Part shown: in pieces, positions 1 through 64,000 of the stretch
How positions within the stretch are numbered: the stretch's first letter is position 1
Layout of the letters: each line of letters begins with the position of its first letter
DNA from: Kyrpidia spormannii
Lineage (GTDB): Bacteria; Bacillota; Bacilli; Kyrpidiales; Kyrpidiaceae
Reading direction: 5' to 3'
Assembly: GCF_002804065.1 (NCBI RefSeq)
Contig: NZ_CP024955.1
Coordinates: forward strand, 806,001 to 870,000
Length of the DNA stretch: 64,000 nucleotides
The notes under the pieces: model-generated
Told to the model about the DNA's origin: nothing
Seen by the model: only the letters and a program-made list of their open reading frames with translations
The model's database searches: none
Position numbers and translations under genes: made by a program

Positions 1-1270
1 CATCCGCCGCCACCCGGACCGGGTGCAAAAAGCGGCCCGGGACAAGGGGATTTCCATTGATGTCCAGGATTTATTAGAGGTAGACGAACGCCGCAGGCAA
101 TTGCTCGGACAGATCGAAGAGCTGCGGGCCCAGCGCAATCAGAAATCGAAGCGGACCCCAACCCTTCAGGGCGAGGAAAAACAGTTGAATATCGCAGAGG
201 TGCGACAACTGAACGAGCGTATCAAGGGATTGGAAGACGAACTCGATACGGTCAAGAATCGGTATGAAGACTTGATGCTGCGGGTCCCGGCGGTGCCCTT
301 CGACGATGTGCCGGTGGGGGAGAGCGACCACGACAACGTGGAACTGCGCCGGGAAGGAGAAGTACCGACATTTTCTTTCCCGATTCGCGACCACGTGACC
401 CTCGGGGAGATGCACGATTTGATCGACATTCCCCGGGGCGTGAAGATCGCCGGCAGTCGGATGTATTTTTTGAAAAACGAGGCGGCTTTGTTGCACCGCG
501 CGGTTATTCAACTGGCGGTGGACCATTTGGTGGCGAAAGGCTTTACCCCGATGATCGTCCCCGTGATGGTCCGGGATCGGGCGATGTTCGGGACAGGGTA
601 TTTTCCCTTGGGCAAAGAACAGACCTACGTGATTCCCGAGGATGAATTAAATTTAGTGGGGACGGCGGAGGTGCCCCTGGTTTCTTACTATGCAGATGAA
701 GTCCTCTCCGAGGAGGAGCTTCCGAAAAGGATGCTCGGGATCTCCAACTGTTTCCGGCGAGAGGTGGGATCGGCAGGTAAAGATACCCGGGGCCTGTACC
801 GGGTCCATCAGTTTACAAAGGTGGAACAGGTCGTGATCACCCGGGCCGATGGGGACGAGGCCATGCGGCTGCACTGGGAGCTTTTGCACAATGCCGAGCA
901 GTTGTTGCGCCTCCTTGAGCTGCCTTATCGGGTGGTAGAGGTCTGCACCGGGGACATGGGCCAGGGCCAGGTGAAGAAGCACGATATTGAGACCTGGATG
1001 CCCAGCCGCAATGCCTACAGCGAAACCCATTCCTGCTCGAGCTTTTTGGATTTTCAGGCCCGGCGGTCCGGCCTTCGGTACCGGGACGGCGATGGGCAAC
1101 TGCACTACTGTTATACCTTGAACAATACGGCCATCGCGTCTCCCCGGATTTTGATCCCATTGTTGGAGGTTCATCAGCAAGAGGATGGATCGATTCACAT
1201 ACCCGCCGCCCTTCGGCCGTATCTGGGGGGCCGGGAGTGGTTGCGGCCAAAGCGCGAGGTACAGGAGTGA
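1..1270 (+). CDS. serS: Seryl-tRNA synthetase, 5' end outside window
   Basis: Charges tRNA-Ser with serine in the cytoplasm. The reading frame is open from the first bases of the window: codons before the GTG at 23 read IRRHPDR, the usual SerRS N-terminus, so the true start lies a few codons upstream and the GTG is internal. The N-terminal half shows the long antiparallel coiled coil (charged Glu/Arg/Leu-rich stretch). The class II core follows, with the motif 2 region FRREVGSAGKDTRGLYR and the motif 3 region NNTAIASPRILIPLLE near the C-terminus. Just over 415 residues are visible, close to the bacterial family length of about 425. It converges on thiO with a 92-base gap. Confidence 0.97.
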   Translation, partial: IRRHPDRVQKAARDKGISIDVQDLLEVDERRRQLLGQIEELRAQRNQKSKRTPTLQGEEKQLNIAEVRQLNERIKGLEDELDTVKNRYEDLMLRVPAVPFDDVPVGESDHDNVELRREGEVPTFSFPIRDHVTLGEMHDLIDIPRGVKIAGSRMYFLKNEAALLHRAVIQLAVDHLVAKGFTPMIVPVMVRDRAMFGTGYFPLGKEQTYVIPEDELNLVGTAEVPLVSYYADEVLSEEELPKRMLGISNCFRREVGSAGKDTRGLYRVHQFTKVEQVVITRADGDEAMRLHWELLHNAEQLLRLLELPYRVVEVCTGDMGQGQVKKHDIETWMPSRNAYSETHSCSSFLDFQARRSGLRYRDGDGQLHYCYTLNNTAIASPRILIPLLEVHQQEDGSIHIPAALRPYLGGREWLRPKREVQE

Positions 1271-1362
1271 GGGGCCGGACTGGGCGCGTGAACCCGCGGC
1301 CAGGCGGGCAGGGCCTCCGGCACATCCGGCGGCCCTGCCCGGGAGGACTGGGTGAAAGGGGT

Positions 1363-2481
1363 CTAACGCCGGGTGATTCGGAGAGGGTCGAAAGCCTCCA
1401 ACAGGGGATCTCGCTCTCCGCTGACCAGCCACTTGGCCATCAATCGGCCGGTGATGGGCGTGAGCAGGATACCGTTGCGGCCGTGCCCCGCGGCGATCCA
1501 CAGGTGCTCCGTATCGGGGATCGGTCCGAGATAGGGAAGATTGTCGTCCGACCACGGCCGCAGGCCCACCCGCACTTCAGACACCGCGAGGCCCTGTAGG
1601 TCGGTCACCCGGGACCCCGCCCGGGCGGTCAGTTGGGCGATCCCCGCAGCGAAGGGCTCCCTGGACCACGTTCCCCGCTCTTCGGTGGCCCCGAGGTACA
1701 TTCGCCCGTCTTTTTTCGGAACGAGGTAGATGTCTTTGGCAAAAACGGTGTGGCGCAGGGGCACGAGCCCCGCTTCGAGGAAGACCGCTTCTCCTTTGAC
1801 CGGGAATACCCGGCCGCGCCATTCCGGCCGCTGAAGGAGCAGGGAAGACCACGCACCCGCCGCCACGACCACGGTGCCCGCGGTATACGTGTCCAGGGCC
1901 GTGGTGAGCTGGACCCCGCCGCTGGTCTCTTCCAATCGAAGAATCGGCTCACCTTCGCGGATCGTGGCTCCTGCTTGTACGGCACCCCGGGCTAAAGCTT
2001 TGGCCAGACGGGGCGCCTCCACCCGGTGGTCGTCCGGGAGGTACAGTGCGCCTTCACAAGGGGGCAGGGGGTAGCCCAGGGCATTGCTCACATCTTCGGG
2101 CGACCACCACTCCGCCCGCTGCCCGGCCCGGCGCTGCCATTCACCCCGGGCCCTGAGTTCTTCCGCTTCCTCCGGAGTCGATGCGACCCGCACCATTCCC
2201 TCGGCGGCGTATTCCGGATCAATGCCCGTCTCCTCTTTTAAGGACTCACACAACGCAGCAAATTCTTTACGGCTGGCGACCCCCAGTTCGAACAAAGGCC
2301 CGGGCTCGTGCATTTCCACCTGGGCACCGAGCATGCCGGCGCCGGCGTGGCTCGCTTGGCTGGAGAGAGTCTCGGCCTCGAACAACCACGGCCGCACGCC
2401 TCGTTTGGTTAAGTGATACGCGATGGACGTTCCGATCAAGCCTCCGCCGATGACGGCAATTTCGATCCGCTGCTCCCTCAT
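1363..2481 (-). CDS. thiO: Glycine oxidase ThiO (FAD-dependent)
   Basis: Oxidises glycine to iminoacetate (dehydroglycine) for the thiazole half of thiamine in aerobic Gram-positives. The N-terminus carries the dinucleotide-binding motif IGGGLIG (residues 11-17) and the C-terminus the second FAD motif around AAGHGRNGILLTP, as in the DadA/ThiO family. The ATG used here is preceded by GGAGGAGG at good spacing; an upstream in-frame ATG 17 codons earlier has no such site. About 372 residues, normal for the family. It lies 108 bases downstream of tenI under the same TPP riboswitch. The expected next genes thiS-thiG-thiF are absent; serS follows convergently. Confidence 0.92.
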   Translation of the reverse strand: MREQRIEIAVIGGGLIGTSIAYHLTKRGVRPWLFEAETLSSQASHAGAGMLGAQVEMHEPGPLFELGVASRKEFAALCESLKEETGIDPEYAAEGMVRVASTPEEAEELRARGEWQRRAGQRAEWWSPEDVSNALGYPLPPCEGALYLPDDHRVEAPRLAKALARGAVQAGATIREGEPILRLEETSGGVQLTTALDTYTAGTVVVAAGAWSSLLLQRPEWRGRVFPVKGEAVFLEAGLVPLRHTVFAKDIYLVPKKDGRMYLGATEERGTWSREPFAAGIAQLTARAGSRVTDLQGLAVSEVRVGLRPWSDDNLPYLGPIPDTEHLWIAAGHGRNGILLTPITGRLMAKWLVSGERDPLLEAFDPLRITRR

Positions 2482-2589
2482 GATTGAACCTCCTCCAATC
2501 CGTTCCAAGGGGTGAATGGCTGCCCTGGGCACCTTAACGACAGCCCGGATGTCGGGACCGGTGGCGCCGCCGGCCTCCGACTGTCCCGT

Positions 2590-3246
2590 CTAGCTGGCGG
2601 GCCAACGAAAGGGGTGTGCCGGGGCGGCGCCGGATGCCTCCAGGGCTCGGGCCAAAGCGGACAGGGCGGCACCGGGGTTTGCGTGGCCCATGACCGCGCC
2701 GATGACGGCGACGCCGGCACAGCCTGTGCGAGCCGCCTCTGCGGCGTTGTCCGGAGTGATTCCCCCGATGGCCAGGACCGGGATGTCCACAGATTCCACG
2801 ATCCGTCTGAGGTCATCGGGACCCCGGGGTGGTACGCCTGGTTTGGAGCGGGTGGTGAAAACGTGGCCGAATGTGACGTAATCGGCGCCGGAACGCTGGG
2901 CTTCCAGGGCTTCTTCCAGGCTGTGCACGGAGCGGCCCACCACCATCGGGGCGGGAAGGAGTGCCCTCACCCGATCGACCGGCAGGCTTTTGGCTGCCAG
3001 ATGAACCCCGTGAGCTCCGACCGCCAAGGCGACGTCCACCCGGTCGTTGATGAGGAGCCTCGTGGATGTGCCGTCCAGCACCGGAAGGAGCTGTTCAGCC
3101 AGTCGGTAAAGCTCCAGGGCGGGAGCCGCCTTGTACCGCAACTGCACGGCGTCCGCCCCGGCCTGGGCCACTTTGCGGACGACCTCGGCCAATTCCTGAG
3201 CCGCCTTCTGTCCATCCGTCACCACGTGAATCTGAAATAAGCCCAA
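2590..3246 (-). CDS. tenI: Thiazole tautomerase TenI (ThiE-like fold)
   Basis: TIM-barrel protein of the ThiE/TenI family. I prefer TenI over thiamine-phosphate synthase because it carries GRSVHSLEEA and GHVF.T.SK, as in Bacillus TenI, where ThiE has a GPIF-type motif. TenI aromatises the thiazole phosphate carboxylate made by ThiG. The start is taken as TTG, because AAAGGAGG sits 7 bases upstream and the protein then has about 218 residues, the family norm; the frame stays open further upstream but that stretch is leader. First gene of a TPP-riboswitch-controlled pair with thiO. ThiE activity cannot be excluded from sequence alone. Confidence 0.85.
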   Translation of the reverse strand: MGLFQIHVVTDGQKAAQELAEVVRKVAQAGADAVQLRYKAAPALELYRLAEQLLPVLDGTSTRLLINDRVDVALAVGAHGVHLAAKSLPVDRVRALLPAPMVVGRSVHSLEEALEAQRSGADYVTFGHVFTTRSKPGVPPRGPDDLRRIVESVDIPVLAIGGITPDNAAEAARTGCAGVAVIGAVMGHANPGAALSALARALEASGAAPAHPFRWPAS

Positions 3247-3391
3247 TGAAAAACCTCCTTTCGCCCCCCACGTCCGCCCAGGACAAAAGAAAGGCCGCGC
3301 CATGACAAACCCGCCAGGACGCGGCCCTCCAGTCTGGAGCCGAACCAGTGAATCCCGGATGTACACTTTTGCCGCATGTCGATCAAGTTCA

Positions 3392-3415
3392 TAAAAAATG
3401 CCGCCTTCCGGCAGC
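3392..3415 (-). terminator. Riboswitch-associated intrinsic terminator
   Basis: On the minus strand a 6-bp stem GCTGCC/GGCGGC (one G-U pair) closes a GGAA tetraloop and is followed by ATTTTTTA. It lies just 3' of the TPP aptamer and upstream of tenI, the standard arrangement for TPP-induced premature termination. Confidence 0.8.
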
Positions 3416-3436
3416 CTTTGTCGATCTTGTTCCACC

Positions 3437-3533
3437 GTCCCTTCGCTGGCATGACCCAGACAGGTTCCAAGGGTTAAGGCTGCCGGCCTCTCTCAGCCGT
3501 GCTCGCCTCCTCCCGGCGGCACGGCACCCCCCG
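3437..3533 (-). ncRNA. TPP riboswitch (THI element)
   Basis: The minus strand reads GGGGGGTGCC, then GGCTGAGAGAGGCC, then ACCCTTGGAACCTG, GTCATGCCAGCGAAGGGA, which are the conserved THI-box blocks in order (including CUGAGA and the CCUGAUCUGGAUAAUGCCAGCG-like block). It sits between a sigma-A-like promoter and a hairpin terminator in front of tenI-thiO, so TPP should repress the two genes by transcription termination. Confidence 0.96.
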
Positions 3534-3557
3534 CGGAACATCTTTGAAATTGAAGCC

Positions 3558-3586
3558 AGTGTACCACGCTTGGCGGTGGGCGTCAA
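3558..3586 (-). promoter_or_regulatory. Sigma-A-type promoter of the TPP riboswitch-tenI-thiO transcript
   Basis: The minus strand shows TTGACG, 17 bases, TACACT, about 25 bases before the first conserved block of the TPP aptamer. Both hexamers are close to consensus and the spacing is ideal. Confidence 0.8.
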
Positions 3587-3621
3587 TGGTCCGCATGGCT
3601 CACCCCGGGCATGGGGGGTCG

Positions 3622-3650
3622 TTGCAGACGGACCTGTGGGCGTCTACAAT
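3622..3650 (+). promoter_or_regulatory. Sigma-A-type promoter of the HepT-like gene
   Basis: TTGCAG, 17 bases, TACAAT, about 40 bases before the proposed TTG start of the DUF86 protein. It is back-to-back with the tenI promoter, 35 bases apart. Confidence 0.75.
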
Positions 3651-3691
3651 GGGGTCTGAACATCAGAGCTTTGGGGAAGAGGTGGACCGAC

Positions 3692-4111
3692 TTGTTTCTC
3701 GATCGTTCCTGGGTTCGCGCCCGTTTGGAATTGATGAGTTCCTATGCCGAGGGCGTTAAAGAGGTCAAGCGCCGCGGGCGGTCAGCGTTTGAAAGCGATC
3801 CTTTGATTCGAATGGCCGCCGAACGCGGTTTGCATATGTCCATTGAATGCCTGATCGATAGCTGCAACCACATCATCGACGGGTACGCCATGCGGGACCC
3901 CGCCAGCTATCAAGACATTTTGCAGATTATGATGGAAGAAGGTATTTTCGACCGGTCCTTCGGGGAATCGTTTCTTCCTGTGGCTGATCTCCGCCGGCTT
4001 TTGGCTAAAGATTACGATCGATTGACCCCGGAGCGGGTCTGGGACGCGGTGGAAAAATATGCGGATGCCTTTGATGAAGCGCGTCGATCTCTTGAGAAGT
4101 TTCTGGGTTGA
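3692..4111 (+). CDS. DUF86 / HepT-like protein (YutE type)
   Basis: An all-helical protein of about 140 residues resembling YutE of Bacillus and the HepT toxin family. The segment ECLIDSCNHIIDGYAMRDP matches the family core. Canonical HepT has an R-x4-6-H-x-Y RNase motif; here the equivalent stretch is RRLLAKDY, lacking the His, as also appears to be the case in stand-alone YutE proteins. No partner MNT nucleotidyltransferase is adjacent, so toxin activity is doubtful. The start is TTG with AGAGGTGG upstream and a clear promoter. Function unknown. Confidence 0.8.
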   Translation: MFLDRSWVRARLELMSSYAEGVKEVKRRGRSAFESDPLIRMAAERGLHMSIECLIDSCNHIIDGYAMRDPASYQDILQIMMEEGIFDRSFGESFLPVADLRRLLAKDYDRLTPERVWDAVEKYADAFDEARRSLEKFLG

Positions 4112-4293
4112 CACGGGACCGGGCGGGAAAATGATTCCGGACACTTTCGGCGGGCGGGTGGGAAAAATGGGCGAAATGTCCGTTATGTATCGTTGTTCTT
4201 CACAACGTTACGATTTTGTACAGCCATAGACGATGTGACACATTTCACGGTAAGATGATAGAGGGGGCTTCTCGCTGTAGGAGGCAGGACATC

Positions 4294-5598
4294 ATGGCGT
4301 GGTTGACGGTAGCTCTTCTCGTGATGGTGGGGTATACCGTGGTGCCCACTTTTCTCGGAAGGACGATGGGGATTGGATGCATCAAGCGCTTACCACCCGG
4401 GATGAAGTTGGCGGCCCTTACCTTTGACGATGGACCGAGCCCGGATTACACCCCCAAGATCCTCGAAATTCTACGGGCGGAGGGCGTACGAGCCACTTTT
4501 TTCGTCTTGGCGGAAAAGGCGCTTCGTTACCCCGATCTCATCAAAATGATGGTGGGCGAAGGACACGATGTGGCGATCCACGGCCTGACCCACCGGCCCT
4601 TGTGGCTCCTGGGTCCCGGGAAGACAAGGCAGGAAGTGGTTGAGGCGGCAAGGCGCTTGGAAGATACTTTTGGCGTGCAGATCCGCTGGTACAGGCCCCC
4701 GTGGGGGTTGTTGAACCTGCCGGCGTATATCTGGTCACTGCGTCAGCACATCCGGCCCGTCCTCTGGAGCCATATGAGTTGGGACTGGGCGGCCAAGGGG
4801 CCTCCGGCCGAACTCGCCCGCAGAATGATCCGGACAATGAAAGATGGGGCCATTGTTCTTCTCCACGATGCGGGTGATACTTTTGGGGCCCGCCGGGATG
4901 CCCCGGCGGTGGTGGTTGAGGCTCTGCCCCTGTTTGTGGAATGGGCCAAAGAAAACGGGTGGCGGTTGGTGAAACTGTCGGATGTGCCAAGGCGAACCTT
5001 CCGAGAACGTCTCTGGAACAGGGTGGATCGCTTAGGAGCTCGGTTGATGCATTCTCAGCCCCTGGCAGGGCCAGGGGAGTGTCTCTTCCGCCTCGGGCGA
5101 AGGCGCTATTGGGGTTGGCCGATCACCTTGAAGAACGGAACTCGGTTGCGGTTTGGGGATCCGGTGGCGGAGATTCATTTTGACAATACACTTTTAGAAT
5201 CACTGATGAAAGATGCGAAGAATGAGTGGCAATTGTCCCTTCGTTATATGCAGATCGGGCGCCGGTCTCTCCCGATCCTAGCCCGGGCGGTGGAGGAAGA
5301 TCCGCGATGGCGCGGGGTAAAAGTGCTGTACGGCCTGAGCGTACTGAGCCGGGGAACCGACCGGGCGGGGTTTATCGTCTCCCCCCTTCGGCCAAGGTGG
5401 TTGCGGCGTCTGGTTTCCCGTTACCTTCAGGGTGTGCTCCTCGGGCACCATCCGGAGGGCCGAAACAGGTTGTCCCAAGGCCTTCAGACCCTGCAAGCGG
5501 ATTGGATCTACATTTCACCGGAGACGTTGATTCAGCTTTACGGTTCTCGGCGGGGAGAGAAGCCCCCTGGCGCGGGTTCCGCCGATGACCGGGGATGA
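4294..5598 (+). CDS. Polysaccharide deacetylase with C-terminal YkoP-like domain
   Basis: Probable envelope polysaccharide or glycolipid deacetylase. It has one N-terminal membrane anchor (residues about 2-22), then a NodB/CE4 domain with TFDDGPSPDYT (metal-binding and catalytic Asp pair), IHGLTHRPL (H-x3-4-H metal site), RPPWG and VLLHDAG motifs. After about residue 240 there is an extra domain of about 190 residues without recognisable catalytic motifs, resembling the YkoP-type C-terminal extension. The ATG has TAGGAGG upstream. Its stop overlaps the next gene's start (ATGA), so it is translationally coupled to the glycosyltransferase and the two probably act on the same product. Confidence 0.88.
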   Translation: MAWLTVALLVMVGYTVVPTFLGRTMGIGCIKRLPPGMKLAALTFDDGPSPDYTPKILEILRAEGVRATFFVLAEKALRYPDLIKMMVGEGHDVAIHGLTHRPLWLLGPGKTRQEVVEAARRLEDTFGVQIRWYRPPWGLLNLPAYIWSLRQHIRPVLWSHMSWDWAAKGPPAELARRMIRTMKDGAIVLLHDAGDTFGARRDAPAVVVEALPLFVEWAKENGWRLVKLSDVPRRTFRERLWNRVDRLGARLMHSQPLAGPGECLFRLGRRRYWGWPITLKNGTRLRFGDPVAEIHFDNTLLESLMKDAKNEWQLSLRYMQIGRRSLPILARAVEEDPRWRGVKVLYGLSVLSRGTDRAGFIVSPLRPRWLRRLVSRYLQGVLLGHHPEGRNRLSQGLQTLQADWIYISPETLIQLYGSRRGEKPPGAGSADDRG

Positions 5599-6764
5599 CG
5601 ATGCCCGCTGCACCTGCCGGGTGCGGGCTGCGGGAGGGAGTTGAGGGATTGGGACGGGGGATTCTGCTTACGGATGACTTTGGCAGCGGCCATACCCTGG
5701 CGGCTGTAGCCGTAGCGGAGGCGTGGAATCGACGACACCCGGACGCACGGGTGGAAGTCGTGCGCAGTCTGGAGCGGTCTCATCCAATGTTGACCCACAT
5801 GGTGATCGGCACATACCTGATGTTGTTGCGGCGATGGCCCAGTGCTTACCGCTGGATGTACCAGGCCACCGAAGGGCAACCCAGACTGCACGTAGGTGCT
5901 TCGGGACTTCTGGGGGTGATCTACGCCCGTTCGTTCATGATGTGGATGACCCGGCAGAACGTGGATTGGGCGATGACGACCCACCCTTTCTCCTTGGCTC
6001 TGTTGGAGCGTTTTCGCCAAAGTGGGTGGCGGGGGAAGTTCGGGACGTTGGTCACCGACTTCCATGTGCATCGCTTCTGGTGGAGCCCGGAGGCGGACTG
6101 GTACTGTGTGCCGTTTCCTTGGATGAGGGATGAATTGATCGACTTGGGATATCCCCGGGAACGGGTGCATGTCACGGGTTTTCCGCTGCGGCCGGCTTTC
6201 AGCCACGCGATCCCCAAAGCCCAGGCTCTGGCCCGGCTGGGTTGGGAGGATGTACCCCGGGTGTTGTGCATGGGCGGAGGGCTGGGCCTGGGGAATGTGA
6301 GACAATGGTTAGACTGGTTGGATGAGTCCCCGGCGGATTTTGAAATGGTGGTGGTGGCGGGCCGGAATCGCCGCCTGTACAAGGAGCTGGCCCAGCGGGC
6401 GGCCGGATGGAGGCACGCCTTGAGAATTCTGGGGTATCGTGACGACATCCAAGATGTCTTTGCCGCCAGCGACGTCTTGGTGACAAAACCGGGGACGGCC
6501 ACGGTGGTGGAGGCGGCGGCGATGGGGTTGCCGATGGTCTGCGCTGTGCCACTGCCCGGCCATGAGGAGGACAATGCCCGGGCGTTGGCTAAACTCGAGG
6601 TTATCTCCGGGCCGACGAAAGGAGTCGAGATGCGCCAAGCGGTGGAACGCTTGTTGCTGGATGAAGAGGTGCGTCGTCGCGTGAAGGATCGGTTGCGAAA
6701 GCTGGTTCAACAGGGAGCTGCCGATTTGGTGGCCGATGTCCTGGGGAGTGAACAATGGAAATGA
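5595..6764 (+). CDS. MGDG synthase/UgtP-like glycosyltransferase
   Basis: A GT-B fold glycosyltransferase of the monogalactosyldiacylglycerol synthase / processive diacylglycerol glucosyltransferase type. The N-terminus has TDDFGSGHTLAAVAVAEAW, the lipid-acceptor-side glycine-rich signature. The C-terminal half has the nucleotide-sugar motif GTATVVEAAAMGLP followed by PGHEEDNA. About 390 residues, family-like. It is coupled to the deacetylase upstream by an ATGA overlap and to the YuiD-like gene downstream by a 10-base overlap, suggesting a three-gene membrane glycolipid module. The sugar and acceptor cannot be determined from sequence. Confidence 0.85.
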   Translation: MTMPAAPAGCGLREGVEGLGRGILLTDDFGSGHTLAAVAVAEAWNRRHPDARVEVVRSLERSHPMLTHMVIGTYLMLLRRWPSAYRWMYQATEGQPRLHVGASGLLGVIYARSFMMWMTRQNVDWAMTTHPFSLALLERFRQSGWRGKFGTLVTDFHVHRFWWSPEADWYCVPFPWMRDELIDLGYPRERVHVTGFPLRPAFSHAIPKAQALARLGWEDVPRVLCMGGGLGLGNVRQWLDWLDESPADFEMVVVAGRNRRLYKELAQRAAGWRHALRILGYRDDIQDVFAASDVLVTKPGTATVVEAAAMGLPMVCAVPLPGHEEDNARALAKLEVISGPTKGVEMRQAVERLLLDEEVRRRVKDRLRKLVQQGAADLVADVLGSEQWK

Positions 6765-7222
6765 ACACTTCGTGGAATTTGCCGTTATTGTCTGCACTGG
6801 CGTCCATGTTAGTGGCTCAAGGCATCAAGATTCCTTTTCAGCGATGGCGGGAAAAGGCGTGGAATTGGCGATTGGCGTTCTGCAGTGGAGGCATGCCCAG
6901 TTCTCATGCGGCGGTCGTGAGCGCGTTGGCGGTGGCGATGGGGTTATCTTATGGTTGGAATTCGCCCTGGTTCGCTGTGTCATCCGTCTTTGCCACCGTG
7001 GTGCTGTACGACGCCGTAGGCGTGCGCCGACAGGCCGGGCAACAAGCCGTGGTTCTGTACGAATTGGTCAACCGGGCCCAAGAGGCGGGGATTGATCTGT
7101 CGGGCGTGGCAGCGGCCCAGGCCCGAAGGTGGGTGCATCGGGGCCATACGCCCCTGGAGGTAGCGGGTGGAGTGACTCTCGGCACCAGTATCGCCTGCTT
7201 GGTGTATCTCATGGCTCACTGA
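6755..7222 (+). CDS. Divergent PAP2-family membrane protein (YuiD-like)
   Basis: Small integral membrane protein of 155 residues with the divergent PAP2 signature GGMPSSHAA (residues about 45-53), followed by VVLYDAVGVRRQAG and a C-terminal HTPLEVAGG motif, as in Bacillus YuiD. Family members are presumed lipid-phosphate phosphatases, but the substrate is unknown. Three to four hydrophobic segments. It overlaps the end of the glycosyltransferase gene, so it is the third gene of the operon. Confidence 0.88.
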   Translation: MEMNTSWNLPLLSALASMLVAQGIKIPFQRWREKAWNWRLAFCSGGMPSSHAAVVSALAVAMGLSYGWNSPWFAVSSVFATVVLYDAVGVRRQAGQQAVVLYELVNRAQEAGIDLSGVAAAQARRWVHRGHTPLEVAGGVTLGTSIACLVYLMAH

Positions 7223-7408
7223 GGGAGACTGGCCCGAGCGGGTGATGGGTTCGGCCGTCCGGGTGCGCCCCGGTGATCCCGGGGTACGAAAGCCGGCCAC
7301 CCCGCTCCCCCCGTGGCCCTGAGGAGTACGAGACCCGCGCAAAGCTTACGAAATTGAACGTTTCAGGGGCGCGACCGAGACGGGCCTGGGCTCCGTCTCG
7401 CTGATGGC

Positions 7409-8305
7409 TCACGGGACGGCAGAGAAGACGGTTTGGTCCGTCCATCGCCGGAGTTCTTCGTCGGTCCAAGTTACCTGATGGAGGGGGACGGGTGTTCCAG
7501 TGTCCACGGCGCGGGTCACCCGTCCTTCTTCTTCCAGTTTAACGAGGTGTCCCAGGAGGGTGCGCTCCGCCACCCAGCGGGCAGCGGGCGGAATCTGCCG
7601 TTCATAGATGGCCGATAACAGCTCGGCGATCCGCCGGGGATGTTTGTCGATCAAGGACATGATCTGCTCCTCCCGTTCCTGACGGTGGGAAAGATAGTAG
7701 CGAATCTGGCCTGCCGGATCCTGCACAAGCGGTCCATGGGCGGGACCTGCGATCTCGGCGGGATAGGTCAACAGTTTTCGGAGGGTATTGAGATAGGTTC
7801 GAAGGTGTCCATCCGGCGGGCCGATCCAGGTCGTCCCGGCGCCGAGGACCGCGTCTCCGGTGAACAAGACCTTTGCCGTTGGCTCCCAGAAACAGAGGTG
7901 TCCCGGCGTGTGACCCGGGGTTTCCAGGGCGACCAAGCGGACGTCGCCGACCTGCCGAGTGGTGCCCTCCGCGAGGTCCGGTCGGAGGCGGTGTTCTGGG
8001 ACGTACTGTTCTACCGCCGCCGCATCGGCCGGGTGAACGTGCACGGGGCAATCCCACAGTTCGGCCAAATATCCCGCTCCTGCCGCGTGGTCCGGGTGGT
8101 GGTGAGTCAACAGTATGCCGGTGACGTGCAGGTGGCGTTCCCGGACGGCGTCCGTCAAGGGTCGCAGAGCTTCCGGGTCTGAGTAGCCGGCGTCGATGAC
8201 GAGGCCTTCGCCCCCGTCGGATACCAGGAACAGGTTTGTGCCGGTGGCCGGCGGTAACGTGGGGGTCCTGGCGGCGAAGAGAGTCACCCATTGCGGCAGA
8301 GTCAT
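7409..8305 (-). CDS. MBL-fold metallo-hydrolase (LACTB2-like)
   Basis: Cytosolic metallo-beta-lactamase-fold hydrolase, 298 residues. The zinc site THHHPDH is at residues 67-73, followed by TPGHTPGH, FTGDAVLG and the late His in AGPAHGP. After the MBL core a C-terminal winged-helix-like segment (AELLSAIYERQIPP to the end) resembles the LACTB2/YflN group, some of which act on RNA or thioesters. The start ATG has AAAGGAG 7 bases upstream. It is divergent from the adenosyltransferase gene across an 80-base gap. The substrate is unknown. Confidence 0.88.
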   Translation of the reverse strand: MTLPQWVTLFAARTPTLPPATGTNLFLVSDGGEGLVIDAGYSDPEALRPLTDAVRERHLHVTGILLTHHHPDHAAGAGYLAELWDCPVHVHPADAAAVEQYVPEHRLRPDLAEGTTRQVGDVRLVALETPGHTPGHLCFWEPTAKVLFTGDAVLGAGTTWIGPPDGHLRTYLNTLRKLLTYPAEIAGPAHGPLVQDPAGQIRYYLSHRQEREEQIMSLIDKHPRRIAELLSAIYERQIPPAARWVAERTLLGHLVKLEEEGRVTRAVDTGTPVPLHQVTWTDEELRRWTDQTVFSAVP

Positions 8306-8385
8306 GGATCTGCTCCTTTCCTCGGTGGTTGAGTTATTCTCATAGTAGAGCCAAAATGTTCGGTTGTCTACAAGGGGGGCTGGTT

Positions 8386-8949
8386 GTGCGCATTTATACC
8401 CGGTCGGGTGACGACGGGAAGACCAGTTTGGTGTTTGGCCGGCGCATTGGAAAGGATTCCTTGCGGGTGGACACGTATGGAACGATCGATGAAACGAATT
8501 CCGCCGTCGGTGCGGCTGTAGCCCTGCTCCGCGGGCGATCGGCAGGCAACTGGGGGGACGTGATCGCCGCCTTGGAGCGGGTGCAGCGGGAGTTATTCGA
8601 CGTCGGCCGGGAGCTGGCCACGCCCGAGGAGAAGCGCGAAGGCAGTTTTGTCACCGATCAACACGTTTTGGGGTTAGAGAAAAATATCGACCGGTGGGAG
8701 GAACAATTGCCTCCTCTCACCCGGTTCATTTTGCCGGGCGGGGACCCGGCAGCGGCGATGTTGCACCTCGCGCGAACGATTTGCCGGCGGGCCGAGCGCC
8801 GGGTCGTGGCCCTTGCCCAGGAAGAGCCAGTGGCGGATTCGGTGTGTCGGTACCTCAACCGCCTGTCCGACTTTCTGTTTGTCGCGGCCAGGGTCGTCAA
8901 CCACCGCCTAGGCGTTCAGGAGCCTACCGTTGATTTTCAACAGGGATAA
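8386..8949 (+). CDS. Cob(I)alamin adenosyltransferase, PduO type
   Basis: Transfers the adenosyl group of ATP to cobalamin, making coenzyme B12. The N-terminus IYTRSGDDGKTSLVFG is the ATP-binding signature, and RRAERRVVAL and CRYLNRLSDFLFVAARVVN carry the conserved Arg/Asn/Asp residues of the PduO trimer active site. 187 residues, family-like. I chose the GTG preceded by GGGGGG; an in-frame ATG 10 codons upstream is the alternative. It links to the B12 riboswitch and the cobalt transport/bluB genes 20 kb away. The NagD-like phosphatase follows 17 bases later. Confidence 0.92.
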   Translation: MRIYTRSGDDGKTSLVFGRRIGKDSLRVDTYGTIDETNSAVGAAVALLRGRSAGNWGDVIAALERVQRELFDVGRELATPEEKREGSFVTDQHVLGLEKNIDRWEEQLPPLTRFILPGGDPAAAMLHLARTICRRAERRVVALAQEEPVADSVCRYLNRLSDFLFVAARVVNHRLGVQEPTVDFQQG

Positions 8950-8966
8950 GGAGTGCGAGGTGTAGA

Positions 8967-9758
8967 ATGAGCAAAAACCTTTACGAGAAACGCGGAGTGA
9001 TTGTCGATCTCGATGGCACGCTGTACCGGGGGGACCGGGCCATTCCCAGTGCTGTGTCTTGGTATCAAAACATCAGCCGCTCTGCCGACGTGGTCTTCGT
9101 CACGAACAACTCCATGTATTCGCCGGAACGCGTGGCGTCTCGGCTCCGGAATATGGGGTTTCGCGCAGACAAACAGCGGGTCCTGACCTCGGCGGTCGCC
9201 GCGGCGGCCCACGCCGCCGAGGTCTGGAAAAACGAGCCGATTCTCGTTCTTGGAGAAGATGGGCTGTGGCAAGCTGTGTCTTCGGCCGGCCTTCGCGCAT
9301 TCCGGCCTGGGGACATCGCCCCAGCCGAGGCCGCGGCGGTGCTGCAGGGGATTCACACCCACTGCACCTACAACGATCTGGCTGAAGTATGTTTGGCCAT
9401 CCGAGCCGGTGCCGCCTATGTGCTCACCAACCCGGACCGAGCTCTGCCGGACACGAGGGGACTCATTCCCGGCGCCGGATCGATCGGAGCGCTCATTGAA
9501 ACGGCCACCGGCGTTGCGCCTCTTGTGATTGGGAAACCCCAAGGGCGCATGATGGAACAAGCCCTCGCCCTGCTCGGTCTTCCTAAAGAAGAGGTGGTCG
9601 TGGTGGGGGACAACTTGGACACCGACATTCTGGCCGGCCACAGGGCTGGACTTGACACCGTTCTCGTGTTGACCGGGTATTCCCGCCGAGAAGATCTTGC
9701 GTCTGCCGCCGCTGCCCCCACCTGGGTGCTGGACGATCTGACTCAATGGTTTGCGTAG
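8967..9758 (+). CDS. HAD-IIA (NagD-like) phosphatase
   Basis: Member of the HAD superfamily, NagD/p-nitrophenylphosphatase group. Motif I is VDLDGTLYRG with nucleophile Asp14 and acid Asp16; motif II is VTNNS; motif III is the Lys in VIGKPQGRM; motif IV is VVGDNLDTDI. A C2B cap lies between motifs II and III. 263 residues. The physiological substrate is unknown; relatives act on nucleoside monophosphates and sugar phosphates. It follows the adenosyltransferase on the same strand. Its 3' end overlaps the convergent MarR gene by 16 bases. Confidence 0.88.
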   Translation: MSKNLYEKRGVIVDLDGTLYRGDRAIPSAVSWYQNISRSADVVFVTNNSMYSPERVASRLRNMGFRADKQRVLTSAVAAAAHAAEVWKNEPILVLGEDGLWQAVSSAGLRAFRPGDIAPAEAAAVLQGIHTHCTYNDLAEVCLAIRAGAAYVLTNPDRALPDTRGLIPGAGSIGALIETATGVAPLVIGKPQGRMMEQALALLGLPKEEVVVVGDNLDTDILAGHRAGLDTVLVLTGYSRREDLASAAAAPTWVLDDLTQWFA

Positions 9759-10288
9759 ACGGTGTCGGTCATCTTTTCGACGTCTTCGGGATTGTCGGTT
9801 TGCTTCCACTGCGCGGTGGAGCGGAGCAGCCATTGGGTAAAATCCCGCCCGGACAGGGCCTCGCACAGGAAAAGGCCGATCTGAACCGGGAGTTCCTGCT
9901 GGCCGCCCATGTGTTCTTGCAGCTTTTGAATCGCTTGAATCACCCGGGACTGTTCAATTTCTCCACTCACGGCGTCGAACAACCGGCGCCCTTCTTCCGT
10001 CAGGTGTACCTCGGTGATCCGCTCGTCTTCTTGATTCGACCGAGTGGTCACAAGCCCCAATTGTTCCAATTTCGCAACATTGTGGAAAGCGCTCGAAATG
10101 TGCCAAAGTCCGCGCTGGGCGATGGTGGAAATGGAAACCCCATCTTCCTGATACAACAGACTCAGCAAATGAAGCTGTGATCCCGTCAGGTGATAGGGTC
10201 GCGCAATGCGGCGCAGGTCGTCGTCCAACGCCTTGGATAAGCTTCTGATCAGGTTAAACGTCAGATGGACATCGGCCCATCGGTGCAT
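9743..10288 (-). CDS. MarR-family regulator, Hpr/ScoC-like
   Basis: DNA-binding repressor of about 181 residues with a winged helix at residues about 35-105: SISTIAQRGLWHISSAFHNVAKLEQLGLV is the HTH and DERITEVHLTEEGR the wing. The opening PYHLTGSQLHLLSLLYQ and the HISSAF segment resemble Bacillus Hpr (ScoC), the transition-state regulator of proteases and sporulation, more than generic MarR. ATG with GAGGAGGTG upstream. The gap towards the divergent gmhB-like gene contains CTATG-CTCT-CATAG (about 10361-10374), a possible operator. Its targets cannot be inferred from the window. Confidence 0.85.
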   Translation of the reverse strand: MHRWADVHLTFNLIRSLSKALDDDLRRIARPYHLTGSQLHLLSLLYQEDGVSISTIAQRGLWHISSAFHNVAKLEQLGLVTTRSNQEDERITEVHLTEEGRRLFDAVSGEIEQSRVIQAIQKLQEHMGGQQELPVQIGLFLCEALSGRDFTQWLLRSTAQWKQTDNPEDVEKMTDTVYANH

Positions 10289-10428
10289 GAAGAAGCACCT
10301 CCTCGTGAAATCTACACCTATGCGATCGTTTCTGAGGCAAAGGGTCTTTCCATATCAATCTATGCTCTCATAGCAATTCGAGATGTCTCCCGTGTTTAAG
10401 CCCGTACCTCGATGAAAGGATTGAGGCT

Positions 10429-10968
10429 GTGCGACCCGCTGTGTTCCTCGACCGCGATGGCGTGATCAACCCATATGTAGCCCATATTCATCGCCTCGGC
10501 GCATTTCCCCTGCTCCCGGGGGTCGGTGCGGCAGTCCGGCGCCTCAACGAAGCCGGCCTATGGGTGTTTGTGGTGACGAATCAGGGCGGCGTCGGATTGG
10601 GGTATATGGACGAAAAGGATGTGCGCAGGATGCACCAACGGATGCGCCAGCGCCTTAGCGCCGAAAAAGCGCGGATCGACGCCATACGGTTTTGCCCTCA
10701 TGCGCCGCGGAGCGGCTGTTCTTGCCGAAAGCCGGCCCCCGCGATGCTGCTGGACCTGATGCAGGCCTACCCCGTGGACCGGGAGCTGAGCTTTATCGTC
10801 GGGGATCGAGAATCGGACGTGGAGGCGGGACATCGCGCTGGAATTCGAGCCGTTCGCATCGGTGACGGACCGACTCGGGCGGAATTTCGAGCCCCCGACC
10901 TCCCCGCGGCCGTTAACCTTATTTTAACGTATCATCGTGTAAAACGGGAAATGAAAATCAAGAGATGA
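10429..10968 (+). CDS. HAD-IIIA phosphatase, GmhB-like
   Basis: Resembles D-glycero-D-manno-heptose 1,7-bisphosphate 7-phosphatase. FLDRDGVIN carries the catalytic Asp8/Asp10; VVTNQGGVG is motif II; CPHAPRSGCSCRKP is the structural zinc loop (Cys-x-His...Cys-x-Cys) and supplies the motif III Lys; VGDRESDVEAG is motif IV. About 179 residues with a basic C-terminal tail. In Gram-positives GmhB makes precursors of GDP-heptose for S-layer glycans, but no other heptose genes are visible here. The GTG start has AAAGGA 8 bases upstream. Confidence 0.85.
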   Translation: MRPAVFLDRDGVINPYVAHIHRLGAFPLLPGVGAAVRRLNEAGLWVFVVTNQGGVGLGYMDEKDVRRMHQRMRQRLSAEKARIDAIRFCPHAPRSGCSCRKPAPAMLLDLMQAYPVDRELSFIVGDRESDVEAGHRAGIRAVRIGDGPTRAEFRAPDLPAAVNLILTYHRVKREMKIKR

Positions 10969-11015
10969 TTGATCGGTAAAATGTGGTATATCCAATCATC
11001 AAGGAGCGTGAAAAT

Positions 11016-12401
<1,386 letters not shown>

Positions 12402-12493
12402 GAGACGAAAAATCAGCGAGCGGCGGAACGAACCGTCCCCCTTTATTGTTTTTGGCGCCGGGGACCGGTGAGCCCACTTCTGGAGTCCTCCGG

Positions 12494-12521
12494 ACCCTGT
12501 CGGCGGTTCTCTCATAGACTG
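12494..12521 (+). promoter_or_regulatory. Possible sigma-K-type promoter
   Basis: AC, 17 bases, CATAGACTG, compared with the sigma-K pattern AC-N16/17-CATANNNTA (last position deviates). It is placed about 35 bases before the start of the Pro/Gly-rich protein and is followed by a small inverted repeat CTGGTG/CACCAG. This is pattern matching only. Confidence 0.35.
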
Positions 12522-12555
12522 GTGTTGAACGTCACCAGCCCAGGAGGGAGAACCG

Positions 12556-13587
12556 ATGGAGGACCAACAGAGCGCGAAGGACAACGAGGATCAGAGGAAT
12601 CAAAGTGCGGAGGAGTGGCTCGGGGGATCCCCCGCTCCCGTACCGATGCCCGCCGCCTGGACAGAGCCGGTGGAATCCGGGACGCCGATGTGGCGGAACG
12701 GATATGGGTTCGATGCGGATCAAGGAGCCAGCTATCCGTCTCCTGGACTGCCGGGTCAGGGGCCGGATGAGTTGTTTTACGGGGAACCGGCGCCGGGGGA
12801 GATGGGGTACGGCGCCTGTCGGCAGATGTACGGCCCGCCGGCGGGGACGCCGGGGGCACCTGGCGCCCCTTGGGCCCCGTATGGGACGGCGGGCATGTTG
12901 CCCGGCATTCTGCCGCCGTTAGTGGAGTCAGTGCTCCCGGGCCAGGTGTCTCCTGGGGGTCCCGGCGCTCCCATGCCCGGGCAGCCTGGTTATGTCCCGG
13001 GTGCCCCGGGTGTGCCGTACGGGACGCCGGGAGGTCCAGGCGGATACCCCGGGTTGCCAGGGACCGGATACCCAGGGGGAGCGGGCTATCCCGGGGGAGG
13101 CGCGCCCATGGGCGGCCTGCCGATTCCTCCGGTCATACCGGGGTTGCCAAGCGGTGTGCCCGGAATGCCGGGGGCTCCTGGTGCCGGGGTGCCAAGCGCT
13201 GGAGTGCCTGGAGTAGGGGCACCGTGGATGCCTGGTGTTGGGGCGCCCGGGATTCCCGGGATGCCCGGGGGCGGGATGATGCCGGGTATGCCCGGGGGAC
13301 CGGGAATGGGCATGCCGGGGGTGCCTGGTGTCGGTATGCCGCCCGGGGGGCCGGGAGCCGGGACGTCCGGAATGTCAGGAACCGGGGGCCCGTCTCCGGA
13401 TGGTTGGGGATTTCCTCCCCTTGAAACGGGGTGGGTCCCTCGAGAACCTCTTGGTTACCTCGAACAATACCCCGTACCCGGCGCCCAGCCGGAGGACTTG
13501 CGGGCATATGACCCGCCGGCCTTGCCCGGATACACCTCGGGAGGCGCTGACACGACGGAGGGGAGACGGGAAGAGGAATCCCCTTGA
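12556..13587 (+). CDS. Pro/Gly/Met-rich collagen-like protein, probable spore surface protein
   Basis: 343 residues. The N-terminal 90 are acidic and polar. Residues about 95-285 are low-complexity, dominated by PGMPG, PGVPG, GAPG and GGPG units with occasional Gly-X-Y collagen phasing, and a short acidic tail follows. No signal peptide or membrane segment is visible. A consensus GGAGGGAG ribosome site supports translation, and codon phase is kept throughout the repeats. No database family is recognised; spore-coat or exosporium filament is inference from composition, the spore-forming context and a weak sigma-K-like promoter. The antisense strand also reads Pro/Gly-rich because of the GGN/CCN composition; that is an artefact. 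Confidence 0.7.
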   Translation: MEDQQSAKDNEDQRNQSAEEWLGGSPAPVPMPAAWTEPVESGTPMWRNGYGFDADQGASYPSPGLPGQGPDELFYGEPAPGEMGYGACRQMYGPPAGTPGAPGAPWAPYGTAGMLPGILPPLVESVLPGQVSPGGPGAPMPGQPGYVPGAPGVPYGTPGGPGGYPGLPGTGYPGGAGYPGGGAPMGGLPIPPVIPGLPSGVPGMPGAPGAGVPSAGVPGVGAPWMPGVGAPGIPGMPGGGMMPGMPGGPGMGMPGVPGVGMPPGGPGAGTSGMSGTGGPSPDGWGFPPLETGWVPREPLGYLEQYPVPGAQPEDLRAYDPPALPGYTSGGADTTEGRREEESP

Positions 13588-13649
13588 CCCCGACACCCGG
13601 CCCTACTGCAATGCAAGGATCCACCCCTCTTCGTTTTTCCCCCGTGGCC

Positions 13650-13673
13650 GAGGCGCCCCGCTACGGGCGCCTC
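13650..13673 (+). terminator. Strong hairpin after the Pro/Gly-rich gene
   Basis: GAGGCGCCC and GGGCGCCTC form a perfect 9-bp stem around a 6-base loop, 62 bases after the stop codon. No U-tract follows, so termination is likely but not certain. Confidence 0.5.
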
Positions 13674-13745
13674 TCCCAGACTTTGCATGATCCGGCGACC
13701 CGACGATTAGAATAGGGATGATCTGCCGTTCAGGGGAAGGGGGAG

Positions 13746-15299
13746 ATGTTCGTGCTGGTGGATTTTCGCAACGAACCACTGACCAATTTTCAAGATCGGA
13801 CGTTCCACCGTGCGATGAAAGAAGCCCTGGGAGACGTGCGTCGGGGGTTCGGCCGGGAATACCCCATGCGCATCGACGGAAGGGACCGGCTCAGCGGGCA
13901 CTGGATCCGTTCGGCGGATCCGTCCCGACCGAAGGAGGTGGTCGGCCAGGTCGCTGCGGCGACCCGCGAGGACGCCATGGATGCCGTGGAAGGGGCCTGG
14001 TCCGCCTTCGAAGGTTGGGCCCGGGTGCCGGCCGAAGCCAGGGCCCGGTGTCTGTTTAAGGCGGCGGCGATCATGCGACGGCGCAAATTTCACCTGGCCG
14101 CCCTCATGTGTTTCGAGGTGGGCAAAACCTGGTCAGAAGCGGATGCCGATGTCGCCGAGGCAATCGATTTTCTGGAGTTTTACGGCCGTGAGATGATCCG
14201 CCTGGCCCGCCCCCATCCCTTGACCCGCATCCAGGGGGAAGACAACGAAGTCATTTATGAGCCCCTCGGGGTTGGGGTCGTCATTCCGCCTTGGAATTTT
14301 CCCCTCGCCATCCTCACGGGGATGACGGTGTCTTCGGTGGTGGCGGGCAACGCCGTGGTGTTAAAACCGGCCAGCGCAAGTCCGGTCATTGCCGCGGAGT
14401 TCGCAAAGATCATGGAAGAGGCAGGAATTCCGCCCGGAGTGATTCAGTTTCTTCCCGGTTCTGGCGGGGAGATCGGCGACGTGCTGGTGTCTCACCCCCA
14501 GGTGAGGTTTGTCACCTTCACCGGTTCCCGGGATGTCGGGGTTCACATCTATGAACTGGCGGCCAAAGTGCAGCCAGGGCAGAAATGGTTAAAGCGCGTC
14601 ATTGCGGAAATGGGCGGCAAAGACGCCATCATTGTGGACAGTGACGCCGATCTCGACGATGCGGCCGCGGGGATCGTCACTTCAGCTTTCGGATTCGCCG
14701 GGCAAAAATGTTCCGCCTGTTCCCGGGTTATCGCCCTGGAGGACGTGTACGAGCCCATTCTGGAACGGGTCAAGGCACTCACGGAGCGACTCAAGGTGGC
14801 ACCGGCGGACTTGGAAGAGGCGTCCTACGGGCCTGTGGTGGACCGGGCGGCGTATGAGAAAGTGCTTCAATACATCGAGATTGGGCAAACCGAGGGGCAA
14901 CTGGTAACCGGAGGAGGTCCCGCCGAGGGGGACGGGTATTTTATCAAGCCGACGATCTTTCGCGATGTTCCGCCCGAGGCCAGGATTGCCCAGGAGGAAA
15001 TCTTCGGTCCGGTGCTGGCCTTTTTTAAAGCGAAGGATTTCGACGAGGCCCTCCGGATTGCCAACGGAACCCAGTACGGCCTGACTGGAGGGGTGTATTC
15101 CCGGAATCGCGCCCATCTTGAACAGGCCAGGCGGGAATTCGAAGTCGGCAATCTCTATTTTAATCGCAAAATCACCGGGGCCTTGGTGGGGGCGCATCCG
15201 TTCGGAGGTTTTCACATGTCCGGCACCGATTCAAAAGCCGGAGGCCAGGACTACCTGCTTCTCCTGACCCAGGCCAAAGTGGTGTCTGAACGGTTCTGA
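13746..15299 (+). CDS. rocA: L-glutamate gamma-semialdehyde (P5C) dehydrogenase
   Basis: Oxidises glutamate semialdehyde to glutamate with NAD+, the last step of proline and arginine catabolism. An ALDH-superfamily protein of 517 residues of the RocA/PruA type: the N-terminal NEPLTNF stretch, NAD-site segments PPWNFPLAI and FTGSRDVG, catalytic Cys322 in FAGQKCSACSR, the conserved Glu in IAEMGGKDA and the C-terminal GGFHMSGTDSKAGG loop specific to P5C dehydrogenases. The ATG lies unusually close to the purine-rich AAGGGGGAG; GTG codons two or four codons on are alternative starts. No proline dehydrogenase lies adjacent. A bidirectional hairpin terminator follows. Confidence 0.94.
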   Translation: MFVLVDFRNEPLTNFQDRTFHRAMKEALGDVRRGFGREYPMRIDGRDRLSGHWIRSADPSRPKEVVGQVAAATREDAMDAVEGAWSAFEGWARVPAEARARCLFKAAAIMRRRKFHLAALMCFEVGKTWSEADADVAEAIDFLEFYGREMIRLARPHPLTRIQGEDNEVIYEPLGVGVVIPPWNFPLAILTGMTVSSVVAGNAVVLKPASASPVIAAEFAKIMEEAGIPPGVIQFLPGSGGEIGDVLVSHPQVRFVTFTGSRDVGVHIYELAAKVQPGQKWLKRVIAEMGGKDAIIVDSDADLDDAAAGIVTSAFGFAGQKCSACSRVIALEDVYEPILERVKALTERLKVAPADLEEASYGPVVDRAAYEKVLQYIEIGQTEGQLVTGGGPAEGDGYFIKPTIFRDVPPEARIAQEEIFGPVLAFFKAKDFDEALRIANGTQYGLTGGVYSRNRAHLEQARREFEVGNLYFNRKITGALVGAHPFGGFHMSGTDSKAGGQDYLLLLTQAKVVSERF

Positions 15300-15303
15300 C
15301 CAC

Positions 15304-15340
15304 AAAAAACCGGGGGCGTGGGGTCGCTCCCGGTTTCGTT
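15304..15340. terminator. Bidirectional intrinsic terminator
   Basis: AAACCGGGGGCG and CGCTCCCGGTTT pair around a short loop. T-rich bases follow on the plus strand (TTTCGTTT) and TTTTTTG on the minus strand. It lies between convergent rocA and a small membrane protein gene, serving both. Confidence 0.75.
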
Positions 15341-15350
15341 TAGTGACGGT

Positions 15351-15653
15351 TCAGGAAGCCTGGGACCGCTGATCCTTGTGCGCTCTTTCCTCTTCCAGGC
15401 GGTGGACCGCAGCTGGGGTGGAATGATGTTTATAGTACCCGAAATTCAAATTGTTCGTCCGGTACCGGCCGTCCCGGCGAAAATCCACGCGATCCGCGGT
15501 CAGGCCGAAAATGATGTAAAGAACAAATGCGATGAACACGGTCCACCCGATGGCCCCGTACATCTGTTGGGACAGAAAATACGCGCTCAGGCAAAAGGCG
15601 ACAAATGCCACGCCTAAGGTAGCGCCGAAAAGTCCGTACAGTTTGTTCTTCAT
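15351..15653 (-). CDS. Small membrane protein of unknown function
   Basis: About 100 residues with two hydrophobic helices (about 5-28 and 33-55) and a hydrophilic, basic/acidic C-terminal tail. The ATG is preceded by AAAGGGGGG at 7 bases; an earlier in-frame ATG 11 codons up lacks a site. It ends at the shared terminator with rocA. No family recognised; it may be a conserved hypothetical of the lineage. Confidence 0.65.
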   Translation of the reverse strand: MKNKLYGLFGATLGVAFVAFCLSAYFLSQQMYGAIGWTVFIAFVLYIIFGLTADRVDFRRDGRYRTNNLNFGYYKHHSTPAAVHRLEEERAHKDQRSQAS

Positions 15654-15788
15654 GGTACATCCCCCCTTTGCGCAATCTCGGCGCAATCAAGTCGTCGCCA
15701 TCCTCCGGCCGCCGGGGACCGTCCGGCCGGTCGGGTGGGAATCGTTCCGGCACCGCACGTCGCTTTTGACAGTGCGGACCGTGACAAG

Positions 15789-16895
15789 TCAGTAGATCTT
15801 AAGCTTATTATACAGCGTATCCCGCTGAACGGGAATCCGCCCGGCCTCCCGGATCAGGCGAATAAACTGTTCTTTCGGAGCCATTTGGGCCGTCTCGGCG
15901 CCGGCGGCGTGGACAATCTGTTCCTCCATGACGGTGCCGTCCAGGTCATCCACCCCGAAGGCCAGGGACACTTGAGCCATTTTTTCGCCGATCATCATCC
16001 AGAAGGCCCGGATGTGGTCAAAGTTGTCGAGCAATAGCCGGGCGGTGGCCAAGATGCGCAAATCATGATACCCCGAGGTGGTGTCTTGAATCCCATATTC
16101 CTCCGCCAGGGCGGTGTTGGCCGGGTGGAAGGCGAAGGGAAAAAAACAAGAAAACCCCCCGGTCTCATCCTGAAGTTCCCGAAGCCGCAACAAGTGGTCC
16201 ACCACGTGCTCCGGCCGCTCGATGTGACCGTACAGGATGGAGGCGTTGGTGCGGATGCCCATCTGGTGGGCGGCGCGGTGGACGGCGAACCACCGGTCGG
16301 CGCTGGTTTTGTGACCGGCGATGATCCGGCGCACTTCCGGGTCGAACACTTCAGCCCCGCCCCCGAGGATCGAGTCGAGCCCCGCCTCCCGGAGCCGCTC
16401 AAGAACGGTTTCCACCGGGAGCTTGGCGATACGGGCCATGTAGTCGATCTCCACCGCCGTAAAGGCTTGCACGTGAACCCCGGGCAATATGCGTTTCGCC
16501 AGGCGCATCATCTCTTCGTAGTACGAGAGGGGCAAAGAGGCGTTCACGCCCCCGACGATGTGCAGTTCGGTGAAACCCCGCCCGGCGATCTCTTTCATCT
16601 TCGCTTCCAATTGTTCGAGGCTGAGGGCATAGGCCCCGGGTTGATCCGGTTTTATCCCAAAGGCGCACAGTTTACAACTGAGATGACAGATGTTGGTGTA
16701 ATTGAGGTGGGTGTTGATGATAAAATACGCGTCATCGCCATTTTTCTGTCGCCGAACTTCGTCGGCCATCGCCCCGACCCGAAGAAGGTCCGGGGACTGA
16801 AGCAACGCCAAGCCATCCTCAAAATCGAGGCGCTCGCCGGCGGCGAATTTTCGTTCCACGGCGGCCAAGGCCGGATGGGTGGACGTGGAGAACAA
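15789..16895 (-). CDS. mqnE: Aminodeoxyfutalosine synthase MqnE
   Basis: Radical SAM enzyme joining 3-((1-carboxyvinyl)oxy)benzoate and SAM-derived adenosine to give aminodeoxyfutalosine, the second step of the futalosine route to menaquinone. The CxxxCxxC cluster motif is Cys70, Cys74, Cys77 (NICHLSCKLCAFG). ELHIVGG and DSILGGGAEVF, followed by GHKTSADRW and LYGHIE, are MqnE-type rather than MqnC-type. 368 residues. TTG start with AAAGGAG 8 bases upstream. No other mqn genes are in the window. It indicates that menaquinone is the respiratory quinone, consistent with the bd-type oxidases. Confidence 0.94.
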   Translation of the reverse strand: MFSTSTHPALAAVERKFAAGERLDFEDGLALLQSPDLLRVGAMADEVRRQKNGDDAYFIINTHLNYTNICHLSCKLCAFGIKPDQPGAYALSLEQLEAKMKEIAGRGFTELHIVGGVNASLPLSYYEEMMRLAKRILPGVHVQAFTAVEIDYMARIAKLPVETVLERLREAGLDSILGGGAEVFDPEVRRIIAGHKTSADRWFAVHRAAHQMGIRTNASILYGHIERPEHVVDHLLRLRELQDETGGFSCFFPFAFHPANTALAEEYGIQDTTSGYHDLRILATARLLLDNFDHIRAFWMMIGEKMAQVSLAFGVDDLDGTVMEEQIVHAAGAETAQMAPKEQFIRLIREAGRIPVQRDTLYNKLKIY

Positions 16896-17014
16896 GGCCG
16901 TTTCTCCTTTCCATATCGGGATCGGATCTATTCTACCATACTCGGTTGGCTCTCTGGCGCGGTTTTCGCGATTTCCCCGCTCCCAGCCGTTCTGTTAAAA
17001 TGGAAGGAACGGGG

Positions 17015-18886
17015 GTGTTGTCGTTGCGTTATTACACGGCACCGGACTGGGGGGAGGGAAAAGGGGGGCGGGGATTTCGAGATGTGCCCTGGGGGCGGAT
17101 TGCCGGGTATTTTCGGCCGTATGCCCTCCTGCTCGCCGGGGTGATCGGCTCCATCGTCTTGGGCAGCCTGCTCGGACTGGTCCAGCCTTTATTGATTCGG
17201 GGAATCATCGACCGGGCGATTCCCCAGCGGGATATGGTCCTCCTCAGTGAGTTGACCGGTCTGATCGTGGCCACCGCCCTGGCGTCGGCGGCGGTGGGCG
17301 TGCTTCAGGGTTATTTGAACGCGCGCATTGGCCAAGGCGTGATGTTCGACCTGCGCAACGAAATGTATCGGCACCTGGTCCGCATGCCTCTGCAATTTTT
17401 CACCAATACAAAAACCGGGGAGATTATGTCCCGGGTCAACAACGATGTAAACAGTCTCCAAATGGTGGTCAGCGACACGGTGGCCAACTCTCTGCGCAAT
17501 GTCATCAGCGTGGTCATCACCGTGGCGACGATGTTTGCCCTCAACTGGCAGTTGGCCTTGTTGTCGCTGGTGATCTTGCCCCTTTTTATCGTTCCGACCC
17601 GCCGAGTGGGGCGGATGAATTACAACCTGCGAAAGCGAAGTCAGGAGAAGTTGGCCGATCTCAGCGCGTTGATGCAGGAGACGCTGGGGGTCAGCGGGAT
17701 ACTTCTGGTGAAAACGTTTAATAAAGAGCCCAGTGAAGTGGAACGGTTTGAGGCGAAAAACCGGGAGCTCATGGAGGCGCAGATGCGCCAGAGCCTGGTG
17801 GGCCGCTGGTTTTTCATGATGCTCACCACCATCTCCACGGCGGGGCCGGCGATCATCTACTGGTATGGGGGGCGCCTGGTCATGGGGGACGCCATGACCC
17901 TGGGCACGGTGGTGGCCTTCACCGCTTATCTGGGGCAACTGTACGGTCCCGTGTCCGCCTTGGCGAATATTCACGTCAATGTGATGGGGTCGGCGGCGCT
18001 GTTCAGCCGACTGTTCGAGTATCTGGATAAGCCGGTGGAGATCGAGGACCGTCCCGGGGCTGTGGATGTGGGGCGGGTTCGGGGCCAGATCCAGTTTGAA
18101 AATGTATATTTTCGCTACCGGCCTGGAGGCGAATGGGTGCTGCGGGGGATCGACCTGACCATCGAACCCGGGCAGTTGGTGGCCTTGGTGGGGCCGAGCG
18201 GGGCGGGGAAGACGACCTTGAGTTATTTGATTCCCCGGTTGTACGACCCCGAGGTGGGCCGGGTGACTTTGGATGGGCACGACCTTCGGGACGTGACATT
18301 ATCGTCGCTGCACGGGCAGATTGGCGTGGTCACCCAGGAGACATTTTTATTCCACGCCTCGCTCCGGGACAATCTTCTCTACGCCAAGCCAGACGCCACC
18401 GAGGAGGAAATGGAGGCGGCGGCGAAAGCGGCTTACATCCACGACATGATCCAGAGGCTGCCGGACGGGTACGATACCTTAGTAGGGGAGCGGGGGTATA
18501 AGCTTTCCGGGGGCGAAAAGCAGCGCATCGCCCTGGCCCGGGTGATTCTCAAAAATCCCCGGATCTTGATCTTGGATGAGGCGACCTCGGCCCTGGATTC
18601 CCACTCCGAGCGCTATATCCAAGCTGCCCTTCAGCCCCTTTTCCAGGGGAGAACGTCCATTGTCATCGCCCATCGGCTGTCGACGATCCTGCGAGCGGAC
18701 CAAATTGTGGTGATCGACGGCGGCCGGGTGGTGGAGAAAGGCACGCATCGGGAGCTGTTGGCCCGGGGTGGGTTGTACGCCCGGCTGTACGCCGAACAGT
18801 TCGCCGATCAGGAGGCGGGGCAACCGGTGGATGGGGAAAGCGCGCTTGAGCGGGATCTGAACGTCGCCGGGGGCGGGCAAGGCTGA
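17015..18886 (+). CDS. ABC exporter, fused permease-ATPase (BmrA/MsbA type)
   Basis: Half-transporter of about 623 residues: six transmembrane helices in residues about 25-330, then an ATPase domain with Walker A GPSGAGKTT, Q-loop VTQETFLF, signature LSGGEKQRIALAR, Walker B ILILDEATSALD and H-loop IAHRLS. Typical of homodimeric multidrug or lipid exporters. Start choice is uncertain: GTG at this position or the following TTG, both downstream of GGAAGGA; an ATG five codons up lacks a site. Substrate unknown. Divergent from mqnE. Confidence 0.9.
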   Translation: MLSLRYYTAPDWGEGKGGRGFRDVPWGRIAGYFRPYALLLAGVIGSIVLGSLLGLVQPLLIRGIIDRAIPQRDMVLLSELTGLIVATALASAAVGVLQGYLNARIGQGVMFDLRNEMYRHLVRMPLQFFTNTKTGEIMSRVNNDVNSLQMVVSDTVANSLRNVISVVITVATMFALNWQLALLSLVILPLFIVPTRRVGRMNYNLRKRSQEKLADLSALMQETLGVSGILLVKTFNKEPSEVERFEAKNRELMEAQMRQSLVGRWFFMMLTTISTAGPAIIYWYGGRLVMGDAMTLGTVVAFTAYLGQLYGPVSALANIHVNVMGSAALFSRLFEYLDKPVEIEDRPGAVDVGRVRGQIQFENVYFRYRPGGEWVLRGIDLTIEPGQLVALVGPSGAGKTTLSYLIPRLYDPEVGRVTLDGHDLRDVTLSSLHGQIGVVTQETFLFHASLRDNLLYAKPDATEEEMEAAAKAAYIHDMIQRLPDGYDTLVGERGYKLSGGEKQRIALARVILKNPRILILDEATSALDSHSERYIQAALQPLFQGRTSIVIAHRLSTILRADQIVVIDGGRVVEKGTHRELLARGGLYARLYAEQFADQEAGQPVDGESALERDLNVAGGGQG

Positions 18887-18952
18887 ACGGCGGGCCGGAT
18901 TCTTCTGCATGGAATCGGCGTTGGACATTGAATTGTCGGAGGAGGTGCGGCA

Positions 18953-19594
18953 GTGGCTGAAGAGGGACGTATTCCCCCGGGTCAATTTGTCACGGAGCGA
19001 TGGCCGATTCTGCACGCCGGCCGGGTGCCGGAGATTGACCTGGAGAGCTGGAGGCTTGAACTGTTTGGCCGGGTGGAGCAGCCGGTTCAATTCACCTATT
19101 CGGAATTCATGGCCCTGCCCCAGACTTCGTACCGGTGCGACATTCACTGTGTGACCACGTGGTCCAAATACGACAACCTGTTTGAGGGCGTGGCTTTTCG
19201 GGAGGTCCTTCGGAGGGTGAAGCTCCTGCCCGATGCCCGGTACGTGCTGGTGCACGCCTACAGGGGGTGGACCACGAATTTGCCCCTGGAGGAGTTGCTC
19301 AAAGAGGGGGTCCTTTTGGTCCATTCCCATAACGGAAAATCCCTGACTCCAAAACACGGCTGGCCCCTGCGCCTGGTGGTGCCCCATTTATATTTCTGGA
19401 AATCGGCCAAATGGGTGCGAGGACTCGAGTTTTTGGCGGAGGATGTGCCGGGATATTGGGAGGAGCGCGGATACCACATGCTCGGGGATCCCTGGCGCTC
19501 CCAGCGGTACAGGGATGATCCGGAGTGGGTGAATGGCGATCTGCAAAGGGCGCAACGAGGGGTATTCAGGTGGTATGTCGACGGGGAAAGGTGA
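18953..19594 (+). CDS. Sulfite-oxidase-like molybdopterin oxidoreductase (YuiH type)
   Basis: Cytosolic single-domain molybdenum enzyme of 213 residues. YRCDIHCVTTWSK contains the predicted Mo-ligating Cys (Cys66, with Cys62 nearby), then VHAYRGWTTNLPLEE, KHGWPLRLVVP and the KSAKWVRGLEF segment that binds the pterin. Lacks the dimerisation domain of true sulfite oxidases and any Tat signal, as in YuiH proteins. GTG start with GGAGGAGG 7 bases away. The electron acceptor and substrate are unknown. The next gene starts 10 bases after its stop. Confidence 0.85.
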   Translation: MAEEGRIPPGQFVTERWPILHAGRVPEIDLESWRLELFGRVEQPVQFTYSEFMALPQTSYRCDIHCVTTWSKYDNLFEGVAFREVLRRVKLLPDARYVLVHAYRGWTTNLPLEELLKEGVLLVHSHNGKSLTPKHGWPLRLVVPHLYFWKSAKWVRGLEFLAEDVPGYWEERGYHMLGDPWRSQRYRDDPEWVNGDLQRAQRGVFRWYVDGER

Positions 19595-19604
19595 GAAGGG
19601 ACCG

Positions 19605-19979
19605 ATGGTTCGCGTGTTTGTGTATGGAACGCTTTTGGTGGGGGAGGCAAATCACGGGGTGGTCGCTCCCCACCTGCTCAGCGTTTGCCCGGGCCGGGTG
19701 CGGGGGCGGTTGTACGACGTGGGGGCGTACCCGGCGCTGGTGTTGGACGAGGCGGCAGGGGAAGTGGAAGGCGAGTGGTTTGAGGTGACGCCGGAAGGGC
19801 TTCGGGCCATGGATGACCTGGAAGAATACCGGGGCCCGGGTCAAGCAAACGATTATGAGCGGGTGTGGGTCCGGGACGCCCGGGAGGAGCGGTCCGGGTG
19901 GGTATACGTTTGGTTGGATTCCCGGGGGTATCCGGAGATTCCAGTGGGGTCCTGGCGGGAATGGCTCGCCCAAAGGTGA
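19605..19979 (+). CDS. Gamma-glutamylcyclotransferase-family protein (YtfP/AIG2-like)
   Basis: Small protein of about 124 residues with FVYGTLLVGEANHG at the N-terminus (the YGTL substrate loop) and MDDLEEYRG containing the catalytic-type Glu. Family members convert gamma-glutamyl compounds to 5-oxoproline, but the substrate in bacteria is generally unknown. The ATG has GAGAAGGG upstream. Co-oriented and nearly contiguous with the molybdoenzyme gene. The insertion-element remnant begins immediately after its stop. Confidence 0.8.
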   Translation: MVRVFVYGTLLVGEANHGVVAPHLLSVCPGRVRGRLYDVGAYPALVLDEAAGEVEGEWFEVTPEGLRAMDDLEEYRGPGQANDYERVWVRDAREERSGWVYVWLDSRGYPEIPVGSWREWLAQR

Positions 19980-19984
19980 AGAAA

Positions 19985-20434
19985 ATGCCCGTGCTCAAAA
20001 ATATAATTTCAACCAAACAGCGTATGAGAAGATTTATCACCGGCTCTCCGGAGATGATCCGCCGGACAGAAGAAATCTACCGGGCTGTCTTGGGGTTTTA
20101 CCTGGACGTGATACATGACAATCTCGACAAACTGCCCGAATGGGACAGGAATTCCGGAACGAGGGCGCTGGAAAAACTGACGGTCCGGACAGAGCCACGC
20201 ATGAACAGGAAAACCGGGAAACCATTCGGTGGCAATCCCAACCCGCCTTACCCGATTGACGCCGTTTGGCCGAAGTTCCCCGCATATTTGCGCCGGGCGA
20301 TTATCTCCAAGGCGATCGGGATGGCGAAGAGTTGGCATTCCAACTACCAGCGGTGGCTCAGAAAAAAAGAAAGGATACAGGACAGAAACGAAAGGCGTGT
20401 TGCCGAAGGCAAAAAACCAATCTGCCGGGGATGA
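19985..20434 (+). pseudogene. TnpB-like N-terminal fragment (IS605 OrfB)
   Basis: About 149 residues matching the N-terminus of a TnpB-type RNA-guided nuclease: an opening RMRRFITGSPEMIRRTEE, then LEKLT, a middle FPAYLRRAIISKAIGMAKS and NYQRWLRKKERIQ. It can be aligned by eye with the minus-strand fragment nearby (LEKLT, MFRRACINTAIGSARS, NLQRWRNAKARAE). The frame stops after GKKPICRG, before the wedge, RuvC or zinc-ribbon segments. ATG with AAAGGTG upstream. Non-functional as a nuclease. Confidence 0.75.
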
Positions 20435-20963
20435 ATCCCCACGGCTTCTTTGGGCACCCGTGTCTAGTCGCCGCTCGCAGTACTTGCCGGATCTTGTTCC
20501 AAAGCGACCGGTTGTCTTGCTCATCCGGATTCAAAACACCGGTGAGACTGCGCTTTGGACAACCCGTTTCCCAGCCGTCCGGGATCGGTCTGCCGGTTAA
20601 GCGGTACTTTACCCATCTCCAAGTCTTGCCGTCGAACAATTTCAACATGATGCTTTGCCCGGTGTATTCCTTATACTGGCCCGCATAAAACACGGTATGT
20701 TTGTGCCATTCCCGGGGCGGAACCGGCGGTCTATCAGCAAACTTTTTGCCCTTTGATTCCGCCCGGGCTTTCGCATTCCTCCACCGTTGCAGGTTGGAAA
20801 AAAAGGACCGGGCCGAGCCTATGGCCGTGTTGATGCAGGCCCGCCGGAACATGGCCGGGACATCTTCCGCCAAGGGAAACAACGGCGACGGATTGGTTTT
20901 TGTTTTGTGGGTTAATTTTTCAAGCCGAGTTAGCGCTTCCTCGTTTGTTAATTCCAGAATCAT
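20358..20963 (-). pseudogene. TnpB-like fragment, 5' fused to tnpA remnant
   Basis: Homologous to TnpB N-terminal sequence through about residue 135 (RPPVPPREWHKH, then VKYRLTGRPIPDGWETG). Beyond that the reading frame runs into unrelated sequence and the convergent fragment, so RuvC and zinc ribbon are absent. Upstream of the ATG the same frame continues as QFNEITAFYFGIIQGHE, which resembles the start of the other TnpB copy; thus the true N-terminus has been joined to tnpA by a deletion. Overlaps the tnpA remnant by ATGA. Confidence 0.75.
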
Positions 20964-21262
20964 CTCGTGACCCTGGATGATCCCGAAATAGAAGGCCGTG
21001 ATCTCGTTGAATTGATCCCCTTAATCTCCTTGACCACATCGGCCGCCGAGTCTGACGGCCATACCTTCACAAATAAGTGGATGTGGTCTGGCAGCATGGC
21101 TAACTCTAGAATCTCCCAGCCTTTCTCTTCGCACTTGGCAGTGATGATCTCCCGGCACCTAACAGCCACTGCGCCCGTTAACACCGGCTTGCGGCGTTTC
21201 GGTGTCCAAACCAAGTGGTACACGATTAAATGTACACGATGCTCATCACGTATGTAGTCCAT
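20960..21262 (-). pseudogene. TnpA remnant, IS200/IS605 Y1 transposase
   Basis: About 100 residues. HLIVYHLVWTPKRRK is the family N-terminus and LPDHIHLFVKV contains the HxH metal-binding motif. After VKEIKGI the normal C-terminal helix with the catalytic Tyr is missing and is replaced by an out-of-frame translation of tnpB sequence (NSTRSRPSISGSS). The normal length is about 130-150 residues. An internal deletion at about 21020 explains both genes. It cannot catalyse single-strand transposition. Confidence 0.8.
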
Positions 21263-21424
21263 ATCATAACCGCCTGTTGATTTTGCGGTGGGTTCAAAAC
21301 TCTGTCACATAAATAGCCTGAAAGGGCTACGGGCAAATGTTGCGTGATGCGTTACGGTGAAGGCGGGGTGAGGTCCGGGTCGGGCACGGCGGGTTTGCCG
21401 CATAGAAGGAAGGAGGTGTAGCTG

Positions 21425-22768
21425 ATTGGTCGGAAAAGAGTTTCCATCCCATGGCGGGCTTGGCTGGTGATGTTCGGCCTGTTGGTGGGGAGCGTGCCAG
21501 TGCACGCCGAAGAAGCATCCGGCGGTCTTCAGGCCGTGATCGACCGGGCACCGCCCGGATCCACGGTGAAGATCGCCCCGGGAACGTATGCCGGTCCCAT
21601 CACCCTGGTAAAGCCCATGACCCTCCTTGGAGGTCCGGGGGTGCGAATCGCAAACGGGGGTGGGGGTTCGGAAGACCGGCCGTTGCTCTTGGTGCAAACC
21701 AGCGGAGCGAACGTCCAGGGGGTGCAGCTAGAAGACAAACTCAGTCGTCCGAAGCACGCCACGGTGGAGGTTCGCGGCGACAACAACGTATTGTCCGACC
21801 TGACGATATCCACCGGAAGCATAGGAATCCGGCTCCAGGGCGCCGATGGCAACAAGATCCGGGGGGTGCATATCCAGGGAACGGGGGTCGGGCGATCCGG
21901 CGGGACGGTGTTCACCGTCGGGAACGGCATTGAACTGTGGAATTCTAACGACAACTGGGTGGAGAACTGTCGAATCGCCAAGGTCCAGGACGGGGTGTAT
22001 CTCGATACCAGCCGCCGAAACCAGGTGCTCAATAATGTCGTTCAGGATTCTCACTACGCGGTGCACCTCATGTTCACCGGTGAGAGTGAAATCTCGGGCA
22101 ATCGCTTCGCGCGAAATATCACCGGGGTCATGGTCATGGGGGACGACGGCAGCCGGGTCATCGGCAATCACATCGAGAAACAAGCCGCCAATGTACAGGC
22201 CCAAGGGATTCTGGTGTATGATTCTCACCACTGCCTGATTGCCAAGAACCACGTCATCGGCAACCGCATCGGGTTTTATGTGGATCAGGCCAGCCAGAAT
22301 CGTTTTGTCGACAATACGATTGCGCAAAATTTCTTGGGACTCTATATGACAGCGTCCCGTGACAACGATTTTAATGGCAATTTGTGGATCGGAAATGTCG
22401 TTCAGGCCCAGGCGATCTCCAGTCGGGACAATCGCATGGTGGGCAATTACTGGGATGACCTGCAGGGAGTCGATGCGGACGGAGATGGGCGGTCTGACCT
22501 TCCTTACCAGGCTTCTCCTTTCCTGTTAGCGCTCACCCGGGCCGTTCCAGCTTATCAGATCTTTTTCCAGGCACCGGGGACCTTCGTGATGGAGCAGTTG
22601 TTTGCCGGTGATAGCAGGCGCTGGCTCACGGACACGGCTCCCTTGATGAAGCCACCGGACACCGGAACCGCGTCGGCACCGCCGATGGACAAAACCGTTC
22701 CGCTTGTGTCGTTTTTCCTTCTCGGACTGGGACTTTATCCATTCTTACACCATCGACCAGGGGCGTGA
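21425..22768 (+). CDS. nosD: NosD, copper-site maturation beta-helix protein
   Basis: Periplasmic-side or extracytoplasmic protein that, with NosFY, assembles the CuZ centre of nitrous oxide reductase. Parallel beta-helix (CASH) repeats rich in N, D and G run from about residue 60 to 340, and a C-terminal hydrophobic anchor (VPLVSFFLLGLGLYPFL) ends the protein. The frame contains a signal peptide (RKRV, a hydrophobic core, VHAEE) only if translation starts near 21425, at ATT (or CTG at 21422), 8 bases after GGAGG; ATG/GTG at 21467-21470 lacks a ribosome site and would cut off the basic n-region. First gene of nosDLYF; nosZ is not present. Confidence 0.85.
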   Translation: MGRKRVSIPWRAWLVMFGLLVGSVPVHAEEASGGLQAVIDRAPPGSTVKIAPGTYAGPITLVKPMTLLGGPGVRIANGGGGSEDRPLLLVQTSGANVQGVQLEDKLSRPKHATVEVRGDNNVLSDLTISTGSIGIRLQGADGNKIRGVHIQGTGVGRSGGTVFTVGNGIELWNSNDNWVENCRIAKVQDGVYLDTSRRNQVLNNVVQDSHYAVHLMFTGESEISGNRFARNITGVMVMGDDGSRVIGNHIEKQAANVQAQGILVYDSHHCLIAKNHVIGNRIGFYVDQASQNRFVDNTIAQNFLGLYMTASRDNDFNGNLWIGNVVQAQAISSRDNRMVGNYWDDLQGVDADGDGRSDLPYQASPFLLALTRAVPAYQIFFQAPGTFVMEQLFAGDSRRWLTDTAPLMKPPDTGTASAPPMDKTVPLVSFFLLGLGLYPFLHHRPGA

Positions 22769-22772
22769 AAGC

Positions 22773-23333
22773 ATGAAAATCAAACGGATGATCGGGATGC
22801 TGGCGGCGACCGCCGCCCTCAGTCTTGCTCTCGCGGGCTGCGGGAAACAAGCCGCCCAACCGGCGGCCATCGACCCCGCCGTGGACAAGTGTGCCGTCTG
22901 CCATATGACAGTCAAAGATGATCATTTTGCCACGGAGATCATTCTTACCGATGGACAGGCGCTAAAATTTGACGACCTCGGCTGCATGAACAAGTGGACC
23001 CAGCAAAATGGCACTTCTCAGGTTGCGCAGCGATTTGTCCGGGATTACAACAGCAGTCAATGGCTCAAATTCGAAGATGCCACTTATGTCTACGACCCGA
23101 ATATCGTGACTCCCATGGCCTATAATGTCGTTTCCTTCCAGAATAAGGCCGATGCGGAAAACTTCCTGAAACAGTACCCGGGCGGGAACCTGTTTACGGC
23201 GGATCAGTTAGGGAGCCATAACTGGGCCCGCAACATGGAAATGATGAAAAAACTGAAAGAACAGATGCAGGGCAACATGAGCGGCGGCAGCATGAACGGA
23301 GGTAATATGAGCGGCGCGGGAATGGGGCACTAA
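22773..23333 (+). CDS. nosL: NosL copper-binding lipoprotein
   Basis: Membrane-anchored copper chaperone for nitrous oxide reductase. The signal peptide ends in lipobox LAGC (Cys23). The copper-binding motif is Cys40-x2-Cys43-x-Met45 (KCAVCHM), followed by the conserved DDLGCM and VTPMAYNVVSF segments. An unusual C-terminal tail of Met/Gly/Asn repeats ending GAGMGH may add Cu(I) sites. 186 residues. It begins 4 bases after the nosD stop. Confidence 0.92.
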   Translation: MKIKRMIGMLAATAALSLALAGCGKQAAQPAAIDPAVDKCAVCHMTVKDDHFATEIILTDGQALKFDDLGCMNKWTQQNGTSQVAQRFVRDYNSSQWLKFEDATYVYDPNIVTPMAYNVVSFQNKADAENFLKQYPGGNLFTADQLGSHNWARNMEMMKKLKEQMQGNMSGGSMNGGNMSGAGMGH

Positions 23334-23338
23334 CCCAA

Positions 23339-24166
23339 GTGAGCGCTGTATGGATCATTGCCAAGCGGGAAATGAAGCTGGGGTACCGGAATCCCTGGGC
23401 ATACTCATTTCTCGCTCTCTTCAGCGTGTTTAGCCTGGCTCTGGTTTTGATCCAGTCGAACCGGGCAGCCGGGCTGCCGGCGTATACCCATGCCACGGCG
23501 ACGATGATGAACCTGATCCTCTATCTGCTGCCGATGATGACGCTGCTCTTAGGTGCTTTTTCCGTGACGGCCGAAAAGGAGGACGGCACCCGGGATCTGC
23601 TTTCGACTTATACTCTGTCTTCCGGGGCGTACATGGCGGGGAAATTTGTAGGCTTGGTCGCCGTTTTGGCGTCGATATTGGCTGTGGGGTTCGGGCTGTT
23701 CGGTCTGGTCGGGGCCTGGCTGGGGCAGGGGGTGACCCTGGCGGATCTGGCTCTGTTCCTGGGTTTTTCAGCGGCCATCCTGTTGTTGTACCTCGGGATT
23801 GCCCTCCTGATCGGGGCCCTGGCGGCCAATCGCTGGCAGGCGCTGACCATGGGGGTCGGGGTGTGGTTTGTGACGGTGCTCGCCTGGCCAACCCTTCTCA
23901 TTGCTTCGTTAAATCTCATGCCCCATAGCGCCGTAAAACCGATGTTGACCCTTCTCACGTTCTGTAATCCTGCCGAATTGGTCCGTCTGTTCACCGTCAT
24001 CCAGCTCGGGGCCGGATCGATCCTCGGTCCGGCCTATGTCCAGTTGGTGGAAGGGGCGTCGGGGCCTTGGGGACCGGTGGTGATGGCGGGATTCGGATTG
24101 CTGTGGCTGGCGGTTTTTCAAACGCTCGCTGTGTGGGTCTGGGAGAGGGGGCGACGCCGTGGGTGA
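23339..24166 (+). CDS. nosY: NosY, ABC permease
   Basis: About 275 residues with six hydrophobic segments (ABC-2 type). KREMKLGYRNPWAYSFLALFS and AEKEDGTRDLLSTYTLSS are typical of the NosY family. Partners with NosF to supply sulfur or energy for CuZ assembly, working on NosD. GTG start 5 bases after nosL; the 3' end overlaps nosF by 8 bases, implying translational coupling. Confidence 0.9.
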   Translation: MSAVWIIAKREMKLGYRNPWAYSFLALFSVFSLALVLIQSNRAAGLPAYTHATATMMNLILYLLPMMTLLLGAFSVTAEKEDGTRDLLSTYTLSSGAYMAGKFVGLVAVLASILAVGFGLFGLVGAWLGQGVTLADLALFLGFSAAILLLYLGIALLIGALAANRWQALTMGVGVWFVTVLAWPTLLIASLNLMPHSAVKPMLTLLTFCNPAELVRLFTVIQLGAGSILGPAYVQLVEGASGPWGPVVMAGFGLLWLAVFQTLAVWVWERGRRRG

Positions 24167-24932
24167 GAAGGGCCTGGAGTGGGAAAAGATCTCAAAAACG
24201 ATCCGCGGCAATATGGTGGTCCATCCTTTCAGCTTTCGGCTTCCGCCCGGACGGGTGTTGGCCCTTGCGGGCGGAAACGGTGCTGGCAAAAGTACGATCC
24301 TGCGCATGACGGTGGGCCTCCTGCGGCCGACGAGCGGGGTTATTCGAGTCAATGGGATTGAAACGGGTCGGCGGACCCGGGCTTATGTCGAACAGATCGG
24401 CTACATGCCGGATGATTTTTCCTTCTCCCCGGGTTTGACCGCCTGGGAGACCATTGCTTTTTTCGCGGGGCTCAAAGGGCTGGACCAGAAAAGAGCCCGG
24501 GATGTTTTGGAAATCGTCGGACTTGGGGCGGAGCGGGACAAGCGGGTTGGCCACTTTTCTAAGGGCATGCAGCAGCGACTGCTCTTCGCCCAAGCGATCC
24601 TGGCGGAGCCTCCCATTTTGGTGCTGGACGAGCCGACCAATGGCCTGGATCCGTACTGGGTGGACACCCTGGCAGAGCTCCTCGTCGGGGTCAAAAAGAG
24701 CGGGAGGTCGGTGGTGTTCTCGACGCACCAGCTCGATGTGGCCGAACAGGTGGCCGATGAGGTGATTTTTCTGAATCGGGGACGGGTGATCAGCTCGGGC
24801 GCGGTAGAATCTTTTTGCACCCGATACGGAGCCGGCGGTTTGGCGGCTGCCTTTGCCGAGTTGATTCGCAAAGAACCGGGCACTCGGGTGGCTTCGGAAG
24901 GGAGGGGACAACGGCGCGGCGGTTCGGGGTGA
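24159..24932 (+). CDS. nosF: NosF, ABC ATPase
   Basis: Cytosolic ATPase of the NosDFY complex. Walker A is GGNGAGKST, the signature region HFSKGMQQRLLFAQAI (SKGMQ replacing the consensus SGGQ, common in this subfamily), Walker B ILVLDEPTNGLD and the switch His in FSTHQLD. About 257 residues with a low-complexity Gly/Arg end. Final gene of the operon. A hairpin follows 30 bases downstream. Confidence 0.9.
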   Translation: MGEKGLEWEKISKTIRGNMVVHPFSFRLPPGRVLALAGGNGAGKSTILRMTVGLLRPTSGVIRVNGIETGRRTRAYVEQIGYMPDDFSFSPGLTAWETIAFFAGLKGLDQKRARDVLEIVGLGAERDKRVGHFSKGMQQRLLFAQAILAEPPILVLDEPTNGLDPYWVDTLAELLVGVKKSGRSVVFSTHQLDVAEQVADEVIFLNRGRVISSGAVESFCTRYGAGGLAAAFAELIRKEPGTRVASEGRGQRRGGSG

Positions 24933-24966
24933 CGAACTGTTCGTAGAAATGATGAGAGAAGAAAGG

Positions 24967-24995
24967 GAGGGCCTCCGGTGGAAGGGACGGCCCTC
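24967..24995. terminator. Hairpin between convergent nosF and phosphoesterase genes
   Basis: GAGGGCC and GGCCCTC form a 7-bp stem around a 15-base loop; pyrimidine-rich sequence follows on the minus strand (CCTTTCTTCTC). Likely transcription stop but without a clean U-tract. Confidence 0.4.
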
Positions 24996-25013
24996 AACCT
25001 TTATCCGGAGGGA

Positions 25014-27512
25014 TTAATCGGCTGCTTCGGCAACACCGGCGCTGCCGTTGGCCGCATTGGGGCTACCGTCCGCCTCGCTTTTTTTCGGGTACGGTTGTCC
25101 CGGATGAGTCGCTGCCCATAGGACTTCATCCAATTTCTTGGGCGAGGCCACGTCTTCCTGGCTCCAGTCCATCTGTTCGGACACCATGGCCATGGGGGCA
25201 TTGTGGCCGTTGCGGGCGTCGAGGGGATAGGTCGGGGGCACGGCGTCGTAGGGCGCAAAATCCGGATGGGTGGTGAAGGCGTTGATCATCGGCAGGGCCG
25301 CGGCGTCGTACTGGGTCATCGGCTTCATGCCGAGAATCAGTTCTATGGTCTTCAACATGGAGGCCGTATCGTAAAAAGTGCTATCCACGGTGCCGCCCCG
25401 TTGGGTATACGGGCTGATCACCAGCGCTTCGGTCCGGTGGGCGTCCACGTGGTCCAAGCCGTCCTGGGAATCGTCCTCGATCACGAAAATGGCCGTGTTT
25501 TTCCAATAGGGAGAATGGCTCACCGTATGGACGAGTTTTCCGAGGGCGTAGTCATTCTGGGCCACATAGGCCTGGGGTGTGAGGGCTCCAGGTTTGGTGC
25601 CCATGGTGTGGTCGTTGGGCAATCGAACGATCTCGAACTGAGGCAGATTTCCATTTTTCACGTATTGTTGAAATTCCTCATTCCACTTGTCAAAGCGGGT
25701 CAGGTCAGAGATGTTCAAATCCCAACCAGGATAATCGGGATCATAGTTTTGCCCGATGCTGGGGTCGGTGGGAACCCATTTGCCAGTCTTGGAGTCTTTC
25801 TCCACGAACTCCCCATAGTCCCGAAACGACACTCCGGACTTTGTCGCGTCATTCCAGATGAATCCATTTTGTGGGTAGGTCGCGGGGTTTGTGCCCTCGA
25901 AATCATATCCCCGGTTCCGGCCGCTGTAGTTGGCCAGCCAGTTTTTCTCTACGTAATCATTGGCTTCGGCGGCGGTAGACCAGTTGTGCCCGTCTGCGCT
26001 GACCTCGGCGTCGGTGTAGGTGTTGTCGAGGAGCACGAACTGGTTGGCCAACTTGTGAAGATTCGGGGTGATGTCCTTGCCGAATTCGGTCAGGGACGGG
26101 TCACTGTTGCCTTTGCCCATGTCGCCGAACACCTGGTCGTAGGTGCGATTTTCTTTGATGACATAGATCACGTGCTTAATCGGGGAATCCTGGCCGAGGA
26201 ATCGGGGGATGGGAAACCGGTCCGTCCGGCCGTCACCAGGGCGCCCGTTGGACCCAGGCCCATAAGCGGGTTGATTGTTGCGCTTCACTTGCTCGGTGTA
26301 ACGCAGGAGTTCGCCTGGGTTCGGGGCGTCAATGATGGAAAGAGTGCCGCTTATCATATTCCCGATATACTGCCCTTGAGTGTTGGGTCCGGCCCCGAGG
26401 CCCTTGGCGTTAAGGACCAGGATCTGCTTTCCCCTGTCCGTTGTGTATACTCCAGTGGGGTACCAACCGGTGGGGATGAGGCCTTTGACATCAGCCCGGG
26501 CGGTGGGGGACCCTTTGCCGAGATCGACGACGGCGATGTCGTTGTTGCCGGCATTGGCCACGTAGAGGGTGCGGCCATCCGGGCTCACGGTGAGGGCATC
26601 CGGTTGGCTTCCGGGCAGGGCGCCTCGATAGGGAGCGAGGGAAATGGTCTGAACGACCTTTTGCCGGGAGGGGTCGATCACCGAGAGGGTATCACTGTCC
26701 GAGTTGGCCACATAGATCGCGCCGGTGCGGGGGTTCAGGGCCAGGGCATTCGGGTGAAGACCGACCTTGATGGTGGCCTGGGTCTGTAGGGTGTCCGGAT
26801 CCAGAGCGGTCACCGTGTCTTCGCCCCAGTTGGTGACGTAAAGGGTTTTTCCGTCTTGGGAGAGAAGAGAGGTGTACGGGTATTGGCCGACGTTCCCCTG
26901 GGCCACCACCTTGCCCGTGGAGGTGTCGATTTTGACCACGGTATTATACAGGTTGTTGACGACATACAAGAAGCCGCCGTCTGCGGAAACGGTCAGTCCC
27001 GCGGGATACGCATTTCCCTTTTGGTTATTGGCCTTGGGCCCCGGGGTTAGACCGATGAGCACAATGGGGGATTGCTCGGACAGTTGGCCGTCGCGAAGCT
27101 GGAACACGCGGATCTTGTTGTTACCGCCTGCCGAGGCGTACAGCGTCTTTCCGTCCGGGCTAAAAGCCACGCCGAGATAGAGGGCTTCCGGAGACTTGTA
27201 GGGTATGGTCTGAATGACCTTTTGCTGTTTGAGATCAATGACTTGAAGGGACTGGGTGCCTTGCCCGTCGTTCGAGACCACCAGGTATCGACCGTCTGGG
27301 CTGAGGGCGCCACCCATCGGGAAATCTCCCAGGGTGACCTGCTTCCCAGCGGGGGTCACGACCCAGTCGTAGGAGGTGACCGCGGTGCCATTTGATTGAG
27401 GCCCGGCCTCCCGGGCCCATGCGGATCCCGGTGCTAAGCCGGTCCCTAACATGAGCGCAGCCATGGCTGCACCCGCCACCCACCTTTTTCGTGCAATCCT
27501 CCGCTCCTTCAT
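25014..27512 (-). CDS. Secreted YncE-type beta-propeller / phosphoesterase fusion
   Basis: 832 residues. A Sec signal peptide (MKERRIARKRW, hydrophobic core, GSAWA) exports the protein. Residues about 45-420 are YVTN/YncE beta-propeller repeats (DGRYLVVSND, DGKTLYASAG, NPRTGAIYVANSDSDT). Residues about 435-790 form an acid phosphatase/phospholipase-C-like phosphoesterase domain with KHVIYVIKENRTYDQVFG near its start and EDDSQDGLDHVDAHRT near its end. Such fusions are annotated as bifunctional YncE/alkaline-phosphatase-family proteins; the substrate is unknown. The ATG has AAGGAGGAG upstream; 59 further in-frame codons upstream have no support. The AT-rich upstream has TTACAC and TTTACA hexamers that might be PhoP sites (unproven). 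Confidence 0.85.
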   Translation of the reverse strand: MKERRIARKRWVAGAAMAALMLGTGLAPGSAWAREAGPQSNGTAVTSYDWVVTPAGKQVTLGDFPMGGALSPDGRYLVVSNDGQGTQSLQVIDLKQQKVIQTIPYKSPEALYLGVAFSPDGKTLYASAGGNNKIRVFQLRDGQLSEQSPIVLIGLTPGPKANNQKGNAYPAGLTVSADGGFLYVVNNLYNTVVKIDTSTGKVVAQGNVGQYPYTSLLSQDGKTLYVTNWGEDTVTALDPDTLQTQATIKVGLHPNALALNPRTGAIYVANSDSDTLSVIDPSRQKVVQTISLAPYRGALPGSQPDALTVSPDGRTLYVANAGNNDIAVVDLGKGSPTARADVKGLIPTGWYPTGVYTTDRGKQILVLNAKGLGAGPNTQGQYIGNMISGTLSIIDAPNPGELLRYTEQVKRNNQPAYGPGSNGRPGDGRTDRFPIPRFLGQDSPIKHVIYVIKENRTYDQVFGDMGKGNSDPSLTEFGKDITPNLHKLANQFVLLDNTYTDAEVSADGHNWSTAAEANDYVEKNWLANYSGRNRGYDFEGTNPATYPQNGFIWNDATKSGVSFRDYGEFVEKDSKTGKWVPTDPSIGQNYDPDYPGWDLNISDLTRFDKWNEEFQQYVKNGNLPQFEIVRLPNDHTMGTKPGALTPQAYVAQNDYALGKLVHTVSHSPYWKNTAIFVIEDDSQDGLDHVDAHRTEALVISPYTQRGGTVDSTFYDTASMLKTIELILGMKPMTQYDAAALPMINAFTTHPDFAPYDAVPPTYPLDARNGHNAPMAMVSEQMDWSQEDVASPKKLDEVLWAATHPGQPYPKKSEADGSPNAANGSAGVAEAAD

Positions 27513-27788
27513 GCGTCTCTCCTCCTTGTTTTGTTGATTCTTCCAACGCCCGGCAATCACCGGACATGTCCTATGATAGACTCGGCGTGTAAAGATAGAA
27601 ACGTTATAAATCTGAAGATTGTGTAATGTTTGTGGGTCATAGTACTGCGAAAAAAGGATCATGTGACGCATGCTTGACAGACCATACAATCGTCAGTAAA
27701 CTGTTTTCAACGAAACCCGGCTTGGTGGGCGGGTGACGTATCTGTACAGTTGCAGTGTTGGAGCGTGAGAGATCGTTCTTTTCTTAAC

Positions 27789-27976
27789 AATTTCATACCT
27801 GGAACGGGTGCCCGAGGCCATTGTTCGGAAAGAGCGCTGGCTCGGGAAAACGGGAAGTCGGGTGCAAGTCCCGCGCGGTCCCGCCACTGTAACGAGGAAC
27901 TGCCTTACATGGCGCCACTGGGAAACTGGGAAGGCGTAGGGCGGTGATGAATCGAAGCCAGGATACCGGCCCGTTT
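27789..27976 (+). ncRNA. Cobalamin (B12) riboswitch
   Basis: Conserved blocks in order: GGGTGCC, AACGGGAAGTCGGGTGCAAG, GCGGTCCCGCCACTGT (the B12 box core), GCCACTGGG, GGGAAGGCG, and GAAGCCAGGATACCGGCCCG. It leads the cbiMNQO-bluB operon; cobalamin binding should shut off cobalt import and lower-ligand synthesis. About 155 bases separate the aptamer from the terminator hairpin. Confidence 0.96.
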
Positions 27977-28134
27977 CCAAAAGAACTCTACCCTACGAGG
28001 TATAGGGGGTGGTTCACTGTGAGGCGATCGCACCGTTCTTTGCCTGGTGTCCTCTGCTTGATGCGGGATTTCGCAGGACTGGCGGAGCACAGAAAAGCAG
28101 GTCTTTGAGCGGTGATGAATGGTCCGGATGTTTG

Positions 28135-28169
28135 AAAACCCCTTAACATGTTCGTGGTTAAGGGGTTTT
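28135..28169 (+). terminator. Terminator in the B12 riboswitch expression platform
   Basis: A perfect 13-bp stem AAAACCCCTTAAC / GTTAAGGGGTTTT around a 9-base loop, between the B12 aptamer and cbiM. The terminal U residues belong to the stem, as in many Firmicutes attenuators. Confidence 0.75.
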
Positions 28170-28217
28170 GCTATGTCCTGAAGAAAACAAGACGGTCGAA
28201 GATTTGGGGGAGTGAAG

Positions 28218-28961
28218 ATGGTCAGGTGGGTTATTCTGGTTCTGTTTATGGCCTTTTGGCTCCCGCGCCAAGCTTATGCCATGCACATTATGGAAGGCTA
28301 TCTTCCCTTGGGTTGGTGTCTTTTTTGGGCGGTGTTATGTCTGCCCGCTTTAATCCTCGGGACTCGTTCTTTACAAAAACAAGCCGGGGACAATCTGAAG
28401 ATGAAGCTTGTATTGGCGCTTTCGGCGGCCTTTGCTTTTGTGCTGTCGGCTCTCAAGCTTCCATCGGTCACAGGAAGCAGTTCACATCCGACCGGAGTGG
28501 GTCTGGGCGCCGTTTTGTTCGGTCCTATGGCGATGAGTGTCGTCGGTTGCATCATCCTATTGTTTCAGGCGCTGCTCCTGGCCCATGGCGGGATCACGAC
28601 CCTTGGCGCCAACACGTTCTCCATGGCCGTTGTCGGGCCCACAGTGTCCTATCTTGTATTCCGTGTGGTCCATAAATATGGATTCGGGCGAGGAGTAGCT
28701 GTATTTCTTGCTGCCGCTTTGGGTGACTTATCGACATATGTTACGACGTCGTTCCAGTTGGCTTTAGCGTTTCCCGCCCCTATCGGGGGAGTAGCGGCAT
28801 CATTTTGGAAATTCGCATCGATTTTTGCCGTCACCCAGGTTCCGCTCGCCGTCAGCGAAGGGCTGCTCACGGTTATCATGGTGAACGGGGTGATGAAATA
28901 TAATCCCGAGGTTCTGAGCCGAGCGATGAACCTGGCTGAGGAGGCGCACCATGAGGCATAA
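28218..28961 (+). CDS. cbiM: CbiM, cobalt ECF transporter substrate-binding subunit
   Basis: Membrane protein that binds Co(II). A signal-like first helix ends at QAYA, after which comes MHIMEGYLP, the conserved mature N-terminus whose Met/His chelate cobalt. Further signatures are [12 protein letters not shown] and [19 protein letters not shown]. About seven hydrophobic helices. ATG with GGGGGAG 5 bases upstream; a GTG two codons earlier overlaps that site. First gene after the B12 riboswitch; its stop overlaps cbiN. Confidence 0.95.
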
Positions 28962-29259
28962 CCATCATCGGCGTTGGGGGAAAAATGGATTTCTCGGATT
29001 ATTGGCGGTCGCTTTAGCGGCATTGCCGTTATTGACTCTCAGAACAGCGGAGTTCCAAGGATCGGATGATCAAGGGAAGGAAATGGTACACCAACTGGAT
29101 CCGAACTACCGGCCCTGGTTTTCCCCTTTATGGGAACCCCCGGGCAGTGAGATCGAGAGTTTGTTGTTTTCCCTCCAGGCAGCCTTGGGTGCCGGGGTTG
29201 TCGGCTATGCCATTGGCTATCTTCATGCCCGCAGAAGGGATCGCCATGAGTCCGATTGA
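28951..29259 (+). CDS. cbiN: CbiN, cobalt transporter accessory subunit
   Basis: 102 residues with two membrane helices (about 14-31 and 75-92) and an external loop containing [34 protein letters not shown], in which only the shorter [10 protein letters not shown] piece need be noted as the family hallmark. It stabilises cobalt loading of CbiM. Overlaps cbiM by 11 bases and cbiQ by 14. Confidence 0.93.
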
Positions 29260-30031
29260 TCGATGGGCCCATGCCAACCGGTGGCGCAGGCTCCATCCGC
29301 TGCAAAAAACCGTTTTTGCCGCGGCTTTGGGAGGAAGTGCGTTTGTCTTTCCCACCCCGGTAGCGGCGATGATACCTGTGATCGCGGGACTTTTCCTGAG
29401 ATACGGGGCCGGGATCCCCGTACGGGCGTTCCTTCGCTTCATGGCGCTGCCGTTGTCGTTTTTGTCGCTTGGTGCGATCCCGCTCTTGGTTCAAGTACAG
29501 CCTTCAGGATTTTCTCTTGTTTGGTCGATGGATGGAATCCCCGGCTGGTGGATTGGAGTGAACGGAGAAGGGGTTCGGACGGCGGTGACCGTGTGGGTCA
29601 GGGCGCTGGCCGTAACCTCTTCGATGTACGTCCTGGCGCTCACCACGCCGGTGCCGGATCTCGTGGACATGTTGCGCCGGGTGAACGTGCCCGAGATTCT
29701 CTTGGAAGTGATGCATCTCATGTATCGCTATTTGTTTATTCTCATGGAAATGGCTCAACAAACGTATGTGGCTCAGTCCTCTCGGCTGGGGTATCAGTCA
29801 TGGAGCCGGAGCTTGTCTTCCCTTGGTCGTCTGGGGGCGGCGTTGGCCGTCAAGAGCCGCCTGGAGGTGGAGGATCTTCACCGAGCACTGATCTCGCGGG
29901 GGTACCGCGGGCGACTGACTGTCCTGCCGCCTCCATGGGCGGTGTGTCTCAAAACCGCCGCCTGGATGGGCGCGGCCGTGGTGGGTCTGGCGGTTGCGGC
30001 TTGGCTTGTGGGGAGGCGGTTGCATGGATAA
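29246..30031 (+). CDS. cbiQ: CbiQ, ECF transporter transmembrane (T) subunit
   Basis: Scaffold coupling CbiM to the CbiO ATPase. Starts [13 protein letters not shown], a family-typical N-terminus, has about five membrane helices and the cytoplasmic coupling motifs SRLEVEDLHRALISRGYRG near residue 210-230 (the A-R-G signature that contacts the ATPase). 261 residues. The ATG lies within the end of cbiN. Confidence 0.93.
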   Translation: MSPIDRWAHANRWRRLHPLQKTVFAAALGGSAFVFPTPVAAMIPVIAGLFLRYGAGIPVRAFLRFMALPLSFLSLGAIPLLVQVQPSGFSLVWSMDGIPGWWIGVNGEGVRTAVTVWVRALAVTSSMYVLALTTPVPDLVDMLRRVNVPEILLEVMHLMYRYLFILMEMAQQTYVAQSSRLGYQSWSRSLSSLGRLGAALAVKSRLEVEDLHRALISRGYRGRLTVLPPPWAVCLKTAAWMGAAVVGLAVAAWLVGRRLHG

Positions 30032-30881
30032 GCCGACCTTCGAATTAGAAGGCGTCGAGTATAACTATGAAGATGGAACCCAGGCTCTGCAGGGCGTATC
30101 CCTAGGTATTGAACGCGGAAAAAAAGTCGCTTTTCTTGGTTCCAACGGTGCGGGAAAATCGACGTTATTCCTGCATTTGAACGGGATTTTGCGCCCGTTT
30201 CGCGGCCGAATCCTGTTTCGGGGGCAGGAGGTTCGGTACGCCCGCAAAGAGCTTGCTCGACTGCGAGCCAAGGTCGGGATCGTCTTTCAGAACCCGGATC
30301 GACAAGTTGTGATCGGTCATGTATGGGAGGATGTGTCTTTTGGGCCTATGAACTTGGGGTTGTCCCCGCCTGAAGTTGAGGCGAGGGTGGAGGAGGCACT
30401 GAACATCACCGGACTTTGGGATCTGCGGGACAAAGCCGTGCATCTCCTCAGTTACGGCCAAAAAAAGCGGGTTGCGTTGGCCGGAGTTTTGGCCATGAAA
30501 CCGGAAGTGATGATTCTCGATGAGCCCACCGCTTCCCTCGACCCTGGACAGGTTCACGCGTTGCTCGAATTGTTAGAGCGTTTACACCGTCAAGGAATCC
30601 AAATCGTTCTGTCGACCCACGATGTGGACTTTGCCTATGCGTGGGCGGATTGGGTCGTGATCATGCATGCCGGGCGCGTTCTCGCCGAGGGCTTGCCCAA
30701 GGATGTGTTCAGTGACACGGACATTCTGAAAAGGGTATCTCTGACGAAACCGGTGTTGTGGAGGGTCTGGGAGGAATTGAACAAAGCGGGTCTGTATGAT
30801 GGTGGGCCCCCCAGAACGGTGGAAGAACTGTCTGCGCTTATTGCCCGAGCGGCGGCCGATAGGCGCCCGACCTTCGGGTAA
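30024..30881 (+). CDS. cbiO: CbiO, cobalt ECF transporter ATPase
   Basis: ABC ATPase of 285 residues. Walker A is GSNGAGKST, Q-loop VFQNPDRQV (the NPDRQ hallmark of ECF ATPases), signature LLSYGQKKRVALAGVLA with SYGQ as in other CbiO proteins, Walker B MILDEPTASLD and the switch His in LSTHDVD. The ATG lies in the end of cbiQ. Shares its final bases with the segment before bluB. Confidence 0.95.
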   Translation: MDKPTFELEGVEYNYEDGTQALQGVSLGIERGKKVAFLGSNGAGKSTLFLHLNGILRPFRGRILFRGQEVRYARKELARLRAKVGIVFQNPDRQVVIGHVWEDVSFGPMNLGLSPPEVEARVEEALNITGLWDLRDKAVHLLSYGQKKRVALAGVLAMKPEVMILDEPTASLDPGQVHALLELLERLHRQGIQIVLSTHDVDFAYAWADWVVIMHAGRVLAEGLPKDVFSDTDILKRVSLTKPVLWRVWEELNKAGLYDGGPPRTVEELSALIARAAADRRPTFG

Positions 30882-30910
30882 TGCGGCAATCAGGGAAAGG
30901 TGGAAATACC

Positions 30911-31549
30911 GTGTTTACCGATACGGAAAGACAAGCACTTTACAAAGTCATCCGAACACGCCGTGATGTTCGATCGTTTCTTCCCGACCCCATTCCACAA
31001 GACAAGCTCGATCGCATATTGGAGGCGGCCCATCATGCACCCTCGGTGGGTTTTATGCAACCGTGGAATTTTATCTTAATTACAGACCAAGAAGTGAAAG
31101 AGCGCCTGTCTTGGGCTGCTGACAAGGAACGCCGTGCTCTCGCGATTCACTATGAAGACGACCGGAAGGATCTTTTTCTCAGTCTCAAGGTGGAGGCATT
31201 GCGGGAAGCCCCACTGACCATTTGTGTGACCTGCGATCCGACCCGGGGGGGCGATCACGTTCTCGGGAGGAACTCGATACCTGAAACGGATATCCTGTCT
31301 ACGGCGTGTGCCATTCAAAATATGTGGCTGGCGGCTTGTGCCGAAGGGCTGGCGATGGGATGGGTCAGTTTTTATAAGAAAACAGATATTCGCAGCATCC
31401 TTTCGATTCCACCCCACATTGATCCAGTGGCCCTCCTGTCGGTTGGCTATACCGATCATTATCCGCCCATGCCTCTCTTGGAAATGGTGGGATGGGAGAA
31501 GCGACGGCCGCTTGATTCACTGATCTTTAGGAACAAGTGGGGACTGTAG
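30911..31549 (+). CDS. bluB: BluB, 5,6-dimethylbenzimidazole synthase
   Basis: Flavin-destroying enzyme that fragments FMNH2 with O2 to give DMB, the lower ligand of cobalamin. Nitroreductase-like fold with RRDVRSFLPDPIP, SVGFMQPWNFI and SIPETDILSTACAIQNMWLA; the DILS stretch includes the catalytically important Asp of BluB, and GMGW-like LAMGWVSFY follows. 212 residues. GTG start with AAAGGTGG 7 bases upstream. Riboswitch-controlled together with cbiMNQO, so the cell makes its own lower ligand aerobically. Confidence 0.92.
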   Translation: MFTDTERQALYKVIRTRRDVRSFLPDPIPQDKLDRILEAAHHAPSVGFMQPWNFILITDQEVKERLSWAADKERRALAIHYEDDRKDLFLSLKVEALREAPLTICVTCDPTRGGDHVLGRNSIPETDILSTACAIQNMWLAACAEGLAMGWVSFYKKTDIRSILSIPPHIDPVALLSVGYTDHYPPMPLLEMVGWEKRRPLDSLIFRNKWGL

Positions 31550-31868
31550 CCCGTCACGTCAACAAGGGTTGTTGTCGTGTGCCACCAGTGGCATCCCCTA
31601 GGTGCCCACGAAACGGCTGAGTTCGCCCAGTGGACGCGATTCGGCAAACTTGCCGGTGGAACGAAAATGGATCGGGGACCAGGCGTTGGGTGTAGGGCAC
31701 AAAGACATTGGTCAGCGCAGAAAATGTTGTCGCATACGAACGACCGGTCGTCTCCTCGGCAAAAATGCGGTAAGATAGAGTTGGACGTGCCGGTTTTGGC
31801 AGGTGTACTGTCCGACTTCTCGAAATAAATATGAGGGTGTTTGAAAATGTCATGAGGAGGAATCCGTG
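31550..31868 (-). other. Gene-less stretch with a possible ISL3-type transposase remnant
   Basis: About 320 bases without a convincing gene. On the minus strand, pieces in two frames read FVCDNIFCAD and NVFVPYTQRLVP, which recall the Cys-rich N-terminal region of ISL3/IS204-type transposases (FxCDNxxCxRxxFxE), followed by HLGDATGGTRQQPLL. The match is short and needs frameshifts, so this is a suggestion only. The last 15 bases hold the thiolase ribosome site. Confidence 0.25.
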
Positions 31869-33056
31869 ATGCGCGAAGCGGTGATCGTTGATGCAATCCG
31901 CACCCCCATCGGCCGGAGGAAGGGGAGTCTGGCCCAGGTCCATCCGGTGGATCTGTTGGGCGGGGTGTTGAAACAGTTGGTGAGTCGCAACGGACTCGAC
32001 GCCGCGGCGGTGGACGATGTGATCGTCGGCTGCGTGGATCAGGTGGGGGAACAATCGGTTAACATCGGGCGCAATGCCTGGTTGTCCGCGGGGTTGCCCG
32101 AGTCGGTGCCGGCGGTGACCATCGACCGTCAGTGCGGCTCGAGCTTGCAGGCGCTGCATTTTGCCGCCCAGGGCGTCATGGCGGGGGTGTATGACATTGC
32201 CATTGCCGCCGGGGTAGAGTCAATGACCCGGGTCCCGATGATGAGCACCATCGGGGTGCATGGGGTCCCCATGACCCGCGACCTTCAAGAGCGATACCGG
32301 ATGGACCGGTGGAACCGGCAATTTTTCGACCAGGCTTTGGGGGCCGAGATGATCGCCAAACAGTGGGGATTCACCCGGGAGGATCTCGACCGCTTTGGAC
32401 TGAGGAGTCATGAGCTCGCGACAAAAGCCCGGCAGAAGGGGTGTTTTGCCCGGGAGATCGTGCCGGTTCAAGTTCCGGTGCCCGACGCCCCGGGCGAATA
32501 CAGGACTTTTGCGGAGGACGAGGGGATCCGTCCGGATACGAGCCTTGAGAAGATGCTGGCCCTGCCCCCAGCTTTTGAGGACTTGGAACTCATCACCGCG
32601 GGCAACGCCAGCCAGATCTCGGACGGGGCGAGCGCGGCCCTGGTCATGAGCCGGGAGATGGCGGAGCGCCTCGGGCTTCGGCCCAGGGCCCGGTTTGTCG
32701 CCTTTGCGGCGGTGGGGGTGGATCCGGTGACGATGCTGACCGGCCCGATTCCGGCGACTCAGAAGGTGCTCGATCGGGCCGGCCTGAAAGTGGAGGATAT
32801 CGATCTGTTTGAGGTGAACGAGGCCTTCGCGTCGGTGGTGCTGGCCTGGCAGAAAGAGATCGGAGCGCCTTGGGATAAAGTCAATGTCCACGGCGGGGCT
32901 GTGGCCATCGGGCATCCCCTCGGAGCTACCGGTACCCGGATCACTGCCACGCTGCTCAATGGGCTGGAGGAGCGCAAAGGGCGCTACGGACTCATGGCGA
33001 TTTGTGAAGGCGGCGGGATGGCCAACGCCACGATTATCGAGCGTATTCCGGAATGA
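31869..33056 (+). CDS. Acetyl-CoA acyltransferase (thiolase)
   Basis: Degradative or biosynthetic thiolase of 395 residues. Catalytic Cys89 in TIDRQCGSS, His349 in VAIGHPLGATG and Cys379 in CEGGGMA (commonly CIGGG; the Glu is a mild deviation seen in steroid/acyl thiolase groups). NEAF motif present (EVNEAFAS). AGGAGGA precedes ATG; a GTG one codon earlier is possible. The acyl-CoA synthetase follows 316 bases downstream; the enoyl-CoA hydratase at 45 kb may belong to the same metabolism. Substrate chain length unknown. Confidence 0.9.
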   Translation: MREAVIVDAIRTPIGRRKGSLAQVHPVDLLGGVLKQLVSRNGLDAAAVDDVIVGCVDQVGEQSVNIGRNAWLSAGLPESVPAVTIDRQCGSSLQALHFAAQGVMAGVYDIAIAAGVESMTRVPMMSTIGVHGVPMTRDLQERYRMDRWNRQFFDQALGAEMIAKQWGFTREDLDRFGLRSHELATKARQKGCFAREIVPVQVPVPDAPGEYRTFAEDEGIRPDTSLEKMLALPPAFEDLELITAGNASQISDGASAALVMSREMAERLGLRPRARFVAFAAVGVDPVTMLTGPIPATQKVLDRAGLKVEDIDLFEVNEAFASVVLAWQKEIGAPWDKVNVHGGAVAIGHPLGATGTRITATLLNGLEERKGRYGLMAICEGGGMANATIIERIPE

Positions 33057-33372
33057 TCGGGGCTTCGGGGCGGTGAACGCCGGTTGTGGACTTGAGTGAC
33101 TGGTTCGGGAGGCCCGGGATGGGACCGCCGGGCCCCGGTTGTCGCCCGGGGGCCAGGCGCGGGAGGTTCGGGACCTCCGGGGCGGCGGTCACCGGCCGCC
33201 GGCCCCGGGCTCTACCGGGTCGCTGCTCCGGGATGTGGCGAGGCTACCGCTCGTGGCTGCTCCGGGCGCCACTCCCGGGGTGCCGGCTCAGGTTTGTTCC
33301 GGGGGCGCCGGCCCGGGATTGCACCCCAGGCTTCGCGTTTCGCGATATGGTCGTCAAAATGGAGGGAAAGTC
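33057..33372 (+). other. Very GC-rich gene-less leader before the acyl-CoA synthetase
   Basis: 316 bases between thiolase and synthetase, conspicuously rich in G and C with many potential nested hairpins (for example GGCGGC...GCCGCC and GGGGCGCC-type segments). Frames are open on both strands through lack of A/T, but none has start signals. I recognise no riboswitch class or terminator. Confidence 0.5.
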
Positions 33373-35073
33373 GTGATTCTCGCATCACCGGAACGAATTC
33401 GCGAATATACGGCGGAGGGGTACTGGGGCACGGAGACCCTCTGGGACCGATTCCGCCAGTACGCCCGGGTCCACCCGGACCGGGTGGCTTTGGTGGACCC
33501 GCCCAACAAAGAAGAATTGGTGGGTCTTTCCCCGGAGAGGCTGACGTATCGGGAGTTGGAGCAAGCCGTGGGGGCCGTGGCCCAAGCTTTGGTGGACCGG
33601 GGCCTGCGGAAAGACGATGTGGTGATGGTTCAGCTTCCGAACGTGTGGGAGTTGGCGATGCTTTACTTGGCCGTCGCCCGGGCGGGGGGCGTGATCGCCC
33701 CGATTCCCGTTCAGTGGCGGGCCAAGGAGTTCAGCTATATCGCCGGCCTCACCGAAGCCGCCATGTTCATCACCACCCGCCAGTTTCGCGGTTTCAGCGG
33801 CTTGGACATGGCCCGGCAACTTCAAGGACAGTTGCCCGCCCTGCGGGAGATTCTGACTCTGGAAGACGTTCGAGAGATGGCCCGGGGCGCGTATGATGAA
33901 GAGCGGCTGGGCGCCATCCCGATGGACGCGAACGATATTTTCACCATCTGTTGGACCTCGGGCACCGAGGCGGAGCCAAAGGGCTGTCCCCTCAGCCACA
34001 ACAACTGGCTGTTTCAGGCCCGAATGCTATCCAAGGCCACGGGCTTTGGGCCACACCAGACCCAGTTGTGTGTCGCACCTTTGGTGAACATGACGGCGGT
34101 GGGGGTGAATTTTATCCCCTGGCTGACCTTTGGCGGAACTTTCGTGTTGCACCATCCTTTTGACGCTGAGATTTTTATCGGCCAAATGGTGCAGGAGCAG
34201 GTTAATTTCACCATCTTGGTTCCGGCGGTTATCAATATGATCGCCAAGCACCCCAATGTGGATCAGTTTGACCTCCGGGCGGTGCGGACCATCACCACGG
34301 GGTCGGCGCCGCCGTCGCTGTGGGCGATGCAGGAGTTCAAACGGCGATGGGGCAGCGAGATCGTGAACATCTGGGGGCAGAACGAGGGGACGGGGCTGGT
34401 GGCCGGGCCGGTGGATGTGCCGGATCTGGCGCGCCGGGCGGACCGGTTTCCGGATTGGGGGAAGTCCGGCGTGGACTGGGTGGTCCAGGGAGTGCGGACG
34501 AAACTGGTGGATCCCGTCACCAAGGGGGTGCTCACCGAAGTCGGCGCCGTGGGGGAACTGGCCTACCGGGGGCCCAACGTGATGGCCGGGTATTACGGGC
34601 GGCCGGACCTCACCGCCAAGGCCTTCGACGAGGACGGATATTTTTATACGGGCGACCTGTTCCAGCGCAAAGAAGAGAACTTTATCGGATTTTTTGATCG
34701 AAAAAAGGATATTATCATCCGCGGCGGGTTCAACATCAGCGCCCAGGAGGTGGAAAATACCCTTCTTGGTCACCCGAAGGTGGCGGATGTGGCGGCGGTG
34801 GCGATGCCCGATCCGGTGCTCGGTGAACGCACCTGCGTGTACGTGGTGCCCCGGGATCCGGGGGATCCCCCGACCTTGGAGGAACTGGTGGAGTTCATGA
34901 AAAACCGTGGAGTCGCCGTCTACAAGTGGCCGGAACGATTGGAGTTGATCGAGGCGATTCCCCGCAATCCGGTCGGGAAGATTTTGAAGAAGGAGCTCCG
35001 CGAGGATCTACGGGCGAAGATGGGGGCGGGTGAGGAGAGTCCATCCGTGCCTCTGGCGGGGACCGAGGGGTGA
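33373..35073 (+). CDS. Acyl-CoA synthetase / AMP-dependent ligase
   Basis: Activates a carboxylic acid to its CoA thioester via an acyl-adenylate. 566 residues: P-loop WTSGTEAEPKGC (usually TSGTTGxPKG), the A5 region NIWGQNEGTGL, A7 YFYTGDLFQ, A8 KKDIIIRGGFNISAQEVE and A10 PRNPVGKILKKELR with the catalytic Lys. GTG start with ATGGAGGG upstream; the frame continues open into the GC-rich leader, but with no better start. Substrate not predictable; the neighbouring thiolase suggests acid or fatty-acid catabolism. A clear terminator follows. Confidence 0.9.
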   Translation: MILASPERIREYTAEGYWGTETLWDRFRQYARVHPDRVALVDPPNKEELVGLSPERLTYRELEQAVGAVAQALVDRGLRKDDVVMVQLPNVWELAMLYLAVARAGGVIAPIPVQWRAKEFSYIAGLTEAAMFITTRQFRGFSGLDMARQLQGQLPALREILTLEDVREMARGAYDEERLGAIPMDANDIFTICWTSGTEAEPKGCPLSHNNWLFQARMLSKATGFGPHQTQLCVAPLVNMTAVGVNFIPWLTFGGTFVLHHPFDAEIFIGQMVQEQVNFTILVPAVINMIAKHPNVDQFDLRAVRTITTGSAPPSLWAMQEFKRRWGSEIVNIWGQNEGTGLVAGPVDVPDLARRADRFPDWGKSGVDWVVQGVRTKLVDPVTKGVLTEVGAVGELAYRGPNVMAGYYGRPDLTAKAFDEDGYFYTGDLFQRKEENFIGFFDRKKDIIIRGGFNISAQEVENTLLGHPKVADVAAVAMPDPVLGERTCVYVVPRDPGDPPTLEELVEFMKNRGVAVYKWPERLELIEAIPRNPVGKILKKELREDLRAKMGAGEESPSVPLAGTEG

Positions 35074-35142
35074 AACCTAGAGAGCGTCAGAAGAGTTTAG
35101 GAGATTCGGACCCTTTTAGTCTCATGGCTCATCTCGCTTGCG

Positions 35143-35168
35143 CCCGCTTCAAAAGCGGGTTTTTCTTT
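35143..35168 (+). terminator. Intrinsic terminator after the acyl-CoA synthetase
   Basis: CCCGCTT-CAA-AAGCGGG followed by TTTTTCTTT; a textbook Rho-independent terminator 70 bases after the stop codon. Confidence 0.9.
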
Positions 35169-35205
35169 GTAATAATGGCGCAGGACACGCGGCGCTTTTC
35201 ATCCC

Positions 35206-36483
35206 GTGGAACAACGGTTCGAAGTGTACAATTCGGCCATTGCCAAGGATGTGGCGTGGATTCCGGACATCGCTCATATTTTTGACCCCGATACGAGCCT
35301 GTTTGACCTGGTGAACGGCTACTGTGAGAAAAACCAAGGGACATCGCATCAAGAGGTTTTCCGGAGCCTGGAACTTCTTCGGGGGATTACCAGCAACCAA
35401 ATCGGCCTGATTGAATTGGCCTCCGATCTCGATATAGAAACGGTGACCGAGATTTTCATCCGGGTGAACTCCGAAGGGGTGCCCCTCAGCCAGGCGGATT
35501 TCGCCATGTCGAAAATTGCGGTCAATGAATCCTACGGAGGGAACACGCTTCGCAAGGCCATCGATTACTTTTGCCACATGGCGGTGTCGCCGGAATTCTA
35601 TTCATTGGTCGAAAAAAACGATCCGCAGTTTGCGGGTACGGAATATTTTAAAACCATGGCCTGGCTCCGCAAAGACACGGAAGACCTGTACAAGCCATCA
35701 TACACGGACCTTCTGCGGGTGGCATTCACTTCTGAGTTCCGGCGGGGCCGACTGGAGGATTTGGTGGCCCTCCTGTCCGGAAGGAATTTCGAAACGAAGC
35801 AATATGAAGAAGGGATTATCGAGTCGTCCTTTCGCCAGCTCAGGCAAGGCGTTCTCCAGTTCATGAACGAAACCCATTTTAAACGATTCATCATGATCAT
35901 CCGCTCCGCCGGCTTCGTCAGTGAATCAATGATCGGCTCCCAGAATGCACTCAACTTTGCCTACATCTTGTACCTTACCCTCCGACGCATGGGAATTCCG
36001 GATGCGGACATTGAGCGCTATGTCCGGCGATGGTTCGTCATGTCCGTGCTTACGGGTCGGTATTCCGGTTCCCCCGAGACCACGATCGACTATGACATTC
36101 GCCAGATCTATGCCCAGGGCATCCAGGATTACGCGGACAATATCATCCGGGGTGAGTTGTCCGATGCTTTTTGGGAATCGGCTCTTCCCCAGGCGATGGA
36201 CACCTCGGTGGCCTCGAGCCCGGTGTTTCGGGTCTTCCAGGCGGCCCAGGTGAAAATGAATGACAAGGGTTTTTTGTCTCGGGACATCACGGTGCGTGAA
36301 CTCCTCGAGATCAAATCCGACGTCCATCACGTTTTCCCGCGGGATTTCCTAAAGAAAGGTGGACTGTCCCGGGGCTGGTACAACCAAATCGCCAATTATG
36401 TGGTCACGCAGAGCGAGATCAACATCGCCATCGGCAACAAAGTTCCCAGGTTTCACCTCTCTCCGTACGCGTTCACTTCGTAA
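35206..36483 (+). pseudogene. Truncated DUF262 (GmrSD/restriction-type) protein
   Basis: About 425 residues that fit the middle and C-terminal part of DUF262 proteins: an opening [16 protein letters not shown], the [23 protein letters not shown] block, and an HNH-like end [15 protein letters not shown] with [20 protein letters not shown]. The ParB-like N-terminal nuclease/NTP-binding domain that normally precedes this (about 120-150 residues) is missing, and the C-terminus stops right after the HNH-like block. It begins a few dozen bases after an unrelated terminator with no ribosome site. I infer a decayed type IV restriction or related defence gene. Confidence 0.7.
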
Positions 36484-36645
36484 AGATAAAGGTAATCTGC
36501 TCCTTGCTCATACCGTCATTTTCTCGGACCCGTGACACCCCGACCATATCACAGCCCCACAACATAAAGCTTTATCAATTCTTGATCATTTCCTGTTAAG
36601 GTTTACCCCGAAGGGCAAATGGATTCCTGAAAGGATGGAGCGGGG

Positions 36646-37347
36646 ATGAAGGAATATATCCTGGAAACGAAAAATTTAACGAAAGCTTACGGGAGGAGAC
36701 TTGCAGTCAAAAACGTTTCGCTCCAAATCCCCAAAGGTTCGGTATACGGACTGCTTGGGCCGAACGGCGCGGGAAAATCCACGGCATTGAAGCTGCTCAC
36801 AGGACTTTTGCGTCCATCGGCCGGCGATATCCTTGTTTTTGGCGAACCATGGCGGCGGAAGCACCTTGAGCGAATCGGGGCGTTGATCGAAACGCCGGCC
36901 TTGTATGGCAACCTGACGGCATTGGAGAATCTTCTGGTTCACGCCACATTGCTGGGGCTTCCGAAAGGACGGATTGATGAAGTGCTTGGACAAGTCGATC
37001 TTAAACATACGGGCAAAAAACTGGCATCGCAATTTTCGATGGGAATGAAGCAAAGGCTCGGCATTGGCATTGCGCTCCTCGGGTATCCGGAATTATTGAT
37101 TCTTGACGAACCGACAAACGGACTCGACCCGTTGGGAATTCAGGCGTTTCGGGAATTCATCCATTTATTGCCAGAAAGAGGGATGACAGTCATTTTGTCC
37201 AGCCATATTTTAACAGAAGTGTCCCAGTTGGTTGACCATATCGGCATCATCAGCGATGGAGAGCTCAAGTTTCAGGGCGAAATCAGTCATGATCAGGATC
37301 TGGAGGAATTGTTCATGGAAACGGTCAGGGGGCGCACGAATGCTTAA
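36646..37347 (+). CDS. Lantibiotic-immunity ABC transporter ATPase (SpaF/MutF type)
   Basis: 233 residues; removes lantibiotics or bacitracin-like peptides from the membrane together with the two permeases that follow. Walker A GPNGAGKST, signature FSMGMKQRLGIGIAL (SMGMKQ in place of SGGQ, typical of the BcrA/NisF group), Walker B LLILDEPTNGLDP and the switch His in LSSHILTEV. IGALIETPALYGNLTALENL is the E-loop region of the lantibiotic-protection subfamily. Less GC-rich than neighbours. Overlaps the first permease by 8 bases. Confidence 0.88.
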   Translation: MKEYILETKNLTKAYGRRLAVKNVSLQIPKGSVYGLLGPNGAGKSTALKLLTGLLRPSAGDILVFGEPWRRKHLERIGALIETPALYGNLTALENLLVHATLLGLPKGRIDEVLGQVDLKHTGKKLASQFSMGMKQRLGIGIALLGYPELLILDEPTNGLDPLGIQAFREFIHLLPERGMTVILSSHILTEVSQLVDHIGIISDGELKFQGEISHDQDLEELFMETVRGRTNA

Positions 37348-38107
37348 TATCATTCAATCTGAGCATCTCAAATATAAGCGGACATTGACCAGAAGGCTGA
37401 TCTTGCTTGCACCGCTCTTTTTTATCCTGATCGCCTTGCCGCAAAAACTCTTCATGCCGCCTGATTATGTCAGGCCTTGGCGGCTTCTGCTTTCTCAAGT
37501 GTACAATTGGTGGCCGGTCATCTTCATGCCACTCGGCACGGCTTTATTTGCTTCATTGGTGGCATTGCAGGAAAAGAAGGCGGGCAATTATCGCAATTTA
37601 CGGGTTCACCCTGTTTCGACAGCGGCCATATGGACCGGTAAAATCATCTTAATGGCCTATTATTCCCTGCTTTCCACATTGGTTCTTATCATCGCCATCG
37701 TCGTATCCGGCCTGATCACAGCGGGCGGAACGATCCCGTGGTCAATCATTCTCCCAGGCGGTTTCCTCATCTGGTTAACCTCCCTTTCATTCATACCGCT
37801 TCAGCTGTGGGCAGCGGTGTGGAAAGGGACGATTTTTAGTATGGCTGTTGGTTTTCTGGGGATGATTGCCGGCGTGACAGCGGCGCCCCGACCCTACTGG
37901 GTTTATGTTCCGCGGAGCTGGCCGACCAGGCTCATGTGCCCTGTTGTCGGCGCGCACCCCAACGGGGTTTTGTTGGAGGCATCGGATCCCCTTAAGGATC
38001 CCGCCGTCATTCCCATCGGGATCGTCCTCGCCATCACCGCATTCGTCCTGTTTACGTGGATAACATCCTTATGGTTTGAGAGAAGGGAGGCCAACCAGGG
38101 ACAATGA
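37340..38107 (+). CDS. Lantibiotic-immunity ABC permease (SpaE/MutE type)
   Basis: About 255 residues with six hydrophobic segments; starts MLNIIQSEHLKYKRTLTRRL, a typical N-terminus of this permease family in which a short amphipathic stretch precedes the first helix. Central PLGTALFASLVALQEKKAGNYRNL is the conserved cytoplasmic loop region. Starts within the ATPase gene and ends overlapping the second permease by 4 bases. Function assigned by family and operon. Confidence 0.82.
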   Translation: MLNIIQSEHLKYKRTLTRRLILLAPLFFILIALPQKLFMPPDYVRPWRLLLSQVYNWWPVIFMPLGTALFASLVALQEKKAGNYRNLRVHPVSTAAIWTGKIILMAYYSLLSTLVLIIAIVVSGLITAGGTIPWSIILPGGFLIWLTSLSFIPLQLWAAVWKGTIFSMAVGFLGMIAGVTAAPRPYWVYVPRSWPTRLMCPVVGAHPNGVLLEASDPLKDPAVIPIGIVLAITAFVLFTWITSLWFERREANQGQ

Positions 38108-38892
38108 TGAACCTATTCAGAGCCGAATGGCTGAAAACGAAGCGCACGCCGATACGTTGGCTGACGTTTTTCACACCCTTCCTGTTTGTGGCGCTGATGA
38201 TGGGGTATTTTTCATTGAAGGCGCAGGCGGCAAATGTTCAAATTTCCATATTCGAGGTATTTTTTGAAACATGGACGGTCCTGGCGATTCCGTTGGGAGC
38301 CGGTATCCTTTCGGGCTTCATGATCCATCAGGAGGCACTTGCCGGCAGCTTTCACGGTTTTCTCGGAAGTCAATGGCCGCGACGCCATTTGTTTTTGGGT
38401 AAATTCTCCATTCTCGTTTTCCTGGCATCGACCAGTACGTTCATGGCTACACTGGCACTGATCGTCGGATTCGATTGCATGTCCGGTGTGGCGATTGCTT
38501 GGCCGATTTTTGTGACGGCAGCCATCCTGGCCATGATCGGGGCGCTTCCGCTACTCGCCTTTCATTATTGGATCAGCTTCGCCTGGGGATTTGGCGCCTC
38601 AATTGGGATTGGCGGCGTCGGCTTATTGATCGCCGCCCTGATGGCCACCGGTCTCGGCGATCAGGTGTGGCCATTTGTGCCGTGGGCGTGGCCCGTGCGG
38701 TTGTCCATGTTGGCGGGAGCGTATTTGCTCGATTTGCCCGGCATGGATTCCCCGCCCGAAATCGTATCCTCAGGTTTCGTGATCGGTCAAATTATCAGAG
38801 GGCTGATTCCGGCCGCCGTGTTATTTGTGATCATGCTGGTTGGGGGGATGATCTGGTTCAACAGGTGGGAAGGCAGGACAATCCATGAATAG
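38104..38892 (+). CDS. Lantibiotic-immunity ABC permease (SpaG/MutG type)
   Basis: About 262 residues, six hydrophobic segments, start MMNLFRAEWLKTKRTPIRW parallel to the preceding permease. SGFMIHQEALAGSFHGFLG corresponds to the same cytoplasmic loop. The two permeases probably form a heterodimer with the SpaF-like ATPase. ATG at the first or second codon. Followed after 27 bases by the response regulator. Confidence 0.82.
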   Translation: MMNLFRAEWLKTKRTPIRWLTFFTPFLFVALMMGYFSLKAQAANVQISIFEVFFETWTVLAIPLGAGILSGFMIHQEALAGSFHGFLGSQWPRRHLFLGKFSILVFLASTSTFMATLALIVGFDCMSGVAIAWPIFVTAAILAMIGALPLLAFHYWISFAWGFGASIGIGGVGLLIAALMATGLGDQVWPFVPWAWPVRLSMLAGAYLLDLPGMDSPPEIVSSGFVIGQIIRGLIPAAVLFVIMLVGGMIWFNRWEGRTIHE

Positions 38893-38919
38893 GGAAAGAA
38901 GCGAGGGGTATGTGACAGG

Positions 38920-39615
38920 ATGAGCAAGATTCTGATCATTGATGACGAGGAAGATCTGGTTGCACTTTTGAAAGACTCCCTGGAGAGCAGGGGCCATGTT
39001 GTGTCCGTGGCTTACGATGGGGACAACGGTTTGAAAATGGCTCACGAACAGCCGGATCTCATCATTCTGGACATCATGATGCCTGGCATGAGCGGATATG
39101 AACTGTGCCGAAGAATCCGGGATGCGGTTCACTGCCCTATTCTCTTTCTCAGCGCCAAACAGTCGGAAACGGACAAAATCAGGGGGCTCGCCCTGGGTGG
39201 GGATGACTATATCGTCAAGCCATTTGGCCTGAGAGAACTGCTTGCCAGAATCGACGCGCATCTTCGGAGGGAGAAAAGGGCTGCTTTCCTGAATGAATCC
39301 CTTCAGCGCGTATGGATTCGCTCGGGCAGAATGGCGATCGATTTAAGGGCGAGACAGATGAAGATCGATGGCCATCTCATCCCTTTGACAAAAAAGGAAT
39401 TCGATATTGTGGAGTTGCTTTCCCTTCATGCCGGACAGGTCTTTTCCAGAGAGCAGATTTATGAAAAGGTCTGGGGGTATGATGCGGAGGGAGATGCGGC
39501 GACCGTGACCGAACATGTGAAAAACATCAGGGCCAAGATTTCAGCGCGGGATCCCGATACAGAGTATATTTCAACCGTATGGGGGATCGGCTATCGCTTT
39601 AATAAAATCATCTGA
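38920..39615 (+). CDS. OmpR-family response regulator (SpaR/NisR-like)
   Basis: 231 residues. Receiver domain with acidic pocket DDEED and phosphorylatable Asp51 (ILDIMMPGMSG), switch Thr/Ser in LFLSAK, Lys in YIVKPFG. C-terminal winged helix with LTKKEFDIVELLSLHAGQ and TVWGIGYRF. Paired with the histidine kinase 26 bases downstream; likely controls the ABC genes just upstream in response to peptide antibiotics. Lower GC like the rest of the island. Confidence 0.9.
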   Translation: MSKILIIDDEEDLVALLKDSLESRGHVVSVAYDGDNGLKMAHEQPDLIILDIMMPGMSGYELCRRIRDAVHCPILFLSAKQSETDKIRGLALGGDDYIVKPFGLRELLARIDAHLRREKRAAFLNESLQRVWIRSGRMAIDLRARQMKIDGHLIPLTKKEFDIVELLSLHAGQVFSREQIYEKVWGYDAEGDAATVTEHVKNIRAKISARDPDTEYISTVWGIGYRFNKII

Positions 39616-39641
39616 AACGAAATGATGGCGAGGTTGTTTAC

Positions 39642-41093
39642 ATGCTGGCAAAAAAGCCTCTCAAATCCCAATTTGTCCTCATGTTTGTTCTCATCCTCAC
39701 ATTGAGCGTGATGGCGACGATCGCTTCGTATGGTGTGGGATATATGATTCTTATCAAGATGATCGAACACCAAAAAATCTATCCCGCCAATTATTATGAA
39801 AAGAAAATACCGGAAATTGAAGCCTATGTGAGGGGCAAAGGAGCGGACCTGCTTTATCCTTCAGAAAGAAAGGAACTGGAGCAGTTCATTCCTTTGGAAG
39901 GGATCTCATACCAGGTGATGGATGTGCATGGCACGCCGATCTATGGGTCGATGGACCAAAGGATCATACAAAATCAGGAAGAGTTGTTCCGCAAGATCAA
40001 TGCTACTTTTACAACAAACGGTAAATATGTTAAACTCGTTCCGTTGATCAATGCGGGCGGGAAAATCGAAGGCGGCGTCGCGCTGGCATATAAATTGACG
40101 CCATTGACGCTTCATTACAGGAACATAACGGATAAAATATGGGTGGTGCCATTGTTTACGGCAATCCTCTTTTCCCCGTTTGTGTATGTCGTATTCTTTA
40201 CATGGCTTTTTGCGAAGAAGTTTGCCGGCAATATCGGCGAACCGCTGAATATGCTTGCCGACGCGGCGAGAAAGATTAAGGAGAAAAATCTTGATTTTCA
40301 TCTCGCTTATGAGGCAGACAATGAACTGGGGAGGCTTTGCCAAGCTTTTAACGAGATGAAAAACCAACTGCGGGAGTCTTTGCTGTCCCAGTGGAAAGCA
40401 GAGCGGGAAAGACAGGACATGGTGGCGGCGCTTGCCCATGACCTGCAAACCCCTCTTTCCACCATCGCGGGATACGCTGAAGCGCTTCAGGAAGGAAAAG
40501 ATGACAAGCGGAAGATCGAAAAGTATTTACAAACTATTAAGGAAAATGCACATAAGGGTTCCAAGCTCATCAAAGACATGCTTTATGCCGCAGAACTTGA
40601 AAATGCCGGCGGGGCGCTTGAGCTCGTCCCGGTTGATCTCTCCGCTTTTTTAACACAGAAAAAAGAAAACTATGAGCTGATGGGAAGGGAAAAAAAGGTC
40701 AGCATCAAAGTGCAGGTCACATATGAGAACCGAGAACAGAAGATCCTGTCGGTTGATGTGGGAAAACTGGAGCGCATCCTTGACAATATTCTCTCGAACA
40801 GCATTCGTTATACGCCGGAACACGGGACAATCGCCATCGATGCCGGCGTTTCCCGTGACAACATCCGGATCACCGTATGTGATTCGGGAAAGGGTTTCAC
40901 CGGCAAGGATCTGGCCCATGTTTTCCACAAATTCTACCGAGGGGATGAGTCACGTCCAACCAAAGACGGCCATGCCGGACTCGGCCTCTATATCGCAAAA
41001 AAACTGGTGGAAATGCACGGTGGAAGGATTCAGGCCTACAATGCAAAGGACGGCGGGGCGTGCATCGAATTTCTTTTGAAACTTTTCCCTTGA
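39642..41093 (+). CDS. Sensor histidine kinase (SpaK/NisK-like)
   Basis: 483 residues. Two membrane helices (about 12-38 and 168-195) flank an extracytoplasmic sensor domain of about 130 residues, followed by HAMP. Phospho-acceptor His266 in ALAHDLQTPLSTIAGY, N-box DNILSNSIRYTP, G1 DSGKGF, G2 HAGLGLYIAKKL. The architecture matches lantibiotic-sensing EnvZ-class kinases. Partner of the regulator upstream. Confidence 0.9.
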   Translation: MLAKKPLKSQFVLMFVLILTLSVMATIASYGVGYMILIKMIEHQKIYPANYYEKKIPEIEAYVRGKGADLLYPSERKELEQFIPLEGISYQVMDVHGTPIYGSMDQRIIQNQEELFRKINATFTTNGKYVKLVPLINAGGKIEGGVALAYKLTPLTLHYRNITDKIWVVPLFTAILFSPFVYVVFFTWLFAKKFAGNIGEPLNMLADAARKIKEKNLDFHLAYEADNELGRLCQAFNEMKNQLRESLLSQWKAERERQDMVAALAHDLQTPLSTIAGYAEALQEGKDDKRKIEKYLQTIKENAHKGSKLIKDMLYAAELENAGGALELVPVDLSAFLTQKKENYELMGREKKVSIKVQVTYENREQKILSVDVGKLERILDNILSNSIRYTPEHGTIAIDAGVSRDNIRITVCDSGKGFTGKDLAHVFHKFYRGDESRPTKDGHAGLGLYIAKKLVEMHGGRIQAYNAKDGGACIEFLLKLFP

Positions 41094-41262
41094 TTACATG
41101 TGCTGCCGGCTAAAGGTGGACAACACCCCCTTTCCCCTTTTGACAGTCCACATTTTTCCAGCTCCTGTACAAAGGCTTCGCCGAGATATGATACATTTAA
41201 CCCTTGTTGGACGTCTTCCTAAATGAAGTTCTCCCGATAGACACGGGGAAGGAGGTGGCAGT

Positions 41263-41829
41263 TTGACTGAGGAAATCCCCGCCGATTTTCAGGAACTTTT
41301 CCGGCGTCATTATCCCCGGGTGGTGCGCACCCTCCGCTTCCTGATCTCCGCCCCGGATGTGGTGGAGGATTTGGCCCAGGAGGTGTTCGTTCGTCTCTAT
41401 CGGCATCCCCCGGATGATATGTCCAAAGTGGGGCCGTGGCTGCATCGGACTTGCACCCGCATGGCCTATGATTACCTGCGCGCCACGCGACGGCGCAAGC
41501 GGGCCTTGGAGCAAATGGAGCACGGCGAGCGGACCGAGGAGCAAACCCCCTCCAGCGAGCATGTGGTTCTTCAAGATTGGGAGCGGGCCCGAGTGCAAGG
41601 GGTGTTGCGCCAGATGTCGGAGCGGGATCGCAAGGTCCTTTGGCTTCGCCACTCGGGTTACAGCTATCAGGAGATCGCGGATTATTTACAGGTGCCGAAA
41701 GAGCAGGTCGGGACGTTGTTGATCCGTGCGGCCGCCCGTTTCAAAAAATTATACCAAGAAGGAGGTTCCGTCCATGGAGAAGAATCGTCCGTGCGATCCA
41801 TCCGCAGTTCAGGCGCTGATCGACCGTGA
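41263..41829 (+). CDS. ECF sigma factor
   Basis: About 188 residues with sigma2 (ELFRRHYPRVVRTLRFLI, VEDLAQEVFVRLY, WLHRTCTRMAYDYLR) and sigma4 (LRQMSERDRKVLWLRHSGYSYQEIADYL) regions. A C-terminal tail of about 20 residues overlaps the anti-sigma gene start. TTG start with AAGGAGGTG upstream. First gene of sigma / anti-sigma / ABC / permease, which implies autoregulation and control of an export or repair function. Confidence 0.9.
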   Translation: MTEEIPADFQELFRRHYPRVVRTLRFLISAPDVVEDLAQEVFVRLYRHPPDDMSKVGPWLHRTCTRMAYDYLRATRRRKRALEQMEHGERTEEQTPSSEHVVLQDWERARVQGVLRQMSERDRKVLWLRHSGYSYQEIADYLQVPKEQVGTLLIRAAARFKKLYQEGGSVHGEESSVRSIRSSGADRP

Positions 41830-43066
41830 GGGGACGAGGGAACAACGCCTGCGGTGGTTGGAGCATGTCATCCAGTGTCCCGATTGCCGGCAACAGCTCC
41901 GGGAAGCCATCGACCTCACCCGTTTTGTGGAAAATCGCCTGGGGTTCTTGGAAGCCCCCCTTCCCTTGGCGACCGAGTCCGGCGGCAAACCCCAGACCCC
42001 GTCTCTAGACATCGATGAGGCCTGGAAAAGATTTCAAAAGCGGGTCCAAGACGAACCTGCTGGTATTGCCGGGATGGCCGTGGCAGATCGCCCGTCCCGC
42101 GTCCCGGGCCCGTCGGTGCAGGTTCAGACTGTCGCAACTGAGCCGATGATCATGAGGCAAGCCTTCTCTCAGGAACCGCCCGTTGAAACAGACCCGTCCC
42201 GGTGGCGCGCTGCAAAGAAGCGCAGGAAATGGATCGGCGCGGCGGTGTCCGCTGCGGCCGTCGCCGTCCTCGTGGTGGGCGCCCAAGCTCCCTGGGCGGG
42301 GAAGGCGTGGGCGGCGATGCTGCAGACCTTTCGGATCGAACACCTGGTGGCTCTGCAGCCCAACGACTTCACCCAGCTTCAAAATGCTCTTGAACAGGCC
42401 GGGGTGACGCATATTGATCTGAAACAGTATGGGCAGTTGGACCGCAAAGGGGGCGGGACCTATCAGGACGTGTCCTTCGCCGAGGCGCAGAAATTGGCCG
42501 GTTACCCGCTGAAAGCGCTCCCGGGCACATCGCCGAGCGATCAAGTCCACGTACAGGGTGCCCAAGACATCACCCTGCGGCCCCACGTGGCGACGATCAA
42601 CGAGCTCATCCACCGGCTTGGGGGCAAAAGCTCTCTCCCGGCCGAGTTGGAAGGTCAGGCCATCGTGATTCACTTTCCCGCCGTGGTGAGCCAGAGTCTC
42701 AAGCCGGGCCAGGGAACGATCTTCTTTACGCAAATTCAGTCGCCCCGGATCGACATTCCCCAAGGGGTGAACATGGAAGAGGTGCGCCAAGTCTTGCTCG
42801 ACCTCCCCATTTTGCCCCAGGACATGCGCCAGCGGCTGAGTCAGTCCGAGGATTGGAAAAACACTCTGTTCGTGCCGTCGGGCCCCGGAAGTGCGGAAAA
42901 TACGACGGTGAACGGGCATGAGGCGGTGCTGGTGCGGGATACAACTGGAAAATTCCGGTCGATTTTGTGGTATAACAACGGGGTCCTCTACAATCTGGGC
43001 GGCACGGCGGCCGATTTTCCCACCGATGCCTCCTTGATACAGATGGCTGAGGCGATCGATCGATGA
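41774..43066 (+). CDS. Membrane anti-sigma factor with extracytoplasmic domain
   Basis: 430 residues. N-terminal ZAS-type zinc motif HVIQCPDCRQQL (His-x3-Cys-x2-Cys); a linker; one transmembrane helix at about 152-175 (WIGAAVSAAAVAVLVVGAQ); then a large external domain of about 250 residues with no recognised family (DUF4367-like is possible from the C-terminal VNGHEAVLVRD pattern). ATG with AAGGAGG inside the sigma gene. Overlaps the ABC ATPase by ATGA. Confidence 0.85.
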   Translation: MEKNRPCDPSAVQALIDREGTREQRLRWLEHVIQCPDCRQQLREAIDLTRFVENRLGFLEAPLPLATESGGKPQTPSLDIDEAWKRFQKRVQDEPAGIAGMAVADRPSRVPGPSVQVQTVATEPMIMRQAFSQEPPVETDPSRWRAAKKRRKWIGAAVSAAAVAVLVVGAQAPWAGKAWAAMLQTFRIEHLVALQPNDFTQLQNALEQAGVTHIDLKQYGQLDRKGGGTYQDVSFAEAQKLAGYPLKALPGTSPSDQVHVQGAQDITLRPHVATINELIHRLGGKSSLPAELEGQAIVIHFPAVVSQSLKPGQGTIFFTQIQSPRIDIPQGVNMEEVRQVLLDLPILPQDMRQRLSQSEDWKNTLFVPSGPGSAENTTVNGHEAVLVRDTTGKFRSILWYNNGVLYNLGGTAADFPTDASLIQMAEAIDR

Positions 43067-44043
43067 GTGTGGCGATCCAGACCGATCGGCTGACAAAACT
43101 CTACGGGCCCGGATCCGGGTGCCGGGGGATCACCCTGTCGGTAAAGTCCGGCCAGATCTTCGGTTTCCTCGGCCCGAACGGGGCGGGTAAGAGCACTTTT
43201 GTGAAGATGCTCGTGGGCCTCATCCGGCCGGATGCGGGGCGGGCGGAGATTCTCGGCCTGCCCCTCGGCCACCGGGAGATCCGGCGCCAGATCGGTTATC
43301 TGCCGGAGTTATTCCGGTACCAGGATTGGCTGACGGCGGAGGAGGTCCTGCGCTTTCACGCCCAACTCGGGGGACTGGGTGGTGAAAGGCGTGAGAAGCG
43401 AATCCGCCGGGTGCTCAACGACGTGGGGTTGGCGGGGAGGACAAAGGAACGGGTGCGCCATTTTTCCAAGGGAATGCAGCAACGCCTGGGATGGGCCTGC
43501 GCCCTTCTCCTCGATCCGCCGCTCCTGTTTCTTGACGAGCCCTCCTCGGCCTTGGACCCCATGGGCCGCCACGACATGCGCCAGTTGTTGCTGCGGCTGC
43601 GGCAGGAGGGAAAGACTATTTTCCTAAACACCCATTTATTAGAAGATGTGGAGTCGGTGTGCGACGAGGTGGCTTTTCTCGTGAACGGGCGGATCCGAGC
43701 CCAAGGGACCGTGGAAGCGCTGTTGCACCCCGAACTCAGGTGGGAGTTTGAAGTGGGAGGGTGGGAACCGGGAATCCTTGAGGGATTCACCGATCCCGCG
43801 GGGATTTCTATCCAGGTGGTGGAGGCGGATGACCGTGGCTTTGCCCGCCTTCAGGCCGTTGTGACAGATCGGGAGCAGGCGGGGTGGATCAACGCCCTGC
43901 TGGTGGAGCAGGGGATCACTGTATATGCGTCGGGCCCCGTGCAGACCCACCTGGAGCAGTGGTTTCTCGCCTTGGCGGAAGGAGAGGGGGGAGAGACCCG
44001 TGGTTCCCGTGATGTTGCTGACTTGGCGAGAGATCCTGCGTAG
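43063..44043 (+). CDS. ABC transporter ATPase
   Basis: 326 residues. Walker A GPNGAGKST, signature FSKGMQQRLGWACALL, Walker B LLFLDEPSSALDP, switch His in LNTHLLEDV. After the ATPase core, about 100 residues follow (EFEVGG... to the end) as in DRI/NatA-type export ATPases. Coupled to the anti-sigma gene upstream and permease downstream; probably exports or expels an envelope-active compound under ECF control. Confidence 0.88.
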   Translation: MSVAIQTDRLTKLYGPGSGCRGITLSVKSGQIFGFLGPNGAGKSTFVKMLVGLIRPDAGRAEILGLPLGHREIRRQIGYLPELFRYQDWLTAEEVLRFHAQLGGLGGERREKRIRRVLNDVGLAGRTKERVRHFSKGMQQRLGWACALLLDPPLLFLDEPSSALDPMGRHDMRQLLLRLRQEGKTIFLNTHLLEDVESVCDEVAFLVNGRIRAQGTVEALLHPELRWEFEVGGWEPGILEGFTDPAGISIQVVEADDRGFARLQAVVTDREQAGWINALLVEQGITVYASGPVQTHLEQWFLALAEGEGGETRGSRDVADLARDPA

Positions 44044-44857
44044 ACGCGTGTTCCTGGTGACGGTGCTGCTGACCTCCGTGTTCCTGATTCTGTATGGGTG
44101 GGGGCTTTCCTATGTGGCCCGGGCGGGCGAACGGGCGCCGTCTGTGAGCAATTTGCTGGATCAATATCTGCAAGGGGCGGGTCTTCTCGTCGCCGGGGTG
44201 TTTTTCGCAAACTTCATGGTGGCCTTTTTGGTCATTTTTTCGTCGGCCGGGACGATCTCTGGCGAGATTGAGAGCGGCATTCTCTATTCGATACTCCCCA
44301 GGCCGGTGGAGCGGTGGCAGGTGTATTTGGGAAAATGGGCCGGGCTTGCGATCTGGGGGCTGTTGTACGCCGGCGTGCTATTCTGGGCTTTGGTGTGGAT
44401 GGTCCATCTCTTCCTGGACTTTCCTCTTGACATGACTTCCCTTCTCCGCGCTTTCGTCGCCTTGGAGTTGATACCCTTGGTGCTCAGCGCCGTGACGCTG
44501 CTGGGGTCCGCGTATTTGCCGACTTTGGGAAATGGCGTGGCCGTGACCCTTTTGTATGGTCTGGCGCTGCTGGGAGGGCTTATGGAGCAGTTCATGAGTG
44601 TCGGGTCCTCCAGCTCGGCGGGGGAGAGAATTGGCCTGGTCACCAGTCTTCTCATGCCCTCGGATGCGCTGTATCGCCGGATGGTGTACGAGGTGACGGC
44701 GGGAAGTGGCATTCCCGTCGGTGACAGCGCCGCCCGGATGCTGGGGCCCTTTGCCAGTCTCAACGCGCCGAGCGATGCCTTTCTGGTGTACGTAGGCGTT
44801 TATATTGTCGCGGTGCTCCTCTGGGGATGCCTTCGGTTTACTTGGCGGGATATTTAA
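44000..44857 (+). CDS. ABC-2 type permease
   Basis: About 285 residues; six hydrophobic segments, with the conserved cytoplasmic loop ISGEIESGILYSILPRPVERW after the second helix, typical of ABC-2 permeases (NosY-like). Start at GTG after GGAGAGGGGGGAGAG; a GTG three codons and an ATG four codons later are alternatives. Its start lies within the ATPase gene. Last gene of the sigma-led operon. Confidence 0.85.
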   Translation: MVPVMLLTWREILRRRVFLVTVLLTSVFLILYGWGLSYVARAGERAPSVSNLLDQYLQGAGLLVAGVFFANFMVAFLVIFSSAGTISGEIESGILYSILPRPVERWQVYLGKWAGLAIWGLLYAGVLFWALVWMVHLFLDFPLDMTSLLRAFVALELIPLVLSAVTLLGSAYLPTLGNGVAVTLLYGLALLGGLMEQFMSVGSSSSAGERIGLVTSLLMPSDALYRRMVYEVTAGSGIPVGDSAARMLGPFASLNAPSDAFLVYVGVYIVAVLLWGCLRFTWRDI

Positions 44858-44973
44858 TTCTTTTGCATTTGGCGGAATTGGCCTAATTCGTTTATAGTGG
44901 ATCATAGAGCGCGGCCCCGATGCGGGTGCTCGGGGACGGATCCAGTTTGTGTCGAGAAGGGGGAGCGGGGAGG

Positions 44974-45762
44974 ATGGGATATATCACCTATCGGGAATCG
45001 GGCAAGAAAGCCTATGTGACGCTGAACAACGACCGTCAGCGCAATGCGTTGTCCCGGGCGGTTCTGGAAGAGTTCAACCAGGTGCTCGGGGAGATCCGGC
45101 CGCGGCGGGATCTGAATGTGGTGATCATTCAGGCGGAAGGCAAAGTGTTCAGTTCCGGACACAATCTGCGGGAGATCGGCGGTCAGCCATCGGATGAGGT
45201 GCTGGAGTTGTTCAACGTCTGCCAGACCTTTATGCTGGGTCTGCAGCGCCTGCCCCAGGTGACCCTGGCGAAGGTGCACGGGGTGGCCACGGCGGCGGGG
45301 TGCCAGTTGGTGGCGGCCTGCGATCTGGCGGTGGCCAGCAGGGACGCCAAGTTCGCAACCCCGGGGGTCAACATCGGCCTGTTTTGCAGTACGCCGGCGG
45401 TATTTGTAAGCCGGAACGTGGGACGTAAAAAAGCGGCGGAGATGTTGTTCACCGGGGATTTTATCTCGGCTGAAGAGGCGCTGCTTCACGGGCTGGTCAA
45501 TCGGGTGGTTCCGCCCGAGGAATTGGATGCGGCGGTGGAGGAGTTGGCTGACCGGGTCGCCCGGCACAGCTTGTCCACCCTGGAGATTGGCAAGCGAATG
45601 TTTTATAAGCAGCTTTCCATGGACGACGCGTCGGCCCTGGAGTATGCCAGTGGAGTCATCACGCTCAACAGCGCCCATCCCGACGCTGTGGAAGGCATTC
45701 GCGCCTTTTTCGAGAAACGCCCGCCGAGTTGGCGTGCAGAGGAAGGCGTGAAACAATCTTGA
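44974..45762 (+). CDS. Enoyl-CoA hydratase/isomerase family protein
   Basis: 262 residues of the crotonase fold. FSSGHNLREIGG supplies the first oxyanion-hole backbone amide region, and GVATAAGCQLVAACDLAVAS the second; catalytic Glu residues of classical hydratases are not obvious (FCSTPAVFVSRNVG at the usual ExxLG place), resembling ECHDC3-type proteins. The function may be hydratase, isomerase or related. ATG start; purine-rich AAGGGGGAGCGGGGAGG precedes it. Confidence 0.82.
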   Translation: MGYITYRESGKKAYVTLNNDRQRNALSRAVLEEFNQVLGEIRPRRDLNVVIIQAEGKVFSSGHNLREIGGQPSDEVLELFNVCQTFMLGLQRLPQVTLAKVHGVATAAGCQLVAACDLAVASRDAKFATPGVNIGLFCSTPAVFVSRNVGRKKAAEMLFTGDFISAEEALLHGLVNRVVPPEELDAAVEELADRVARHSLSTLEIGKRMFYKQLSMDDASALEYASGVITLNSAHPDAVEGIRAFFEKRPPSWRAEEGVKQS

Positions 45763-45797
45763 AGCGATTTGATGCTTGAGTAGCCGTCTACGCAAAC

Positions 45798-45835
45798 CCC
45801 TCCCTGGCTAAAGCCACCAGGGAGGGATCTTTTGG
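45798..45835. terminator. Intrinsic terminator between convergent genes
   Basis: CCCTCCCTGG and CCAGGGAGGG form a perfect 10-bp stem with a 9-base loop, followed by ATCTTTT on the plus strand. Lies between the hydratase and cyanase genes. Confidence 0.8.
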
Positions 45836-45848
45836 GGGGAGGGAGCTG

Positions 45849-46292
45849 TTACCATTTTCGATACGGAAGGAATTTGCCGTTCATCACGACTTGTACCCGG
45901 TCCCCTTTGGGATCTTCGACCCGGCGCACGCTCATTTCAAAATCGATGGCGGACATGATGCCGTCGCCGAATTTTTCGTGGATCAACTCTTTGAGCGCCG
46001 GCCCGTAGACTAGCAAAATCTCGTAAAATCGATAAAGAACGGGATCCGTGGGGGGCATGGGAACCGTTGTTCCGCGGTACGGGATGACCGTCAGCGCCTG
46101 CACCGCGTCTTCCGGGAGCTCCAGCAAACTGCCCACCTTTTGTGCTTCTTCCGGGGAAAGCGGTGCCTGACCGAGCAATGCGGTGGCTGTCCACGCCTCC
46201 GAGCGACCAATCGCGCCGGCAATATCCTTCCATTTTAGGCCCAACCGCTGTTTCGCTTCGATCACCTGCCGGGTGACCTCGGCTTTTTCCAT
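45849..46292 (-). CDS. cynS: Cyanate hydratase (cyanase)
   Basis: Converts cyanate and bicarbonate to carbamate and CO2 (then ammonia and CO2). 147 residues, family length. An N-terminal helical domain (WKDIAGAIGRSEAWTATALLGQ) and a C-terminal catalytic domain in which Arg88, Glu91 (LYRFYE) and Ser114 (GIMSAIDF) match the Arg/Glu/Ser active site of the decamer. ATG with AAAGGAG 8 bases upstream. No carbonic anhydrase or cyanate transporter lies adjacent. Confidence 0.95.
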   Translation of the reverse strand: MEKAEVTRQVIEAKQRLGLKWKDIAGAIGRSEAWTATALLGQAPLSPEEAQKVGSLLELPEDAVQALTVIPYRGTTVPMPPTDPVLYRFYEILLVYGPALKELIHEKFGDGIMSAIDFEMSVRRVEDPKGDRVQVVMNGKFLPYRKW

Positions 46293-46538
46293 ATTTTTGA
46301 CTCCTTTCCCGAATGTGTGTGAAGAAAATGTGAAGTAAACGTTAACATACAGAAGTTGCACCGGGACAAATACCAGATTCGCGTTAAATTATACGACACA
46401 AAGCGCCGAAATCAATGGGCACACGTAAACAATAGGTGACATGTGTGAGAACGAAGTGCGACGCGTATGAAAAGATTCGAAAGTTCTGGAAAATAGACGG
46501 TGACCGGTGTATCCGGCCCGGCCGGGGCCGCCCGGGAT

Positions 46539-47126
46539 TTAACCCCGGGCATAGCGGCCAAAATGGAACATCCGCAGTCCAATGCGGGTCAAAGAAAGAA
46601 TGGGTGCACCGATTTTCCAAATGACGCGGCCGGCGAACACGCCGATCACCATTCCGGCCAACACGTCCGTCGGCCAGTGTACCCCGGTGTACACCCGGGC
46701 GATCATTGTCAGGACCGCCAGGGCTGTCAATCCCGCAGCCACCCAGCGGTTGATTTTCCCCCAAGTTGCAGAAGCCAGAGCAAAGCTGCCCGATGCGTGG
46801 TCGCTGGGGAACGAGGCGTCCGGTGCGTGGGGGATGAGCTCGGTGAAGGTGCCCGCCGCCAGGACCGTGAACGGACGCGGGCGAAACCATATGTGGGAGA
46901 TGACAAGGTTCACCAGCAAGGCCAGGATGCCGGCGAAAACTGCCACCACCAAGGCGTGCCGGGGCCCTTCCTCCCGTTTGGGCAAGAGCAGCCACAGGGC
47001 GATAAAGGCAATGGCATAGATCTCGACGGAGTACTGGGCGACGGAACTCATCAAACCGTCCAGCCAGGTGTGATGTCCCGCTTGGCTGTTCACGATGTGA
47101 AACAACGCAGCATCAAAGGTATTCAT
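46539..47126 (-). CDS. PAP2 phosphatase, BcrC-like undecaprenyl-pyrophosphatase
   Basis: About 195 residues with five or six membrane helices. PAP2 motifs: motif 1 region WFRPRPF, motif 2 FPSDHASG, motif 3 ARVYTGVHWPTDVLAG. This class of enzyme dephosphorylates C55-PP and confers bacitracin resistance. ATG with AAGGAGGAACCC upstream; the start overlaps the upstream membrane gene stop (ATGA). Last gene of the sigma / anti-sigma / membrane protein operon, consistent with envelope-stress control. Confidence 0.88.
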   Translation of the reverse strand: MNTFDAALFHIVNSQAGHHTWLDGLMSSVAQYSVEIYAIAFIALWLLLPKREEGPRHALVVAVFAGILALLVNLVISHIWFRPRPFTVLAAGTFTELIPHAPDASFPSDHASGSFALASATWGKINRWVAAGLTALAVLTMIARVYTGVHWPTDVLAGMVIGVFAGRVIWKIGAPILSLTRIGLRMFHFGRYARG

Positions 47127-48004
47127 GGGTTCCTCCTTATCCAACCGACCCGGCGGTTGGTCATCGTTGCGAGAACGGCGCCGATCCCGGCGCACCACGC
47201 CAGGGCGAGCAGCACCGGCCCCGCAGCGGGAATATTGGCGAATGCCATGACGAGAACCGCGCCGATCAGTCCTTGAAGGCCCGGCGAAGAAAGGGCGGGA
47301 CCGTCACCTGTGGGTTGCAGCAGTCGAGTGGCCCAGACCGACACTGCCCCCAGGCCGATGAGCCCGGCGATCCCGTAGGCGACCAAAATCAACGCCGCAA
47401 TGGGGGCGCCAATCACCGTCACCGCCAGGACGGCGCTCAGGGCGACGACCGCCAAGGACCCCAGCACTCCCACCAAGGTGGTGCGTCCAAAGGAGTCTTC
47501 GATGTAGGACACGGTTCCGTCCAGGTGGCGGCGCAAAATCAGAACCGCCAAGGTGGGAAGAACGACCAAGAGCACACTCCCGGCCAGGCGCAAAGCCCAG
47601 AGGCCGGCGGCGAGGGCGGCTCCAAGGGCGACGCTGTCCAACCACCTGGCGCCGGCGGGAATATGGTACAAGGCCTCGACCTGGGCCCCGGGGTCGATGA
47701 CCGTCTGGCCTCCCCAAGTGACCACGATCCCCGCCCGGGCCGTCGATCGCAGATGCAGGTCGCCCCGGGTGACGACCAAAAGATCTCGAACGGTGCCGGC
47801 CACGTCTGCCGGGTTTCCTACCACGAGTACGACTTCCGCCGTATCTCCGTACGGGATGGTGACCGGGTTCTGGGCGACGATGGACCGATCCGGGACGGCG
47901 GCCAGCAGGCGCTGGGGAGCCGAACCTGCGAAGAAAAAGGTCACCAAGGCGGAAAGGAGCACCGCCGACAGAAGCGTTTTCTGTTTGACTTCCATGTGCT
48001 GCAT
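47123..48004 (-). CDS. Membrane protein with bactofilin-like N-terminal segment
   Basis: About 293 residues. A signal-like first helix (LLSAVLLSALVTFFFAG), then an external segment of about 90 residues (DTAEVVLVVGNPADVAG, DLLVVTRGDLHLRSTA) with short beta-strand periodicity reminiscent of polymer-forming bactofilin-type repeats, then four to five membrane helices (from about 125). ATG with GGGAGG upstream. Sits between the sigma/anti-sigma pair and bcrC-like gene. Function unknown; probably envelope homeostasis. Confidence 0.75.
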   Translation of the reverse strand: MQHMEVKQKTLLSAVLLSALVTFFFAGSAPQRLLAAVPDRSIVAQNPVTIPYGDTAEVVLVVGNPADVAGTVRDLLVVTRGDLHLRSTARAGIVVTWGGQTVIDPGAQVEALYHIPAGARWLDSVALGAALAAGLWALRLAGSVLLVVLPTLAVLILRRHLDGTVSYIEDSFGRTTLVGVLGSLAVVALSAVLAVTVIGAPIAALILVAYGIAGLIGLGAVSVWATRLLQPTGDGPALSSPGLQGLIGAVLVMAFANIPAAGPVLLALAWCAGIGAVLATMTNRRVGWIRRNP

Positions 48005-48068
48005 CCTGCAGCCTCCCAACATTGTCTCGTAGCCCTCCCCGCCGGTCGTACCGTCTTCGGCCGAATTC

Positions 48069-48590
48069 TTACCCGGGTGTGGACGAGGACCGCCAGGTTC
48101 GGCGGATGATCTCCCGGGCTGCGATCCAGGACAGGAAGGCAATCCCGATTCCCATAGCTGTCATCACCGGGGCCCCGATTGTCGCGGAACTCCACCACAG
48201 CCCTAGCAAAATCCTCATACCCCGCAGAAGGTGGCCGGCCAGCCGGATGAAGGAGTGGTCGATTGGATAAGCGACCACCGGGGCTGCGACCGCCATGAGG
48301 GCGAGAAGCCCGGTGGCCACCAAGGCGACGATTCCGGCGTCAAACCGTTGTTTAGCCCGGCGGAGAGCCGTGATGCGCCGGTTTACCGCATGTTCAAAGT
48401 CTGGCGGGGCGCTCCATGCGGCGAGAGCTTCGTGAACGCCTAGGGACGCCGATCGCAACTCTGCGAGGCGGATCCTGCAGACCGGGCAATGGGCCAGATG
48501 TGTCGCTACGGCCGTCTCCTCTTCCTCTGGGAGCTCTCCGTCGAGATGGGCGGAGAGGCGTTCCTGGACTTCCCGGCATTGCACGACCAT
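48069..48590 (-). CDS. Anti-sigma factor, zinc-finger type
   Basis: About 173 residues. N-terminal zf-HC2/ZAS domain: CREVQERLSAHLDGEL then HLAHCPVCR (His-x3-Cys-x2-Cys). One or two membrane helices (about 88-110 and 138-160). Starts inside the sigma gene (ATG, or GTG two codons on, each with GAGGAGG upstream), giving about 85 bases of overlap. Holds the cognate ECF factor inactive until envelope stress. Confidence 0.88.
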   Translation of the reverse strand: MVVQCREVQERLSAHLDGELPEEEETAVATHLAHCPVCRIRLAELRSASLGVHEALAAWSAPPDFEHAVNRRITALRRAKQRFDAGIVALVATGLLALMAVAAPVVAYPIDHSFIRLAGHLLRGMRILLGLWWSSATIGAPVMTAMGIGIAFLSWIAAREIIRRTWRSSSTPG

Positions 48591-49135
48591 TCCTCCTCGG
48601 GTGAGTCGTTGATGAACAAGCGACGAAGCTGCAGACGGGCGTGATGGAGCCTCGAACGAACCGTTCCCACGGGAATGCCCACGATGTCCGCAATCTCTTG
48701 ATATTGAAATCCATGAACCTCGTGCAGCACCAGGACTGCCCGGTGTTCCGGGCTCAGTTGAGCCAGGGCGTCGAGCAGAACCGTCCGTCCCTCCGGGTCC
48801 TGGGCGAAAGCGTTGCCGGGGGCTCCCCCTTCTCCTTGCTCAGCGGCGGAACGGATTTGCTCCCCCTCCCTGATGCGATTTTTCACCGCATCCAGGGCTT
48901 GTCGGGTGGCGATTCTCGCCAGCCACCCCGGGAAGGCGCCATCATCTTTGAGCGCGCGAAGGGAGAGAAAAGCCCGGACGAACGATTCCTGGGCGACATC
49001 CGCCGCTTCCTCGGGGTTCCGCACGATGGCCAGGGCGGTGCGGAAAACCATATTCTGGTATCGGCGCACGAGCGTGGAAAATGCCTTCCGGTTCCCGGCT
49101 TTGGCCAGTCGAACGAGCTGCACGTCGTCGTCCAA
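48506..49135 (-). CDS. ECF sigma factor, SigW-like
   Basis: About 209 residues. Sigma2 with LVRRYQNMVFRTALAIVRN and AADVAQESFVRAFLSL, sigma4 with LSPEHRAVLVLHEVHGFQYQEIADIVGIPVGTVRSRLHHARLQLR. Highly similar pattern to SigW/SigV/RpoE factors. A polar C-terminal tail of about 30 residues is encoded over the anti-sigma zinc-finger segment. TTG start with GGGAGGA upstream. Leads the four-gene operon on this strand. Confidence 0.9.
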   Translation of the reverse strand: MDDDVQLVRLAKAGNRKAFSTLVRRYQNMVFRTALAIVRNPEEAADVAQESFVRAFLSLRALKDDGAFPGWLARIATRQALDAVKNRIREGEQIRSAAEQGEGGAPGNAFAQDPEGRTVLLDALAQLSPEHRAVLVLHEVHGFQYQEIADIVGIPVGTVRSRLHHARLQLRRLFINDSPEEEWSCNAGKSRNASPPISTESSQRKRRRP

Positions 49136-49373
49136 GGAGCGCTCCTCCCTTGCCCTCTATACAAGAAGACTGTCCGGACAGGACAGAAGTTCATCGTCGA
49201 TGAAGATTTTTTGCAACAATTTTTCCGAACCGACACAAAGGCTTACTTCATGTTGTATCACATTTGGCACCCCGCCATGCCGGGAGGGATCTGACCCAGG
49301 CCGTCGAATCATATAGGATATGGGATGCGGCAGGCAGATTCCCAGTTTCCAGCGGGGGGAGGATAGGTTAGAG

Positions 49374-50612
49374 TTGGAGCCATCAATCGTCAAAGAAGAG
49401 ATCCTTCGCCCGCGTCGGGGAATTCTCGCCCTGGTCTTGGGCGGTTTAACGGGGCTGGGGCCTTTCACCGTGGACATGTATCTGCCATCGCTGCCGGTGT
49501 TGGCGGAGGATTTTCGTGTGGGGGCGTCGACGGTCCAGTTGAGCCTCATGGCGTGTCTGTTGGGATTGGCCTCAGGACAACTGGTGGCAGGGCCCATCAG
49601 TGATGCCCGGGGGCGCCGGGGCCCGGTCCTCGTCGGTCTGTTGATCTACGCGCTGGCGTCGGTGATGGCAGCTTGGGTGGGGCGGATCGAGGGGTTCATT
49701 GCTCTGCGGTTTGTGCAGGGGATGGCGGGGTCGGCGGGAATCGTCATCGCCCGGGCCATTGCCCGGGACCACTTCGAAGGGCCGGAATTGACACGGTTTT
49801 TCGCCTTGCTGATGGTGGTGAACGGGGCGGCCCCGGTGTTGGCCCCGGTCATAGGCGGGCAGATCCTCCGGGTGACCTCCTGGCGCGGGGTGTTCCTGGT
49901 TCTGGGGGGACTGGGCATTCTTCTTTGGTTGACGGTGTGGGGGTTGCTTGCGGAAACTCATCCTCCTCACCGGCGGGTCCGGGGCGGCGTCCGGGCAACC
50001 ATCGGGACACTGGGTCAGTTGCTCAAAAATGCGGAGTTCCTGGGCTACGTATTGGCTCAGGGGTTCGCTTTTGCGGCCATGTTCAGTTATATCTCCGGTT
50101 CGTCCTTTGTTCTCCAACAGGAATACGGGGTGTCGGCCCAGGGGTTCAGCGCGGTTTTTGCCGTCAATGGCATCGGGATTGTTTTGTCCGGGCAGATCGC
50201 CGCCCGGGCGGCGGTCAGGTGGGGGGAGCGCCGGGTTCTGGGCGTTTCCCTGGTCGTGGCGGTGCTGGGCAGCCTATTGCTTCTCGGCGGGGTGATGGCC
50301 CGGGCGGGGTTAGCGTTGGTGCTTCCCACGCTGTTTGTGGCGATCGCAGTGGTGGGGGCGATCAGCACCATGTGCAGTTCCCTGGCTCTGCAGAACCACG
50401 GGAGAGTTGCCGGCAGTGCGGCGGCTTGGCTTGGGGTGAGCGGCCAGTTGATCGGCGGTTTAGTTACCCCCTTGGTCGGGCTGGGGCCCGGCCGCATTGC
50501 TATCACCATGGCGGGTTTGATCATGATGTGTCACCTGTTCGCCGCCGTGGTGTACAAGCTTCTGTCCAGTCGGCGGGCGGTGACGGATGAAACGGGGCAA
50601 GAGGGTGCTTAA
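49374..50612 (+). CDS. MFS drug efflux transporter, Bcr/CflA type
   Basis: About 413 residues with 12 membrane helices. Family signatures: FTVDMYLPSLPVLAEDF near the N-terminus, QLVAGPISDARGRRGPVL (motif A), RFVQGMAGSAGIVIARAIARD (motif B and the D of helix 4). Likely exports drugs or metabolites in exchange for protons. TTG start after GGGGGAGGATAGG at long spacing; an ATG 18 codons upstream is an alternative. Convergent with cydB. Confidence 0.88.
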   Translation: MEPSIVKEEILRPRRGILALVLGGLTGLGPFTVDMYLPSLPVLAEDFRVGASTVQLSLMACLLGLASGQLVAGPISDARGRRGPVLVGLLIYALASVMAAWVGRIEGFIALRFVQGMAGSAGIVIARAIARDHFEGPELTRFFALLMVVNGAAPVLAPVIGGQILRVTSWRGVFLVLGGLGILLWLTVWGLLAETHPPHRRVRGGVRATIGTLGQLLKNAEFLGYVLAQGFAFAAMFSYISGSSFVLQQEYGVSAQGFSAVFAVNGIGIVLSGQIAARAAVRWGERRVLGVSLVVAVLGSLLLLGGVMARAGLALVLPTLFVAIAVVGAISTMCSSLALQNHGRVAGSAAAWLGVSGQLIGGLVTPLVGLGPGRIAITMAGLIMMCHLFAAVVYKLLSSRRAVTDETGQEGA

Positions 50613-50688
50613 TGTTCGGTTGTTCGAACGTGCGGGAGGTGGTTGGTATCGTGAATTTTACCCAAATAGGCCCGGGAAGCAGCCCCCA

Positions 50689-51870
50689 TTAAAATCCCGG
50701 GTGATCCGGAGTTTCCGGATCCCAGGGGGCCGGCTCCGGCCGCTCCATGAACAGGCGCCAAAACCACACAAAGGCCGGGAAAAACAGAGCCAACCCGACC
50801 AAAAGCACCACGAGAAGGGTGCGAAACATGGCGGGCCCCGCAAAGGCTCCTTCTACCGTCAGGCTGGGGGCGAGAAGAAACGGCAGATGGGCGAGACCGT
50901 ATCCCCAGTGGGCAAAGGCGTACTGCAGAACGGCGAGCACCACCGCCCATCTGGCCGGGTGGCGCCACGCCTTCCATCCCGTGGTGGCAGTGGGATGTCG
51001 AGAGGGCATCCGGGCGCCCCGCTGTCCCGTTTGGGGTGCTTCTTCCTGAACTGAAGAAAACCCGGAGGCGGTTGTCTGGGGTTTGACCTCCTTGGAGTAC
51101 ACTCCCAGGAGGAGCCCCACCCCGAAAAAGCTGGCCAAAGAAGCGGCAAACCACGGCCACTGCTGAAGGAGCCGGGCGTGGATCCACGTCTGGGATGGGG
51201 GGAGCAGCCCCCAGACCCCGGCGGCGGCGATGAACATCACCGGGCCCAGCACCAGGGCGCGCCTGCGGTACCGCGCGAAGGCTGAACCCGCGCCACTGAC
51301 CCGGGCCAGGTCCGCCAATAGCAGCGCTGACAAAAAGAGCTCGCTGGTCAGGCCGAACACCAAGAACCCATAGGTGGCCGGGGAAGCCAAAAGCTCCGGA
51401 AGATCGAGCCAGAGAGCCCCTGCCCCGCCGCCTTTCACCCCTAACCCGTGGGACACGGGCAAAGTCAACACCAACAGCGCCGGGATCAACAGGCCCGTCC
51501 AGGCGGCCGCCACTTCCGTTCGCCGGCGATGAATTTCTGAAGTATGGCCGTAGACCAGAAACGTGCCGCGCACAGCCAACAAGATCAGGATCAACGATCC
51601 GGGAACGAGAAGCAGGACCCCGTAAGCATAGGCCGCCCCGGGGAAAAAGCCCACCAGGGCAACGGGGATGAGAACCAAGAATACATTGGTGACCTCCCAC
51701 AGAGGAGACACGTACCGCTCCGCCACCCATGCTCCTTGGCGCATGCCCCGGCGGGATTCCCACCACTCCCAAAACCCGGCGCCAAAATCAAAAGAAGCCC
51801 CCACGGCGTAGACGAGAATGGCCGCCCACAGCAGGGTGGCCGCCCACATGGATTCGGTCACGGCAGCCAC
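50689..51870 (-). CDS. cydB: Cytochrome bd-type oxidase subunit II (CydB)
   Basis: About 393 residues with eight to nine helices. The N-terminus AILVYAVGASFDFGAGFWEWW matches CydB (YxxxDGFDxG-type region, variant), followed by SPLWEVTNVFLVLIPVALVGFFP. It supports haem-site assembly of CydA in the quinol oxidase. GTG start overlapping the last codons of cydA by 13 bases. Sequence is divergent from E. coli CydB as expected for a CIO/short-Q-loop branch. Confidence 0.85.
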   Translation of the reverse strand: MAAVTESMWAATLLWAAILVYAVGASFDFGAGFWEWWESRRGMRQGAWVAERYVSPLWEVTNVFLVLIPVALVGFFPGAAYAYGVLLLVPGSLILILLAVRGTFLVYGHTSEIHRRRTEVAAAWTGLLIPALLVLTLPVSHGLGVKGGGAGALWLDLPELLASPATYGFLVFGLTSELFLSALLLADLARVSGAGSAFARYRRRALVLGPVMFIAAAGVWGLLPPSQTWIHARLLQQWPWFAASLASFFGVGLLLGVYSKEVKPQTTASGFSSVQEEAPQTGQRGARMPSRHPTATTGWKAWRHPARWAVVLAVLQYAFAHWGYGLAHLPFLLAPSLTVEGAFAGPAMFRTLLVVLLVGLALFFPAFVWFWRLFMERPEPAPWDPETPDHPGF

Positions 51871-53228
51871 GCCCCCTCTCTCACCGATCGAGGCGGAGCC
51901 CCGCCCCCTCCATCGTCAAAATCCACGGGATGGCGGCGAAAATACGCCCGAATCACCGTGGCGGTTCCCCAGGCCAGGACCGCGTACAGAGCGATGAAAA
52001 GGGCCGCGATCCAGGGGACCCCCGGGGTCGGGGTGACGGCGTCCGCCGTGCGGAGCAGCCCCGTCACCGTCCAGGGCTGGCGTCCAATTTCGTCAAACAC
52101 CCACCCCAGTTCAATTCCGATCACCGACAGCGGCCCACAACTCACCACCGGCCAGAGAAGCCACGGCGGGAATTCTCCCTTTCCCTTGCGTTCCCGCCCT
52201 GCCGCAACGGCCGCCGCCCCGGCCACCAGGAGACCCCACACTCCCACCGCCACCATGGCGTCAAAAATCCAGTGAACGAAAAGGGGAGGCCACTGATCCA
52301 CGGGAAAATCCAGCAATCCCTGAACCTTGCCGCTGAACCGCCCGGTGGCCAGCCAACTCAACCATCCCAGAAGCTGAATCCCGCCGATCACCTGGCCGCT
52401 GACCGGGTCCGGCCATCCCGCGATCACCAGGGGGGCGTGGGTCTGGGTGTGAAAGAGCCCCTCGGCCGCCGCCAATTTGATCGGTTGATGGGCGGCCAAG
52501 TGTTTTCCCGCCAAATCCCCGGCGATCACCGTCAACACCGTCATGATCCCCGCCACGCCCAGGCACAACATCATCGCCTTGCGGTGATAGGCGGCGGCCG
52601 TCGCCGATGGACTGCCCAGGAGTTGCTTGGCGGCGATGGCCGCGAGCACGAAGGCCACCGTCATGTAGGCGGAGACGAGCACATGGAACACCATGGTGGG
52701 AAAGGATGGATTGAACACGGCTTCCCAAGGGCGAACATCCATGGGCCGCCCCCCGTCGGGAACGAATCCCGCAGGGGTGTTCATGAACGCGTTCACATCG
52801 GTGATCAGGATCGCCGAAGCCCCGGCCCCAAGGGTGACGAGAAGCGCCGCCGCCAGCCGCCTCTTGTGGGAGATCCGGTCTCCGCCGTACACGTACACCG
52901 CCGTAAAAATCGCTTCCAAGAAGAACGCAAACACTTCGATGAGAAAGGGGGTGGAGATGATCTGGCCCACCAACTCCATGAACCGAGGCCACAGGAGGGT
53001 GAGCTGGACGGCCACAATGGTGCCGGAGACCACCCCCGCGGCAAGAAGCACCACAAACCCCCGGGTCCAGCGCTGGGCCAGCCGGGCGTACAGCTGGTCT
53101 TTGCGCCACAGGGCGGCGGTTTCCGCCAGGGCGATCATCAGCGGCATCCCCACCCCGAAGGTGGCGAAAATAATGTGAAATCCCAGGGATGTGGCCATGA
53201 GAATTCGCGCCCAGAGAAGATGTGACAT
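51858..53228 (-). CDS. cydA: Cytochrome bd-type oxidase subunit I (CydA)
   Basis: Quinol oxidase core, about 456 residues and nine helices. Haem ligands: His18 (SLGFHIIFATFG) and His182 (MVFHVLVSAYM); acidic pair Glu98/Glu105 in FLIEVFAFFLEAIF; GRQPWTV near the C-terminal third. The protein is shorter than E. coli CydA (about 520), indicating a short Q-loop, as in cyanide-insensitive oxidases. ATG with GGAGGAAAGGA upstream. Menaquinol is the probable donor (mqnE present). Divergent from the CydA-like/cytochrome c operon. Confidence 0.92.
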   Translation of the reverse strand: MSHLLWARILMATSLGFHIIFATFGVGMPLMIALAETAALWRKDQLYARLAQRWTRGFVVLLAAGVVSGTIVAVQLTLLWPRFMELVGQIISTPFLIEVFAFFLEAIFTAVYVYGGDRISHKRRLAAALLVTLGAGASAILITDVNAFMNTPAGFVPDGGRPMDVRPWEAVFNPSFPTMVFHVLVSAYMTVAFVLAAIAAKQLLGSPSATAAAYHRKAMMLCLGVAGIMTVLTVIAGDLAGKHLAAHQPIKLAAAEGLFHTQTHAPLVIAGWPDPVSGQVIGGIQLLGWLSWLATGRFSGKVQGLLDFPVDQWPPLFVHWIFDAMVAVGVWGLLVAGAAAVAAGRERKGKGEFPPWLLWPVVSCGPLSVIGIELGWVFDEIGRQPWTVTGLLRTADAVTPTPGVPWIAALFIALYAVLAWGTATVIRAYFRRHPVDFDDGGGGAPPRSVREGAWLP

Positions 53229-53558
53229 ACTGTCCTTTCCTCCCTTGCCCCATCGCCAGATACCCAATTCCCAACGTCACTGTGGATAGCCTGGGTTAGA
53301 CTTTGGCGCTCTATTCGGAGTCTCTCGATCCGACAAAATATCGTCAAAGATCGGGCCGGGAGCCGGCTTCGTGATAAATACAACAAACTGTCACACGCAG
53401 TCTCCCTTCCCCCCTTTACCCGACAATCCAGACGAATAAAATCGATGGTGAGAAATGTGTTATTTTATAACGATAAATAACACACGGGGGTGGTGACCGC
53501 GAAAAGGAGTGCGCAACTTTATCGTCTTTGTCCAGCCTGTACCTGGAGGTGACGTGGA
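53229..53558. other. Divergent control region between cydAB and the CydA-like operon
   Basis: 330 bases without a gene. It contains the AT-rich inverted repeat described separately, and segments such as TTTGACGATATTTT on the minus strand that may be promoter elements. No riboswitch recognised. Confidence 0.5.
53456..53484. promoter_or_regulatory. Perfect 10-bp inverted repeat, probable operator
   Basis: TGTGTTATTT and AAATAACACA, separated by 9 bases, centred about 90 bases before the TTG start of the CydA-like gene. The half-sites resemble neither a perfect Rex (TTGTGAA) nor Fnr (TGTGA) site but share the TGTG...CACA ends. Unusually AT-rich for the area, so conserved function is likely; the regulator is unknown. 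Confidence 0.55.
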
Positions 53559-54941
53559 TTGGAATTTCCTGTATTCACCCTGGACCAGTTCGGATCGGGG
53601 AGCTTGATTGCCCTGGTGGCCATTGTCCACGTACTGATCAGCCACGGGGCGGCCGTCGGTGGGTCGATCATGGTGGTGGCCCTTGAAACCTACGCCATGA
53701 AACACAAAGACCTGGAGATGGACGATTTTGCCCACCGGTTGTTAAAGTACTTCTTCGTGGTGACCACCGCCGTGGGGGCCCTTACAGGGGTGGGCATCTG
53801 GCTGACCACGGGGGTGGTCCAGCCGGCGGCCATCGGTTCGATGCTGCGGGTCTTTTTCTGGTTCTGGTTTACCGAGTGGATCGTTTTCGTGTCCGAAGTG
53901 GTCTTTATCCTCTTGTACTATTTCACCTGGCCAAAACTGACCGGGGCGAAAAAGGTACTCCACCGGAACATCGGCATTGCCTATGCGGTGTCCTCGTGGT
54001 TGACCATGACCTTGATCACCGGGATTCTGGCTTTTATGTTGACCCCCGGTGCGTGGTTATCGGACGGTTCCCGCTGGGACGCCTTCTTCAATCCCACCTA
54101 CTTGCCCTCTCTGGCCTTCCGCACCTTCTTGGCTTTGGCGTTGGCCTCGGGATTCACGATGCTCTATACCCAGATCACGGTCCGCAAAGCGGAGCTTCGG
54201 GCCCGGGTTTTGGGGGTGGCTTCTCGGGTGCTCGCCGGAGCCGGCGTGATGATGTTTCTCACCGGGTACTGGTATTACCAGTCCGTTCCCGGGGGGGGCC
54301 GGGCGCTTATTCAGTGGGCCACGGCCCTGTCGCCCCAGCAGTTTGATCTGATCAATTACGGCGGGATCTTTGTCGTCTTCCTGTTTGCGATGGTGGCGAT
54401 TTTTTACCCGATGCGCCTGGCGGCTTCGGGGAGGATCAACCGGGTGATCGGGGTGACGGCTTCGCTTTTGGTCATGGCTTTGGCGGTGTTTTATGTCGGG
54501 GAAATCGAAATGGTCCGGGAATCGATCCGCAAGCCCTACGTGATTTCCGGTTACATGTATGCCAACGGGATACGGGTGTCGGATGTGGAGCGGCTCAATA
54601 CGGAAGGGATTCTGCCCAACGCCCGGTTTTCGCCGATCCAACAGGTGACACCGGGACAGGAAATTGAGGCCGGTCGGGAGGTTTTTCGGCTGGAATGTCA
54701 GAGTTGCCACGTTTTGCACAATTTTGCCCGCCAGCGCCGGGATCTCGCCTTTCGGTTGCAGGGATGGAATGAGACGACCATTTACAATTACGTAAAAAAT
54801 CTGCATCAAGCCAGGGCCTTTATGCCTCCCTTTGTGGGGACGGATCAAGAGCTGCGGGCGCTCAGCAAGTTCCTCGCCACGGTGCCGACCCAGGGAACCA
54901 CGGCGACGGCCGGATCGCCCGCCGGTGGGATCCATGAGTAG
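53559..54941 (+). CDS. CydA-like membrane protein with C-terminal cytochrome c domain
   Basis: 460 residues: about nine hydrophobic helices homologous to CydA and then a soluble mono-haem c domain. CydA-like features: His24 in helix I, acidic pair Glu106/Glu113 in FTEWIVFVSEVVFILL, the WDAFFNPTYLPSLAFR block (WEAVFNPSFPTMVFH in the neighbouring CydA; Arg188 where haem-b558 His is found), and EIEMVRESIRKPYVISGYM replacing the GRQPW region. The C domain has Cys380-x2-Cys383-His384 and probable distal Met422 (ARAFMPPF). TTG start with GGAGGTGA upstream. Probably an oxygen reductase-like or quinol/cytochrome c oxidoreductase subunit; the redox partner is not known. Confidence 0.85.
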   Translation: MEFPVFTLDQFGSGSLIALVAIVHVLISHGAAVGGSIMVVALETYAMKHKDLEMDDFAHRLLKYFFVVTTAVGALTGVGIWLTTGVVQPAAIGSMLRVFFWFWFTEWIVFVSEVVFILLYYFTWPKLTGAKKVLHRNIGIAYAVSSWLTMTLITGILAFMLTPGAWLSDGSRWDAFFNPTYLPSLAFRTFLALALASGFTMLYTQITVRKAELRARVLGVASRVLAGAGVMMFLTGYWYYQSVPGGGRALIQWATALSPQQFDLINYGGIFVVFLFAMVAIFYPMRLAASGRINRVIGVTASLLVMALAVFYVGEIEMVRESIRKPYVISGYMYANGIRVSDVERLNTEGILPNARFSPIQQVTPGQEIEAGREVFRLECQSCHVLHNFARQRRDLAFRLQGWNETTIYNYVKNLHQARAFMPPFVGTDQELRALSKFLATVPTQGTTATAGSPAGGIHE

Positions 54942-54969
54942 CGCGGGCCGAGTTGGAAAGGAGTGAAAG

Positions 54970-56085
54970 ATGATGTCTCCCGTACCTCACGATTTGCCGA
55001 TCTCGATCCCGGGTTCCATTCCTTTTTTTACGGTCCTGCTCGTGGTGGGATTCGTGCTGCATATCGTGTTCGTGCTGCTGACGGTGTCTGGGGCCGTCAT
55101 GTCGGTGGTCACGGAAGCGGTGGGTCACGCGAAAAAAGATGGCCGTTACCTCGAGTTGGCCCAGCGGGTTCTCACGGCGACGTCCGTGAACAAGAGTCTG
55201 GCGGTGGTGCTCGGCGTGGCGCCGCTTTTGCTCGTCGGGGTCTTGTACACCCGGTTTTTCTATCCGCCCACTGTGATTCTCGGCGGCACCTGGCTGTCGG
55301 TGATCTGGCTTTTGATTCTCGGTTTTCTCTTGTTGTACGCCTATAAATTCTCCTGGGAGCGCCTTCAGGCCCGCCCGGGGGTGCACCTGCTGCTCGGTGT
55401 TCTCGGGACCATTCCCTTTTTGGTTGTGCCGATGATTTTTGTCGTCGTCATGGGGCTGATGCGCCGCCCGGATTTGTGGATGCAAACCCACAGTTTTGTC
55501 CAGGCGATGTTTTATCCCACGGTATGGCCCCGGTATCTGCATTTTATGGCGGCGACGGCGGTGTTCGGGGGCTTGTTGCCCATCTGGATCGCCTGGCGGC
55601 AAGAGCGGAAGGCGTCCCGGGAGAAGGGCGGAGTGACGCGGACTTCGCCCGAGGCGTCGGTGGCCGGATCGGAGACGGCGGCGGCCGCGGAAGCCCAGAC
55701 TGGAGGTGGTCTTGAAGGGGCGCTGGATTCACGATGGGCAACCGGCTACGGGCTGCGGTGGACGGGGGTTGCTTTACTCATTGAGGTGGTGCTCGGGCTG
55801 GTGGTTCTATTCACCATGCCGGGGTCGGTGCGGGGTCATTTTTTGGGAGGGTCGGCCTTCTCGACCTTGGGGTTTGCGGTGGGCGCGGCGGCGGTGGCCG
55901 CTGCCCTGGGCGTTGTGTACGCCGCTCGCCGGCATCCACGCCCCGGGCGGGTGTTGCGCAATCTCGGCATCGCCCTTTTCGTGGTGGTGCTCGCCATGGC
56001 CACGGTTCGGCTCCAGATTCGGGACGTGGAGATTTCGCCGTATACGGCGGCCTCACAGCCTTCGGGTCAAACCGCAGGTCCCTGA
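54970..56085 (+). CDS. Second CydA-like membrane subunit
   Basis: 371 residues, about eight to nine helices. His31 and Glu49 in GFVLHIVFVLLTVSG correspond by spacing (18) to His18/Glu36 of CydA; His191 in FYPTVWPRYLHFMAAT corresponds to CydA His182. The acidic pair of helix III is absent (VIWLLILGFLLLYAY). A charged Ala/Glu/Gly-rich linker at about 205-245 separates two halves. ATG after AAAGGAG, 28 bases behind the haem c subunit. I infer a heterodimer of paralogous CydA-like proteins, in place of a CydB. Confidence 0.75.
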   Translation: MMSPVPHDLPISIPGSIPFFTVLLVVGFVLHIVFVLLTVSGAVMSVVTEAVGHAKKDGRYLELAQRVLTATSVNKSLAVVLGVAPLLLVGVLYTRFFYPPTVILGGTWLSVIWLLILGFLLLYAYKFSWERLQARPGVHLLLGVLGTIPFLVVPMIFVVVMGLMRRPDLWMQTHSFVQAMFYPTVWPRYLHFMAATAVFGGLLPIWIAWRQERKASREKGGVTRTSPEASVAGSETAAAAEAQTGGGLEGALDSRWATGYGLRWTGVALLIEVVLGLVVLFTMPGSVRGHFLGGSAFSTLGFAVGAAAVAAALGVVYAARRHPRPGRVLRNLGIALFVVVLAMATVRLQIRDVEISPYTAASQPSGQTAGP

Positions 56086-56172
56086 TCAATCCCGGGTTTC
56101 ATGGGCCTGTCCGGCGTTGTGATATTGTGGTATACTTCACACAAAATCACCTCAAGGGGAGAGGAACGCCGG

Positions 56173-56775
56173 GTGCTGCCTGCGGAGCGACAGAAAAAGA
56201 TTCTGAGTTGGTTGCAACAGGAAGGACACTTGAAGATCTCGGATCTGAGCCGTCGCCTTCAGGTATCGGAGATGACGGTGCACCGGGATGTTCGGGTGTT
56301 GGTGGATCAAGGGCGGGTGGTGAAGACCTACGGGGGGATCTCCTTGGCGAGCCCCCCGGTCGATGCGCCGGGACGGGGCAGCAGCACTTGCGCCTATTGC
56401 CGCCGGCCGGTGGACGACCGCTTGTCGATGACGGCGAACCACGCCGATGGAAGCGTAGAAACGTACTGTTGTCCTCACTGCGCACTATTGGCTTGTGCCC
56501 AAGGACCCTCGCAGCCGCGCAGCTTGTTGGGCCGGGATTTTTTGCTCGGCCACACGGTGGGTGCAGCGGCGGGATGGTATGTCATGGGGGCGGACATACC
56601 CACACTGTGTTGTGAGCCCCAAGCCCTACTGTTCGGGGAACGGCAGGATGCCGAGCGATTCGTCCGGGGATTCGGGGGAGAGATTTTTGATTTTGACGAG
56701 GCGACCCGGGAGATTCAGCTGAGGATGAATCGCCCGCATACCGCCTGTTGCCATCAGGAGGCGGGCCGGGAGTAA
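56173..56775 (+). CDS. YcnK-like copper-sensing repressor (DeoR HTH + NosL-like domain)
   Basis: About 201 residues. N-terminal DeoR-type winged helix (ERQKKILSWLQQEGHLKISDLS, VSEMTVHRDVRVLVDQG, VVKTYGGI). C-terminal Cys-rich domain resembling NosL: CAYC, YCCPHC, then MGADIPTLCCEPQALLF and a late CC pair. Bacillus YcnK has the same architecture and represses copper uptake genes. GTG start after GGGGAGAGGA. Downstream of the haem operon, upstream of a lipoprotein gene; likely regulator of copper or respiratory genes nearby. Confidence 0.8.
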   Translation: MLPAERQKKILSWLQQEGHLKISDLSRRLQVSEMTVHRDVRVLVDQGRVVKTYGGISLASPPVDAPGRGSSTCAYCRRPVDDRLSMTANHADGSVETYCCPHCALLACAQGPSQPRSLLGRDFLLGHTVGAAAGWYVMGADIPTLCCEPQALLFGERQDAERFVRGFGGEIFDFDEATREIQLRMNRPHTACCHQEAGRE

Positions 56776-56910
56776 CCGGCCTGCCTCCGGCGTCGTTCAT
56801 ACAGTTGTTCATACAATTGCCACAAGTGTAGCTCAAATGGGCCAGTGAGTTGGAGGCTGGCGCTGTTGTATGATACCGGGGGTCAAGACTGAAGGAAGAG
56901 GTGCATGGGT

Positions 56911-57375
56911 ATGAAGCGTCGCTGGGCTTGGACGACGGTGTCCCTTTCCCTCGCCGCCGGGTTGGTGGCGGGTTGCGGACAGGCCGCCGCTCCGTCCCAA
57001 ACCGATCAGTCCCAGGGGAACCCAGGGTCATCCGCCTCACCCACAGAGATGAATATGGATCCGGGCATGACCATGGATCAACAGTTTGACATTGCCTTCT
57101 CCACCGATCCCCCCGGTCCCATAAAGGCGAATCAGCCCGTGAAGCTGATTGAAAAGGTGAGCAAGAAGGGTACGCCCATCAGTGGAGCTTACATTAAATT
57201 AGAGATCTGGAAAGACGGGGAGTCCAAGCACGAGCTGGTGGATGTGGTGGAAGGTCCCAGCGGCACCTACACGGTGGAAAAAAACTTTGACAAGCCAGGA
57301 CTCTACCATGTCACCCTCCACACCACAGCCCTGGGATTTCACGAAATGCCGACCAAAGACATTGAAGTGAAGTAG
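56911..57375 (+). CDS. YtkA/FixH-like lipoprotein
   Basis: About 154 residues. Lipobox LVAGC (Cys about 22), a Met-rich linker (MNMDPGMTMD) that may bind copper, and an Ig-like beta domain (IAFSTDPPGPIKANQPV ... YHVTLHTTALGFHEMPTKDIEV) of the FixH/YtkA group. The ATG two codons into the apparent frame is preferred because GAGG lies 7 bases from it. Likely extracytoplasmic copper handling for the terminal oxidases. Confidence 0.75.
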   Translation: MKRRWAWTTVSLSLAAGLVAGCGQAAAPSQTDQSQGNPGSSASPTEMNMDPGMTMDQQFDIAFSTDPPGPIKANQPVKLIEKVSKKGTPISGAYIKLEIWKDGESKHELVDVVEGPSGTYTVEKNFDKPGLYHVTLHTTALGFHEMPTKDIEVK

Positions 57376-57636
57376 TCGTTCACTGGTTTTGGGGAAGAAC
57401 CACCAACCTTCCGGCGGGGGCCGGGCGACGCAAAGCCGTTGCGGTTTGCTCCAAAGGATCAGGTCGGGTGGAACTTCCGAATCGGCGAGGGGCGGGCCGC
57501 GGGGCGAACCTGGTTCGGTGGCTGGCGGGAGCCATTTGTGAAGGAATTCTGACAGGGGCATGTAGGACGCTTGACCCCACTGGGGTTTCCGGCCAGAATG
57601 AAGGTGACATGTCGGATAGGAAAGCGTGGGAGAAGA

Positions 57637-58098
57637 TTGACTGCAGAAATCGTCGCTTATCTAAACGAAGCGTTCATGCTCGTCAGCGCCGGTTCGGCGG
57701 CCGTCGGTTGGTATTTGATTCGGAGAGGACGTCGGGAGGCCCACCGAAGGGCCATGTTAACGAGTGTCGTGCTGGCCGCGGCTTTTTTTCTGAGCTATGT
57801 CCTCAAGACGATCTTCATCGGGGACACCAGTTTCGGGGGACCGGCCCAGTGGCGGGAGCCCTACCAAATCTTTCTCCAGGCCCACTCGGTTCTTGCCACC
57901 GTGGCCGCCGTGCTCGGGATCGTGGCGTTGCGCTATGCGTTCAAAAGCCGATTTGCTTCCCATAAGCGGATCGGCCCTTGGACGGTCACGATTTGGCTGA
58001 TCACGGCGGCCACTGGTCTGATGGTGTTCTTATTGTTGTATGTGATTTACGAGCCGGGACCCACGAGAAACATGTTTCGCACTTGGCTCGGTTTCTAG
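57637..58098 (+). CDS. DUF420 membrane protein (YozB/CtaM-like)
   Basis: About 153 residues with four membrane helices. Conserved His/Lys-containing loops (AHRRAMLTS, SYVLKTIFIGDTSF, LQAHSVLATVAA, KRIGPWTVTIWL) match DUF420 proteins; CtaM of Staphylococcus is needed for maturation of a haem-copper oxidase. TTG start with GGGAGAAG just upstream; an ATG 13 codons earlier has no ribosome site. The partner oxidase is not in the window. Confidence 0.8.
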   Translation: MTAEIVAYLNEAFMLVSAGSAAVGWYLIRRGRREAHRRAMLTSVVLAAAFFLSYVLKTIFIGDTSFGGPAQWREPYQIFLQAHSVLATVAAVLGIVALRYAFKSRFASHKRIGPWTVTIWLITAATGLMVFLLLYVIYEPGPTRNMFRTWLGF

Positions 58099-58249
58099 GC
58101 GTCAGGGTCCGAACAACTGGTCGGCTCGGCCTGTCAGGGCGCTGAGGTCGCTGCGGGATTGCGGTAGCGAAGAATCGACCGGGTACATGTGGGGATCGCT
58201 TGGCCTCCCGGGGGAGTCGTCAGAAAACTGGGGGGAAGAGGGGAGTGGA

Positions 58250-59401
58250 ATGGGTCGTCTGGCTGTGCGGGGGAACCTCATCGTGGATCGGGAGGTGCGG
58301 GAAGACTGGATTTTGATTTGTGAAGACGGGGTGATTGCGCAGGCCGGGCCCTGGCGGGGGGAGGAGGCGGATCTTCGGGTGGCGGGCGGGTACGTGGCCC
58401 CAGGGTACGTGGACGTCCACGTGCACGGCGCCGGGGGGGGCGATGTGATGGACGCCAGCGAAGCCGCCCTGGCCAGGATCGCACAAACCCTGGCTACCCA
58501 CGGTGTCACCGGTTTTCTGGCCACCACCCTCACCGCCGATCTCGATTCTTTAACGGAGGTGCTCCGGATGTGCCGTGTCTTTGCCCGGCGGCCAAGCCCC
58601 GGGGCGGCCCTTCTGGGCGTTCACCTCGAGGGGCCCTGGATCTCCCCGGATTATAAGGGAGCCCACAATCCGGATTTTATCGTCGACCCCACCCTGGCTG
58701 ATGCCAGGGTTCTGTTGTGGGCGGCGGGGGGGTTGCTTCGCATCGTCACCCTGGCCCCGGAGCGCCCGGGTGCCGGGGCGGTCATCGGCTATCTTCGTTC
58801 CCGGGGGATCCGGGTTTCCGCGGGCCACACTTCGGCGACCTGGGAGGAGATGAAGGAAGCGGCCAGGTGCGGGGTGTCCCAGGTGACTCATTGTTTTAAC
58901 GCCATGCGGGGGTTTCACCACCGGGAGCCCGGGGTGGTGGGTGCGGCCATGATGCACGGGGAATGGACGGTGGAGCTCATCGCCGATGGGGTTCACGTCC
59001 ATCCCGGGGCGATGGCCCTCCTCTACCGCGCAAAAGGGGCGGATCGGATTGCGCTGGTCAGCGACGCCATGCGGGCGGCGGGGATGCCCGATGGCGATTA
59101 TCATCTTGGGGGTTTCGCCGTCACCGTCCGGGGCGGGGCGGCCAGGCTCCCGGACGGCACCCTGGCCGGGAGTACGCTGACCTTGGACCGGGCGGTTCAG
59201 CATATGGTGCGGCTGTGCGGTGTGCCTGTGGCCGAGGCGGTGGCCATGGCTTCGGAGGTGCCCGCCCGGGCGGCGGGGTGCGGGCACCGAAAGGGCCGTC
59301 TCGCGGCGGGGTATGACGCGGATTTTGTGGTCCTAGATCAGGACCTGAGGGTTGAGCGGACTTTTATCGCGGGGGCGGAGGTACAGCGGGTGGACTGGTG
59401 A
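58250..59401 (+). CDS. nagA: N-acetylglucosamine-6-phosphate deacetylase
   Basis: Hydrolyses GlcNAc-6-P to GlcN-6-P and acetate, for cell wall recycling and amino sugar use. Amidohydrolase fold: PGYVDVHVHGAGGGDVMD, HLEGPWISPDYKGAHN (metal Glu), AGHTSATWEEM (metal His), THCFNAMRGFHHREPG, VSDAMRAAG (catalytic Asp). About 383 residues. ATG with GGGGAG upstream. No nagB or PTS next to it. Confidence 0.93.
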   Translation: MGRLAVRGNLIVDREVREDWILICEDGVIAQAGPWRGEEADLRVAGGYVAPGYVDVHVHGAGGGDVMDASEAALARIAQTLATHGVTGFLATTLTADLDSLTEVLRMCRVFARRPSPGAALLGVHLEGPWISPDYKGAHNPDFIVDPTLADARVLLWAAGGLLRIVTLAPERPGAGAVIGYLRSRGIRVSAGHTSATWEEMKEAARCGVSQVTHCFNAMRGFHHREPGVVGAAMMHGEWTVELIADGVHVHPGAMALLYRAKGADRIALVSDAMRAAGMPDGDYHLGGFAVTVRGGAARLPDGTLAGSTLTLDRAVQHMVRLCGVPVAEAVAMASEVPARAAGCGHRKGRLAAGYDADFVVLDQDLRVERTFIAGAEVQRVDW

Positions 59402-59471
59402 ATGGACAGGTGATCCTGATCAAGTGACGGAAAGAGAGACGCCGGTGGGGGAGTGAAGGAGAGACGCGATC

Positions 59472-59672
59472 TCACCCTTCCCAAGGGGGCCCCTGTTCCA
59501 GGGCGGACAGAGCTGCCTCCCGGTTCGGATAAGCGTGGGGCAAAAAATATCCGGTGGGATATCGGGGGCAGTTCGGGATGACGATGTGCCACCGCCCGGG
59601 CGCCGTTTGATGGATCGTATAGGGTAGGCCGTCGATTTCGCGATGGGGCAATCCGCGCAGTTCGATCCACAT
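59472..59672 (-). CDS. Small hypothetical protein
   Basis: 66 residues starting MWIELRGLPHREIDGLPY, with aromatic and Pro-rich beta-type sequence (GRWHIVIPNCPRYP). ATG preceded by GGGGAGG at 6 bases, the main argument that it is translated. An earlier in-frame ATG 16 codons upstream lacks a site. No family recognised. Confidence 0.55.
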   Translation of the reverse strand: MWIELRGLPHREIDGLPYTIHQTAPGRWHIVIPNCPRYPTGYFLPHAYPNREAALSALEQGPPWEG

Positions 59673-59833
59673 CTCGATCCTCCCCTTTTGTCCGTCGGAC
59701 GCTGTATACCGATTGTGCACCGAGCGGGCCGGGACTATGCGGGTTCGGGGAAAGCCTCAAAATGACAGGGACCGGGCCTGGGCCCGGTCATCCGCGTGAA
59801 CGACAGCAAGGGGCGGTTCGCAACTGACAACGG

Positions 59834-60079
59834 TTAAATCCAGAAAAATGGGAACGGGGCGATGGGAGGGACGACGATGGGTGGCAGAAAAATTCCAGCT
59901 CCGATCCAAGGCCCCGGTACGGGGAACTGGCGGTTCTCGGCCGGATCTACGGCGGCGGGAAACGAGGTGTATCCGGGATCGGCCGCCGGCTCGAAGGAGT
60001 CACCGCGAAACTCGGAATCCGTACGGGGGGCAGGCGGCGCCATGTAGTAAAAGGGATTGGACAGCGTTGATTCGGACAT
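59834..60079 (-). CDS. Small Pro/Phe-rich protein, probably sporulation-linked
   Basis: 81 residues, rich in Pro, Phe and Ala. C-terminal half is hydrophobic (GIFLPPIVVPPIAPFPFFWI). AAGGAGGG precedes ATG at good spacing and a sigma-K-like promoter precedes that, suggesting late mother-cell expression and a spore-coat role by inference. No recognised family. Confidence 0.6.
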   Translation of the reverse strand: MSESTLSNPFYYMAPPAPRTDSEFRGDSFEPAADPGYTSFPAAVDPAENRQFPVPGPWIGAGIFLPPIVVPPIAPFPFFWI

Positions 60080-60107
60080 GGCATTCCCTCCTTCTTCAGG
60101 TTCCCTT

Positions 60108-60136
60108 TAGCCTATGTCGGGACGGACGCTCGCCGT
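60108..60136 (-). promoter_or_regulatory. Possible sigma-K promoter
   Basis: Minus strand AC, 18 bases, CATAGGCTA: an exact match to the sigma-K -10 pattern CATANNNTA, with the -35 AC one base beyond the usual spacing. About 30 bases before the small Pro-rich gene. Confidence 0.4.
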
Positions 60137-60260
60137 TCCGGGCCATGGCCCGGATTGCCCGGGGCGGATGACACTCTCAGGTGTCGGTGCGTATCTTGTG
60201 GGTGAGCGGTCCTTTCGCGTTCAGGCAGGGATACAGTCGCGCGGGGGGATTGCGGAAAAC

Positions 60261-60282
60261 GGCGCCGATTCGGCGCCTTTTT
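60261..60282 (+). terminator. Orphan intrinsic terminator
   Basis: GGCGCC-GATTC-GGCGCC followed by TTTTT on the plus strand. The only plus-strand gene upstream is nagA, 860 bases away and separated by two opposing genes, so it may end an unannotated small RNA. Confidence 0.75.
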
Positions 60283-60328
60283 CATATCCCCAGTCCGGCG
60301 CTTAAGCACTCCAGGTCAAGCCTTGATC

Positions 60329-60358
60329 TTTACGTCGCCAGCCAAGATGTCGCATAAT
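60329..60358 (+). promoter_or_regulatory. Sigma-A-like promoter of the DUF59 gene
   Basis: TTTACG, 18 bases, CATAAT, about 97 bases before the ATG of the DUF59 protein. Confidence 0.45.
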
Positions 60359-60454
60359 ACCTATAACGCGTCACGCCGGAGTCCTGGGCAGCGGGCCCAA
60401 GGGTGGCGCCGTCCGGGGGTGAGCGCGGGAACCCGGTGAAAGGAGTGGCGGAGA

Positions 60455-60757
60455 ATGGCAACGGTGGACGAAGTGCGAGAAGCCTTGACCGAGGTGTACG
60501 ATCCCGAGTTGCAGATCGACATTGTCAACTTGGGTATGGTATATGATATCCAAGTGAACGGGGGGGACGTCCACGTCACCATGACCCTCACGGCGATGGG
60601 CTGCCCGATCTTTGATCTGTTGAAGCGACAGATTCAAGAAAGGGTTTCGGAGTTGGACGGCGTGGATAACGTGGACGTAGAGTTGACTTTCGATCCCCCC
60701 TGGTCTCCGGACAAGATGTCGGAAGAGGCCAAGCTCGCCATGCGCTACATGTTCTGA
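60455..60757 (+). CDS. DUF59/MIP18-family iron-sulfur assembly protein (SufT/YitW-like)
   Basis: 100 residues. Typical opening ALTEVYDPELQIDIVNLGMVYDI and the conserved Cys in TAMGCPIFD. Family members (SufT, PaaD, YitW) assist late Fe-S cluster transfer. ATG with GGAG upstream. Lies 158 bases before sufC with its own spacer and a possible promoter, so probably separately transcribed though functionally linked. Confidence 0.88.
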   Translation: MATVDEVREALTEVYDPELQIDIVNLGMVYDIQVNGGDVHVTMTLTAMGCPIFDLLKRQIQERVSELDGVDNVDVELTFDPPWSPDKMSEEAKLAMRYMF

Positions 60758-60790
60758 CCGGTTCTTTCGAACTCTGCTGCGGCCCAGAGC

Positions 60791-60818
60791 TTGCATTCTG
60801 CCTGCGGTGTGGTATTCT
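60791..60818 (+). promoter_or_regulatory. Possible sigma-A promoter of the suf operon
   Basis: TTGCAT, 16 bases, TATTCT, about 98 bases before the sufC start. Spacing is one base short of optimum. Confidence 0.4.
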
Positions 60819-60915
60819 GTAAAAGAAAAGGTGACTGTTTCAGTCATGATTTGACGACGATTGGTCGATACGATAGAGGGTAGGGGCACCTTTTTCAGAT
60901 GAGGAGGACAGGGGC

Positions 60916-61704
60916 ATGGCCAATCAGCCTTGGTTGAAAGTTGAACAATTGCGCGTCTCCGTGGAGGGCACGGAGATTCTCAAGGGTGTGGACCTGGAAG
61001 TACGCGGGGGCGAGGTGCATGCCATCATGGGGCCAAATGGCACGGGCAAAAGCACCTTGGCCTCGGCACTGATGGGCCATCCAAAATATGAAGTCACCGC
61101 AGGGAGGGCATGGCTAGACGGGGAAGACCTCCTTGCGATGAAAGTTGACGAACGAGCCCGAAAGGGACTGTTCCTCGCGATGCAATACCCCAGTGAGGTT
61201 CCGGGGGTGAGCAACGCGAATTTTCTCCGTTTGGCGCTCAACGCCCGAAGGGGGGAGGGCAACGAAATCCCGGTGCTCCGTTTTCACCGGGAATTGCAAA
61301 AACAGATGGCCGCTCTGGAGATAGATCCCTCCTTCGCAGAACGTTATTTGAACGAGGGGTTCTCCGGAGGCGAGAAGAAGCGGAACGAGATTCTTCAGAT
61401 GGCGATGTTAAAGCCCCGAATCGCCATTCTCGATGAAATCGACTCAGGCTTGGACATCGATGCCTTGAAGATTGTGGCGAAAGGGGTCAACGACCTGCGG
61501 GGTCCCGAACTGGGCGTGTTGATCATCACCCATTACCAGCGCCTGTTGCAATACATCGTCCCCGACCGGGTTCACGTGATGATGCAAGGGCGGATCGTCC
61601 GATCGGGCGGCCGCGAGCTCGCTGAAGAATTGGAAGCCAAAGGATACGATTGGCTCAAACAGGAGCTTGGCATCGAGGACCACACGGTGGCGTCTCAGTC
61701 GTGA
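60916..61704 (+). CDS. sufC: SufC, Fe-S assembly ATPase
   Basis: ABC-type ATPase that drives the SufBCD scaffold. 262 residues. Walker A GPNGTGKST, signature FSGGEKKRNEILQMAML (SufC-typical), Walker B IAILDEIDSGLDIDAL, His in ITHYQRL. ATG with GAGGAGGA upstream. First of sufC-sufD-sufS; order matches Bacillales. Confidence 0.96.
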   Translation: MANQPWLKVEQLRVSVEGTEILKGVDLEVRGGEVHAIMGPNGTGKSTLASALMGHPKYEVTAGRAWLDGEDLLAMKVDERARKGLFLAMQYPSEVPGVSNANFLRLALNARRGEGNEIPVLRFHRELQKQMAALEIDPSFAERYLNEGFSGGEKKRNEILQMAMLKPRIAILDEIDSGLDIDALKIVAKGVNDLRGPELGVLIITHYQRLLQYIVPDRVHVMMQGRIVRSGGRELAEELEAKGYDWLKQELGIEDHTVASQS

Positions 61705-61723
61705 CGGGGGAGGGAATGGCGCA

Positions 61724-64000
<2,277 letters not shown>

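Follow-up and report, generated by a model that had tools for sequence, protein, structure and literature searches.

What does the perfect inverted repeat between the two oxidase gene sets of this locus serve, and to which of the two does it belong? The window, that is, the whole 64,000-nucleotide stretch of DNA that was analyzed, carries TGTGTTATTT-N9-AAATAACACA at 53456-53484, exactly as the original prediction had described it, and 100 dinucleotide shuffles of the window gave an expectation of 0 for such a repeat. It had also been said to stand out as AT-rich, and the data agreed: 23 of its 29 bases are A or T, and only 20 of the approximately 64,000 29-mers in the window, counting the repeat itself and those overlapping it, are equally or more A/T-rich. 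Perfect inverted repeats with arms of at least 10 bases and loops of 3 to 20 were found at six distinct places in the window (11 rows), and by our reading of these rows the stems at all places except 53456-53484 are GC-rich or terminator-like. The whole genome of 3,352,175 bases contains a single copy of the repeat, and no further copies were found in it when up to three mismatches were allowed. The half-site pattern TGT[T/G]A-N15-T[A/C]ACA had one genomic match, at 53458-53482, and the reversed control pattern had two. Three half-sites lie within 53458-53482: TGTTA, an imperfect reversed TAACG at 10 bp, and TAACA at 20 bp, the imperfect middle one preceding the right one by 10 bp. The features of the locus are listed in Table 1.

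Table 1. Genes and sites around the inverted repeat (window positions; operators and promoter are predicted)
Feature	Position	Strand	Basis or remark
cydB, neighbour	50689..51870	-	Pfam
cydA of divergent canonical bd oxidase, neighbour	51858..53228	-	No such gene in congener G001
Probable distal operator, CGTGATAAATACAACAAACTGTCACA	53370..53395	no strand	CAACA, and TCACA 10 bp further; left half-site imperfect
Possible sigma-A promoter, TTTACC-N16-TAAAAT	53415..53442	+	Weak match: 1 found, shuffle mean 0.4
Reported perfect inverted repeat, TGTGTTATTT-N9-AAATAACACA	53456..53484	no strand	Read from sequence
Predicted proximal operator core, TGTTA-N15-TAACA	53458..53482	no strand	Conservation in G003; genome-unique pattern
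OrcA (name given here), CydA-like subunit with C-terminal c-type haem domain	53559..54941	+	Start TTG; 460 aa
OrcB (name given here), second CydA-like subunit	54970..56085	+	Pfam Cyt_bd_oxida_I 36.9 bits, cut-off 26.2
Probable operator before ycnK-like gene, TGTGATATTGTGGTATACTTCACA	56118..56141	no strand	Over possible -10 TATACT; offset 19
YcnK-like regulator, DeoR-type HTH and NosL-like domain	56173..56775	+	Likely start GTG 56173, not ATG 56101
YtkA-domain protein	56905..57375	+	Pfam YtkA 40.9 bits, cut-off 25.9
DUF420 membrane protein, presumably CtaM/YozB-like	57571..58098	+	Pfam DUF420 124.1 bits

The genes to the right of the repeat were compared with known oxidases. OrcA itself has no Pfam bd match; its sequence could be aligned to the product of the divergent cydA at an E of 6e-10 and, at 3.8e-8, to the bd structure from Geobacillus, and bd oxidases ranked first among the structures matching its model (mean pLDDT 80.9), with 5doq_A as the best match (E 4.7e-7). 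Both target genes belong to the cytochrome bd superfamily and show the CydA-like fold, OrcB by Pfam and OrcA by its model and sequence match. The Q-loop motif GRQPW marks the CydA subunit of canonical quinol-oxidising CydAB. This motif was present in the divergent CydA (GWVFDEIGRQPW) and absent when looked for in OrcA, which by this mark is not the CydA of a canonical quinol-oxidising enzyme.

The third gene of the rightward operon encodes the regulator. Its N-terminus matched Pfam HTH_DeoR with 54.9 bits (cut-off 21), which identifies a DeoR-type HTH, and its C-terminus matched Pfam NosL with 24 bits, barely at the cut-off. The copper chaperone NosL (7og7, E 1.3e-6) was the top Foldseek match of its AlphaFold model (mean pLDDT 86.9), and the cysteines of the NosL-like domain, in the motifs CxxC, CCxHC and CC, were invariant among 17 aligned members of the ycnK-like family. 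The ycnK-like reading frame is probably shorter than its longest reading, judging from its homologues; these begin at MLP, which corresponds to GTG 56173, and a candidate operator falls inside the extra stretch, 56101-56172.

Genes of the ycnK-like family were collected across the class; of its 398 genomes examined, 36 had a match at E <= 1e-10. A search at the level of the phylum matched 7 of 398 genomes; one new genome (G582) matched over most of the query and four others over the HTH only. Around the 39 collected genes, YtkA clusters were found in 16 loci, CopC-CopD in 12 and SCO1 in 10, where the genes inside the fetched stretch were counted and clusters were named by their representatives. 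At least one gene of the YtkA, CopC/CopD or SCO1 type was present in 26 of the 39 loci, and in 24 of the 36 that lie outside the family of this genome. The regulator of this window has no CopC/CopD (ycnJ) gene as its neighbour, and YtkA and DUF420 genes stand there instead; with 12 of 39 loci, such a neighbour is not universal among the homologues. CopD was not found in this genome, which contains four COX1 genes.

Conservation was examined in relatives. In the congener G001, whose OrcA is 98% identical, the core, the rightward operon and the regulator are all present, with no difference in the 25 bases of the core, TGTTATTTTATAACGATAAATAACA, but with the two outermost pairs of the repeat (TG/CA) broken. 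In G003, a genome of the same family whose OrcA is 73% identical, the core reads TGTTAGTTTATATCAATATCTAACA; one paired change, the only one known, replaces T-A with G-C, the next inner pair is broken, and TGTTA(G)...(C)TAACA is kept with some of the linker. Identity with G003 was 20 of 25 bases in the core compared with 44 of 120 in the flanks (Fisher p 7e-5), for an arrangement that is known here from three genomes, two of them congeners. The perfect 10-bp arms extend beyond what is conserved, since their outer pairs are broken in G001; the conserved core, TGTTA-N15-TAACA at 53458-53482, is shorter than they imply. The original prediction had named absence of the repeat from close relatives as evidence against it; the core persists in G001 and G003, the two relatives with the operon. 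G003 further shares GGGGGTGG, which directly follows the repeat at 53486-53493, although most of that flank is not conserved. The dyad was found in none of six orcA upstream regions from relatives without a ycnK-like neighbour, one of them upstream of the second orcA of G003, a comparison that is a weak control because the OrcA proteins of those relatives are only 31-47% identical.

The divergent cydAB genes behaved differently. No open reading frame of the G001 locus matched cydAB, and the nearest CydA elsewhere in G001 was 32% identical to the product of the window's cydA; the window's own genome (G000) carries a second CydA as well, 31% identical. Homology to G001 begins at about 53341, between cydA and the repeat. 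The stretch 50689-53340, which holds cydAB and the region upstream of it, is missing from that congener, where approximately 1.2 kb without a cydAB match separates an MFS gene from the conserved orcA upstream region. In a third, less complete congener (G002, 86%), neither gene was found. Because G001 keeps the repeat and the operon without cydAB, we assigned the repeat to the rightward operon. On sequence comparison, cydAB is a lineage-specific neighbour outside the conserved unit. The original prediction had placed the repeat in a control region of two oxidase operons, which describes its position in this genome but not in G001, and control of the divergent cydAB is unsupported, since G001, where the repeat is retained, lacks these genes.

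The half-sites were then compared with those of other ycnK-like promoters. Motifs were learnt from 34 ycnK-like upstream regions, none of them from the three genomes in the family of the window. The first run caught a ribosome-binding-site-like sequence, and the last 18 bases were then masked; in the second run the number of sites was limited, and the sites found reached that limit. The learnt motifs, TTAT[A/C]ACA (W=8) and TGT[T/G]AAAATATG (W=12), show the same half-site as the repeat. On either strand TGT[TG]A occurred 87 times, compared with 37.9 +/- 5.1 in shuffles, and was present in 30 of the 34 regions and absent from four.

Spacing was counted in 30 non-redundant regions, after the redundant L074, L079, L082 and L083 had been dropped and L053-L055, which belong to the family of the window itself, excluded. 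There were 8 strict direct pairs at 10 bp, compared with 0.11 expected, and strict convergent pairs numbered 4 at 10 bp and 3 at 20 bp, compared with 0.07 expected each. With loose half-sites, which were defined after the sequences had been looked at, there were 23 direct pairs at 10 bp (0.48 expected) and 13 and 10 convergent pairs at 10 bp (0.25) and 20 bp (0.27), respectively. A strictly phased pair was found in 15 of the 30 regions and missing in 15, compared with 0.64% of 469 overlapping AT-matched windows drawn from 22 of the 30 loci, the offsets counted being those taken from the spacing count of the same 30 regions. In these regions strict convergent half-site pairs also exceeded divergent ones (24 vs 6). 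The repeat shows the 20-bp convergent spacing seen in other ycnK-like promoters, and half-sites in multiples of 10 bp may be a general site rule for YcnK-like proteins. Upstream of two of three loci in the genus g16, where the ycnK-like gene precedes a CopC-CopD gene, TGTGA, CAACA and TCACA lie at 0, 10 and 20 bp, with TATCA at 30; the third locus has TGTTG in first place. No half-sites were found in the 145 bases upstream of either of the distant ycnK-like genes L108 and L113 in G582, both of which were outside the training set.

When site pairs were ranked over the 64-kb window, the top pair under the W=12 model was 56118-56141, in the promoter of the regulator gene itself, followed by the repeat (53458); under the W=8 model this promoter again led and the repeat came 8th, and neither was among the top 8 of the W=10 model. 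The half-sites of the top-ranked pair are offset by 19 bp, not 20. This site is also present in G001 and partly in G003, where a direct pair spaced by 10 bp stands before the ycnK-like gene. At the probable distal operator, 53370-53395, the left half-site is an imperfect CGTGA, offset by 21. The right half-sites of the distal and proximal sites are 87 bp apart in the window and in G001 alike, and G003 has a second site, TGTTA-N15-TCACA, 87 bp upstream of its first, and so two TGTTA-N15-TMACA sites. The possible sigma-A promoter, a weak match, would place the proximal operator just past the transcription start. Looking for more copies ahead of respiratory genes, as the original prediction proposed, yielded none with the strict pattern and two variants, 53370-53395 and 56118-56141.

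Wider patterns were searched in the genome. TGTTA-N10-20-TAACA had 3 sites, compared with 24 for the reversed control pattern. The two besides the repeat read TGTTAAC-N16-GTTAACA (L092 1501-1530 and L091 1501-1530, at genome 2583329 and 1483902, respectively); both look like biotin-repressor boxes, and one adjoins a bioA-like gene (BioA named by eye). All 11 sites of TGTGA-N12-20-TCACA lie within called open reading frames, and only 56118 among them would sit in a promoter, provided that GTG 56173 is the start codon of the ycnK-like gene. Tandem TGTKA-N5-TGTKA, in its strict form the commonest arrangement elsewhere, occurs once in the genome and is absent from the window.

Taken together, the repeat is probably a promoter-proximal operator of the orcA-orcB-ycnK-like operon, which we predict to be bound by the co-encoded YcnK-like DeoR/NosL regulator. 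That it is a regulator-binding site, as originally predicted, is well supported. YcnK, which the prediction had named only among its suggested checks, fits best by half-site, phasing and co-encoded regulator. From the sequence, its conservation, the half-sites and phasing common to ycnK-like promoters and the domains of the protein, we infer binding, autoregulation, repression, a copper signal and the outcome under copper shortage. The regulator would read TGT[T/G]A half-sites on one helix face, in multiples of approximately 10 bp, at one operator set made up of 53458-53482, the distal site 87 bp upstream and the site before its own gene. With copper present, it would occupy 53458-53482, 53370-53395 and 56118-56141 and repress; with copper lost, it would leave, which would allow synthesis of the bd-family complex and of copper-handling proteins. 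Under copper shortage this complex, without a need for copper, could work beside the haem-copper oxidases. OrcAB as a putative copper-free oxidase would be useful then because the genome has four COX1 genes. The arrangement points to a possible induction of copper-free respiration in copper shortage; copper is assumed to be the signal on the model of B. subtilis YcnK, a copper-dependent repressor. The full reading is offered tentatively: a copper-sensing repressor would directly control a copper-free bd-superfamily oxidase through a phased triple half-site, so that haem-copper respiration is swapped for a cytochrome-c-linked bd-type enzyme and copper-delivery proteins are raised.

If the signal were not copper, and the YcnK-like operator answered to another metal or to a thiol or redox state sensed through the cysteines, the copper-sparing account would be wrong. 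The copper link is weaker here than in Bacillus because CopD is absent from the genome and because no YtkA or DUF420 genes were found next to the operon in G003, where the regulator stands amid bd-family genes. In G003 (L046 9211-10212) a further CydA-like gene, 30% identical to OrcB, follows the ycnK-like gene, at the place where the window has YtkA. However, the NosL-like fold and the cysteines are common to homologues beside copper genes, and YtkA and DUF420 adjoin the regulator in this genome, so we consider a signal other than copper unlikely, while giving it serious weight.

It is improbable that the repeat binds a redox or oxygen regulator of the Rex, Fnr or Crp type with both oxidase operons under its control. 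The Rex consensi are TTGTGAA-N4-TTCACAA and TTGTTAA-N4-TTAACAA, and that of Fnr/Crp is TGTGA-N6-TCACA. The repeat sits between respiratory operons, half-sites of the form TGTGA/TGTTA are similar to Rex and Crp/Fnr half-sites, and before the ycnK-like gene 56126-56141 matches TGTGA-N6-TCACA with one mismatch and 56125-56142 is within three mismatches of the Rex consensus. However, none of the three consensi matched on the repeat, with up to three mismatches allowed for Rex and up to two for Fnr/Crp; the half-sites of the repeat are offset by 20 bp, start to start, compared with 11, and cydAB is not conserved beside it. The redox regulator proposed in the original prediction is unsupported at the repeat. 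Six places in the window (1108, 27773, 28132, 30570, 40337 and 60931) are within three mismatches of TTGTTAA-N4-TTAACAA, compared with 0.5 expected from shuffles, and none of them is near the repeat.

Still less probable is an RNA hairpin in the 5' leader, acting as a stabiliser or attenuator. The window sequence folds into a 10-bp stem and one change in G003 preserves pairing, but the z value was only -0.97, the stem is not the predicted fold in G001 and G003, and no Rfam match was found in 50000-58200. No terminator-like site was found in 53226-53580, and the reading of the repeat as a terminator was rejected. A functionless AT-rich palindrome arising by chance, as might be expected in AT-rich promoter regions, is hardly credible for a repeat that is unique in the genome, is kept in G003 above its flanks and matches an independently learnt site.

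If the full copper reading is true, the locus would hold a dedicated copper-sparing respiratory switch, in which the YcnK operator code has been moved onto an oxidase operon. It offers a specific, testable link between copper status and terminal oxidase choice in a probably thermophilic, hydrogen-oxidising Firmicute, and the site rule (TGT[T/G]A half-sites, 10-bp phase) can be used to seek targets of YcnK-like regulators in other Bacilli. No report of the pairing of a YcnK-like site with a bd-like oxidase was found among the best matches in the openly licensed literature.

The E. coli DeoR operator is a 16-bp palindrome, TGTTAGAA-TTCTAACA. Its half-site, TGTTA[G/T], and the HTH class are the same as here, but its half-sites are offset by 11, compared with 20 bp in the repeat, and the sensor domain is unrelated. 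Among oxidases, the OR-C group carries a fused c-type haem domain. Like OrcA and OrcB, the OR-N/OR-C CydAA' enzymes have two CydA-like subunits, and the accessible parts of the reports consider cytochrome c use likely and mention no YcnK-like regulator (PMC10839748, PMC12342949); experimental confirmation of related CydAA' complexes is said there to be lacking (PMC10839748). In Mycobacterium tuberculosis, withholding copper raises the expression of the bd genes, and cytochrome bd sustains respiration when the haem-copper oxidase fails; the enzyme differs in being a canonical CydAB, and no co-encoded copper repressor is mentioned in the accessible part of that report (PMC12140626). A parallel in arrangement is CioR-cioRAB of Chromobacterium violaceum, where a bd oxidase operon is likewise repressed by a regulator encoded within it. 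Unlike here, however, CioR belongs to the MarR family and its target is a canonical, cyanide-induced CioAB; CioR binding is disrupted by iron and zinc, and the sections available mention no copper effect (PMC11837568).

The closest known system is that of B. subtilis, where YcnK is described, in the parts of the reports available, as a copper-dependent repressor of the copper-uptake operon ycnKJI (PMC8424229, PMC13344008), which is up under copper starvation according to the portion available of another (PMC12154828). The target in this window is a bd-superfamily operon instead, with the regulator in third place and CopD absent from the genome, and the repeat is without the fourth half-site of the g16-type YcnK sites. 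The regulator has the same two domains as Bacillus YcnK, and the triple TGTGA, CAACA and TCACA in two of the three g16 upstream regions matches the half-site positions of the repeat, which appears to be a site of known type at a new kind of target.
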